Source: Candidatus Methanoperedentaceae archaeon
GTDB lineage: Archaea; Halobacteriota; Methanosarcinia; Methanosarcinales; Methanoperedenaceae
Direction: 5' to 3'
Assembly: GCA_003104905.1 (NCBI GenBank)
Contig: PQAS01000040.1
Span: forward strand, 1 to 43,350
DNA length: 43,350 nt
In this document: positions 1-43,350 of the stretch, one piece after another
Layout of the letters: each line of letters opens with the position of its first letter
How positions within the stretch are numbered: position 1 is the first letter of the stretch
Position numbers and translations under genes: made by a program
The notes under the pieces: generated by a model
What the model was told of the DNA's origin: nothing
Seen by the model: the letters and a program-made list of their open reading frames with translations, nothing else
Database searches by the model: none

Positions 1-1017
1 ATTGGAAGTATCAGAAACATAAACATTGCCGCTGCTATCAACAGCTATCCCTGATGGGTCAATGAATTGGCCGTCGCCACTCCCGGAGCTTCCCCATTCA
101 GCTAAAAAGACACCCGATGAATTGAACTTCTGGATGCGGTTATTAGAAGTATCTGTCACATAGGCATTGCCACTGTTATCCATGGCTACCCCATATGGAT
201 GATAGAACTGGCCATCGCCTTTGCCGTAACTTCCCCACATATCCATTAAGCTGCCGGATGAACTGAATTTCCGGATGCGGTTATTATAAGTATCTGTCAC
301 ATAGACATTCCCACCGCTATCCACAGCTATTCCTGACGGGCCATCCCCGCTGCCCCAACTGGCTAAGAAGCCTCCCGATGAATTGAACTTCTGGACGCGG
401 TCATTAAAAGTATCTGCAACATAGACATTGCCACCGCTATCCACAGCCACCCCTTCAGGATAATTGAACTGGCCATCGTTATTGCCTTCGAGCCCCCATT
501 TAGCCAAAAAGCCACCTGATGAATTGAACTTCTGGATGCGGTGGTTATATGAATCAGAAACATAGACATTTCCGAGACTATCCACAGCTATTCCTTCAGG
601 ATCATTGAACTGGCCATCCCCGCTGCCGAAACTTCCCCATTCGGCTAAAAAACCTCCCGATGAACTGAATTTCTGGATGCGGTGATTCCCATCATCAGCA
701 ACATAAACATTACCGTTGTTATCCACAGCTATTCCTGATGGATCATTGAACTGGCCATTCCCACTGCCTTTGTCTCCCCATTTAGTTAAAAAGCCGCCCG
801 ATGAATTGAATTTCTGGACGCGGTGATTCCCATCATCAGCAACATAGACATTTCCGTCTCTATCCACCGCTATTCCTGATGGATTATCGAAATACCATTG
901 AACGGATGGGATTTTTAGTGCAAATTCATATGAGGCCTCTGCCCCGGTAATCAACATTGATCCCAAAACCAATATTATAACAATCCTGAGCGCATTCCTG
1001 ATGAAATCATGAACCAT
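1..1017 (-). CDS. Secreted NHL-repeat (beta-propeller) protein, C-terminus cut by window edge
   Basis: The minus frame is open from an ATG at 1017 to base 1 with no stop, so the C-terminus lies outside the window. The first ~28 residues form a signal peptide (basic start, hydrophobic core, ending near TGAEA). From about residue 42 come six complete NHL units and the start of a seventh, each of about 47 residues with the pattern PSGIAVDxxGNVYVxDxxNxRIQKFxSSGxFLxxWG. Unit four lacks seven residues after its WG. NHL units build a beta-propeller blade each, so the product is probably an exported binding or scaffold protein; the ligand cannot be told. The units are also similar at DNA level, which favours copy-number change by recombination. 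A TATA-like stretch lies near 1072-1080. Family is clear, function is not. Confidence 0.85.
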   Translation of the reverse strand, partial: MVHDFIRNALRIVIILVLGSMLITGAEASYEFALKIPSVQWYFDNPSGIAVDRDGNVYVADDGNHRVQKFNSSGGFLTKWGDKGSGNGQFNDPSGIAVDNNGNVYVADDGNHRIQKFSSSGGFLAEWGSFGSGDGQFNDPEGIAVDSLGNVYVSDSYNHRIQKFNSSGGFLAKWGLEGNNDGQFNYPEGVAVDSGGNVYVADTFNDRVQKFNSSGGFLASWGSGDGPSGIAVDSGGNVYVTDTYNNRIRKFSSSGSLMDMWGSYGKGDGQFYHPYGVAMDNSGNAYVTDTSNNRIQKFNSSGVFLAEWGSSGSGDGQFIDPSGIAVDSSGNVYVSDTSN

Positions 1018-1086
1018 TTCTTTCAGCCAACTACATTGAAGCAATGATAACAAACAATAGTTGTAGATTGTATAAAGACTTTATTC

Positions 1087-2271
1087 TTATTTGGTCCTTT
1101 TTCTTCTATTCAATACTTTTTCATAAACTTCTTCTGTCATCTGTGCTGTTTTTTTCCAGGTATAATTGGATGCAGCAATCTTTGCGTTAGTCCCGAGTCT
1201 ATGCGAAAGTTCAGGATCGTCCAGCAGTTGAAGTATAGCTTTTGAAAATTCTTTAATATTCCCATTCTCAATTACCAATCCCGTATTTCCATGTTCCAGA
1301 TTTTTCGCGGAGCCTTCAAAAGAAACAATTGCCTTTCCTGCTGCCATATAATTTAGTATTTTCTGAGGAATCCCGGGACATTCGATACGTGAATTCAATG
1401 CCACATCCGCATTCACAATATACGGGGGGATCTTTGCAAAATCAAGCCGTAAGATATCAATATACTCCCTGATCCCAAGCGCTCCGGCAAGATACTCATA
1501 ATTGTCAAAAGGAGAATCTGAAATGATTTGAAGACGAACATCATCACGTTGACTCGACACTTGCGCAAAAGCTCTTAGAAGGAGATCGATCCTTTGATAA
1601 GACGCTAAATTGCCTGTAAAAATCAATATCTTATTTCTTTGTTCAAATTCCCTGTTTTCTTCAGGCTTGATATTGAAATAATCAAGTTCGACTCCATTCG
1701 GTATTACTGAAATATTTGACGGCGATACTTGTTTATGCCGGGTCAATTCTCTTTCTATGTCGTCTGTGACTGATATTACATAGTCCGCCATATCCGGGAT
1801 GACCATGTCAAGACGCCTGGCAATGCCATTTCTTATATATTTCGGCAATCCAAATTCATAGTACGGAAGCTCTGATGTCAAAATTGTATGAGCGTCATAA
1901 ATTACCGGATGTTTCGTCAATTTTCGCACGCCGATAGATACAACAAGTCCTTCATAATTATGTGCATGTATAAGATCAATTTCATACATCCTCAGAATTT
2001 TATATAGTTTTATAGCTAAAAGAAAATCTATAACTAACAATTTTTGAAATGTTGGTCCCGGAGAACACTTTTTATATGTTTTTACATCGGGTATACGATG
2101 TATCTTGAAAAGGTCCTGTTTTACTTCAACTCCGAGATGATAGGTTACTACATGTACTTCGTGCCCTCTTTTTGCAAGCGCTTCAGCCATTTTGAAGATC
2201 CTTATAGGCGTTCCCCTGGAGTAAGGAAAAGGACATGCAGCAACCATTGCAATCTTGAAACGTCTACTCAT
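1087..2271 (-). CDS. Glycosyltransferase family 4 (GT-B fold)
   Basis: This 394-residue protein has the full length of a GT4 enzyme. The N-terminal Rossmann half opens with ACPFPYSRGTPIRIFKMAEAL, the usual acceptor-side start of the family. The C-terminal nucleotide-sugar half begins near residue 215 (ILIFTGNLASYQRIDLLLRA) and contains PGIPQKILNYMAAGKAIVSF followed by a GNTGLVIENGN segment, the donor-binding signature of retaining GT4 enzymes. There is no signal peptide or membrane span, so it should act at the cytoplasmic face on activated sugars for surface glycans, glycolipids or protein glycosylation. Donor and acceptor are unknown. It ends 69 bases upstream of the start of the NHL gene on the same strand. 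Confidence 0.88.
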   Translation of the reverse strand: MSRRFKIAMVAACPFPYSRGTPIRIFKMAEALAKRGHEVHVVTYHLGVEVKQDLFKIHRIPDVKTYKKCSPGPTFQKLLVIDFLLAIKLYKILRMYEIDLIHAHNYEGLVVSIGVRKLTKHPVIYDAHTILTSELPYYEFGLPKYIRNGIARRLDMVIPDMADYVISVTDDIERELTRHKQVSPSNISVIPNGVELDYFNIKPEENREFEQRNKILIFTGNLASYQRIDLLLRAFAQVSSQRDDVRLQIISDSPFDNYEYLAGALGIREYIDILRLDFAKIPPYIVNADVALNSRIECPGIPQKILNYMAAGKAIVSFEGSAKNLEHGNTGLVIENGNIKEFSKAILQLLDDPELSHRLGTNAKIAASNYTWKKTAQMTEEVYEKVLNRRKRTK

Positions 2272-2423
2272 GATTGAATCAACTTTTTAACTCTATTCCA
2301 GTTGATTTCGATAACCTGAATAAACGGATTCCAATGATTCTTCAAGATATTTGCTCCGCTTTTGCCATAAAAAGTGTAAAATGATCAGATAATATTTCTT
2401 CATAAATCATAAGCCTTGATATT

Positions 2424-2496
2424 ATGCACTTCAAATTAATATAGATTTACCAATTTATGAGCTTATATAGGTAAACTATATATTTTAGAAGTGCAT
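2424..2496. repeat. Large imperfect inverted repeat upstream of the actin-like gene
   Basis: The left arm 2424-2451 and right arm 2470-2496 are imperfectly complementary around an 18-base loop. The outer nine bases, ATGCACTTC at 2424-2432 and GAAGTGCAT at 2488-2496, match perfectly. The inner TTTACC (2446-2451) and GGTAAA (2470-2475) also match, with AT-rich pairing between. The structure ends 34 bases before the TTG start at 2531. It could be an operator dyad overlapping the promoter or an RNA hairpin in the leader. Confidence 0.6.
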
Positions 2497-2530
2497 TTGT
2501 TTATATGCATAATTATAATGAGGGATACTT

Positions 2531-3580
2531 TTGGCAACCAGGAAGAAAATAAAAAAAACATCTGCAGCGCCCATAAAGGAAAGCAAGACATTATTTATTG
2601 GGATTGACTTTGGAACTAACCATACTGCAATATCCACAAGCGATGGAAAGAAAAAGAGCATCTTGAGCCTTGTGGGGATCCCGAAGGACGCAATAGCATC
2701 AAAATTCCTGAAGAAAGAACGTCTCTATGGTGATGAAGCATTAAAGCACAGGGTTGCCCTTAACATGTTCAAACCGATCGAATCGGGATTGATAAAAAAC
2801 CAGAGAGACGACCTGGAAGCTGCAAAAGGCCTGCTGGATTACGTATTGGGACTTGTGGATGCAAACAGGGATGTAAAAAAGTATGCAATTATAGGTGTTC
2901 CGTCCCAGGCAAGTGTACTTAATAAAAAGATCATTACAGAAATATTAAAAGATTCCTTTGATGGTGTAATGGTTGCAAGCGAACCATTTTGTGTAGCATA
3001 TAACCTGGGACAACTGGAACATGCCCTGGTAGTTGATATTGGCGCAGGAACTACAGATATTTGCAGGGTGCATGGTACCCTTCCGGAGACTGATGACCAG
3101 ATAAGCAGCAACAAAGCAGGTGATTTTATTGATTCTGAATTGGTGAGGCTTATTTCCGAAGAATATACAAATGTAAGTGTAACAAATGAGATGGTCAAAC
3201 GATGGAAAGAACAGAGTTCATTCGTTGGTGAACCCGAAGAAGAGATCGTTGTGGACGTACCTGTTGAATCTTCCATACTCAAATTATCAATCACAAAAGA
3301 AATAAAAAATTCATGTGAGTCCATTATCCCGGATATAATAAGCGGCATCTCCAAATTAATATCCACATATGATCCTGACTTCCAGGAAGAGTTAAGGAAT
3401 AATATCTGGCTGGCAGGCGGAGGAAGCCAGATCAGGAACCTCGATGTGGAACTGGAAAAGGAACTGGAATTAATAGAAGGCGGAAAGGTCTTTAAGGATA
3501 CGGATCCGGTTTTCAGCGGCGCAAATGGAGCATTGAAACTGGCCCAGGACATGCCGCCTGAATTCTGGCAAACCACATAG
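2531..3580 (+). CDS. MamK-family actin-like protein
   Basis: The 349-residue length fits bacterial MamK (about 347). Actin/Hsp70-superfamily motifs occur in order: phosphate-1 loop FIGIDFGTNHTAIST near residue 23, the MamK-like segment VGIPKDAIASKFL near 50, LVVDIGAGTTDICRVHG (phosphate-2) near 165, and LAGGGSQIR (adenosine motif) near 295. The C-terminus MPPEFWQ resembles the MamK ending LPPQYW. By comparison from memory, the match is much closer to MamK than to crenactin, MreB or DnaK. MamK polymerises with ATP and positions magnetosomes in bacteria; no magnetosome genes are seen here. The first ~20 residues are lysine-rich and extra. The start is TTG at 2531. It ends in TAG directly followed, in the same frame, by the next gene. 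Family assignment is strong; the cellular role is unknown. Confidence 0.85.
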   Translation: MATRKKIKKTSAAPIKESKTLFIGIDFGTNHTAISTSDGKKKSILSLVGIPKDAIASKFLKKERLYGDEALKHRVALNMFKPIESGLIKNQRDDLEAAKGLLDYVLGLVDANRDVKKYAIIGVPSQASVLNKKIITEILKDSFDGVMVASEPFCVAYNLGQLEHALVVDIGAGTTDICRVHGTLPETDDQISSNKAGDFIDSELVRLISEEYTNVSVTNEMVKRWKEQSSFVGEPEEEIVVDVPVESSILKLSITKEIKNSCESIIPDIISGISKLISTYDPDFQEELRNNIWLAGGGSQIRNLDVELEKELELIEGGKVFKDTDPVFSGANGALKLAQDMPPEFWQTT

Positions 3581-4198
3581 ATGCTGGATGAATTTACTGG
3601 ATCTCCAATCGAAACCCAGCGAAAGTGGTTGAAATTTCTCCTTGAGAGAGTCGGCCACAACAACCTCCCAAAACTTCTTAATTATTATGTGAGCATAGGC
3701 TGGATAAGCGAATCCGCATCTATCAGGCTCCTTGAGATAGCAAGTTTGGAAAAACGCTATAAGGGGACATCCTGGACTCTTTCTGCCGAAGAGCAAAGAA
3801 TTTCAAGGTTTTTTATCGAGAAGCTAAAAGGGGGAGAAATTGAAGATTCTCTTCTAAATGTGCATGTTCCTGGAAAAGCAAGGCCGGATATTGAAAGAAA
3901 GATTGAGATAAGACAAACCGAACGTATTCATCCTGTAGAAAAAAAGAAGATGGAGATCAGTATACACCGCCGCGAGGTCACTATCAATAACCTTGAACTG
4001 GAACTTGAAGAAAAGTATGCGCAAATAGAACAACTCAAGGAAAGGATACGGAAACTTGAAACCGCTTTTGAAGAAAACCGGAAGGAACTGATGAAAAATA
4101 AGATTTATATGGATCTAATGGATCAGAACATCAGGCTAAAAAAAGCAGTTCGTCCCGAAAAATCAAAACGAATGCGCCGATCTAATCATCTTTCTTGA
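3581..4198 (+). CDS. FlaD/E-domain coiled-coil protein
   Basis: The first ~85 of 205 residues look like the archaellum FlaD/FlaE domain: RKWLKFLLERVG, then LPKLLNYYVSIGWISE, then an LLEIA helix, and AEEQRISRFFIEKLKG, matching the family pattern of W-x-FL-x-ERVG, YYVxIGWISE and FIEKL-G. Residues ~115-185 are a charged heptad-rich coiled coil. FlaD/E proteins sit at the cytoplasmic side of the archaellum motor and link to the chemotaxis adaptor. This one has no archaellum genes around it and follows the MamK-like actin with zero spacing (TAG then ATG) and in the same frame, without a Shine-Dalgarno sequence of its own. I infer a partner or adaptor of the actin. Its last bases overlap the convergent PPOX gene. 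Confidence 0.75.
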   Translation: MLDEFTGSPIETQRKWLKFLLERVGHNNLPKLLNYYVSIGWISESASIRLLEIASLEKRYKGTSWTLSAEEQRISRFFIEKLKGGEIEDSLLNVHVPGKARPDIERKIEIRQTERIHPVEKKKMEISIHRREVTINNLELELEEKYAQIEQLKERIRKLETAFEENRKELMKNKIYMDLMDQNIRLKKAVRPEKSKRMRRSNHLS

Positions 4199-4658
4199 AT
4201 TTCACTGATTTGAAATGGGGGCCTTTCCAGTACACCATTTTCTCAACATTTATCTGTACTATGACATCATTCTCGCCAAGGGGCTTATTCTCTATGACTT
4301 TCTGGTATTTGCTCTTGAATTCCAGATAAATGTCGGTATATAATTGCAGTGTCTCTTCAGAGAGGAAATATATTGGCGCCCTGTCAGTAATGATCGCCCT
4401 GCCCTGGGCCATAACTCCTTCATTATTGAAGGGATTTACCGGGTCCCTGATATCTATGGTTATACTGACATTTGGGTTTTCACACAGGTTCTTGACCTTT
4501 TTTGATCTCTCATTCGTGATGAAGAAAAGTTTCTGGGAATTCTCATCATATATGAAAAAAACCGGAGTCAAGTGCGGCTGGTCATTTTTATCGCTCGTGC
4601 ATACATAACCGAAATAGTTGCTGTAAAGGATATTTCGCATTTCTTCAGGTATTCGCAT
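4182..4658 (-). CDS. Pyridoxamine 5'-phosphate oxidase-fold (PPOX) flavin-binding protein
   Basis: A 158-residue single-domain split-barrel protein. The N-terminal MRIPEEMRNIL followed by FGYVCTSDKNDQPHLTPVFFIYDE and the later LFFITNERSKKVKNLCENPNVSITID pattern is typical of the PPOX class that binds FMN or F420. The substrate is not predictable. The ATG at 4658 is chosen because a GGTG Shine-Dalgarno sequence lies just upstream and the preceding gene stops at 4661; a longer frame from 4697 would overlap that gene. It forms an operon with the upstream membrane-PPOX fusion and overlaps the end of the FlaD/E-like gene by 17 bases (convergent). Confidence 0.82.
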   Translation of the reverse strand: MRIPEEMRNILYSNYFGYVCTSDKNDQPHLTPVFFIYDENSQKLFFITNERSKKVKNLCENPNVSITIDIRDPVNPFNNEGVMAQGRAIITDRAPIYFLSEETLQLYTDIYLEFKSKYQKVIENKPLGENDVIVQINVEKMVYWKGPHFKSVKFKKDD

Positions 4659-4660
4659 GT

Positions 4661-5887
4661 TCACACCGGGACGCTTATTTGTTTTGCCCCTCTCCAATAA
4701 ATTATCTTAACCGGCTTTACTTCAACAAGTATCCTTGCAATAATTGGCGTCAGCTGCCAGGCTTTTGGCAATTCTGATGTAGAATATTTTTTTGTATATT
4801 CGGGATATTTTTTCATAAATAGCAAAAGTGCCTGTACCATGTGAATAAACCGGAAAGGGATATCCATAATACCGTAGATTTTGACTTCTCCGGTAAACAG
4901 GACGGCTTTGTTTTGATATATATTGCTCATATCCCTTTTATCTATCAGGAATGCAACTTTGTTGTTTTCCTGCATGATCTTTAACTTTCTTGCTTCTTTT
5001 GAAGTATTGAACAGTATCTTCTGCCCGTCAAAAACATAAACAACTGGCGTTACATGAGTTTTTCCTTTCAGTGAAGTGCCGATATATGCAAAACTTGACT
5101 CCTTCACAAGATTATAGATGTCAGGCGGTAGCCACGGTACTTTTGAGATAATATAGGCCGAAATAAGTGACGTAAGTGTTACAAAAACCATAAAGAAAAA
5201 TATGGTCGCTACCAGGAAATTATCTGTCTTGAAAAGAGGTAATAAAAGAAGGGAAATAAGCCCGAAGAAGACATTATTTATATCAAGCTGCTGCAGGTAT
5301 CGAAGTTCGGTGTATGGGGTATGTTCGAGTTCCGTTCTTTTTTCGGCAAGTTTTTTTAACCGCACAGATCTCCATAGCGCAAGGACTGATGTCCATATCC
5401 CAAGCCCCATCCTGTAGCAAATATCCCATATCAGTAGACTTACGAACACTAATAAAATCACATGTGGATCTTTTCCAAGCCACATATCCAGTAAATCTTT
5501 ACCAAGATAGAAAATATACAGCATAAAAGGAAAGAAAATAACAAGCCCTGGCAATGCCTCATAATGATTTCTATGGAAAAGTATCTTCTTATACCGCTCG
5601 AGCAAGTCATTTTCATCCTTGCTTAGAGGAGCCCTGAATTTTCGCAGTGTTGGCGCAAGCTGCAGGATTAGGTGACTCCATGATACTGCGACAAGGATTG
5701 CAAGTGAGCCGTATAACAGGGAAATTAGCCCGAGCTCAAATATAAAACCAAATAAGATACCCAGAACAAGGAGCAATAACAATTGCAGCAGTATGCTGTA
5801 TTTGTAGGATACAAGGGAAAATGGAGGTATCCTGCCTACGATCTCTTCATAAATCCACTTCTTTTCTTTTCTGGCGTCATTTTCCAT
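4661..5887 (-). CDS. Membrane protein with C-terminal PPOX-fold domain
   Basis: The N-terminal ~260 residues hold several hydrophobic segments: a pair near 30-75, two around 110-150 with LLVFVSLLIWDICYRMGLG, and a pair near 200-245. The C-terminal ~150 residues are a PPOX-type split barrel: FAYIGTSLKGKTHVTPVVYVFDG, then ILFNTSKEARKLKIMQENNKVAFLID, the same core as the next gene. This suggests duplication and fusion of a flavin/F420-binding domain to a membrane anchor. The start at ATG 5887 is preferred; a TTG at 5899 would add four residues. No clear Shine-Dalgarno sequence is seen. It is 2 bases from the downstream PPOX gene. Function unknown; a membrane-tethered redox or cofactor-binding role is inference. 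Confidence 0.78.
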   Translation of the reverse strand: MENDARKEKKWIYEEIVGRIPPFSLVSYKYSILLQLLLLLVLGILFGFIFELGLISLLYGSLAILVAVSWSHLILQLAPTLRKFRAPLSKDENDLLERYKKILFHRNHYEALPGLVIFFPFMLYIFYLGKDLLDMWLGKDPHVILLVFVSLLIWDICYRMGLGIWTSVLALWRSVRLKKLAEKRTELEHTPYTELRYLQQLDINNVFFGLISLLLLPLFKTDNFLVATIFFFMVFVTLTSLISAYIISKVPWLPPDIYNLVKESSFAYIGTSLKGKTHVTPVVYVFDGQKILFNTSKEARKLKIMQENNKVAFLIDKRDMSNIYQNKAVLFTGEVKIYGIMDIPFRFIHMVQALLLFMKKYPEYTKKYSTSELPKAWQLTPIIARILVEVKPVKIIYWRGAKQISVPV

Positions 5888-5954
5888 TCGATGTTTCAAT
5901 GTGAGGCATTAATAATAAATCCATATCCAGTATCAGACATGAGGGCTTCCTACC

Positions 5955-5999
5955 AGAATCCAAATTGTAGAATCCAAATAGATAATATTATTTATATCT
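5955..5999 (+). promoter_or_regulatory. Promoter region with 14-bp direct repeat and TATA box
   Basis: AGAATCCAAAT occurs twice, at 5955-5965 and 5969-5979, with a 14-base period. It is followed by a TATA-like TTATTTATATC about 27 bases before the ATG at 6022, which fits a leaderless transcript. The repeat could be an operator; it also lies between divergent genes. Confidence 0.5.
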
Positions 6000-6021
6000 T
6001 AAGCTAATTGTACTACTCGGT

Positions 6022-6516
6022 ATGATTAACTTTAAATTTGTTTCAATATTTGTGATCTTGATTTCCTTGATTTTCTCAGGGTGTACTGACCAGAAATCCG
6101 CCGGAACTCCGGTACCGACAGCAACTCCTGCTGCCGAAGCAACAGCCAAACCAACTGTTACGCCGACTTTACAGCCGACTCCAATCCCGACACCGGTAAG
6201 AACGCCTGTATTATATATAGCAGCTATAGATGAGATTTATGGATTCCGAACGGTCACGAGAACGAATGGTTCGGCGTCCTATAGTAATCATACACTAACA
6301 ATAAATGCCGGAGATACTGTAAGATGGAAAAGTTATTCAGATGCCAACGAACCTCTTACGATTGTGAGTGTGGAAGGCTTATGGAACAATTCAAGCGGCT
6401 ATCTGAAGCTCTCGTATAGTATCTTCAATTATACATTTGTCCAGCCTGGAAATTATGAGGTATATTTAAAGGATGAACCCAAAATTATTCACCAGAAAAT
6501 CATAGTTAATCCCTGA
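6022..6516 (+). CDS. Secreted lipoprotein with cupredoxin-like beta domain
   Basis: The 164-residue product starts with a signal peptide ending in the lipobox IFSGC, with Cys21 as the likely lipidated residue. A Thr/Pro/Ala-rich linker spans ~27-63 and would hold the domain away from the membrane. The C-terminal ~95 residues have the cupredoxin-like pattern LTINAGDTVRWKSYSD ... FVQPGNYEVYLKD. The usual His-Cys-His copper ligand set is not visible, so copper binding is doubtful. It probably faces the pseudoperiplasm as a structural or binding protein. It is divergent from the PPOX operon. Confidence 0.7.
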   Translation: MINFKFVSIFVILISLIFSGCTDQKSAGTPVPTATPAAEATAKPTVTPTLQPTPIPTPVRTPVLYIAAIDEIYGFRTVTRTNGSASYSNHTLTINAGDTVRWKSYSDANEPLTIVSVEGLWNNSSGYLKLSYSIFNYTFVQPGNYEVYLKDEPKIIHQKIIVNP

Positions 6517-6649
6517 TCAAAAAATATTTTTAAATGAATTAATCACGATGAATCATTAAGATTAAATCGCAAACATTAAATGTTGAAGATAGGAAGTATT
6601 CTTCCGAGCAAATCATTTTAGTGTCGAATTAATGTCACTAGAAATAGAA

Positions 6650-6666
6650 TTACTGCTTTGCAGTAA
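6650..6666. repeat. Perfect short hairpin upstream of the UPF0058 gene
   Basis: TTACTGC TTT GCAGTAA forms a seven-base perfect stem with a three-base loop, about 18 bases before the GGAGG ribosome-binding site. It may be an operator or leader hairpin. There is no T-run, so a terminator is unlikely. Confidence 0.5.
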
Positions 6667-6695
6667 ACAGCTACACACAGTTAGGAGGCGGTCTT

Positions 6696-6971
6696 ATACA
6701 CAAAGAAGAGTTGATCCAGCTACATACACTAATGGTGCAAATGAAGAAGTTTTTTGAGGAAAAAGGACATGGAGAATTCCTCCAGTACCAGTCCCTTCAA
6801 ATAAGCCCCATACATGTGCATAGAAGCAAAGCTGAACACAAACATGCAATTTTCATCCTCGGCAAGGAGATAGCATCCGTAATGACACTTGATGAATTTT
6901 CAGGTCCTGGAAGAACCCAGGTGCGAATGCAGGAACTTGCAAGCCGCGCTGTTGATGAAATGATGCATTAA
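6696..6971 (+). CDS. UPF0058 family protein with apparent ATA start codon
   Basis: The translated frame reads xHKEELIQLHTLMVQMKKFFE, the usual N-terminus of the archaeal UPF0058 family, which normally begins MHKEELI. The codon in the Met position is ATA (6696-6698). A strong Shine-Dalgarno sequence GGAGG at 6684-6688 lies seven bases upstream, exactly placed for this codon. The next candidate, TTG at 6711, would remove five conserved residues and sit 22 bases from the GGAGG. The protein is a small (about 91-residue) helical, mostly soluble protein of unknown function with His-rich patches (HVHRSKAEHKHA). Either AUA is used for initiation or the base is a sequencing or assembly error for ATG. 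Confidence 0.82.
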   Translation: MHKEELIQLHTLMVQMKKFFEEKGHGEFLQYQSLQISPIHVHRSKAEHKHAIFILGKEIASVMTLDEFSGPGRTQVRMQELASRAVDEMMH

Positions 6972-7096
6972 AAAACGTCTCTATTTTTTCTTAATCGAAA
7001 CATTTCGAAGCATATATTAGGTACTACAGTAAAAATAACTGATTGTTTGATGACCCGTAATGCGTATTTTTGGGTTCATCATATGAGGGATATTTT

Positions 7097-7990
7097 ATGG
7101 AACTCAATGGAGTAGAGATAGAAGATACATTTGCGGAAGCATTTCCAATAAAAATGGCTAGAGTATTGATCACAGGCGCTACAAAAAGGTGGGCAATGGT
7201 TGCGGCACAAGAAGCAACAGGATTTGGAACCTCTGTAATAATGTGCCCGGCAGAAGCTGGTATTGAAAAAATTGTAGATGGCAGTGAAACGCCAGACGGC
7301 AGACCAGGTGTGTATATTAACATATGCACATTTGGCTACAAGGCCCTGGAGGAACAATTATTGAAACGCCTCGGCCAATGCGTCCTGACAGCGCCTACGG
7401 CCGCTATGTGGAATGGGCTTCCAGGTGCTGAGAAACAATTTGACACGGGATTTAAACTCAAGTTCTTCGGTGATGGATTTGAAAGTGAAATTGCCATCGG
7501 CGGGAGAAAAGCATATAAGATTCCGATGATGCAGGGCGATTTCATTGCCGAGCACGGTATAGGAGCACAGGAAGGTATTGCAGGCGGCAATTTCTTTATT
7601 ATGGCTGATACACAGATGACAGCCCTTGCAGCTGCGGAAAATGCTGTTGATGCCATAATGATGGAGACCGGCACGATCACTCCTTTCCCGGGAGGCATAG
7701 TGGCAAGCGGGTCAAAGGTCGGATTTGTTAATTATAAATTCATGAAGGCAACAACTAACGAAAAATTCAGCCCTTCAATAAAATCTAAGATCAAAGATAC
7801 AAATGTACCTGCGGATGTGAATTCCATATATGAGATAGTTATCAATGGCCTTGATGCAGATGCGATAAGCAGGTCAATTAAAGCCGGTATAGCTGCATCT
7901 GTAAGAGTTCCCGGTGTCAAGAAGATAAGTGCAGGCAACTACGGAGGTACGCTGGGCCCGCATAAATTCTATCTCAAAGACCTTATTTGA
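7097..7990 (+). CDS. ftr: Formylmethanofuran--tetrahydromethanopterin N-formyltransferase
   Basis: This 297-residue protein is full length for Ftr, which moves the formyl group between formylmethanofuran and tetrahydromethanopterin (EC 2.3.1.101), the second step of the reductive C1 pathway, run in reverse by methane oxidisers. Recognisable blocks are MELNGVEIEDTFAEAFPIKM, TAPTAAMWNGLPGAE, GGRKAYKIPMMQGDF, GGNFFIMADTQMTALAAAE and TPFPGGIVASGSKVG. The start at ATG 7097 has GAGGGA six bases upstream; the frame is open nine codons earlier. It appears monocistronic: it has its own Shine-Dalgarno sequence and a hairpin terminator immediately downstream. The enzyme is cytoplasmic and normally homotetrameric. 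Confidence 0.96.
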   Translation: MELNGVEIEDTFAEAFPIKMARVLITGATKRWAMVAAQEATGFGTSVIMCPAEAGIEKIVDGSETPDGRPGVYINICTFGYKALEEQLLKRLGQCVLTAPTAAMWNGLPGAEKQFDTGFKLKFFGDGFESEIAIGGRKAYKIPMMQGDFIAEHGIGAQEGIAGGNFFIMADTQMTALAAAENAVDAIMMETGTITPFPGGIVASGSKVGFVNYKFMKATTNEKFSPSIKSKIKDTNVPADVNSIYEIVINGLDADAISRSIKAGIAASVRVPGVKKISAGNYGGTLGPHKFYLKDLI

Positions 7991-7991
7991 A

Positions 7992-8014
7992 CGGGGTGAA
8001 TCCCCGCTTTTTTT
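7992..8014 (+). terminator. Hairpin plus T-tract terminator after ftr
   Basis: CGGGG (7992-7996) pairs with CCCCG (8002-8006) around a TGAAT loop and is followed by a run of seven T (8008-8014). It begins two bases after the ftr stop. Archaea terminate at T-tracts; the GC stem may strengthen it. Confidence 0.75.
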
Positions 8015-8095
8015 AAATCTTAGAAAGTTTCAATATATATGAGGAATATAATATAGAACGATAAGAAAAAAGGATAGGCCAACAGGGGGGACGGA

Positions 8096-8812
8096 ATGGT
8101 CTTACTTGAGATCAAAAGTATTTCATACCGGGTAAAAGAAAAAGAAATTTTTTCCGGACTTTCGCTTTCAGTAGAACCCGGGGAAGTACATGCTATCCTG
8201 GGAAAAAATGGGACCGGAAAAAGTACCCTTGCATATCTGGTCATGGGATGTGAGGGTTACATTCCAACAACCGGAGAGATATTGTTTGATGGTAAAGCCA
8301 TAAATCACCTGTTGCTACACGAAAGGGCAAAACTTGGAATAACGATGGCATGGCAGGAGCCTGTGAGGTTTGAAGGTATTTCCGTAAGGGAATATTTGAC
8401 CCTCAAGAACAAGGAGATCGATCCTTCAAAGTATCTTGAAATGGCAGGACTTTATCCCGGGCTTTACCTGAACAGGATGATGGACAATACCCTTAGCGGC
8501 GGAGAAAGAAAAAGAATTGAACTTGCATCCGTGGTTGCTCTTGATCCCAGGCTTGTCATCCTTGATGAGCCCGATTCCGGCATAGACATGCTTTCAATCC
8601 GGGATATCTTGAATGTCATCACCGTATTCAAGGAGAACGGGGCATCCGTCATCTTAATTACACACAGGGAGGAAATCGCAATTATCGCTGATAAGGCTTC
8701 TGAGATATGTAACGGGAAAATAATATGCTCTGGCGCCCCTGTGAAAGTGACCCAATATTATAAAACAAGGAAATGTGAAGTATGTGCAGGGGAGGAATGT
8801 ACTTTTGTCTGA
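8096..8812 (+). CDS. sufC: Fe-S cluster assembly ATPase SufC
   Basis: The 238-residue ABC ATPase carries Walker A GKNGTGKST near residue 37, a Q-loop in ITMAWQEP, signature LSGGERKRIE near 135, Walker B LVILDEPDSGID near 158 and the switch His in ILITHREE. The WQEP and DSGID segments are typical of SufC rather than of transporter ATPases, and the next gene is its scaffold partner. The SufBC complex builds Fe-S clusters, which are in heavy demand in methane-cycling archaea. A GGGGGGAC Shine-Dalgarno sequence precedes the ATG. Oddity: the last residues contain CEVCAGEEC (C-x2-C-x4-C), a possible extra metal or redox site. Confidence 0.9.
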   Translation: MVLLEIKSISYRVKEKEIFSGLSLSVEPGEVHAILGKNGTGKSTLAYLVMGCEGYIPTTGEILFDGKAINHLLLHERAKLGITMAWQEPVRFEGISVREYLTLKNKEIDPSKYLEMAGLYPGLYLNRMMDNTLSGGERKRIELASVVALDPRLVILDEPDSGIDMLSIRDILNVITVFKENGASVILITHREEIAIIADKASEICNGKIICSGAPVKVTQYYKTRKCEVCAGEECTFV

Positions 8813-9740
8813 GCTTGATGAATTGCTGAAATCATTTGGAGAAGCCGGCGGTGATCAGAGTATCCTGGCAAATACGGCTTTTGCACATCTGGCCGCAAGC
8901 GGTCATAAGATATTGAGTAGAAGAGCGGTTAAAGGTATTGAATTAGACACAGTAGAATCCGATAAAGGTATTTCTGCCACTGTAAGACTACTAAAAGGAA
9001 CCCGCCTATTGAATCCGGTGCATCTTTGTTTCGGTGTGCTTCACAGGAGCGGTATTCAAGAAATAAATATGAGGGTCAACTTTGAAAAGGATTCACAAGC
9101 AAGTTTTATTGCTCATTGCATTTTCCCAAAAGCCGAAAAAGTAAAACACATAATGGATGCGGTAATCCACATCGGTGAAAATGCAACCATGAGATATTCC
9201 GAAATTCATTATCATGGGATATACGGAGGAATAGAAGTATATCCGAAGGCCAGGATAATTATTGGAAAAAACGGGAGATACTTCACGGATTTCCTGTTGA
9301 TCAATGGACTTGTGGGAAAGCTGATGATTGATTATGGGGTTGAAGTTGGCGAGAATGGCGTGGCGGAATTAATTGCGCGTGTGTTTGGACATGCCACGGA
9401 TAATATTTTAATAAAGGATAAGGTTGCGCTTAATGGTGTGAATTCAAAGGGGCTTATAAAAACAAGGGTGGCTATCGAAAACAATGCTCAGGCGCAGGTA
9501 ATAGGTGTTACCGAAGGTAACGCCAGGGGAGCAAGGGGACATGTTGACTGCATGGAAATAGTAAAGGATAACGCTATTGCAAAAGCTATTCCTTTAGTAA
9601 AAGTGTCAAATTCGCTCGCAAAAGTGACGCATGAAGCCGCGATCGGAAGTGTTGATAAAAAGCAGCTCGATACACTCATGGCGCATGGGCTCGCTCCGGA
9701 GGAAGCTGTAGACGTGATAGTGAGGGGTATTTTGAAATGA
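8805..9740 (+). CDS. sufB: SufB/SufD-family Fe-S cluster scaffold protein
   Basis: At about 311 residues it is a short archaeal SufB/D, shorter than the 400-490 residues of bacterial proteins. The beta-helix core is recognised by VKDNAIAKAIP-type and THEAAIGSVDKKQLDTLMAHGLAPEEAVDVIVRG, the conserved SufB/D C-terminus. I choose TTG at 8805: GGGGAGG at 8789-8795 lies nine bases upstream and it overlaps the sufC stop by eight bases, which suggests translational coupling. A GTG at 8775 would force a 38-base overlap and put the GGGGAGG inside the gene. It should accept nascent clusters in the complex with SufC. No SufS, SufE or SufU is nearby. Confidence 0.88.
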   Translation: MSELDELLKSFGEAGGDQSILANTAFAHLAASGHKILSRRAVKGIELDTVESDKGISATVRLLKGTRLLNPVHLCFGVLHRSGIQEINMRVNFEKDSQASFIAHCIFPKAEKVKHIMDAVIHIGENATMRYSEIHYHGIYGGIEVYPKARIIIGKNGRYFTDFLLINGLVGKLMIDYGVEVGENGVAELIARVFGHATDNILIKDKVALNGVNSKGLIKTRVAIENNAQAQVIGVTEGNARGARGHVDCMEIVKDNAIAKAIPLVKVSNSLAKVTHEAAIGSVDKKQLDTLMAHGLAPEEAVDVIVRGILK

Positions 9741-9783
9741 AGAATATGATTTTAATATTTAAAAGATTAATGAGGTGATATAA

Positions 9784-10056
9784 ATGGAAAGAACCTGTTG
9801 CCTGCCAGACGATAAGAAGATCACTATGGTACGTATAGGTGATACTATGGTTGGTCTTGCATCTGTAGGTGAAGTATTTGAAAAAATATACCAGGGTAAG
9901 AAAAAACCCGAAGAGATTGAAAGAATTGAACTGGTAAGTGAAATTTCAAGCCACAATTACGTCCCTGATGAGGCATGGGATGAATATGCAGAGGCTTTAA
10001 TTATAGAATATGAAGATTATTATAATAAAAAACTCCTGAGGGATGGGAAGACTTGA
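9784..10056 (+). CDS. Small acidic protein of unknown function downstream of sufCB
   Basis: The 90-residue protein begins MERTCCLPDDKKITMVRIGD, with a vicinal Cys-Cys pair at 5-6, then a short beta-like segment (VGLASVGEVFEKIYQGKKKPEE) and an acidic, tyrosine-rich helical C-terminus (DEAWDEYAEALIIEYEDYYNKK). No family was recognised with certainty. A GAGGTGAT Shine-Dalgarno sequence precedes the ATG. It lies 43 bases after sufB on the same strand and ends one base before the convergent inositol-phosphate synthase gene. The CC pair and position suggest a thiol or Fe-S related role, but that is a guess. Confidence 0.7.
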   Translation: MERTCCLPDDKKITMVRIGDTMVGLASVGEVFEKIYQGKKKPEEIERIELVSEISSHNYVPDEAWDEYAEALIIEYEDYYNKKLLRDGKT

Positions 10057-11121
10057 TTATTTGTTGATAAATTCCTCAAGCTTTTCCCGTGCCTCAATAT
10101 CACGCATCTGCTGAGGTGGGTGCTTCATGAAATAAGCGGATGCAGGAAATATCGGTCCTCCGATCTTCCTATCAAGAGCGATCTTAGCCACCCGGATAGC
10201 ATCTACGACCACACCCGCGCTGTTGGGGCTGTCCTCGACCGATAGTTTAAGATCAATATATGCTGGGACATCCCCGAATAATTTGAAATCAATTTTCAGG
10301 TGGCATACTTTATTGTCATCCAGGCCATCTATGCATCCGTTCGGACCTGCGTAAACATAAGTATCATAAGGAATCTGGGAAGCTATGGATTCTGTTTTTG
10401 AGATCTTCTTGGATTTAAGCCTTGACTGGTCGGTCATATTCCGAAAATCGGTATTCCCGCCTATATTCAACTGGTAGGTGCTGTCTATCTTTGCACCCCG
10501 GTCAACTATCGTCTGGGTAAGCGCCCTGTGAACTATGGTTGCACCCACAAGGCTCTTAATATCGTCGCCTATTATAGGAAGTTTTGCTTTCTTGAATTTT
10601 TCAGCCCACTGCTTATTTGAAGCTATAAAGACTGGGATACAATTAATGAAGGCGCACCCTGCTTCAAGGGCCTGTGTTGCATACCATTTGACCGCTTCTT
10701 CCGAACCTACCGGCAAATAATTGATCAGTATGTCCGCTTTTGATTTTCTTAATACGGAAGCAACATCAACAGGTTTTTGTTTATCATCCACCCTGAAATA
10801 ATCCTTCATGTGAGGAGCCACCCCATCAAGCACCTGTCCTTTCATGACATTGATATCATATTTCGGTACATCAGCAAATTTTTTCGTGCAATTCGGATTT
10901 GAAAAGATCGCTTCTGACAGATCAGTTCCCACTTTTCGCTTATCGATGTCAAAAGCTGCCACAGGTCTTATATCCGAGATGAGGTAATCTCCCAGCGAAT
11001 TATGCATTAATCCCGGAACAAGTTCATCAGAATTTTTTATGTCTTTATAATATTCAAGTCCCTGAATTAAAGATGATGCACAATTTCCTACACCAGCTAT
11101 TGCAATACGTATCCCTGCCAT
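10057..11121 (-). CDS. ino1: L-myo-inositol-1-phosphate synthase
   Basis: The 354-residue protein starts MAGIRIAIAGVGNCASSLIQ, the NAD-binding glycine-rich loop of the bacterial/archaeal-type inositol-1-phosphate synthase (EC 5.5.1.4). Later blocks include LINYLPVGSEEAVKWYA, the lysine-rich catalytic region with GDDIKSLVGATIVHR, and LNIGGNTDFRNM, all conserved in the family. It converts glucose-6-phosphate to inositol-1-phosphate for archaeal inositol lipids or compatible solutes. The next gene on this strand, a CDP-alcohol phosphotransferase, ends 53 bases upstream and probably uses its product. GAGGAAA precedes the ATG. Confidence 0.94.
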   Translation of the reverse strand: MAGIRIAIAGVGNCASSLIQGLEYYKDIKNSDELVPGLMHNSLGDYLISDIRPVAAFDIDKRKVGTDLSEAIFSNPNCTKKFADVPKYDINVMKGQVLDGVAPHMKDYFRVDDKQKPVDVASVLRKSKADILINYLPVGSEEAVKWYATQALEAGCAFINCIPVFIASNKQWAEKFKKAKLPIIGDDIKSLVGATIVHRALTQTIVDRGAKIDSTYQLNIGGNTDFRNMTDQSRLKSKKISKTESIASQIPYDTYVYAGPNGCIDGLDDNKVCHLKIDFKLFGDVPAYIDLKLSVEDSPNSAGVVVDAIRVAKIALDRKIGGPIFPASAYFMKHPPQQMRDIEAREKLEEFINK

Positions 11122-11173
11122 TAAATTTCCTCTTATACCCGCTTATTGTTATCTTTATACAACTTAAAATTTG

Positions 11174-11743
11174 TTATTTCAATACTCTTCTTACGAATGC
11201 TATCCTTTGAAAAACCGTTATGAAAGATATTACTGCCACTAAAAGGAGAGCCAGATATACCACATCAAAGAGAGCACCCAGAATTATTATTATCATTCTA
11301 ACCGGTCTTTCACCAAATCCAACAGAAGCGTTCGCTCCCGCTGCTTCGGCGCGCGCGCGTGTATAACTCACCATCAGCGAGCCGAATATTGCCAGGGTAC
11401 CCGTCAGCCAGAATTGACTGGAATAACCCTGGGACAGACCTCCGTATATCGCTCCTAATAAAACAGCAGCGTCTGCAAACCTGTCGCACACAGAATCAAG
11501 AAAACCTCCGAACTTTGTCATCCGGTTATTTTCACGCGCAACAAGCCCATCAAGGGCATCAAAAAAGCCGCCCGCAAGAAGAAAAGCACCCGCCATGTTA
11601 AGTTCCCACCGCGCAAAAAAATAAGCGGAAACAAGACTTAACAGAAGTCCAAAAAGGGTCAATGTGTTCGGATTTATGTCTGTGATCTTCTTTGCCAGAG
11701 GTCTTAGAATATCCCTTATCGATTCTTTTAGTTCTTCGAACAT
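11174..11743 (-). CDS. CDP-alcohol phosphatidyltransferase, probable archaetidylinositol-phosphate synthase
   Basis: A membrane enzyme of about 189 residues with the CDP-alcohol phosphotransferase signature DGLVAR-x8-G-x3-D-x3-D, seen as DALDGLVARENNRMTKFGGF followed by LDSVCDR. Hydrophobic helices surround it, ending with a strongly hydrophobic pair near the C-terminus. It would join CDP-archaeol to a polar alcohol phosphate. Position next to inositol-1-phosphate synthase supports archaetidylinositol phosphate synthase. The ATG at 11743 (MFEELKESIRDIL) is preferred because family members start there; the frame is open 29 codons further upstream, with no Shine-Dalgarno sequence at either place. 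Confidence 0.85.
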   Translation of the reverse strand: MFEELKESIRDILRPLAKKITDINPNTLTLFGLLLSLVSAYFFARWELNMAGAFLLAGGFFDALDGLVARENNRMTKFGGFLDSVCDRFADAAVLLGAIYGGLSQGYSSQFWLTGTLAIFGSLMVSYTRARAEAAGANASVGFGERPVRMIIIILGALFDVVYLALLLVAVISFITVFQRIAFVRRVLK

Positions 11744-11836
11744 TGTTTTTTTATTGGTGTGAAATAAGATTAATATTACTTTCGAGAAGACCCAACGAAC
11801 TCTTTGACCTGATACTTCCATGAAAAACAATGGTGA

Positions 11837-11856
11837 TAGCCATTAATTAATGGCTA
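11837..11856. terminator. 20-bp perfect palindrome over the trpA stop codon
   Basis: TAGCCATTAATTAATGGCTA is a perfect palindrome whose centre includes the trpA TAA stop. On the trpA strand it is followed after about ten bases by GTTTTT. It may act as a transcript-end hairpin or terminator for trpCBA, or as a protein-binding dyad between trpA and the phosphotransferase gene. Confidence 0.45.
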
Positions 11857-12628
11857 CCTCCGCACCTTCCTTCAATTCCCGCGCCAGGGCCTCAAGCCTG
11901 GCAGCCACATCTTCACCCTTTGCAATAATATCCACGAATGCCGACCCAACGATCACTCCATCAGCTCCCGCCCGGATTATCCGGGCAGCCTGCTGGCCAT
12001 TTGATATCCCGAATCCCACGGCTTTGGGTGTATTGGTCTTTACTCTCTTAATAAGTTCACCTGTCGAAGCTGCAACATCACTTCGCACCCCTGTAACACC
12101 CAGCCGTGCCACAAGATAGATAAAGCCTGTTCCTTCTGCCAGGATCCGGTCCATTCTCTCTTTTGTGGTTGTGGGAGCTACAAGATAAATAAGGTCTATA
12201 TCATTCTCTTTACATGCCTGCAGGAGTTCATCGGATTCCTCAGGCGGAAGGTCCGGAACTATTATCCCGGATATTCCGGATGCAGCGCAGTCTTTTGCAA
12301 ATTTTTCAAGTCCACGCTTGAATATAAGATTGTAATATGTCATCACAACAATAGGGATATGCAGTTTAAGTGAATTGATCGTCCTGAAAAAAATATCAGG
12401 CGTCATCCCCCCTTCAAGCGCCCTCTGAATGCCTGCCTGGATGGTCGGGCCGTCAGCAACCGGATCTGAGAATGGAAGCCCAAGTTCGATAATATCGACG
12501 CCGCCCCGTACAAGCGCTGTAACATACTCTTTCGTAGCAGCAGGTGTGGGGTCTCCTGCACAAATATAAGCTATCAGCGCGCCCTCTTTTCTACCTTTGA
12601 GCTGCCTGAATTTTTCACTTATCCTCAT
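11843..12628 (-). CDS. trpA: Tryptophan synthase alpha chain
   Basis: The 261-residue TIM barrel has all landmarks: [27 protein letters not shown] (with the catalytic Glu and Asp-containing loop), [12 protein letters not shown], and the phosphate loops GFGISN and [10 protein letters not shown]. It cleaves indole-3-glycerol phosphate to indole and glyceraldehyde-3-phosphate, passing indole to TrpB through a tunnel. Its ATG overlaps the trpB stop by four bases. It is the last gene of trpCBA. Confidence 0.96.
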
Positions 12629-13812
12629 TTTCTCATCCCCATAACGGTCTGGAGGTCTTTGTCGCCCCTTCCCGAAATGTTGATGACGACAATATCGCCA
12701 AGCTCACCTGTAGCTGCCGCTTTCCTGACATAAGCCACCGCATGCGAAGATTCAAGCGCGGGGATTATACCCTCCAGCCTGCAAAGGTCATGGAATGCAA
12801 GAAGTGCCTCGCTGTCCATTGAATTGCATGGTTTGAGGCGCCCGATGTCAGCAAGGTACGCCAGTTCAGGCCCCACGCCTGCATAATCAAGACCTGCAGC
12901 GATTGAACTTGATTCCAGTATCTGCCCGTACTTATTCTGGAGCACTTTTGTCCGCATACCGTGAAGCACTCCGTCTTCACCTGTGCAAAGGGTTGCTGAA
13001 TGAAGCGCCTCCTTATCTGTGGTTTTCATGCCGCTTCCTCCCGCTTCCACTGCGAACAGATCAACATCCTCTTCTATGAACGGGTAAAAAATACCCATGG
13101 CATTACTGCCTCCGCCTGTGCATGCGACTATAGAATCCGGAAAGCGGCCTTCCTTTTCCATTATCTGTGTTCGTACTTCTTTTCCTATAACGCTCTGGAA
13201 ATCCCGCACCATCGTCGGAAAGGGATGCGGCCCGACTACCGAGCCTATCATGTAATGAGTTGTCTCCACATTCGCAACCCAATCCCTCATTGCCTCGTTA
13301 ATCGCATCTTTTAGCGTCTGGGAACCGCTTTTTACCGGAATCACCTTTGTTCCCATCAATTCCATCCTGTAAACGTTCATGCGCTGGCGCACTGTATCCT
13401 TTGCGCCCATATAAACCTCAGTATTAATCCCAAAAGTGGCACCGGCCATTGCACATGCCGTACCGTGCTGGCCCGCACCTGTCTCAGCTATGATCCTTTT
13501 CTTTCCCATGTATTTTGCCAATAGCCCCTGGCCAAGGGTATTATTCAATTTATGGGCGCCGCCGTGAACCAGGTCTTCACGTTTCAGGTAAATCTTAACA
13601 CCGTATTCCTTGCTCAATCTTTTTGCAAAATATAATGGGGAAGGGCGTCCTGCAAAATCCCGCAGGTAATAATCAAGTTCCTCATTAAAAATAGCGTCAT
13701 CTTTGAATTTTTCATAATATTCAGTAAGCTCTTCAAGGGCGGGCATCAATACTTCAGGTACGAACTGGCCGCCATATTTGCCGAATTTTGTGGACTCAAG
13801 CTTATTTGCCAT
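12625..13812 (-). CDS. trpB: Tryptophan synthase beta chain (TrpB1 type)
   Basis: The 395-residue protein has the classic length and motifs of the TrpA-partnered TrpB1: [11 protein letters not shown] at the N-terminus, GRPSPLYFA, the PLP lysine in [22 protein letters not shown], the phosphate-binding GGGSNAMG and a C-terminal ISGRGDKD. It condenses indole with serine. The start is ATG 13812, 25 bases after trpC. The order trpC-trpB-trpA fits a single transcript controlled from the TRP boxes before trpC. Confidence 0.97.
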
Positions 13813-13837
13813 ATTTTGTTATCCTTTATAGTGTTAT

Positions 13838-14602
13838 TTATTTTTCCTTTTTTGCGTTCAATGCATGTACTAATTCGTAAGTCTTTTCGTAAATGCTACC
13901 AAGCATTATTGATGTTCCTACAAGTATCGCATCCGCCCCCGCATCTATCATTCGGACAGCATCGAGGGGCGAAGATATTCCGCTTTCACTTATTATTATT
14001 CTGTTGCTGATAAGAGGAGCCAGGTTTTCTGTAGTGGTAATGTCAACCTTCATAGTAGTAAGGTTCCTGTTATTTATCCCGATAATATTTGTCCGGGACG
14101 AAAGGGCATTCTCAAGTTCCTCACTATCATGAACCTCGACCAGGGGCTCCCTTCCTGACGATATTGCCTCATTTACGAAATCATCCAGTTCATTTCCGAG
14201 AATTCCGGCGACCAGAAGTATCAAATCGCTATCTATTTCATGAATCTGGTTCTTATTAATAATGAAATCCTTTCGAAGTACCGGTATCTTAACTGCCTCC
14301 CTCACTGATATCAGGTTCCTGATACTTCCCTTAAAGAAAAATGGTTCCGTAAGCACAGATATTGCTGCAGCACCAGCTGATTCCATCCGGATCGCGATCT
14401 CAGAGGCGTCCCCGGGTGTAACATTCCTGATAAATCGTGTAGGTGAGGACGGTTTGACTTCAGATATCACAGGAATAAGACCTTTTTGTTTCTTATCTTC
14501 GATGCCCCGTTTGAACTGCCGTGAGGTAATTTTCCCTTTTCTTATATTTGATGGGATCCTGTTTTTTGTTGATTCTATTATTTCATCGATAATCCGGTGC
14601 AT
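13838..14602 (-). CDS. trpC: Indole-3-glycerol-phosphate synthase
   Basis: The TIM-barrel enzyme shows ISEVKPSSPT, ISVLTEPFFFKGS, VLRKDFIINKNQI, the catalytic-site GINNRNL and ISESGISS, and the phosphate site AILVGTSIM (EC 4.1.1.48). The frame is open back to an ATG at 14653, with other ATGs at 14623 and 14602. I choose 14602 (MHRIIDEIIEST) because homologues start there and because the TATA box and TRP boxes lie between 14617 and 14662, so the upstream ATGs fall in the promoter or operator. No Shine-Dalgarno sequence is visible. Other trp genes (E, G, D, F) are not in the window. Confidence 0.93.
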   Translation of the reverse strand: MHRIIDEIIESTKNRIPSNIRKGKITSRQFKRGIEDKKQKGLIPVISEVKPSSPTRFIRNVTPGDASEIAIRMESAGAAAISVLTEPFFFKGSIRNLISVREAVKIPVLRKDFIINKNQIHEIDSDLILLVAGILGNELDDFVNEAISSGREPLVEVHDSEELENALSSRTNIIGINNRNLTTMKVDITTTENLAPLISNRIIISESGISSPLDAVRMIDAGADAILVGTSIMLGSIYEKTYELVHALNAKKEK

Positions 14603-14616
14603 AGTATCATTTGTAT

Positions 14617-14662
14617 TGTACATTTTAGTACATTGATGTACAATTATGTTCATTATATTTAA
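14617..14662 (-). promoter_or_regulatory. trpC promoter with three phased TRP-box-like sites
   Basis: Three boxes, TGTACA (14617-14622), AGTACA (14627-14632; TGTACT on the gene strand) and TGTACA (14637-14642), are spaced exactly 10 bases apart, one helix turn. A TATA-like TTAAATATAA lies at 14652-14661 on the trpC strand, so the boxes would cover the transcription start. TGTACA is the TRP box bound by the tryptophan repressor TrpY in Methanothermobacter, so a TrpY-like regulator is inferred. Confidence 0.75.
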
Positions 14663-14730
14663 GGATTTTGTATTGTCCGGGCTGTAATAACGATAGTTTT
14701 ACGTTTTAATAATATCTTTTACGATACCAG

Positions 14731-14787
14731 ATGAAAGCCAAAGGCACAATAGTCACAGACGTCCCGGATAGGAGTTTGCTAATATGA
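14731..14787 (+). CDS. Possible 18-residue leader peptide
   Basis: The reading frame MKAKGTIVTDVPDRSLLI ends in a TGA that overlaps the ATG of the next gene (ATGA). This could couple translation of the glycosyltransferase. No Shine-Dalgarno sequence is evident, so it may be chance. Confidence 0.25.
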   Translation: MKAKGTIVTDVPDRSLLI

Positions 14788-15938
14788 ATGGCAAAAATGA
14801 TAGCCTGGTTAGCCAACCTATAGTATCGATCATAATCCCATGCATGAATGAGGAAAAGACTATAGGAGTTTGTATAAAAAAAGCTTTGTCAGCATTGGAA
14901 CGGGGAGGTTACGACGGGGAAATAATAATTCCTGATAATTCTACTGATAATTCAAGGGATATCGCAATAAAACTCGGAGCAAAAGTTGTAATACCATTAA
15001 ATAAAGGGTATGGCAATGCTTTCCTGGAAGGATTCCGGCATGCAAAAGGAAAATATGTTCTGCTGGCAGATGCAGATGATACTTATGATCTTACGGATAT
15101 TCGAAAGTTTTTAGAACCCTTGATGGCTAATGAAGCGGATTTTGTAATGGGTACGAGGTTAAAGGGCCATATTGAAAAGGGTTCAATGCCCTGGCTTCAC
15201 AGATACATTGGAAATCCAATAATAACAAGCACTCTTAATGATCTTTTCAAGACCCGTCTCAGCGATTCCCAATGCGGTATGAGATCGATAACCAGGAAAG
15301 CATATGACAGGCTTGATCTAAAAAGTGAAGGTATGGAGTTTGCAAGTGAAATGATTATCGAAGCTGCCCGGAAAAAGCTTCGAATAATCGAGGTTCCAAT
15401 AAGATATTATCCCAGGCTGACGCCTTCCAAGCTCCACTCATGGGGTGATGGCTGGCGGCATTTAAGGTTCATGATGCTTTACAATCCAACACCTTTTTTT
15501 TCAATCCCTGGTTTTTTAGTGCTGGTGCTTGGCATATTTATGACGATTACATTGTCAATTCGCGGGAATGTTCAAACTACAAGCCTCCATTCTTTTATTC
15601 TTGGCGTGATGCTGCTGCTTATAGGTGCCCAGATGATAGCTACCGGAGGCTATATGAAAGTTTACGGCATAATCCACAACAGGATCGATAAGACCGGATT
15701 AACATCAAAATTTTTGGATTACCATTCCCTGGAATTAGGATTGGTGCTTGGATTTATATTATTCTTTGCAGGCCTTGTCCTGGGAACAGGTGTGGTCTTG
15801 AAATGGATTAACTCAGGATACAGCTCACTTTCGGAAGTTGAGACTGCAGTGACCTCAATGACAATGGCGGCGCTTGGTATCCAGATGATATTTTCTACAC
15901 TCATTATAAGTATATTTTTATTGGAAGAAAAGCAATGA
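14784..15938 (+). CDS. Glycosyltransferase family 2 (dolichol-phosphate sugar transferase-like) with C-terminal membrane domain
   Basis: The 384-residue protein begins with the GT-A domain: VSIIIPCMNEEKTIG near residue 14, PDNSTDNSRDIA, LLADADDTYDLTDI (the DxD metal site, near 95) and MGTRLKGHIEKGSMPWLHRY. This pattern is close to archaeal polyprenyl-phosphate mannosyl/glucosyltransferases. From about residue 235 there are four hydrophobic helices, so it is membrane-anchored and likely loads a sugar onto a dolichol carrier for N-glycosylation or exopolysaccharide. TAGGAG lies nine bases before the ATG. A decayed GT4 gene follows directly, so it once had a partner. Confidence 0.88.
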   Translation: MNGKNDSLVSQPIVSIIIPCMNEEKTIGVCIKKALSALERGGYDGEIIIPDNSTDNSRDIAIKLGAKVVIPLNKGYGNAFLEGFRHAKGKYVLLADADDTYDLTDIRKFLEPLMANEADFVMGTRLKGHIEKGSMPWLHRYIGNPIITSTLNDLFKTRLSDSQCGMRSITRKAYDRLDLKSEGMEFASEMIIEAARKKLRIIEVPIRYYPRLTPSKLHSWGDGWRHLRFMMLYNPTPFFSIPGFLVLVLGIFMTITLSIRGNVQTTSLHSFILGVMLLLIGAQMIATGGYMKVYGIIHNRIDKTGLTSKFLDYHSLELGLVLGFILFFAGLVLGTGVVLKWINSGYSSLSEVETAVTSMTMAALGIQMIFSTLIISIFLLEEKQ

Positions 15939-16548
15939 AGTGCATATTTTTGGTGTAAAATGGTGGGATGGAAATGCAGAGATCGTTGGATAGAATGGTG
16001 CCGCATGGTGTTTGTGGAAGAAGGGAATTGTATATAAATGCAGGCGATCGATAACCGAGCCGTTGATATTTTCGGTCAAACTCCCCTTTCATCTTATCAG
16101 GTCAATCGCCATATCCAATATTGACAAAGGATGGTCTTGAATCGCTGGGTGTCGATGCTATAAAATAACTGTAATGTCCTTTTCTTGATTAGCATGAAGT
16201 CATATCTAAGATAAAATCCGCAAGAATGCTTGTGGTTCCATCCGGCCGGGAGGGATTTGGAATAGTGGTCATCGAGGCATATGCCTGCGCAGTGCCTGTG
16301 ATCACCGTCAAGACAGGGCGAAATGCCGCATCTTGGCTTGTAGATGGAACGGGTTTTGCCGTAAACCTCGATCCAGAGGAACTCAGTGAGGCAATCCTGA
16401 CACTCATTAAGATCCCGGAATGCATGAAAAGATGTCAGTATCAGCTCTTAAAAAGACACAAATGTATGATTGGGACAAAATAGTTAAGCAGTTGTCCGAC
16501 CTGTATGAAGATGTAATATATGAAGAAAAAATAAAAATGGCAAAATAG
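15935..16548 (+). pseudogene. Decayed GT4 glycosyltransferase gene
   Basis: Pieces of one GT4 gene remain in several frames. Near the start, VHIFGVKWWDGNAEI, HGVCGRRELYIN and then RRSITEPLIFSVKLPFHLIR are recognisable as the N-terminal part but are broken by frameshifts and a stop. The middle is missing. From 16193 the donor-binding region follows (ARMLVVPSGREGFGIVVIEA and NAASWLVDGTGFAVNLDPEE), then a frameshift near 16415-16425 moves the ending (MSVSALKKTQMYDWDKIVKQ) into another frame, ending in TAG at 16546. The start overlaps the GT2 stop as ATGA, so the gene was once in its operon. An intact product is not possible. Confidence 0.8.
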
Positions 16549-16575
16549 GAATGTACACGTATAAAAGTACTATCT

Positions 16576-16836
16576 ATGAATAAAACCGGAGGCTGCAAAC
16601 ATCTTGAAAATAAAACTACCATGGTGAGTGGAAATATTACCGTCCCGAGCTCACTGCAAAATATTATCAAAATCATCGATCCTGCCAAACAATATGTTTC
16701 AATCGAAACCCGCAGGCGTTCAAATGCGATAGATATCCCCAGAATGTGTGCGGATATCTTCAGGCTAAGTTCACTTGGCTGGTCACCTGTGATCGATCTT
16801 AAGGAAGGATTGGTAAGAACTATCAGAGAGATGTGA
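16576..16836 (+). pseudogene. C-terminal remnant of an NAD-dependent sugar epimerase/dehydratase
   Basis: An 86-codon frame whose last ~65 residues look like the end of an extended-SDR sugar epimerase: IDIPRMCADIFRLSSLGWSP and IDLKEGLVRTIREM match the family ending (DIP..CADI.R....LGW.P.I.LEEG...TI). The Rossmann NAD-binding half (GxxGxxG) and YxxxK are absent. It follows the decayed glycosyltransferase, so both are probably leftovers of one surface-sugar cluster. A short expressed protein cannot be excluded. Confidence 0.6.
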
Positions 16837-16909
16837 TCAGGCATTTAATAATTGATATGATATCATTGGGATTGCCTGGTGACCGAATAATCGAATGTGG
16901 ATATGGATT

Positions 16910-17680
16910 ATGGTGGCAAATTCAGGTTTGTTCAGGTATGCATTTGGAATAGCTGTTGGAATATCAATATTAGCATTATTGCATGGTGCAAGTGCTGCAA
17001 CAATTATAGTCCCCCATGACTTTGCCAGAATACAGTGGGCTATTGACAATGCGACCTCCGGTGATACTATCATAGTGCAAAGCGGTACTTATTACGAGAA
17101 TGTGAATGTGAACAAAAAACTGATCCTTAAAGGTATTGGAATGCCTGTTGTTGACGCCGGGGGAAGAGGAAGCACAATTAAGCTTTCCAAAAATGGAATC
17201 CGGCTTGAAGGATTTAAAGCTACAGGAGCAGGTTCCCGGATTGAAAATGCCGGAATCAAGGTCAAATCCAGCAACAACATACTCATAGGTAATAATGCCA
17301 CGAAAAACGGGAAGGGGAATCTATTCGGAACGGGTATTTATTTGTATTTTTCCAGCAACAACACATTGAATAACAACGATGCATCCGACAACAATCCCGG
17401 CGGAAAGTATCGGCACGGCATTATTCTGGAATCTTCAGGTTACAACACACTGGTCCACAACAATGTATCTGACAACGAATACGGCATTTTTCTGCTCTAT
17501 TCCATCAATAACACGCTGAACCGGAACAATGTATCATACAATATATTCGGATTCTTTCTGTCAAATTCCAATAATAACACGCTCATCGGGAATAATCTTT
17601 CAAAAAACCAGGTAGATTATTCTTTATACCATTCCAAAGACAACGCAATCGAGGACTATAAGAGGAAGAAACAATTATGA
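16910..17680 (+). CDS. Secreted right-handed beta-helix protein (NosD/parallel beta-helix repeats)
   Basis: The 256-residue product has a signal peptide (LFRYAFGIAVGISILALLHG, cleavage near ASA). It is followed by VPHDFARIQWAIDNATSGDTI and VQSGTYYENVNVNKKLILKG, the N-terminal cap typical of archaeal NosD-like surface proteins. From ~120 onward are repeats such as NNTLNNNDASDNN, YNTLVHNNVSDNEYGIFLL and NNTLNRNNVSYN, one turn each of ~23 residues. It is a cell-surface or secreted beta-helix, perhaps binding carbohydrate. The protein is short and the C-terminus ends within the helix without an anchor, so it may be a truncated copy. An ATG at 16895 is an alternative start. Confidence 0.78.
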   Translation: MVANSGLFRYAFGIAVGISILALLHGASAATIIVPHDFARIQWAIDNATSGDTIIVQSGTYYENVNVNKKLILKGIGMPVVDAGGRGSTIKLSKNGIRLEGFKATGAGSRIENAGIKVKSSNNILIGNNATKNGKGNLFGTGIYLYFSSNNTLNNNDASDNNPGGKYRHGIILESSGYNTLVHNNVSDNEYGIFLLYSINNTLNRNNVSYNIFGFFLSNSNNNTLIGNNLSKNQVDYSLYHSKDNAIEDYKRKKQL

Positions 17681-17698
17681 TAAGGAAATGGTGGTAAA

Positions 17699-17956
17699 AT
17701 GTCAGAATGCAAGCCTGTTACATATCATATTACTTCGGATGTATTTGAATGTATGAAGAAAAAGTTTAAAGATGCCGGGATTCAGGTCCCTCAAGGAAAT
17801 AACGGCGATATGGAAGGCAGTGGTGTTATAGCACATTTTGAATGGGATGGGAAATCAAATTTAATTATTACAATCAAAAAGAAACCAATTATTGCAAGTT
17901 GTGGTTATGTAATAGGAAAAATAGAAGAATTTGTGAATGAATGTAATGGAAGTTAA
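17699..17956 (+). CDS. Small protein of unknown function
   Basis: The 85-residue protein contains no recognised motif. It is predicted mixed alpha/beta, with a lysine-rich helix (VFECMKKKFKDAGIQVPQG), a beta hairpin (GVIAHFEWDGKSNLIITIKKKP) and a C-terminal helix (GYVIGKIEEFVNECNG). The order helix-strand-strand-helix could be a small ligand-binding fold. A GGTGG stretch precedes the ATG. It is 18 bases after the beta-helix gene. Confidence 0.65.
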   Translation: MSECKPVTYHITSDVFECMKKKFKDAGIQVPQGNNGDMEGSGVIAHFEWDGKSNLIITIKKKPIIASCGYVIGKIEEFVNECNGS

Positions 17957-18016
17957 GCGGCATTCGATATAAATCATGTTTCCCTTTACATCCATAAAAA
18001 AATGACTGCCGGAAAA

Positions 18017-18027
18017 TTATAAATAAT
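18017..18027 (+). promoter_or_regulatory. TATA box of the LVIVD-repeat gene
   Basis: TTATAAATAAT is centred about 27 bases before the GTG at 18049, which implies a leaderless transcript starting at or near the initiation codon. Confidence 0.6.
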
Positions 18028-18048
18028 AACGGCCTCCTTAATATTATT

Positions 18049-19335
18049 GTGAAAGCTATAATAAGGGGTTTTACTCTGTTATTTTTAGTATTGATTATGA
18101 TCATTATTCCAACTCATGGTGAACCCCTGAAAAACCTGACAGAGGTTGGAGTTTTCACGACAAACGACCCTCGCGATGCAGAGTTCTATAAAGATTATAT
18201 GTTCATTGCAGATGGAAATTCATTGCTAGTATATAATGTTAGAAATCCTGAAAAACCCAGGCTTGCTAATAAAATATCAGATTTTGACGGGAAGGTTTAT
18301 GGAATCTCTATTCTGGAAGAGCGTTTGTATATTGCGTCAGGACCCGGCTGGATATATGTGCTCAATATAAGTGATCCGGAAAATCCAACAAAAATTTACC
18401 AGATCACCTCTCTGGACAATGCAAATGATGTTGCGGTAAATGAAAAATATATGTATGTGGCTGATTCAAATACCGGATTTCTTATTTTTAATATGAGCAA
18501 CAGGATAAATCCTGAACTTGCAGGCATGTTCTATGTGTTAAAATCCAATGATAGCGGAACTCTTCGAGGATGGGCGGGAACATCAATTGAAGTTTCGGGT
18601 AACTATGTATTCCTGAGCGCAGAAAAAAGAATCGGATTCTATATTATTGATGTATCTGATCCTGGAAAACCGGAGCAGGTCTTTCATTCTCTTGGAAAAA
18701 ATGTATATGATATAGCCACATATGGAAATGATGTTTATCTTGCCAGGGGTGACGGGACGTCCGAATATGATCTATTGGATATCAGCAACCCTCGTAATCC
18801 AATCACTTCCGGGATTTTCTATATAGACGAGATCGAAGACAGGACAGCTATTGCTATCCACGGTGATTATATTTACGCTGCATCAGGTGAAACCTGGCAT
18901 ATCTTCAAAACACCTGATACTATCCCCCCAACGATAACAATTGAAAAACCTTTGCAGGGCGAAATATTTTTGAACCGGGTTGTAAATATCTCAGGGACCG
19001 CATTTGATAAGAGTGGAATCAAGGAAGTTCTTGTAAATGGAAATTATTCCGGGACAGATGTATGGGAACAAAAAGTCATCGTTCAGGAGGGAATTAATAA
19101 TATCACAATAACTGCACTGGATAATAGCGGGAATAATCATACTGAGAGTATCCAGGTGATGTATCGTCCTGCGGCTGCCGTATTGACACCCGGAAAAACA
19201 GTTACTTCCGCCCCAACAGATATAATAGCAAAAGATGCAGTGAACAAGCCTGTATCTTATAATATCATATTGATATCGATGCTTTTTTTTATAACAATTG
19301 CTTTAATTTACTGGATATATAATTTAAAGAAATAA
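18049..19335 (+). CDS. Secreted LVIVD-repeat protein with Ig-like domain and C-terminal membrane anchor
   Basis: The 428-residue protein has a signal peptide (residues ~1-25, ending near THG). Residues ~35-285 carry LVIVD-type propeller units of about 42 residues, for example FIADGNSLLVYNVRNPEKPR, LYIASGPGWIYVLNISDPEN and VFLSAEKRIGFYIIDVSDPG. Residues ~290-375 form an Ig-like domain (TITIEKPLQGEIFLNRVVNI ... GINNITITALDNSGNN) of the kind found in archaeal surface proteins. A final TM helix (NIILISMLFFITIALIYWIY) and KK tail anchor it. It is likely a surface adhesion or scaffold protein. The GTG start is preceded by a TATA box at leaderless distance. Confidence 0.85.
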   Translation: MKAIIRGFTLLFLVLIMIIIPTHGEPLKNLTEVGVFTTNDPRDAEFYKDYMFIADGNSLLVYNVRNPEKPRLANKISDFDGKVYGISILEERLYIASGPGWIYVLNISDPENPTKIYQITSLDNANDVAVNEKYMYVADSNTGFLIFNMSNRINPELAGMFYVLKSNDSGTLRGWAGTSIEVSGNYVFLSAEKRIGFYIIDVSDPGKPEQVFHSLGKNVYDIATYGNDVYLARGDGTSEYDLLDISNPRNPITSGIFYIDEIEDRTAIAIHGDYIYAASGETWHIFKTPDTIPPTITIEKPLQGEIFLNRVVNISGTAFDKSGIKEVLVNGNYSGTDVWEQKVIVQEGINNITITALDNSGNNHTESIQVMYRPAAAVLTPGKTVTSAPTDIIAKDAVNKPVSYNIILISMLFFITIALIYWIYNLKK

Positions 19336-19390
19336 TCTGAAGAAACAATATGAGATATCTCTTTATACGGCAAATCCAATAAGACAGGAT

Positions 19391-20347
19391 ATGCATTTTG
19401 ACAGGTATTGCGCCCAAATCGATGCTCTCGACACCGATGATACCACCAAGAATGCCATGCGTGTAGCTTTCTCCCGAAGGATTGAATTATTCGGGAATGA
19501 TTTGCTTTTTTACAGGGAGCCTTTTACTCCGATATCATTGACTGGCACCCGATGCGCTTTGAAATGCAAGCATTGTAATTCATATTACCTGCGCCATATG
19601 CTGGATGGCTCAAATGGCAGACTGCATTCATCAGCACATGGCCTGGCCGCAGCTGGCGCCAATGGAATATTATTAAGCGGCGGAAGCTCAATAGATGGAA
19701 GTGTTCCAACATACCTGCATGCTTGTGATATTCAAAAAATAAGACAGGATACAAATCTCCTGGTCAGCGCCCATACAGGCATCGTTAACAGGAGACAGGC
19801 AGAAATACTTTCAAAATATCTGGATATGGCACTTGTGGATGTTATAGGGGATAATGAAACCATTCATGATATACTGGGTTTGTCCGCATCAGTCCAGGAT
19901 TATGAAAATACATTATTTCACCTGTCGTCTTCCGGAATCCGGCTTGCTCCGCACATCATTGTCGGGCTGCATAATGGTGAATTGAAAGGGGAATTACGCG
20001 CCCTTGAGGTCCTCAGGAAATTCGATCCCGTTGTAATCGTCATAGTTGTATTTATACCAACAGAAGGGACTGCATTGGATATGGCAGCGCCTCCGAAAAT
20101 AGAAGACGTGGTAAAGGTATTAACAAAGGCCAGGGAAATGTTTGATGTGCCGCTGTCTTTGAGCTGCGTTCGCCCCGGAGGGAAATACCGTTCCATACTG
20201 GATAAATACGCTATCTTAAGCGGCATTGACAGGATGGCTGTGCCATCACGAAGCGCTTACAGGACAGGTCAGGAGACAGGTTTGAACATTATTGAGGTGC
20301 CAAAAATGTGTTGTTCTTACGGCAGGAAAGCTCCAGGAGTAATATGA
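19391..20347 (+). CDS. Radical SAM protein of unknown substrate
   Basis: The 318-residue protein has the 4Fe-4S/SAM motif C-x3-C-x2-C at residues 55-62 (TGTRCALKCKHCNSYYLRHM), then LLSGGSS (SAM-amine binding), a LVSAHTGIV strand and VVIVVFIPTEGTALD near 220. The barrel looks like the BioB/lipoyl-synthase-like class. A C-terminal CC pair (PKMCCSYG) may hold a second cluster or metal. The TGA overlaps the ATG of the next gene, so the two proteins very probably act together. Substrate and pathway are unknown; a lipoate- or cofactor-like maturation role is only a possibility. Confidence 0.85.
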   Translation: MHFDRYCAQIDALDTDDTTKNAMRVAFSRRIELFGNDLLFYREPFTPISLTGTRCALKCKHCNSYYLRHMLDGSNGRLHSSAHGLAAAGANGILLSGGSSIDGSVPTYLHACDIQKIRQDTNLLVSAHTGIVNRRQAEILSKYLDMALVDVIGDNETIHDILGLSASVQDYENTLFHLSSSGIRLAPHIIVGLHNGELKGELRALEVLRKFDPVVIVIVVFIPTEGTALDMAAPPKIEDVVKVLTKAREMFDVPLSLSCVRPGGKYRSILDKYAILSGIDRMAVPSRSAYRTGQETGLNIIEVPKMCCSYGRKAPGVI

Positions 20348-21168
20348 AAGAAATTGCCCGACACAATGACGTAAATATTTATGCACCCGATGATGCAAGG
20401 TTTTCCTTCATGAAAAGCCCTTATGCAGCACATAAAACAAATAGCGCGGTTGACATTTATTCCGGATGCTTTGGAGGAGAGGCGCTATCTCCGGTGGATG
20501 GCAGGATAATCGATATCCGAAGTTTTGACACACCTACGCCTTTTAAAGGAAAGGATTCAAAAGAATATCTAATAGCGATACAACAGGGAAAATATGTTAT
20601 CAAAATTATTCATATAAAACCAGAGGTCTTAAAAGGCGAAAAAATATCAAAAGGAGATCGCATAGGATCATATATCAAGAATGGATATTTTATTTTCTGG
20701 AACGACGCTGTCATGCATGTAGAGGTCAGGGATCCATGTGATTATCTGCGTGCATCAAATAATTTCCAGCTTTCACCAAGGATTAAATGGAAAAGCCTTC
20801 CTATTGGTGAGATTTCGGAATTTGATTGCGTTGTTAAAGAAGTAAGAGAGAGTTATTCTTTACTTTCCGCTCCCTTCCGGACCTGCGGTGAAATCGGGGG
20901 TTTCCCGATAGATTCCGGATTTATTGACGGCTATATCAGTTCAAAAAAAGATGGTCATTTCTTTGGCATTCTCAAACCGGAAGGATTTTTTCGGCCTGAA
21001 GTTTCTTTTCTTGAAATAACAAAGGAAAATATTCCAATAAGAAGCTCAGGGATTGCCTTTTGTTTATCTTTCAATGAGCCCAGGATAAAATTGATCCCGG
21101 AAAAATATGGTGACAAACCACTCAATCCAGGTGATAAAATCCATATAAGCCTGGGGATTCTTTCCTGA
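20344..21168 (+). CDS. M23/lysostaphin-fold-like protein coupled to the radical SAM gene
   Basis: The 274-residue soluble protein overlaps the radical SAM gene by four bases (ATGA). Residues ~20-140 look like the beta-sheet fold of M23 peptidases and related lipoyl-like domains: AAHKTNSAVDIYSG (H and D), LSPVDGRIIDIRSF, KGDRIGSYIKNGYF and VMHVEVRDP in place of HLHFEV. Only one His of the usual H-x-H is kept and there is no signal peptide, so peptidoglycan hydrolysis is unlikely. The C-terminal ~130 residues are unrecognised. A carrier or accessory role for the radical SAM enzyme is inference. The 3' end overlaps the convergent gene by 47 bases. Confidence 0.7.
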   Translation: MKEIARHNDVNIYAPDDARFSFMKSPYAAHKTNSAVDIYSGCFGGEALSPVDGRIIDIRSFDTPTPFKGKDSKEYLIAIQQGKYVIKIIHIKPEVLKGEKISKGDRIGSYIKNGYFIFWNDAVMHVEVRDPCDYLRASNNFQLSPRIKWKSLPIGEISEFDCVVKEVRESYSLLSAPFRTCGEIGGFPIDSGFIDGYISSKKDGHFFGILKPEGFFRPEVSFLEITKENIPIRSSGIAFCLSFNEPRIKLIPEKYGDKPLNPGDKIHISLGILS

Positions 21169-21625
21169 GTCTCACCCTTAATACATCTGCTGCACTGCTC
21201 AGGTCGTTTTCATAAAGGTCCCTTATTCTTGAATCATATAAGTTCGAATATATTTGAAGAAGCTCTATCTCTGCTTTATCTCTTAAATCTCTATTCTCAT
21301 GTTCCAGAATAATATGAAAATCATCCTGGTGCATTATTATGAACTTCCGGAGGTTTTCCACGTTCTTTATTTCCGGCAATAGTCTAAGCACCCTGATAAT
21401 AGGGGAGCCTCTTTTCTTTCGCTGCCTGGGACCATCGTGAATATATAATCCTATAAGTTCACAGCCTGTTTTTATTATTGCAGTTAAAGTGAGAGCCCCT
21501 GCGCCGCTGCATACTTCCACTTTTTCCTCAAGAACAGAATAACCACTGCCGGATAATGGTTGTCTTGCGAACTGCATGAGGGAGATTTCATATTCTTTTT
21601 CGGGGACACCCCAGTAATCGTTCAT
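21122..21625 (-). CDS. Hypothetical protein, 167 residues
   Basis: No family was recognised. The protein opens MNDYWGVPEKEYEISLMQFA, has a small hydrophobic beta segment (GAGALTLTAIIKTGCELIGLYIH) and a basic stretch (GPRQRKKRGSP), and ends in a long charged helix region (IRDLYENDLSSAADVLRVRLRKES). No signal peptide or membrane span. It is convergent with the M23-like gene and overlaps it by 47 bases, and divergent from the aspartate kinase 90 bases away. The long overlap lowers confidence in the exact 3' end, but codon use over the frame is convincing. Confidence 0.65.
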   Translation of the reverse strand: MNDYWGVPEKEYEISLMQFARQPLSGSGYSVLEEKVEVCSGAGALTLTAIIKTGCELIGLYIHDGPRQRKKRGSPIIRVLRLLPEIKNVENLRKFIIMHQDDFHIILEHENRDLRDKAEIELLQIYSNLYDSRIRDLYENDLSSAADVLRVRLRKESPGLYGFYHLD

Positions 21626-21715
21626 GACAACAAGCAGGTATGGATGAATATTTATAGGTATCTTTGAGGTTTTTAGTAAGCTTTAATAGAACCTCTGACG
21701 ATTGAAAAAGCCTAT

Positions 21716-23116
21716 ATGAGATTAGTGATGAAATTCGGAGGCACATCTGTCGGCGACGGCATCCGCATAAGACATGTCGCAGAACTGGCAAAAAAATACC
21801 ATGAAGAAGGTAACGAGATAGTTCTTGTGACATCAGCGCTTAGCGGAGTCACGGATGCCCTCCTAAAAAACGCAAAAAACGCCTCAGAAACCGGAAAAAC
21901 ATCGGCTGTAAAAGATTTCATCGCTGACCTCACAAAACAGCATCATAAAGCCGTTAAGGATGCCATCGGCCAGTCCGGGATCGAAGAAAAAGTAACGCAT
22001 GAGTTTGACATGCGTATCGAGGAACTTGAGAAAGCACTTATTGGCATATGCTATCTTGGCGAACTGACTCCAAGGTCGATAGATTACATCTCATCATACG
22101 GTGAGAGGCTGGCCGCGCCCATCATCGCAGGATCATTGAATTCACTGGGTGTAAATTCATGTTCGTTCACCGGAGGCGAGGCGGGTATAAAAACAACAGA
22201 TGATTATGGAAATGCCAAACCCCTTGAGGAAACATATTCATTAATAAAAGAACGGATAGAACGGCTCCTTGCTGACAGTATCCCGGTAATTTGCGGTTTT
22301 ATTGCCGAGAACGAAGCAGGTATTATCACAACCCTGGGCCGCGGAGGTTCTGATTTCACAGCATCGATCGTGGGAGCCGCGATAAAAGCCAATGAGATAT
22401 GGCTCTGGAAAGAAGTGGACGGGATAATGACAACAGACCCCAATATCGTTCCCGAAGCAAGACCAATCCCTGTGATCTCCTATATTGAAGCAATGGAGTT
22501 ATCATATTTCGGGGCAAAAGTCCTGCATCCGAGGGCAATTGAACCGGCTATCAGGCACGGAATACCTGTGCGCGTTAAGAATACATTCCACCCGGAGGTC
22601 CCGGGCACAATAGTTGTAAAAGACCAGAAACAGAGTAAAGATGTAGTAAAAGCTGTAACTGTTATTAAAAATGTGGCTCTGATCAATATATCGGGCGCAG
22701 GGATGGTAGGAACGATCGGTGTCGCAGCGCGTGTTTTCACCACACTTGCAAATGCGGGCGTAAATATTGTTATGATAAGCCAGGGCTCCTCAGAAGCGAA
22801 CATTTCACTGGTTGTCGATGAATCCCATCTTGACAAGGCTGTAAAGGCAATTAAGGCTGAATTCAAGAACGGGATCATTAAAGAGGTCACACCGGACAGG
22901 AACATCTCCGTAGTAGCTGTCGTAGGCGCAGGTATGGCGAACACGCCTGGTGTTGCCGGAAGAGTTTTTGGGGCGCTGGGTAAAGCCAGGGTAAATGTGA
23001 TAATGATAAGCCAGGGCTCATCACAGCATAATATCTCATTTGCAGTAAGTGAAGAGGGTGCAAAGAATGCTGTTTCTGTTCTCCACAAAGAGTTCGGGCT
23101 TGACCTTGCGAAATAA
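21716..23116 (+). CDS. lysC: Aspartate kinase
   Basis: At 466 residues it is a monofunctional aspartokinase (EC 2.7.2.4), the first step of lysine, threonine and methionine synthesis. The N-terminal kinase domain starts VMKFGGTSVGDG and includes SYGERLAAPI, TLGRGGSDFTAS and VDGIMTTDPNIVPEAR. Two ACT domains follow from ~residue 320, with MISQGSSEANISLVVDE and MISQGSSQHNISFAVSE, the expected allosteric sites for lysine or threonine. There is no homoserine dehydrogenase fusion. No Shine-Dalgarno sequence is seen, consistent with leaderless translation. Confidence 0.96.
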   Translation: MRLVMKFGGTSVGDGIRIRHVAELAKKYHEEGNEIVLVTSALSGVTDALLKNAKNASETGKTSAVKDFIADLTKQHHKAVKDAIGQSGIEEKVTHEFDMRIEELEKALIGICYLGELTPRSIDYISSYGERLAAPIIAGSLNSLGVNSCSFTGGEAGIKTTDDYGNAKPLEETYSLIKERIERLLADSIPVICGFIAENEAGIITTLGRGGSDFTASIVGAAIKANEIWLWKEVDGIMTTDPNIVPEARPIPVISYIEAMELSYFGAKVLHPRAIEPAIRHGIPVRVKNTFHPEVPGTIVVKDQKQSKDVVKAVTVIKNVALINISGAGMVGTIGVAARVFTTLANAGVNIVMISQGSSEANISLVVDESHLDKAVKAIKAEFKNGIIKEVTPDRNISVVAVVGAGMANTPGVAGRVFGALGKARVNVIMISQGSSQHNISFAVSEEGAKNAVSVLHKEFGLDLAK

Positions 23117-23120
23117 TGTT

Positions 23121-23303
23121 ATGGATTTGAACAGTCTTCCCCTAGTATCAAAAATAATCCTTGTAATCGGATTCACTTTAGGTATCATTTCATTAATTAT
23201 TTTTCTGCGTTATCCGATAATGTTGATATTGATGAAATACAGCCCGAAGTACCGTGAATTCATAAAGAGGGATCTTGCAAGAAAGAAATCCGGGAAATTA
23301 TGA
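23121..23303 (+). CDS. Small single-span membrane protein
   Basis: A 60-residue protein beginning MDLNSLPLVSKIILVIGFTL, with a hydrophobic helix of ~30 residues and a basic C-terminal tail (YREFIKRDLARKKSGKL). It starts four bases after the aspartate kinase stop and its own stop overlaps the ATG of the XTP pyrophosphatase gene, so it is embedded in an operon. A longer frame starting at 23049 lies inside lysC and is rejected. Function unknown. Confidence 0.7.
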   Translation: MDLNSLPLVSKIILVIGFTLGIISLIIFLRYPIMLILMKYSPKYREFIKRDLARKKSGKL

Positions 23304-23875
23304 GAAAAATAATCTTTGTTACAGGTAATCCCCACAAGGTGAAAGAAGCTACTGATATTATGTCCCCCCTGGGTATAAAAATAGAGCAAAACAATTGTGG
23401 ATATCCGGAATTGCAGGAAGATACTCTTGAAGCAATCGCAGGTTTTGGGGCAAGATGGGCTGCAAATAAATTAAATTGTGAGGTAATGGTGGATGATTCC
23501 GGGATATTCATCGATGCTCTATCCGGATTCCCTGGGCCTTATTCTGCGTACGTTGCCAGGACTATTGGAAATAGGAGAATATTAAAACTTCTTGATGGAG
23601 AAATGAACCGGCGCGCTGTTCTGAAATGCGCTATTGGCTACTGCCGTCCCGGCGAGGAACCTGTAGTTTTTTCGGGGGAAGTGGAAGGAAAGATCGCAGA
23701 AGATATCAGGGGAAAACTGGGTTTCGGGTACGATCCGATATTCGAGGTTGGTGGATTAACGTTCGGTGAAATGGCCGATGAAGAAAAGAACAGACTCTCC
23801 CACAGGTATATGGCGCTGGCTGAGTTTTCGCTCTGGTTGAAAGAGCCTGATAGAATAAAAAACCAACAACTTTAA
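23300..23875 (+). CDS. rdgB: XTP/dITP pyrophosphatase (HAM1/RdgB family)
   Basis: The 191-residue enzyme has the family start IFVTGNPHKVKEA (TxNxxK motif), VDDSGIFIDALSGFPGPYSA with the catalytic acidic residues, then GKLGFGYDPIFE and the late SHRYMAL. It hydrolyses non-canonical purine nucleotides (ITP, XTP and their deoxy forms) to monophosphates, protecting nucleic acids. Length is normal (185-205). ATGA-type overlap with the small membrane protein gene. Confidence 0.95.
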   Translation: MRKIIFVTGNPHKVKEATDIMSPLGIKIEQNNCGYPELQEDTLEAIAGFGARWAANKLNCEVMVDDSGIFIDALSGFPGPYSAYVARTIGNRRILKLLDGEMNRRAVLKCAIGYCRPGEEPVVFSGEVEGKIAEDIRGKLGFGYDPIFEVGGLTFGEMADEEKNRLSHRYMALAEFSLWLKEPDRIKNQQL

Positions 23876-23928
23876 TAACCATCTGACGCATTTTACATCC
23901 GTTTTAACAATTAAATAAAGGGATTCCG

Positions 23929-25185
23929 ATGAGAGATTACATATTAAAAGACATAAACCTCGCAGATGAAGGTAAACAGAGGATCGAATGGGCACGAAGG
24001 CATATGCCGGTTCTCCAGAAAATTAAAGAACAGTTCGAAAAAGAAAAGCCCCTTGAAGGCATTAATGTGGTGGCATGCCTGCATGTAACTGTTGAGACAG
24101 CCAATCTTATTTATACCATGAAGGCAGGGGGCGCAAATATCGCACTGACCGCTTCAAATCCTCTTAGCACACAGGATGATGTTGCAGCGGCGCTCGCCTC
24201 GGAAGGAATAAAAACTTTTGCTATCAAAGGCATGGATGAGAAGAAGTACTATGAATGCCTTGAGGAGGCGCTAAAAATAAAACCCCATGTTACCCTTGAT
24301 GACGGCGCGGATACTATTGCGCTTGTGCATTCCAAACATAAGAACCTTATTAAGAACATAAAAGGCGGATGCGAAGAAACAACAACAGGAGTAATCAGGC
24401 TGCGTGCAATGGCAGCTGATGGCGCTCTTAAATATCCTGTTATCGCGGTAAATGATGCAGAGACAAAGATGATGTTTGACAACCGTTATGGCACAGGACA
24501 AAGCACATTACACGGTATAATGAACGCAACAAACATCCTTTTCGCAGGAAAAACAATCGTTGTTGCAGGATACGGCTGGTGCGGACGCGGTGTTGCATCA
24601 AGGGCACGCGGTCTTGGCGGCAATGTAGTAGTTGTTGAAGTTGAGCCCAGAAAGGCCCTGGAAGCGGTCATGGACGGCTACAGGGTCATGCCTATGAAAG
24701 AAGCATCCATTATCGGGGATATGTTCATAACAGTCACAGGAGACATATCAGTACTGCGAAAAGAGCATTTCCAGGTCATGAAAGACCAGGCAATTGTATG
24801 CAATTCAGGCCACTTCAATGTTGAAATAGATATCCCGGACCTGGCCAAACTTGCAAAGAAAGTCAGCCAGATAAAGAATGATGTTCAGGAATATGCAATG
24901 AAAGACGGAAGACGCATCTATATTCTTGCGGAAGGAAGGCTTGTGAACCTTGCAAGCGCATTCGGGCATCCCCCTGAGGTCATGGACATGAGCTTTGCCA
25001 ACCAGGCTCTTGCTGTAAAATTGATATCGGAAAAAGGAGATACATTTGAAAACCAGGTTTATAAGGTTCCTCCTGAAGTCGATAGTATGGTGGCAAAATT
25101 AAAACTTGAGTCAATGGGAATAGAGATAGAGACCCTCACTAAAGAGCAGGATAAATATCTTCACTCCTGGACTATGGGAACGTGA
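23929..25185 (+). CDS. ahcY: Adenosylhomocysteinase (S-adenosyl/S-inosylhomocysteine hydrolase)
   Basis: The 418-residue protein has the NAD-binding glycine loop VVAGYGWCGRGVASRARGLGG, VACLHVTVETANLIYTM, GCEETTTGVIRLRAM, and NSGHFNVEID near 285. It is the shorter prokaryotic type and lacks the long C-terminal insert; its C-terminus YLHSWTMGT replaces the eukaryotic KPDHYRY. It splits SAH into homocysteine and adenosine; some methanogen homologues prefer S-inosylhomocysteine, so the true substrate is open. AGGGATT precedes the ATG, and the stop overlaps the next gene (TGATG). Confidence 0.95.
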   Translation: MRDYILKDINLADEGKQRIEWARRHMPVLQKIKEQFEKEKPLEGINVVACLHVTVETANLIYTMKAGGANIALTASNPLSTQDDVAAALASEGIKTFAIKGMDEKKYYECLEEALKIKPHVTLDDGADTIALVHSKHKNLIKNIKGGCEETTTGVIRLRAMAADGALKYPVIAVNDAETKMMFDNRYGTGQSTLHGIMNATNILFAGKTIVVAGYGWCGRGVASRARGLGGNVVVVEVEPRKALEAVMDGYRVMPMKEASIIGDMFITVTGDISVLRKEHFQVMKDQAIVCNSGHFNVEIDIPDLAKLAKKVSQIKNDVQEYAMKDGRRIYILAEGRLVNLASAFGHPPEVMDMSFANQALAVKLISEKGDTFENQVYKVPPEVDSMVAKLKLESMGIEIETLTKEQDKYLHSWTMGT

Positions 25186-26270
25186 TGCAGTTGCAGGTTA
25201 AAGCCGTTGAGAATTATCTAAGGGAACTCTACGGGGACTCAAAAGTTACAAAAATCGGAGAACTTGGCGGAATTCCGGTCGAGGTTGAGGAAGGGATAAA
25301 AGGTTTCGGCTATGGCAAACCATATCTCATTGAATTTGAAGCAGGTGGAAAAGCGCACTCAGTAGTGCTTTCTTCAATGCGGATCCAGAAGGGATTCGGA
25401 CATGACCATTTTTCGGACAGGGCGCAAATCCTGATCTGGCAGAATTCGGTTTTCAACAATCTCCCAAAACATGTAAGATCGCTTGACGCAGGATATTTCA
25501 CGAAAGATGGGGAGCTTTTTTCGGCAGGAAAAGCGGAAGAATATTTTATCTTAATGGAAAAGATCGAGGGAAAAGAATATTTCCTTGACCTTGAAAGAAT
25601 AAAAAAGGATGGAAAACTCACATCTCTTGACAGGGACAGGACACTGGCATTATCCTCGTACCTTGCTGATATCCATGCAAATAAACACGATGACAGGGAA
25701 TTATATATCCGCAAAATCAGGGATCTTGTGGGGCATGGTGAATGTATCATGGGATTGATGGACAGTTATCCTGACAACCTTGATTTTGTGAGTCATAATG
25801 ATCTCTGTAATATTGAAAAGAAATGTGTGGATTGGCGCTATAAAATAAAGAGCAGGACAAACCGCCTCTGCATGACGCACGGGGACTTCCATCCATGGAA
25901 CATCATGTTCCGTGAGGGCGCGGATTTCACAGTGCTTGACAGGAGCCGGGGTGAATGGGGTGAAGCGGCAGATGATGTTTCCTCCATAACAATGAACTAC
26001 CTGTTCTATTCTCTCCAGAAATACGGGGAACTAAAAGGGCCTTTTAAGGAAATGTATGAAATCTTCTTCAATAATTACCTTGAAAAAACAGGTGATATGG
26101 AGCTATTGAATGTTATCCAGCCTTTTTATGTTTTCAGATCCGTTGTGGTGGCAAGCCCGGTATGGTATCCCAATCTTGATCCTGCTGTAAGGACAAAGCT
26201 TTTCAATTTCATAAATAATATTCTGGATAGCGAAAAGTTTGATTATAAGAACGTGAATTCTTATTTATAG
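25185..26270 (+). CDS. APH-family phosphotransferase/kinase
   Basis: The 361-residue protein has the choline/aminoglycoside-kinase fold. The catalytic loop is THGDFHPWNIMF (HxDxxxxN) near residue 230, followed by VLDRSRGEWGEAADDVSS, the metal-binding Asp region. The N-lobe includes FEAGGKAHSVVLSS and VEEGIKGFGYGKPYLIE. The substrate is unknown; such proteins phosphorylate small alcohols, sugars, amino-sugars or antibiotics. It begins at ATG 25185 in a TGATG overlap with ahcY (GTG at 25182 is equally possible) and ends eight bases before a CysC-like kinase, suggesting a linked pathway of phosphorylation. Confidence 0.8.
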   Translation: MQLQVKAVENYLRELYGDSKVTKIGELGGIPVEVEEGIKGFGYGKPYLIEFEAGGKAHSVVLSSMRIQKGFGHDHFSDRAQILIWQNSVFNNLPKHVRSLDAGYFTKDGELFSAGKAEEYFILMEKIEGKEYFLDLERIKKDGKLTSLDRDRTLALSSYLADIHANKHDDRELYIRKIRDLVGHGECIMGLMDSYPDNLDFVSHNDLCNIEKKCVDWRYKIKSRTNRLCMTHGDFHPWNIMFREGADFTVLDRSRGEWGEAADDVSSITMNYLFYSLQKYGELKGPFKEMYEIFFNNYLEKTGDMELLNVIQPFYVFRSVVVASPVWYPNLDPAVRTKLFNFINNILDSEKFDYKNVNSYL

Positions 26271-26278
26271 GCATTTAT

Positions 26279-26833
26279 ATGGCTTTTGCAGTATGGTTCA
26301 CGGGCCTTCCCGGAAGCGGTAAAACAGTGATAGCATCTCGAGCCGCTGCCATCTTAAGGAATAAGGGAATTGAAGTAAGGGTGCTGCAGCTTGATGAAGT
26401 ACGAAAAGTCCTGACGCCTGACCCGAAGTATACTGATGATGAGCGAAATATCGTTTATGCATCCCTTGCTTATATGGCAAAACTCCTGACTGAATGCGGC
26501 GTGAATGTTTTTATCGATGCGACTGCAAATAAGAGGAAGTATCGCAATATAGCGCGAAAACTTATCCCGCAATTCGGTGAAGTGTATATTCATTGTCCTC
26601 TCAGGGTTTGCATGGAGCGGGAAGCCCACAGGAGGGCCGCCTTCTCGCCCAAAGGGATTTATGAAAAATCAACAAGGGCAGGTGCCAATGTCCCCGGCGT
26701 CAATGTTGCTTATGAAGAACCCATTAATCCCATTGTCGTAATAGACAGCGACAGAATGAAGCCGGACATGAGCGCTTCGATCGCATCTGATGCTATAATT
26801 TCTTTTTTTGGGGATAAAACCCATGAAAATTGA
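26279..26833 (+). CDS. APS kinase-like (CysC-family) P-loop kinase
   Basis: The 184-residue protein has a Walker A loop FTGLPGSGKTVIASR near residue 7, then LQLDEVRKVLTPDPKYTDDE, VFIDATANKRKYRNIAR and EVYIHCPLRVCMEREAHRR, aligning with adenylylsulfate kinase (EC 2.7.1.25). It is diverged: the LDGDxxR motif reads LQLDEVR, the R..N..R APS-contacting segment is changed, and FTG-IDxPYE reads VPGVNVAYEEP. It may therefore phosphorylate something other than APS. It overlaps the following phosphatase gene by eleven bases. Confidence 0.78.
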   Translation: MAFAVWFTGLPGSGKTVIASRAAAILRNKGIEVRVLQLDEVRKVLTPDPKYTDDERNIVYASLAYMAKLLTECGVNVFIDATANKRKYRNIARKLIPQFGEVYIHCPLRVCMEREAHRRAAFSPKGIYEKSTRAGANVPGVNVAYEEPINPIVVIDSDRMKPDMSASIASDAIISFFGDKTHEN

Positions 26834-27623
26834 GACACTGGTTGAGATCGGTGTTGAAGTCAGGGAGGTCATAAGCTCATTTATCGAGAAAAATGAGGAT
26901 TATGGCGAAATGATAGTCCAGCGCCCAAAGGACATAACCCGCAAAATGGATATGGCTGCTGAAAATGCGCTTGATGCCGCCCTTTTGAAAAAGGGTCTTT
27001 CTGCAAGGATAATTTCAGAGGAGCTTGGAGATCGCATCGTTGGAAAGGAACCTGATTTCATGCTTGTGGTAGACCCTATTGACGGTTCCACAAATGCCAC
27101 CTGCGGAATACCATTTTTCTGCACATCCCTTGCTTATACCGATAAAACTGAAATTGCCACATTTGACGATATCAGCATGGCAGTTATATGCGATATTCAG
27201 GGGAATTCATATTATGCGCAGAAGGGAAAAGGCGCATATTTGAACGGAAAAGAGATCTCAGGGAAAAAACGCGGCACCCGGCCTAAACCGGTAGTATCTG
27301 TTTATTCTTATGGTGTTCCTCATGTCCCGGGGGGTTTGATCGAGCTTGAAAGATCGATAATCGTAAGGGCGCTTGGAAGCATCGCGCTTGATATGTGTTT
27401 TGTTGCTGACGGAACACTTGACGGGATCATTGACACCAGGGGACTTGTGAGCGGTTATGATATCATGGCATCGGCTTTGATCCTGAAGGAATCGGGAGGA
27501 ACCCTGACAGACCTTAAAGGTAATAATTTGACAGATAACGTCCAGGTTACAGGTTTATCCATTGCCGGGACAACAAAAAGCGAACTTCATGATAAGATCA
27601 TAAGAATGCTTGAGGTCAGATGA
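26823..27623 (+). CDS. Inositol monophosphatase/fructose-bisphosphatase-family phosphatase
   Basis: A 266-residue IMPase-superfamily enzyme. The metal sites are EELGD near residue 65, DPIDGSTN near 85 and the C-terminal SGYDIMASALILKESGG. These are Mg-dependent and Li-sensitive phosphatases; archaeal members often hydrolyse both inositol-1-phosphate and fructose-1,6-bisphosphate, and others act on 3'-phosphoadenosine-5'-phosphate. It follows the CysC-like kinase with an overlap and could pair with it or serve the inositol lipid pathway. The ATG at 26823 is preferred over an earlier frame start at 26808. Confidence 0.87.
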   Translation: MKIETLVEIGVEVREVISSFIEKNEDYGEMIVQRPKDITRKMDMAAENALDAALLKKGLSARIISEELGDRIVGKEPDFMLVVDPIDGSTNATCGIPFFCTSLAYTDKTEIATFDDISMAVICDIQGNSYYAQKGKGAYLNGKEISGKKRGTRPKPVVSVYSYGVPHVPGGLIELERSIIVRALGSIALDMCFVADGTLDGIIDTRGLVSGYDIMASALILKESGGTLTDLKGNNLTDNVQVTGLSIAGTTKSELHDKIIRMLEVR

Positions 27624-28021
27624 TAAAGCTCAAAGCGCATATTGTTTCACGGGGAAAAGCAGAAGGTCATGCACTTGTCAGTTCTTCGCCCATCTCATTC
27701 CTTGGAAGCATAGATGTAAAGACCGGTATGGTTGTTGAAAAAGGTCATGAGCTAGAAGGCATAAGCATCAAGGGAAAAGTGCTTGTATTTCCCGGAGGGA
27801 AAGGCTCAACAGTTGGTTCTTATGCTATTTACCAGCTCAAAAAGAACGGTGCTGCCCCCTCGGCTATGATAAATATACATACTGAGCCGATTGTGGCAGT
27901 TGGTGCTATAATCTCGGATATCCCGCTTGTTGACAATGTTGAGCAAAATCCTGTTAATGTAATAAAAAATGGCGATAAGGTTTTAGTGGATGCGATATTA
28001 GGAAGTGTTGAAATTTTATGA
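27620..28021 (+). CDS. Phosphomevalonate dehydratase small subunit (aconitase X swivel domain)
   Basis: The 133-residue protein fits the AcnX swivelling-domain family. Typical blocks are SRGKAEGHALVSSSPISFLG near the N-terminus, VLVFPGGKGSTVGSYAIYQL near residue 55 and AVGAIISDIPLVD near 95. In archaea this subunit joins the large AcnX protein to dehydrate 5-phosphomevalonate to trans-anhydromevalonate phosphate in the modified mevalonate route to isoprenoid lipids. The large subunit is not in the window. It overlaps the phosphatase gene by four bases (ATGA) and the next gene likewise. Confidence 0.88.
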   Translation: MIKLKAHIVSRGKAEGHALVSSSPISFLGSIDVKTGMVVEKGHELEGISIKGKVLVFPGGKGSTVGSYAIYQLKKNGAAPSAMINIHTEPIVAVGAIISDIPLVDNVEQNPVNVIKNGDKVLVDAILGSVEIL

Positions 28022-28239
28022 CTGAAGAAGATAAAGGTTACACTGAAATAAAGATGAGTTCAGGCTGGTTCATGACTATCTCGATGCAGAAAAGCGATAA
28101 GTTCGAGGAAGAAAAAGAATATGTGGAGATAGCCAAGGAAAGAAGCGGTCAGAAGCGGGGAAGGTTTAATATTAATCCCAAATACGTGCGCGCGCTGGGC
28201 CAGGCGCTTGTTAAGTTTGCGGATGAGAATAAACTTTGA
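28018..28239 (+). CDS. Small charged protein of unknown function
   Basis: The 73-residue protein begins by overlapping the dehydratase gene by four bases (ATGA). It has a beta-like N-terminus (IKMSSGWFMTISM), an acidic stretch and a basic segment (RSGQKRGRFNINPKYVRALG) suggesting nucleic-acid or nucleotide contact. No family recognised. It is the last gene of the run starting at ahcY. Confidence 0.65.
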   Translation: MTEEDKGYTEIKMSSGWFMTISMQKSDKFEEEKEYVEIAKERSGQKRGRFNINPKYVRALGQALVKFADENKL

Positions 28240-28255
28240 GAAATAACAATCGATA

Positions 28256-28316
28256 AAACCGCAATGAATAAATCCGGTGCAACATATCTGCGTTTATCAG
28301 CGTTCATCTGCGGTTT
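28256..28316. repeat. Intergenic element: three 10-bp units plus an inverted copy
   Basis: Three tandem 10-base units with a TCTGCG/TCAGCG core occupy 28286-28315 (ATCTGCGTTT, ATCAGCGTTC, ATCTGCGGTT). Their end TGCGGTTT (28309-28316) is the exact inverse complement of AAACCGCA at 28256-28263, so the element can fold into a hairpin with the repeats on one side. It lies between the operon end and the AT-rich accessory island. Confidence 0.65.
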
Positions 28317-28371
28317 AAATAAATCTCAAAAGACATGACAAGTTACAATATAAAGTTCGACAAGGAACTTA

Positions 28372-28824
28372 TTATTTTTCAAGCATCTCATTGTATTTCC
28401 TGAATTTTTCGCAGATTACATCTATCTGGCTTTTTGCATCCTGAGTCCACCCGGAATCATGATTATTCGGAGTTGAATTTATGAACTCTTTGCATAATAC
28501 TTTTATTGAGTTACCTATATTGTTTTTTCGGAAATCCCCCTCATTTTTAGAGATTAAACTATAGCTCTCTTTGCAAGCATTTATCAAATCTTTTTCATAA
28601 TCGATAGATGGGATAGACCTGCATTTAAACAATTCCCAGCTTGAACAAAAATCATCAATATGCGACCTCAAAGTCTCATTGTTCTCTTTTCTGATATCCC
28701 GTTTGGATTTCCAGCTATAATAAGGCTCAGCTAATATATTACGGATTACCTCAGAAAAGGCACTTGTGACACTCCCCACAAAAATGATAGCTGCGCCTAA
28801 TAAAAGGCTGAATACATCAATCAT
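28372..28824 (-). CDS. Hypothetical protein with N-terminal membrane helix
   Basis: The 150-residue protein starts MIDVFSLLLGAAIIFVGSVT, a single membrane segment, followed by a soluble helical domain rich in Cys and charged residues (four Cys between ~60 and 115 and one near the end). No known motif was found. Its start overlaps the stop of the ribbon-helix-helix gene by four bases, so the two are co-expressed. It could be a membrane-acting toxin or effector controlled by that repressor, but this is inference. The gene is AT-rich compared with the flanking operons. Confidence 0.65.
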   Translation of the reverse strand: MIDVFSLLLGAAIIFVGSVTSAFSEVIRNILAEPYYSWKSKRDIRKENNETLRSHIDDFCSSWELFKCRSIPSIDYEKDLINACKESYSLISKNEGDFRKNNIGNSIKVLCKEFINSTPNNHDSGWTQDAKSQIDVICEKFRKYNEMLEK

Positions 28825-29018
28825 TTATGGGCTTCTACAAGGCATTTTAAAGATTCTTTTGCTAATTCTAATGAGTTGTCGTCATCCTTGACAATCTTGA
28901 AGCCTTTGAGTTTAAGTTCGATCTGCCTGCTTACAGGTATCCCTGTCTTGTCTCGGATTTCTTCCATTCTCTTGGCCACGTCTTCATCTACCTGAACACA
29001 TATCTGGCGTTTTGCCAT
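28821..29018 (-). CDS. Ribbon-helix-helix (CopG/Arc-like) DNA-binding protein
   Basis: The 65-residue protein has the RHH layout: a beta strand (RQICVQVDEDVAKRMEEIR), then a turn with TGIPVSRQIE and a second helix (LKLKGFKI). Such dimers bind palindromic operators and often act as antitoxins or autoregulators. GAGGTAA precedes its ATG. It is followed by the membrane-anchored hypothetical protein in a four-base overlap, the common layout of a regulator-effector pair. Confidence 0.78.
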   Translation of the reverse strand: MAKRQICVQVDEDVAKRMEEIRDKTGIPVSRQIELKLKGFKIVKDDDNSLELAKESLKCLVEAHK

Positions 29019-29149
29019 GTTGATTACCTCAATTAATCCAATGGTAACTAATTGTATTTAATGTTATTGAAGTGCAAGGCAGCACTAATAAGACCCTGAT
29101 AAGTCTTCTTCCTTATGTGCTTTTTAAAATCATTCTTGGAAGTTATAAA

Positions 29150-29905
29150 TTACAACTCCTGTGCAGGTGGAAGACTTGGCAAAATTGTTTCTTTGAACTC
29201 TCCATTAACTTGATTTACAAAGTGGTTATATCTTTTTTCAAAATCATCGTAATATCCCATAGCAGTTTTCCAATCTTTTTTTATTTCTTCACTTATTTTA
29301 ATTTCACCATTTTTGTTAATACGATAAATATTTGTTAGAGGTTCTGATATGCAAATCCTGTGGTATCCGCTTACCATTGAACCAAAATCTTCTAACAGGG
29401 TAGAAAAACTATTGAAATCTATTTTTCTTTTAAAATAGCCATACCACCTATTCCAAAAGGTAAAATGTTCTCTTATTAAGGCAATCTGTGGTTCAGGGAG
29501 AGATTGAAATTCTTTATGCTCTTTCTTTAGTCTATCAACGATATTATAGAATGTGTATTTTGAATGAGTAATATCTGAATCAGTTGATGAGATTGTCATG
29601 AAGCTATTTACAAAGTTCTCTTGTTTGAATATTTGGAAGAACTTTTTAGCTAAAATATTGCGTCTTCTTATACCGTTTCTGTTTTTAATGAGTTCAAGAA
29701 GCGGTGAGATCCACAACAATACAAGCAACATAATGATTATCGATGGAATCGCAATATATATCGACCACTGTGGAAGGCTTGAATATGAAAAAATTATACC
29801 TATACTAAGTGCTCCCAAGGTGCCGAATATCGTAATTAAAGCCGCGTTTCCTATTCTCGATTTATTAATTTCTCTATTTAATAACGCTTCTTCAAATGTT
29901 CTAAT
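29150..29905 (-). CDS. Hypothetical membrane protein, probable ATT start
   Basis: Two hydrophobic segments (ALITIFGTLGALSIGIIFSY and IYIAIPSIIIMLLVLLWI) form an N-terminal hairpin, followed by ~180 soluble residues rich in aromatic and charged residues (for example FTFWNRWYGYFKRKID). No family recognised. A TTG at 29818 is the first canonical start but cuts the first membrane helix. The frame is open to a TAA at 29906-29908; directly after it is ATT (29905-29903) with GGTGAG five bases upstream. I therefore propose initiation at ATT, giving 251 residues. The gene is AT-rich and lies in the accessory island. Confidence 0.62.
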   Translation of the reverse strand: MRTFEEALLNREINKSRIGNAALITIFGTLGALSIGIIFSYSSLPQWSIYIAIPSIIIMLLVLLWISPLLELIKNRNGIRRRNILAKKFFQIFKQENFVNSFMTISSTDSDITHSKYTFYNIVDRLKKEHKEFQSLPEPQIALIREHFTFWNRWYGYFKRKIDFNSFSTLLEDFGSMVSGYHRICISEPLTNIYRINKNGEIKISEEIKKDWKTAMGYYDDFEKRYNHFVNQVNGEFKETILPSLPPAQEL

Positions 29906-29966
29906 TTAGCTCACCTTTCACCTTTTTGATCCTGCACTAATGCGCTTTTATTCAAATCAATAAGTT

Positions 29967-30377
29967 TTAATTTTCATTTTCATCGCTTGTTTCTTTTATC
30001 ATAGGTCTGGCTAATGGGGGAACAATTGTGGATTTTGAAATGGGAATTTGATTTGACTTTTTTGAGGGTGGCTTGTCTCTTAAATTAATCAACTTTGTTT
30101 TTCTTTTGCGGAATTTTTTAATATCATCGTTGAAATCCTCAATGTAGGCATTGATTTTTATTGCCTTCTTATGAAGCGGGGGCAGTTTTTCAATCTTCAA
30201 AATCTGTTTTGCTTTTTTAATCTGTTCTTTTGTTACAGCAATATCAATATTAATTTGTTCAATAAATTGGGGTATCATCTGGGGAGATAAATTATATGTC
30301 CCTGTTTTAATAAAATTCTTGTACTGGATCAAAAAAAGATTTGCTAGCGGTCTGAATTGGATTTTTTCTGCCGTCAT
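29967..30377 (-). CDS. Hypothetical basic protein, 136 residues
   Basis: A highly basic, mostly helical protein (KEQIKKAKQILKIEKLPPLH, DDIKKFRKRKTKLINLRDKP) with a disordered Pro/Ser-rich tail. No recognised domain. It starts three bases after the ribbon-helix-helix gene, so the two form an operon; a toxin, nuclease accessory or DNA-binding role is possible but not shown by motifs. Confidence 0.6.
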   Translation of the reverse strand: MTAEKIQFRPLANLFLIQYKNFIKTGTYNLSPQMIPQFIEQINIDIAVTKEQIKKAKQILKIEKLPPLHKKAIKINAYIEDFNDDIKKFRKRKTKLINLRDKPPSKKSNQIPISKSTIVPPLARPMIKETSDENEN

Positions 30378-30380
30378 ATT

Positions 30381-30614
30381 TCACCTTTTTTTATTTGATG
30401 ATGTTTTACCAAGGCTTTCAGCTATTGCCAAGCCTAAGTCCTTAGATGGTTGAATATAATTCGTTCGTGCAATGGGCTTTTCACCTTCAATTAATTGTTG
30501 AAGGACAAATTCAATAGCATGAGTTCTATTTGCAAATCGCTTTTTTTCAATCTGTGTATCCACCCATTTTAACATATCTTCATCAAGAGCAATACTGGTT
30601 TTGATTTTAGCCAT
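30381..30614 (-). CDS. Ribbon-helix-helix transcription regulator/antitoxin-like protein
   Basis: The 77-residue protein begins with a classic RHH pattern: KIKTSIALDEDMLKWVDTQI, then KKRFANRTHAIEFVLQQLIE. The strand-helix-(NRTHAIEF)-helix layout is typical of CopG/ParD-type regulators. It is followed by a 136-residue protein after three bases. Upstream (30620-30700) are repeated ATACC/GGTAT pieces that could be its operator. Confidence 0.8.
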   Translation of the reverse strand: MAKIKTSIALDEDMLKWVDTQIEKKRFANRTHAIEFVLQQLIEGEKPIARTNYIQPSKDLGLAIAESLGKTSSNKKR

Positions 30615-30765
30615 ACTTCACATTACCCTATAATACCACAAAGTATTTAATAATCCAATACCCCATTATACCTAATTGTACTTTATTGAGGTATGGTTTA
30701 AGGAAAGTGATTAACATGGCAATACTTGAATCCAGAAATGAGAGAGTAAAATAGAAAGGTACATT

Positions 30766-30772
30766 TTTATAA
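30766..30772 (+). promoter_or_regulatory. TATA box of the C1/cofactor operon
   Basis: TTTATAA is centred about 28 bases before the GTG at 30797, the spacing for a leaderless archaeal transcript. It lies after the AT-rich accessory island. Confidence 0.55.
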
Positions 30773-30796
30773 CTGCACAAAGTATTAGGTTAAAAC

Positions 30797-32023
30797 GTGA
30801 TAGAAAAAACCATTGCAGGATTGAAAGTAGGGGACGATCAGCCTGTAAGGATAATGGGAGTAATAAATCTCAGTAAAGAGTCTTTTTATAAAAATTCAGT
30901 GGTTTCATCGGAAAATGTGCACGATACTGCTATAAAGATGATTAATGAAGGCGCTGATCTTATCGACATCGGAGCTCGTTCAACCTGGCCTCTTGCGGGT
31001 AAAATATCAAAAGATGAGGAACGCAACCGCCTGATCCCTGCCATAAGAGCACTTGCGGGCATTCCTGTGCTTATATCCGTGGATACAATGTTTTCTGACA
31101 TAGCAGACGAAGCACTTGCCGCAGGCGCTAATATCATAAATGATGTGAGCGGCTTCACAACTGATGCAAAAATGATGGACGTGGCGGCAAAATACGCCTG
31201 CCCGGTAATATTGATGGCCAGTAATAATATTCCAGGCGACCCTGTGGGAATGGATGCCATAATGGAATCCCTTGGAAGAATAATTGAACGCGCCCAGGAT
31301 AATGGGATTTCACCGGATTCTATTATAATTGATCCTGCTATCGGGAAATGGACTCCTGAAAAACTTGCGATCTATGATTATGAAACCATTGATAATATCG
31401 CAAGGCTTCGGGTCTTCAAGAAACCCATACTGGCAGCGATATCCAGAAAATCCTTCATTGGTGATACACTGAATAAACCTGCAGCTGAAAGGCTCTATGG
31501 AAGCATTGCCGCAACAGCGATCGCAGTAAGAAATGGAGCGCATATTATAAGGACACATGATGTTGCCCCAACACTTGATGCCGTAAGGGTAGCAGAAGCA
31601 GCAAGAGCAAGGAGCTCCTCAGTCAGGTCAGGAACAATTGAAGCGGAATTGCTTGATATCAAAAATATTGAGGATTGCCGCAAAGCAATGCTCTCGATCG
31701 GGGTTACATCAAATGGAAGCCAGATAATGAAGAAAAAGACCCTGGTATATAATATCCTGATCAATAATATAAGCACGGCGGAAGCATTGATAGTCAAGCA
31801 GGAGATGCTGGCAAGAGGAGGAGATGCGGCTCTTCCGCGTGATGCGGTATCACATGAAACCCAGAAAGTGAGCCTTATCATTTCCGGGACTCATCTCCAG
31901 GTTGAACGCCTCATAAATAAAATACGCCGGCAGGTAAGAGAGCTTCCCTTAATTGCAGATATGCTGACCGAATTGATGAATAAGAATAACGATACTGTTT
32001 TTAGATATTCAAGATCAAAATGA
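30797..32023 (+). CDS. Archaeal dihydropteroate synthase-like protein
   Basis: The 408-residue protein has a pterin-binding TIM barrel in residues ~10-265: MGVINLSKESFY, GADLIDIGARSTWP (DHPS loop signature), ISVDTMFSDIADEALAAGAN, NDVSGF and AISRKSFIGD. A C-terminal domain of ~130 residues is extra compared with bacterial DHPS and typical of the archaeal protein thought to work in tetrahydromethanopterin synthesis. It is probably not a sulfonamide-type folate enzyme. The start is GTG with a leaderless promoter. The stop overlaps metV by four bases. Confidence 0.85.
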   Translation: MIEKTIAGLKVGDDQPVRIMGVINLSKESFYKNSVVSSENVHDTAIKMINEGADLIDIGARSTWPLAGKISKDEERNRLIPAIRALAGIPVLISVDTMFSDIADEALAAGANIINDVSGFTTDAKMMDVAAKYACPVILMASNNIPGDPVGMDAIMESLGRIIERAQDNGISPDSIIIDPAIGKWTPEKLAIYDYETIDNIARLRVFKKPILAAISRKSFIGDTLNKPAAERLYGSIAATAIAVRNGAHIIRTHDVAPTLDAVRVAEAARARSSSVRSGTIEAELLDIKNIEDCRKAMLSIGVTSNGSQIMKKKTLVYNILINNISTAEALIVKQEMLARGGDAALPRDAVSHETQKVSLIISGTHLQVERLINKIRRQVRELPLIADMLTELMNKNNDTVFRYSRSK

Positions 32024-32643
32024 TAATTTCAAGGCAAAAAGAATTTAATGATATATTGCAGATGCTTGCTGAAAAAAATGTTTTCATAATCGGATGCGGC
32101 AAATGCGCAAAAAAACAGCGTGTTGGGGGGGAACCTGAAGTAAAGGATATGAAGAACCGATTGGAAGCTGCAGGAAAAAATATTACCGGATGGACTGTTT
32201 TAAGTTCTGCATGCAGCATCCGTTCCTGGGAGGAAGTGTTGTCTGTGAATCTGGAAATCGAAAAGTCAGACGCTCTTCTTGTAATGTCATGCGGGGGAGG
32301 CGTTTCCGTGATTTCAGGATTTGCAGGTAAAGAGGTATATCCGGCTCTTGATACTGTATCCCTTGGAGGAGTAGTATGTAACGAAGTGGTGACAGAACAA
32401 TGCGGCATGTGCGGGGATTGCACAATATGGTTATATGGAGGGATATGCCCCGTAATACAGTGTGCAAAAGGCTTATTGAATGGACCATGCGGAGGCGCAG
32501 TTGAAGGAAAATGTGAGATCGATGAACGCTTGTGCGCCTGGGATAAGATATTTGAAAGATTAAAAGAGCACAAAAAACTTCAAAATCTGGAAAAGATCAA
32601 TGAGCCAAAAAATTATATGAAAAAAGTAAGGGTGAAACCTTGA
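32020..32643 (+). CDS. metV: MetV-like zinc/Fe-S subunit of methylene-tetrahydropterin reductase
   Basis: The 207-residue protein matches the MetF-partner C-terminal family (MetV): IIGCGKCAKKQRVGGEPEV near residue 24, SSACSIRSW, MSCGGGVSVI and the cysteine-rich EQCGMCGDCTIWLYGGICP with GPCGGAVEGKCE. In acetogens MetV binds clusters and feeds electrons to MetF. At least ten Cys are arranged to hold Fe-S or Zn. It overlaps both neighbours, the DHPS-like gene (ATGA) and metF (TTGA), so the subunits should be made together. Confidence 0.87.
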   Translation: MIISRQKEFNDILQMLAEKNVFIIGCGKCAKKQRVGGEPEVKDMKNRLEAAGKNITGWTVLSSACSIRSWEEVLSVNLEIEKSDALLVMSCGGGVSVISGFAGKEVYPALDTVSLGGVVCNEVVTEQCGMCGDCTIWLYGGICPVIQCAKGLLNGPCGGAVEGKCEIDERLCAWDKIFERLKEHKKLQNLEKINEPKNYMKKVRVKP

Positions 32644-33509
32644 GTTTCAGTTCAAAATTACGCTCCGGAAAATTCTTGATCACAGCAGAGATCAGCCCTC
32701 CGAAAGGTACCGATACATCGCCATTGTTAAGGGACTCTGCCCTATTGGAAGATATTGCAGATGCCGTAAATGTAACTGATAACCAGAGGGCTGTAATGAG
32801 AATGAGTCCTCTTGCCGCATGCAGTATTTTGCAGGGAAAAGGTCTTGAAACAATTATGCACATCACCTGCAGGGACAGGAACAGGCTTGCTCTTGAGTCT
32901 GACCTTATCGGGGCATACTCACTGGGTATCAGGAATGTGCTTGTAATGACAGGAGACCACACTTCCAAGGGCGACCATGAAGGAGCAAAACCGGTTTATG
33001 ATCTTGATTCCGTGCAGCTTATCGGAATGATCCGAAAACTGGATCAGGGATTTGACCTTTGTGGAAATGAATTAAATGGAAGGACAGATTTTTGTGTCGG
33101 GGCCGTGACTAACACCATATTGAATGATGTGGGGCTTATTAAGTTCAGGAAGAAAATAAAGATGGGAGCCGTTTTCTTTCAGACGCAGGCAGTATTTGAT
33201 GTAAGAGGTTTTGCAGAATTTATGGAAAAAACGAGTGAAATGAGATCAAGAAAAGTAAAGATAATTGCCGGGATAATACCTTTGAGATCAGAAAGCAGCG
33301 CGCATTTTCTCAACAGGGTTCCCGGTATAAGAGTTCCTGATGATATGATAAAACAGATGAAAGATGCGAAGGATCCGAAATTGGAAGGCATGAAAATTGC
33401 CGCCGGATTAATAAGGGAATTACGTACAATGTGCGATGGCGTCCATATCATGCCAATCGGAAATCATGAAAATACCAGAGCATTGCTGGAAATGGCAGGC
33501 CTTTTATGA
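32640..33509 (+). CDS. metF: 5,10-methylene-tetrahydrofolate (tetrahydropterin) reductase, MetF family
   Basis: The 289-residue TIM barrel shows ITAEISPPKGTD near the N-terminus, NVTDNQRAVMRMSPLA, HITCRDRNRLALESDLIGAY, VMTGDHTSKGDHEG, VGAVTNT and FFQTQAVFDV, all MetF landmarks for FAD and pterin binding. It reduces methylene-tetrahydrofolate (or -methanopterin) to the methyl form. The start TTG overlaps metV. In archaea with F420 this step is usually done by Mer, so MetFV may be an extra or alternative enzyme. Confidence 0.93.
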   Translation: MSFSSKLRSGKFLITAEISPPKGTDTSPLLRDSALLEDIADAVNVTDNQRAVMRMSPLAACSILQGKGLETIMHITCRDRNRLALESDLIGAYSLGIRNVLVMTGDHTSKGDHEGAKPVYDLDSVQLIGMIRKLDQGFDLCGNELNGRTDFCVGAVTNTILNDVGLIKFRKKIKMGAVFFQTQAVFDVRGFAEFMEKTSEMRSRKVKIIAGIIPLRSESSAHFLNRVPGIRVPDDMIKQMKDAKDPKLEGMKIAAGLIRELRTMCDGVHIMPIGNHENTRALLEMAGLL

Positions 33510-34765
33510 AAACACAGCTCGATCATGCAAGAGAGGGGACTGTTACAAAACAGATGCAAGCTGTTGCAAAGGCTGAAAATTTCGATCTCGATACCCTGCT
33601 TTCACGGATCTCGAATGGAAGCATTGTAATAATGAACCGGAAGGATGTATCTGTTGGGATAGGAAAAGATCTTTCAACAAAAATCAACGTCAATCTGGGA
33701 ACATCCTCCTTAAAGATCGAACCTGATGAAGAGGTAAAAAAAGCCCGTATTGCCCAGATGTATGGCGCAGACACGATAACTGACCTTTCCATGGGCGGGA
33801 ACATTTCCGAAATCCGTAAGAGGATCATGGAAAATACGACACTTCCCCTGACCACTGTCCCGATTTATCAATCGGCTGCTCAAAAAGGCCTTGGAAACAT
33901 AGATTATGATGATATTGTCAGCAACCTGAAACAGCAGGCGAAAGAGGGTACGAGTTCTTTTGTGCTTCATTGCATCGACAAAAAGACACTTGATATCCTG
34001 AAGAAGCAGGAACGCATAATGGGTGTTGTGTCAAAAGGCGGATCAATAACAAGTAGCTATATGATGCTTAATAATTGTGAAAATCCTTTCATTTCGAATT
34101 TCGAGGAGATCTTAAGCATCCTCAAAAAATATGATATCGTGCTCTCACTTGGCAATACCATGAGAAGCGGATGTATTCATGATGAACGGGATAAAGCGCA
34201 GATAGCAGAGATAAAACAGAATGCCAGACTTGCAAAAATAGCAAATGAGGCCGGGGTCCAGGCGATCATTGAGGGAATGGGAGGACATATCCGGGCCGAC
34301 CGAATAGCCGGGTATGTAAGGTTCCATAAAAAACAATCGGAACATCCTCTTTTTGTCGCCGGGCCGCTTCCTACTGATGTTGCGGTCGGGTATGACCATA
34401 TTGCAGGAAGTGTGGGCGCAAGCATAGCAAGCGGGGCAGGAGCCGATTACCTGTGTTATATCACCCCGGCCGAGCACCTTGGCCTTCCGGCCCCTGAACA
34501 GGTAAGGGATGGGCTTATTGCTTTTAAAATAGCGGCGCATATTGGCGACTCTATCAAATACGGGCCGGATGAAAGAGACAGGAACCTTGCAAAAAAAAGG
34601 GCGATGCTTGACTGGGAAGGACAAATGAAATATGCTATTGACAGCACAAGAGCAAGGGAATTATCGCCAAAGGAAGGACCCTGTACCATGTGCGGGGATT
34701 TTTGCGCAATAAAGATCATGAAAGAGTATTACCCAAACAAGAAAAACAAGACAAAAGGAAATTAA
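33506..34765 (+). CDS. thiC: ThiC-family radical SAM enzyme (phosphomethylpyrimidine synthase or related)
   Basis: The 419-residue protein has the ThiC landmarks: GSIVIMNRKD, NVNLGTS, MYGADTITDLSMGGNI, FVLHCID, GVVSKGGSI, GNTMRSGCIHDERDKAQIAE, GPLPTDVAVGYDHI and YITPAEHLGLPAPEQVRDG. The C-terminal cluster site reads GPCTMCGDFC, spaced C-x2-C-x3-C, whereas classic ThiC has C-x2-C-x4-C. ThiC makes HMP-phosphate from AIR for thiamine; the close relative BzaF makes 5-hydroxybenzimidazole for corrinoids, and the same length allows either. Overlaps metF by four bases. Confidence 0.87.
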   Translation: MKTQLDHAREGTVTKQMQAVAKAENFDLDTLLSRISNGSIVIMNRKDVSVGIGKDLSTKINVNLGTSSLKIEPDEEVKKARIAQMYGADTITDLSMGGNISEIRKRIMENTTLPLTTVPIYQSAAQKGLGNIDYDDIVSNLKQQAKEGTSSFVLHCIDKKTLDILKKQERIMGVVSKGGSITSSYMMLNNCENPFISNFEEILSILKKYDIVLSLGNTMRSGCIHDERDKAQIAEIKQNARLAKIANEAGVQAIIEGMGGHIRADRIAGYVRFHKKQSEHPLFVAGPLPTDVAVGYDHIAGSVGASIASGAGADYLCYITPAEHLGLPAPEQVRDGLIAFKIAAHIGDSIKYGPDERDRNLAKKRAMLDWEGQMKYAIDSTRARELSPKEGPCTMCGDFCAIKIMKEYYPNKKNKTKGN

Positions 34766-34769
34766 GAAA

Positions 34770-35534
34770 ATGCAGTTGATAGGGATAAAGACACCTCTTA
34801 TAGTTCCTGGTGATGATATGGGAGTTGTGCTGTGCACAGCGATGAAAAAAGCAGGCATAAAACCGAAGGAAAATGATATTATCGTTCTTGCGGAATCAGC
34901 AGTGGCAACTGCACAGGGCCGCATCGTAAAGTTAGAGGATGTCAGACCATCGAATAAAGCTATTGAACTCTCAAAGACATATCAAAACGATCCCAGGAAA
35001 ATGGAGCTTATTTTAAGGGAATCTGAAGAAATACTTGGGGGAATACCGGGAGTTGTCGTGACCATTACAAACGGTGTGCTCTCGCCAAGTGCGGGTATTG
35101 ATAATTCCAATGCCCCGGAAGGTTATGTGGTGCTGCTTCCCGCTGACCCGAAGGAGAGTGCAATTGAAATACGCAACAAGCTGATGAAAGAATACGATTG
35201 CAGTATTGCTGTTATTGTCGGCGACAGCAGGACACAGCCGCTGCGCCTTGGATGTGTGGGGATAGCCCTTGGCTGCGCCGGTATTGAGCCTGTGGAGGAT
35301 ATAAGGGGACGCAAAGACCTCTTCGGAAAAACCCTTGTAATTACCAGGCGCGCCACTGCAGACAATCTTGTTTCTGCGTCGCAGATAATCATGGGTGAAG
35401 CTGATGAAAGCACCCCTGCGGTTCTTATCAGGGATGCTCCCGCTGTATTCATAGAGGGAAACGTGGATATCCCGCAAATTCCCAGGGAAGAATGTCTTTA
35501 TTTTGCGTGTTTTGATATTAAAGATCAACAATGA
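34770..35534 (+). CDS. cofE: Coenzyme F420-0:L-glutamate ligase
   Basis: The 254-residue protein fits CofE (EC 6.3.2.31/34), which adds gamma-glutamates to F420-0. Motifs: IKTPLIVPGDDM, DIIVLAESAVATAQGRI, TNGVLSPSAGIDNSNAPEGY, VIVGDSRTQPLRLG and ITRRATADNLVSASQIIMGE. F420 serves the methane-cycling redox steps. It starts four bases after thiC and ends the operon; an inverted-repeat element follows. Confidence 0.95.
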   Translation: MQLIGIKTPLIVPGDDMGVVLCTAMKKAGIKPKENDIIVLAESAVATAQGRIVKLEDVRPSNKAIELSKTYQNDPRKMELILRESEEILGGIPGVVVTITNGVLSPSAGIDNSNAPEGYVVLLPADPKESAIEIRNKLMKEYDCSIAVIVGDSRTQPLRLGCVGIALGCAGIEPVEDIRGRKDLFGKTLVITRRATADNLVSASQIIMGEADESTPAVLIRDAPAVFIEGNVDIPQIPREECLYFACFDIKDQQ

Positions 35535-35593
35535 ACTGGTACGAATTGATATGAACTCCGCACAAATTAATTTATGGCATTTCTTAATTTTAG

Positions 35594-35640
35594 ACAGGAT
35601 TTACAGGATGAACAGGATTGGATTGAAAAGTTATCCTGTC
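35594..35640. repeat. Intergenic element: three 9-bp units plus an inverted copy
   Basis: ACAGGAT occurs three times with a 9-base period (35594, 35603 and 35612), and ATCCTGT follows at 35633-35639. GACAGGAT at 35593-35600 and ATCCTGTC at 35633-35640 are exact inverse complements. The design is the same as the element at 28256-28316. It lies between cofE and a convergent gene. Confidence 0.65.
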
Positions 35641-35665
35641 GAATTGTGCTTCTGCTTGTAATTTT

Positions 35666-36187
35666 TCATCTTAGAAATACCCTGTTTCCCATCCCATCCC
35701 TCTGACGAATTATCAATCCCTTTCGTTCAGCCTTATCAAGAAGCCTGCTTACCTTTGGCTCTGAAAAACCTGTCTTTATGATTAGTTCCCTCTGTAATAT
35801 CCCATCGTTATCTAATACATTCTGGAATAATACTTTCTCATCGCCTTCAAGAAAAGTTGCTGCTAATGTACTTTTAGTTTCCGGGATCACGGCGATGTCT
35901 CTTTTAGATTCAGTTATTTCTCCATCTTTTAATTCAGGCATTTCCTTTGAGTTCAAGATTATATAAAGGAAAGACATACCGCCAAGCCAGGCGGTTATTA
36001 TGAAAAATAAAACTTCATTTATCGAAAAAAAAGAAGCGCTCTCTATCGGCACGGCTTTACCGTCCGCTAAAATAAGCTGGACCGGACCTGTGGCCATCAG
36101 CCTGTCAATTATTAAAAGTACAGAAATAATTAATATAATAGCCGATATTAAAATACTATTCTTGCCGATATTTAATTTTGGTGTCAT
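35666..36187 (-). CDS. Membrane-anchored winged-helix transcription regulator
   Basis: A 173-residue protein with two membrane helices (SILISAIILIISVLLII near residue 11, and FFIITAWLGGMSFLYIIL near 50) and a C-terminal winged helix in the last ~65 residues: NDGILQRELIIKTGFSEPKV and SRLLDKAERKGLIIRQRDG. This architecture is common in Methanosarcinales. Targets are unknown. ATG 36187 is preferred; GTG 36226 would add 13 residues. It is convergent with cofE and divergent from the CrtI-like gene, which it may regulate. Confidence 0.78.
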   Translation of the reverse strand: MTPKLNIGKNSILISAIILIISVLLIIDRLMATGPVQLILADGKAVPIESASFFSINEVLFFIITAWLGGMSFLYIILNSKEMPELKDGEITESKRDIAVIPETKSTLAATFLEGDEKVLFQNVLDNDGILQRELIIKTGFSEPKVSRLLDKAERKGLIIRQRDGMGNRVFLR

Positions 36188-36395
36188 TGCAGGAATATCA
36201 TGGATTGCTTGGCGAAATATTCTCACTATTAAATAAGTATGCTATTGTATTGTTTGATTCAATATATTAATTTATCCAGAATAAGGCGCGGAAGAAACAT
36301 CAATAACAAAGATGAAAATTTATTTCCATAAGAATCAAGATTTGATGAAGGAAACCTTATAAAGATTAGCAGCTTTTTCATAAATGGTGAGAATA

Positions 36396-37931
36396 ATGAC
36401 CGGGAAAGAGATTTTTGACGATGACGGGGAAAGCGCCGACGTCATTGTTATCGGGGCAGGGATCGGAGGTCTGTCAGCCGCAGCCTATCTGGCAAAAGCG
36501 GGAAGTAAAGTTATCGTGCTGGAACAGGACAACCACCTGGGAGGTAACGCTGCTGTCTTCAGGCGCAGCGGTTTTACCTTCCCGGCAGGTCCGATGTCAT
36601 TCACTGCGCCAGAGTACATATCAGCCTCCCTTCGCGATCTGGGCGTGAGGGGATCACTGGTTTTTATCCGGGATCACTTCCAGGTCCGTCGGGGCAAATT
36701 GGACCAGGTGATCTCGTTGCCCCTGCCCCGGCTTGCGCAGGAATTATCCAACAATTTCCCCGGGGAAAAGCAGGGGATCCATGCGGTCATTGGCGTTCTG
36801 GAAGAGGTGATAGCAGCATTTGACCGGATGCATCCTGAAGAGTTGATGGAAGAATCAGGCACGACCAACGAGGTAATAGAATGCTGGGGGAATGTCACTG
36901 CCAGGGAACTTGTTAACCGACACCTGAAAGATCCGTTCCTCAGGGATCTCCTGGGCAGCCAGGGAACAAGCGAACCTGAAATGTCAGTAGTACTTCTGGC
37001 CCGGATGTGGAGCTTCATGTCAAAAGAAGGGATCTGGTATACCGGGGGCGGGATAAATAAAGTTCCTGAACTTCTTGCCGGGCGGGTGCGCGCATTCGGG
37101 GGAGATATCCGCCCGGGAGAAAGAGTAGAGCACATACTGGTGCAGGAAGGCAGGGCTGTCGGGGTAGAACTTACAGGAGGCGCAAGGATAAGATCTCCTC
37201 TTGTTATTTCCAATGCCGATTATAAAGAAACGTTCCTCAAACTACTCCCTGAAGTCCCTGCCAGTGAAAAAGAGGCCGTGCTCCGGATGCCATTGACACC
37301 TTCGGCCTTTTCAGTCTTCATGGGCGTGAAAAAAGGATCTGTGGACCTTTCTGCTTTTCAGGGAGATCACCTTCTGGTGAAACTGGAAGAAGGAGAAACT
37401 GTTCCCTGGGAAGATAAAAAGCCAAGTCCTGAGGATTTCATGCAGGATGAGATATGGATTTCCTGGTGGTCAAGGCACGACCCGGACCTTGCCCCGCCGG
37501 GATGTGAAGCGCTCGTGCTCAAGGTGACAGCGCCATTTGATGTGTTTGCTCCTTTTGACGGGCGAAGCCAGTGTTATTACTCCATGAAAGAGGAGATGGC
37601 AGACGCCCTTGTAGGGGCAGCTTCGAAGATTTTACCAGGACTTTCCCGGCCTGCGATTATAAGGGAGGTTGCGACTCCCCTTACTTATAAAGATTGGGGG
37701 CATCGCAGCGCCGGGTCGGTGGCAGGCTGGTCATGGCGGTCTGGCGACCAACCGGAAACATGGACACGAAGTCTCACAGTCACCAGTATAGAGGGATTGC
37801 TCATGGTAGGAGTTCAGTCTTTTACACGTCTCTTCTACGGCGGAATGGGAACCGCGATGTACAGCGGAAAATATGCAGCTGATATCGCGCTTGGAAAGCA
37901 ATATAAGATATCCCGGACCAAATTTAAGTAA
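36396..37931 (+). CDS. FAD-dependent oxidoreductase, phytoene desaturase (CrtI)-like
   Basis: The ~511-residue protein begins with a Rossmann motif VIVIGAGIGGLSAAAYLAKAG and VLEQDNHLGGNAAVFRRSGF. The ending YGGMGTAMYSGKYAADIALG is the CrtI/CrtISO-family C-terminal FAD motif. The substrate, perhaps a carotenoid, polyprenyl or lipid double bond (for example archaeal lipid saturation), is not fixed. ATG 36396 is chosen because GGTGAG lies four bases upstream; ATG 36384 would overlap that site. A TATA box (CTTATAAAG) lies near 36356. The gene is more GC-rich than its neighbours, which may mean recent transfer. Confidence 0.86.
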   Translation: MTGKEIFDDDGESADVIVIGAGIGGLSAAAYLAKAGSKVIVLEQDNHLGGNAAVFRRSGFTFPAGPMSFTAPEYISASLRDLGVRGSLVFIRDHFQVRRGKLDQVISLPLPRLAQELSNNFPGEKQGIHAVIGVLEEVIAAFDRMHPEELMEESGTTNEVIECWGNVTARELVNRHLKDPFLRDLLGSQGTSEPEMSVVLLARMWSFMSKEGIWYTGGGINKVPELLAGRVRAFGGDIRPGERVEHILVQEGRAVGVELTGGARIRSPLVISNADYKETFLKLLPEVPASEKEAVLRMPLTPSAFSVFMGVKKGSVDLSAFQGDHLLVKLEEGETVPWEDKKPSPEDFMQDEIWISWWSRHDPDLAPPGCEALVLKVTAPFDVFAPFDGRSQCYYSMKEEMADALVGAASKILPGLSRPAIIREVATPLTYKDWGHRSAGSVAGWSWRSGDQPETWTRSLTVTSIEGLLMVGVQSFTRLFYGGMGTAMYSGKYAADIALGKQYKISRTKFK

Positions 37932-37932
37932 A

Positions 37933-37957
37933 GCCAACTGTGGTTGGTTTTCTTTGG
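37933..37957 (+). terminator. Hairpin terminator after the CrtI-like gene
   Basis: AGCCAAC pairs with GTTGGTT (one G-U pair) around TGTG, starting a few bases after the stop, followed by TTCTTT. Weak but well placed. Confidence 0.5.
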
Positions 37958-38039
37958 AGTTATGGTTAATCCGATATTTTACATCATGATGATTACTATT
38001 ATGAGTTAGCTTTATTATGCCCGAAAATAAAGTAATAGT

Positions 38040-38510
38040 GTGAACACAGGATCAACGGGTACGAAAGACACGGGAATTGAATTTAATGCAGAAGGGCCGG
38101 GATACCTAAAGAGTTCTTTACAAAAAGGTGGCATTACGTCTCAAGGTTTTTCCGGAACCTCTGCATCAATTCTACTTACTTTCACAAATCCTGGCTTTCC
38201 AGCTGACATGGTTCCCATCGATCCGGCAGCTCAAATATACGGAAAGGATACCGGCCGGATCCAAACAGGAAAAAATAATAGAACAAGTTTATTCGGAAAA
38301 CTTAAATTTGTCAGGATTATTGGCCTTATGGCCTTGATCAGCTATATGATAGTAATCCTGTTTACATGGATATTTGCCAACCTGCAGGGATATATGTATT
38401 TTTCCGCAGGAGAACCTGTATTGTCTATAAAGTATCCAGAGTGGATACTGGGATTCATCGGAATTTTTGTTGCATTTGATTACCTGCAAAGGGAATTGAA
38501 TTCAAATTGA
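38040..38510 (+). CDS. Hypothetical membrane protein with two helices
   Basis: The 156-residue protein has a Gly/Ser-rich soluble N-terminal ~85 residues without motif, then two membrane helices (IIGLMALISYMIVILFTWIF and YPEWILGFIGIFVAFDYLQ) separated by ~25 residues. No family recognised. The start is GTG at 38040; a later start cannot be excluded because the N-terminal part is low in known features. It stands alone between the CrtI-like gene and the arginine decarboxylase. Confidence 0.55.
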   Translation: MNTGSTGTKDTGIEFNAEGPGYLKSSLQKGGITSQGFSGTSASILLTFTNPGFPADMVPIDPAAQIYGKDTGRIQTGKNNRTSLFGKLKFVRIIGLMALISYMIVILFTWIFANLQGYMYFSAGEPVLSIKYPEWILGFIGIFVAFDYLQRELNSN

Positions 38511-38612
38511 TATATTATTAATTAATGTTGCAGGATTTTCGATGGAAAACTTTAACCCTGATAAGGTATTCTTGCGGTGGATTTATCATTACAGAGGACG
38601 TGAATTCTATAA

Positions 38613-40499
38613 ATGTGGAAAATTGAGGATGCTGTCGAACTTTATGGAATAGAGCGCTGGGGAAGCGGTTATTTTTCATTTAACAGGAATGGGAATTTAA
38701 TCATAAGGCCAACGAAAAATGATACACAGGTCATTGACCTTAAAAATGTGGTCGATAATCTCGTGTCCAAAAAAATTAATTTTCCTATCCTGTTCAGGTT
38801 CCCCCAGATTCTTGAGTCCCAGATAAAGACCTTAAATGGCGCTTTTTCACATTCAATTTCAGAATTCAAATATAATGGTTCATATCAGGGGATTTTTCCC
38901 ATGAAAGTGAACCAGAGAAAAGAAGTTATAGAAGAAATTGTCAAATCAGGGAAAAAATACAATATGGGCCTGGAAGTGGGGACGAAAGCTGAACTTTTGG
39001 CTGCAATGTCATTCGATCTAAGCAACGATGCCCTGCTGATATGCAATGGATTCAAAGACGATGAATACCTCCATCTTGCACTGAATGCGATCAAACTGAA
39101 TAATAAAGTTGTAATAGTAATTGATGAGTTCACGGAAACAAAACGACTGCTTGAGATAGCTAAACAGTTATCTGTGAAACCCATAATCGGCATAAGAGCA
39201 AAACTCTACTCAAAGGGCAGCGGCAAATGGGCGGAATCCGGCGGAGAATCTGCAAAATTTGGCCTTTCTACTACGGAGATACTCGAATGCATAAAGATCA
39301 TACGCGAATATAATATGCTTGACCAGCTCCAGATGCTTCATTTCCACATCGGCTCCCAGATTACTGAGATAAGGAGAATCCAGAAAGCGGTCAAAGAGGC
39401 AGCAAGAGTTTATGCTAAAATAAAAGTAAAGCATATCAACATCAAATATTTCAATATCGGTGGAGGCCTTGGAATTGATTATGACGGCAGCAAGACTTCA
39501 TCCGATGCCAGTGCCAATTACACCATTCAGGAATATGCAAATAATGTAGTATATTCACTCAAAGAAGTATGTGATGAAGAAAATGTCTCTCACCCCATAA
39601 TACTATCCGAAAGTGGCAGGGCGATTTCTTCATATCATTCTGTTCTTGTTATTAATATAAAGGGAAATAAGAATGGAGGTTTAAATAAAACTGTTGAACT
39701 TAGTGGAAATGAGCCCCATATCATAACGGAATTATACGATGCACTCAAAGAAATAAATATAAAGAACTATGTTGAGTTTTATCACGATGCACTGCTTCAT
39801 CGCGAAGAACTTCTTTCTCTTTTTAATCTTGGTGAAATCGAATTGGAGGACAAATCAATGGGGGAAATCCTCTTCTGGCAGATATGTGGAAAAGCAGTGG
39901 GTTTTGCAAAGGAAACGCAGAACAAATCCGATGATTTTGATGATCTTAATAAGCTTCTATCCAAGAAATACATCGGGAATTTCTCGGTCTTCCAGTCAGT
40001 TCCCGATTTCTGGGCAATAAAACAATTATTCCCTATCGTTCCTGTGAGCAGGAACAATGAAAAACCCACGGAGTATGGCACTATAGTTGATATCACATGT
40101 GATTCTGATGGTGAGATCGATAAATTCGTGGATTTGAAGGATGTAAAAGAAATTCTTGAACTTCATGAGCTGAATAATGGATCATATTACCTTGCAGTCC
40201 TTCTAATTGGCGCATACCAGGATACCATTGGCGATTATCATAATTTGTTCGGCTCGGCGAACGAAGCGCATATCATTATTGATGAAAGCGGCGGGTGGCA
40301 TATCAAACAAATCGTGAACGGGGATAGAAACTGCGATGTTCTTGGATATGCAAAATATAATAATAGTTATCTTCTGGCGGGATTTGAATCAGAAGTGAAT
40401 CAGGCCGTAATCGAGAGCGGATTATCTAAAGAAGAAGCAGAAGAAATTATGAATAATTATAAGAATGTTATGAAAAGGTACACATATCTGGACATATAA
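38613..40499 (+). CDS. speA: Biosynthetic arginine decarboxylase (SpeA type, PLP-dependent)
   Basis: The 628-residue fold-III decarboxylase matches bacterial SpeA: YGIERWGSGYF near the N-terminus, FPMKVNQRKEVIEE with the PLP lysine near residue 97, ESAKFGLSTTEILE, LHFHIGSQIT and NIGGGLGIDYDGSKTS. It makes agmatine, the first step towards putrescine. Archaea usually use a small pyruvoyl arginine decarboxylase instead, so this is a notable bacterial-type enzyme, probably acquired by transfer. The DUF531 gene follows after five bases. Confidence 0.94.
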   Translation: MWKIEDAVELYGIERWGSGYFSFNRNGNLIIRPTKNDTQVIDLKNVVDNLVSKKINFPILFRFPQILESQIKTLNGAFSHSISEFKYNGSYQGIFPMKVNQRKEVIEEIVKSGKKYNMGLEVGTKAELLAAMSFDLSNDALLICNGFKDDEYLHLALNAIKLNNKVVIVIDEFTETKRLLEIAKQLSVKPIIGIRAKLYSKGSGKWAESGGESAKFGLSTTEILECIKIIREYNMLDQLQMLHFHIGSQITEIRRIQKAVKEAARVYAKIKVKHINIKYFNIGGGLGIDYDGSKTSSDASANYTIQEYANNVVYSLKEVCDEENVSHPIILSESGRAISSYHSVLVINIKGNKNGGLNKTVELSGNEPHIITELYDALKEINIKNYVEFYHDALLHREELLSLFNLGEIELEDKSMGEILFWQICGKAVGFAKETQNKSDDFDDLNKLLSKKYIGNFSVFQSVPDFWAIKQLFPIVPVSRNNEKPTEYGTIVDITCDSDGEIDKFVDLKDVKEILELHELNNGSYYLAVLLIGAYQDTIGDYHNLFGSANEAHIIIDESGGWHIKQIVNGDRNCDVLGYAKYNNSYLLAGFESEVNQAVIESGLSKEEAEEIMNNYKNVMKRYTYLDI

Positions 40500-40504
40500 T
40501 CGAT

Positions 40505-41032
40505 ATGCTAACGCTTGGTATAGTGAATACTTATGACAAGATAAAGATCCATGAAGCCCATTACCGCAGTATTGCAAGGGCAGCGCCTATCGCTTATGCG
40601 TTTGGCTTCAATCTCGCGCTTTTTGACTATCCTTTCAAGATGGACGCCTGCGAACTTGTGAATTTCGTAAAAGACAAAACTACTATTGGCGGATCAGGGA
40701 AATATCTCGCAGAGCTTTTTGGCACGGGGAGGTTCTTCGTATTTGACCTGCCTGAAAAGGGATTCCAGCCGCAGTTCGGTTTTCCCGTTGTAACAACTTC
40801 GCATCCCGATAAGAAAAAGGAGATCCTGCTCCCGGCACTTTCTGAATTTATTGTTAGAAAAAAATCCTTTCTTTTCCTTATAGGGTTGGGCCATAAAGGA
40901 CTATCGCCGGACCTATTTGAAATGGCCCGATATCATCTGGATATAACCTCAAAAGGAGTTTCACTTGAAACATGTACCGCAATAGGCGCTGTTCCTGCGG
41001 TTATTTCAGGGTACGTCAAAGGCAAATCATGA
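40505..41032 (+). CDS. DUF531 family protein
   Basis: The 175-residue archaeal protein begins LTLGIVNTYDKIKIHEAHYR, with ARAAPIAYAFGFNLALFDYP and LFLIGLGHKGLSPDLFEMAR, the typical DUF531 sequence. The family looks like a SPOUT-type fold, suggesting RNA methylation, but the activity is not established. It lies five bases after speA. Confidence 0.85.
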   Translation: MLTLGIVNTYDKIKIHEAHYRSIARAAPIAYAFGFNLALFDYPFKMDACELVNFVKDKTTIGGSGKYLAELFGTGRFFVFDLPEKGFQPQFGFPVVTTSHPDKKKEILLPALSEFIVRKKSFLFLIGLGHKGLSPDLFEMARYHLDITSKGVSLETCTAIGAVPAVISGYVKGKS

Positions 41033-41122
41033 TGCTATGGAAAAAAATGTGGATGAGTCCATCACCAAAATATTTATGAATGCAAACTCCAACTTTAGCA
41101 GGTCATTGAGGTTTAATATAAA

Positions 41123-42067
41123 ATGAATAAAAAAATAATAGTAACAGGAGGAGCAGGCTTCATCGGAAGCCATGTAACGGACAAATTGCTTTCCTGTGGG
41201 AACCAGGTCACAGTTATTGATAATCTCAGTTCCGGAAAGATAGAGTTTATAGAACATCATATTCCGGATAAGAATTTCAAATTTGTCGAACTCGATATGC
41301 TCGAACTTGAAAAATTAACAACAGCGATCAAAGGCGCAGATTTCGTTTATCACCTTGCTGCAAATCCTGATGTTCGCCTGGGCGCTGATAACACAAAGGT
41401 TCATCTTGAGCAGAATATCATGGTTACTTACAACCTGCTTGAAGCGATGCGGATGAACAGGCTGCAAAATATTGTTTTTACATCCACCTCCACCGTATAT
41501 GGCGAGGCAACTATAATTCCCACACCGGAAAATTATGGGCCGCTTATTCCGATATCATTATATGGCGCTTCAAAACTTGCATGTGAAGCGCTCATAACCT
41601 CATATTGCCATACATTTGACATGAGATCATGGGTTTTCCGTTTTGCGAATATTGTAGGCGACAGGGGAACCCATGGGATAATCGTAGATTTTATTAATAA
41701 GCTGAAAAAAAATTCGGAAACTCTTGAGATACTGGGTGACGGGCAGCAGAGAAAATCCTATATCCATGTTTCTGATTGCATTGATGCTATTTTATTTACT
41801 ATAGAGAAGAGCATGGAAAAGGTAAATATTTTCAATATCGGTTCAACTGATACCATAAATTCCACCGAGATCGGGGAGTTGATCGTTAAAGAAATGGGAT
41901 TAAAAGATGTCAAATTCACATATACCGGAGGAAAGCGGGGCTGGAAAGGGGATGTGCCAAAAATGCTTCTTTCCATTGAGAAATTGCATCAACTGGGCTG
42001 GAATCCATCCCATAATTCAAAAAGCAGCGTAAATGCTGCGGCCAGAAGTACATTAGGAAAAATATAA
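41123..42067 (+). CDS. NAD-dependent epimerase/dehydratase (UDP-glucose 4-epimerase-like)
   Basis: The 314-residue extended SDR has VTGGAGFIGSHVTDKLLSCG, AADFVYHLAA-type (ADFVYHLAANPDVRLGADNT), FTSTSTVYG with the catalytic Thr/Ser, and LYGASKLACEA giving Tyr and Lys. It would interconvert nucleotide sugars for surface glycans. A GAGGT site lies before the ATG. Its stop overlaps the NMD3 start (TAATG). Confidence 0.9.
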   Translation: MNKKIIVTGGAGFIGSHVTDKLLSCGNQVTVIDNLSSGKIEFIEHHIPDKNFKFVELDMLELEKLTTAIKGADFVYHLAANPDVRLGADNTKVHLEQNIMVTYNLLEAMRMNRLQNIVFTSTSTVYGEATIIPTPENYGPLIPISLYGASKLACEALITSYCHTFDMRSWVFRFANIVGDRGTHGIIVDFINKLKKNSETLEILGDGQQRKSYIHVSDCIDAILFTIEKSMEKVNIFNIGSTDTINSTEIGELIVKEMGLKDVKFTYTGGKRGWKGDVPKMLLSIEKLHQLGWNPSHNSKSSVNAAARSTLGKI

Positions 42068-43107
42068 TGGTCACTTTATTCTGTCCAAAATGCGGTAAGG
42101 ATACCGATGTTTTTTTTGAAAATATATGCAGGGAGTGCTTCACGGAAAACAGGACTTTGATCGAGTGTCCTGCAGTCCTTTATTCGCGCATCTGCCCCAC
42201 CTGTGGTTCCCTGTACAAGAGAGGAAGATGGTCGTCAAGGGAAGACGAAATAGAAACGATCCGGGAATGCGTGAGTGACTCAATAATACAGGATAAGGAA
42301 GCAAAGGATTTGAAATTGACATTAACACCAAAACAGCTTGATTACTCAAGGTACCGTGTGCATATAGATGCCAGGGCCATTATCAAGGGGGCGCCGATGG
42401 AAGCCGCCGAAGATACCGAAATGAGGATAAGCTGGGAGACCTGCGATACATGCAGCAGGGTATCAGGCGGTTATTACGAAGGCATTGTCCAGATACGTGC
42501 AGATAAAAGGCTCCCGACAAAAGAAGAACTTAAAAAATGCGTTGAGATCGCCCAGGATGTTGCAAAGCGTTCGCGTGATAAAGGTGAGAGGCTTGCGTTT
42601 ATTGCACAGACCCTTGATCTTTATGAGGGTATTGATTTGTATGTGGGAGTAATCAAACTTGGAAAACAGATATGCAGGGCTATCATTGATGTTTTTGGAG
42701 GAAAATTCCTGGAATTTCCAAAGCTTGTGGGACAGAAGAATGGCGTGGACCTGTACAGGATAACATTTGCTCTTCGTCTTCCGGAATTCGTCAAAGGGGA
42801 TATAATAAGTGTAGGTGACAGAGTCATTGAGGTCCAGAACTGCGGCAAGCATGTCAGCGGTATCGACATTGAGACCGGAAAAAGGTTCATGGAAAATTTC
42901 AATGACCTGATAGATGTAAAGAAATTGAGCCGGAGACAGGATGCAGTTCCGGCGGTGCTGGTAGCGGATGAAGGAAGAACGATACAGGTATTGGATCCAG
43001 ATACTTATGAATCCGTTACCATCAAAAGACCGGAATTCCTGAGTGCAGAGGCGGGAAGTGAAGTTAAGATCGTGAAAACCGAAAAGGGAATTTTCATGGT
43101 GCCTTAA
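42067..43107 (+). CDS. NMD3-related protein (archaeal)
   Basis: The 346-residue protein has two N-terminal zinc-binding pairs, FCPKCGKD/ENICRECF and RICPTCGSLYKRG, then the NMD3 core with EIETIRECVSD, SWETCDTCSRVSGGYYEGIV, VQIRADKRLP and FIAQTLDLYEGIDLYVGVIK. Eukaryotic NMD3 brings the 60S subunit to export; in archaea it probably acts in late large-subunit assembly. TAATG overlap with the epimerase gene. Confidence 0.92.
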   Translation: MVTLFCPKCGKDTDVFFENICRECFTENRTLIECPAVLYSRICPTCGSLYKRGRWSSREDEIETIRECVSDSIIQDKEAKDLKLTLTPKQLDYSRYRVHIDARAIIKGAPMEAAEDTEMRISWETCDTCSRVSGGYYEGIVQIRADKRLPTKEELKKCVEIAQDVAKRSRDKGERLAFIAQTLDLYEGIDLYVGVIKLGKQICRAIIDVFGGKFLEFPKLVGQKNGVDLYRITFALRLPEFVKGDIISVGDRVIEVQNCGKHVSGIDIETGKRFMENFNDLIDVKKLSRRQDAVPAVLVADEGRTIQVLDPDTYESVTIKRPEFLSAEAGSEVKIVKTEKGIFMVP

Positions 43108-43131
43108 TCAATCCAATATCCTTTATAATCA

Positions 43132-43350
43132 TTAATAGCTGACACTTATATCCGCCGATGTCGCAGAATCATCTATATTATCCACCATTATCAAACGGCC
43201 TTTTATTTCCTCATCAACATAAGAAATTATCTCGTATTTAACCTGACTTTGACAGATAAATAATAATATTGTCCTCAGCATGTTTGTTATTGATGAAACA
43301 CCAAACAAAACTAAGGACGTATGAAATAACCCCAAATGAGAATATATGCT
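43132..43350 (-). CDS. Possible partial gene at the window edge
   Basis: The minus frame is open from the edge to a stop at 43132, about 72 codons. It has a hydrophobic piece (TSLVLFGVSSITNMLRTILL) and an acidic C-terminus with DDSATSADISVSY. The true start probably lies beyond the window; a TTG at 43336 region is unsupported. No family recognised. Confidence 0.35.
   Translation of the reverse strand, partial: SIYSHLGLFHTSLVLFGVSSITNMLRTILLFICQSQVKYEIISYVDEEIKGRLIMVDNIDDSATSADISVSY

Follow-up and report, generated by a model that had tools for sequence, protein, structure and literature searches.

A MamK-related actin and its adjacent coiled-coil partner form a conserved gene pair of Methanosarcinales

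The window (the whole stretch of DNA that was analysed, 43,350 nucleotides, one contig of a Ca. Methanoperedens MAG) encodes a MamK-related actin of 349 aa (positions 2531-3580, plus strand), directly followed by a coiled-coil protein of 205 aa with a FlaD/E head (positions 3581-4198, plus strand), and this pair is a conserved unit of Methanosarcinales. The pairing, which the original prediction had noticed at this single locus, recurs in all 41 loci read, where a coiled-coil gene lies directly downstream of the actin gene on the same strand. These loci represent four lineages in three families, namely Methanoperedens, family f2, genus g27 and genus g24, the last being Methanolobus, as a Methanolobus sediminis plasmid and the 3,506-base second contig of its genome G120 are identical. 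In L106, L107, L109, L111 and L112 the partner extends past the contig edge, and in L077 it is broken by masked bases; beyond these two genes, the lineages have none in common across the 41 loci. The long coiled-coil partner probably ties the actin filament to something in the cell. Little is known about the cytoskeleton of methanogenic and methane-oxidising archaea, and the pair represents a two-gene actin system of both uncultured methane oxidisers and a genus that includes named species and complete genomes (Methanolobus). The coiled-coil partner had apparently not been described: no paper on the pair was found among open-licence papers, an earlier mention elsewhere being possible, nor was any found there for MamK with Methanoperedens or for Methanolobus with an actin-like cytoskeleton, while papers naming Methanoperedens, actin and cytoskeleton together deal, by title or abstract, with other subjects.

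The actin gene starts with TTG, at the same column where the proteins of relatives begin, and a putative Shine-Dalgarno element, GAGGG, is read six bases ahead of it (2520-2524, plus strand). As aligned and tabulated with its relatives, the protein contains the phosphate-1 motif GIDFGTNHT (2600-2626, plus strand), the phosphate-2 motif VVDIGAGTTDIC (3029-3064, plus strand) and the adenosine motif LAGGGSQI (3410-3433, plus strand), all three of which are intact in the window actin and in the members outside Methanolobus. Among the NCBIfam models, MamK (NF040964) gives the highest score (392 bits, E 1.7e-117), ahead of BeeR (NF053558; 203 bits, cut-off 530), MreB (62 bits, cut-off 293) and salactin (NF053533; 35 bits, curated cut-off 400), and no DnaK/Hsp70 model is close in the profile comparison, which bears out the earlier preference for MamK over MreB or DnaK. 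The best PDB matches are likewise the MamK structures 5LJW, 5LJV and 5JYG (E about 1e-72; 1.7e-72 for 5LJW), followed by BeeR (8R2N). On the MamK model the window actin lies between the two controls, BeeR (224 bits) and MamK of AMB-1 (542 bits), and relatives reach 371 bits in f2, 381 bits in g27 and 195-281 bits in Methanolobus. The original label 'MamK-type' is softened here to 'MamK-related', as MamK is indeed the closest family but the score falls 8 bits short of the curated value of 400, no magnetosome genes were seen nearby and the tree does not favour MamK over salactin as the neighbour. The actin family is coherent in the tree, with weak support for the branch that sets it apart; a topology holding the family and MamK together has p 0.44, the alternatives are likewise not rejected, and this long-branched tree, with one MamK sequence, does not settle whether MamK, salactin or BeeR is the sister of the family. 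Values of dN/dS are 0.05-0.27 for the actin and partner genes, synonymous changes far exceeding amino-acid changes, so that both are under purifying selection. No relatives of the actin were found in viral contigs.

MamK is thus the known actin to which the window protein is most readily compared, as it matches over the full length, provides the closest solved structures and has the nucleotide motifs and the C-terminal PPxFW/YW end in common with it. The window actin differs in being archaeal, in its lower score and in its setting, since no magnetosome genes occur in the scanned neighbourhood; a magnetosome-actin relative without magnetosome genes seen beside it bears on the role of this branch before or besides magnetosomes. 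Coiled-coil proteins that work with MamK and Mad28 are known from deep-branching magnetotactic bacteria, as in Desulfovibrio magneticus RS-1 (PMC12748827), a likeness to the present actin and partner at the level of description. BeeR of Verrucomicrobiota is also a MamK-related actin outside magnetotactic bacteria, presented in the consulted passages of its description (PMC11929497) as a relative from non-magnetic bacteria; these passages describe no coiled-coil partner, and the window actin is far under the BeeR cut-off. Salactin, from Haloarchaea and other Methanotecta, is the described archaeal actin nearest MamK (PMC10746226), but the present family is much nearer MamK by score, and salactin forms a separate long branch in the tree and was not found in seven sampled Methanosarcinales genomes.

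The actin stop and the partner start form a TAG|ATG junction (3578-3583, plus strand), in agreement with the coordinates and zero distance originally given; the gap is exactly 0 in 17 of the 19 Methanoperedens loci, which is consistent with coupled translation. A fusion of actin and partner by translational read-through is rejected, since the actin ends in a true stop codon, TAG or TAA, and a single genome shows a 1-base gap. The FlaD/E head of the partner (3623-3832, plus strand) matches PF04659 at residues 15-84 (51 bits, E 1.3e-13, gathering cut-off 21), as had been claimed, and is predicted to fold into four helices and a hairpin (pLDDT about 80-94). It is followed by a linker marked by a dip in pLDDT (3851-3931, plus strand) and by the universal C-terminal coil, here called the tail (3905-4150, plus strand), which is predicted as a single helix with a core pLDDT over 90. 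Accordingly, the AlphaFold model built with 19 relatives consists of a compact head (residues 10-90), the low-confidence linker and one helix of 73 residues (118-190; pLDDT mostly over 90). A read-through pseudo-complex of both proteins (stop taken as Gln, 18 genomes) gave an uninformative pLDDT of 51. Searches of the PDB with the partner gave nothing significant by fold (best E 1.5) and no match by sequence.

Heads of the FlaD/E type are present on the partners of Methanoperedens, f2 (34-39 bits) and g27 (29-31 bits) and absent from those of Methanolobus, which carry in their place an unrelated N-terminal segment with a basic FTPNIYRKP motif. What all four lineages have in common is the tail of about 75 residues at the C-terminus, and the emphasis thus shifts from the FlaD/E domain to this coil. 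A tail profile made from Methanoperedens only matches the extreme C-terminus of 15 partners in other lineages and has 0 matches in reversed, heptad-shuffled or C-terminally cut controls; the aligned tails share an I-H-R start and an N-x-x-L end (IHR...N..L) and in f2, g27 and Methanolobus their end points almost coincide. Head and tail are separated by a spacer that can be as short as about 25 or longer than 1,700 residues, and total length is 190-214 residues in Methanoperedens, 450-607 in Methanolobus, 630 or more in g27, and 1,657 and 1,940 in two f2 genomes. The rods contain few prolines and glycines, and those of g27 and f2 have a hydrophobic period of 3.5 residues (the heptad) at a strength of 4.2-4.4 against 1.0 in shuffles, the period being weaker in some Methanolobus partners. 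Two Micrarchaeota loci (L005 and L006) with a weak partner match were set aside, as they contain only a short FlaD/E protein, with no actin and no tail; the frame is 152 aa long and shares 47-50% identity with the partner head over about 45 residues.

The actin occurs in 54 of 186 Methanosarcinales genomes, namely 19 of 31 in Methanoperedens, six in f2, 26 of 27 in g24 and three in g27, and in a phylum sample of 393 genomes it is confined to this order. Every actin-bearing Methanoperedens genome has both genes and the other 12 have neither, with at least five gains or losses of the pair on an rpoB tree of 29 genomes, although the co-loss of neighbouring genes is expected whatever their function. 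Across the order, whose genomes are related to one another and hence not independent counts, tail (E<1e-10) and actin co-occur in 52 genomes, while the tail alone is present in two (G058 and G121, in which no actin was found) and the actin alone in two (G062 and G069, where the contig ends within the partner). By sequence, then, the tail is found almost only in actin-bearing genomes. It is also present on proteins unlinked to the actin: most Methanolobus genomes encode a second coiled-coil protein of about 287 aa (MSEELYY...; for example L163 6201-7064, L165 5617-6480 and L171 6017-6880), of which the scanned copy matches no Pfam family; g27 encodes a protein of 82-83 aa that is little more than a tail (L166 5168-5419 and L167 5675-5923); and G058, one of the tail-only genomes, encodes one of 239 aa (L168 6877-7596). 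As it stands unlinked in Methanolobus and almost by itself in g27, the tail is probably a mobile docking or oligomerisation module; the scanned neighbours of these unlinked genes give no functional clue.

A new cytoskeletal or positioning system, as suggested in the original prediction, is the most likely class for the pair, and with a little more than even confidence we take it to be a tether device, in which the actin provides a filament, the partner tail docks on it and the head holds a cargo or a membrane platform. The MamK-related actin would bind ATP and form filaments, as expected from its family, and an elongated oligomer of the partner would dock on the filament or its subunits through the C-terminal tail, a contact suggested by the conservation and co-occurrence of the tail, which could instead be an oligomerisation end. 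The head, located at the opposite end of the protein, would then hold the cargo or platform, with the length of the rod setting its distance from the tail; a fully coiled rod of 1,600 residues would measure about 240 nm. Such a device would tether or position a load along its actin track, in the way that MamK handles magnetosomes but with an adaptor of its own, and in Methanoperedens the zero-gap stop-start junction may fix the ratio of the two proteins. Polymerisation driven by ATP may be lacking in part of the family, given the degenerate phosphate and adenosine motifs in seven Methanolobus actins (L113, L114, L115, L119, L122, L123 and L125), where the drift includes GTxxT to GMFKT and GAGTTD to GASKLD, and also GGTS, and where some have lost the catalytic glutamate; these proteins are perhaps without a normal ATPase cycle, or their nucleotide cycle may differ. 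A wider and rather doubtful extension of the tether reading is a modular skeleton peculiar to Methanosarcinales that positions organelles or granules, with an actin track, a standard tail, swappable heads and varied rods, and that would serve as the archaeal counterpart of actin tethers. Polyphosphate granules are then a candidate cargo in Methanolobus, given that 10 of 13 loci there have genes for a polyphosphate kinase and then a Ppx/GppA phosphatase directly upstream of the actin gene and in the same orientation (L113 953-5917 and the corresponding stretches of L114, L116 and L119-L125).

The main alternative, itself unlikely, is that the partner is a regulator of polymerisation whose C-terminal helix binds the groove of the actin so as to sequester or cap its subunits, the head and rod merely localising this activity. 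The model for it is arcadin-2, which is encoded with crenactin and uses a short conserved helix at its own C-terminus to depolymerise it (PMC5173319), and the tail is likewise a conserved C-terminal helix with nearly the same end residue in three lineages. The 'arcade' cluster of crenactin and arcadins thus resembles the present pair, by description, as an archaeal actin with a dedicated partner acting via a C-terminal helix (PMC5173319), yet it involves a different actin subfamily and several arcadins as against one partner here. A rod of 450-1,940 residues would be needless for a sequestering peptide, and the conserved stretch comprises about 75 residues of coil as against the 17-residue peptide of arcadin-2.

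It is less likely still that the Methanoperedens pair positions the archaellum or a chemotaxis input, with the head inserting into or mimicking the ArlCDE switch complex. The original prediction that no other archaellum, chemotaxis or magnetosome genes are present holds for the scanned parts of the window, but the genome elsewhere, on other contigs, has an archaellum, represented by a fused FlaC-FlaD/E protein and six archaellin matches. The partner head is homologous to the archaellum FlaD/FlaE (ArlD/ArlE) domain (PF04659) and has about 41% identity with the copy in this genome; in Haloferax, FlaD has a polar location (PMC6509185), and archaellins are present in all pair-bearing Methanoperedens genomes over 80% complete, all of which speaks for such a role. 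However, the domain order is inverted, as the FlaD/E domain stands first in the partner, ahead of the coil, and C-terminal after a coil in the archaellum copy (FlaC at 89-142, FlaD/E at 260-349); no significant FlaC domain is found in the partner, and the pair genes lie outside the archaellum cluster. Many archaellated Methanoperedens lack the pair, and Methanolobus combines archaellins with partners that have no FlaD/E head. The pair does not depend on the archaellum: four f2 genomes, G034 (100% complete), G038 (97%), and G067 and G069 (80-83%), contain the pair with its FlaD/E-headed partner and have neither a listed archaellin nor another FlaD/E gene. The FlaD/E head therefore works without an archaellum, at least in f2, where heads occur in complete genomes without one on proteins of up to 1,940 residues. 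This speaks against archaellum work as the general function of the pair but leaves room for a special use of that kind in Methanoperedens. With the head absent in Methanolobus and independent of the archaellum in f2, the description of the second protein as a motor-platform-type adaptor placed the weight on the wrong end. In genomes that have no archaellum, FlaD/E, a known part of the archaellum switch, here serves as a detachable head, so that the question of what it binds becomes testable outside motility.

It is improbable that the pair serves DNA segregation or cell division in the manner of ParM or FtsA. Plasmid ParM-ParR systems also consist of an actin and one dedicated partner in an operon, but in those partners that were scanned no DNA-binding domain came up, both the window and the complete Methanolobus loci belong to chromosomes, a plasmid search gave no match, and a third of Methanoperedens genomes do without the pair, so that division does not require it. 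That two independently useful genes merely stay together by descent, as adjacent genes are co-inherited in any case, is hardly credible, since their order is kept across families while all other neighbours changed and the tail, unlinked genes included, tracks the actin across the order.

The scanned neighbours of the pair in the window are housekeeping genes, including those for a glycosyltransferase, flavin-type oxidases, one-carbon metabolism and amino-acid metabolism. Among the 19 Methanoperedens loci, 11 have a helix-turn-helix gene and a PEP-synthase-type gene after the pair, while eight have pyridoxamine-oxidase-type genes on the opposite strand, as in the window. The window contains two overlapping genes of this kind on the minus strand (4182-4697 and 4661-5899) with related pyridoxamine-phosphate-oxidase-type domains, that of the longer gene (4661-5899) being fused to DUF7530. 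Further along (8096-9740), SufC-like and SufB/D-like genes overlap by 38 bases, all of them scoring under the curated cut-offs. At nine of the 10 Methanolobus loci with the polyphosphate genes, the next gene further upstream is also common to the loci, and in L113, the copy scanned, it encodes a CHAD-domain protein.
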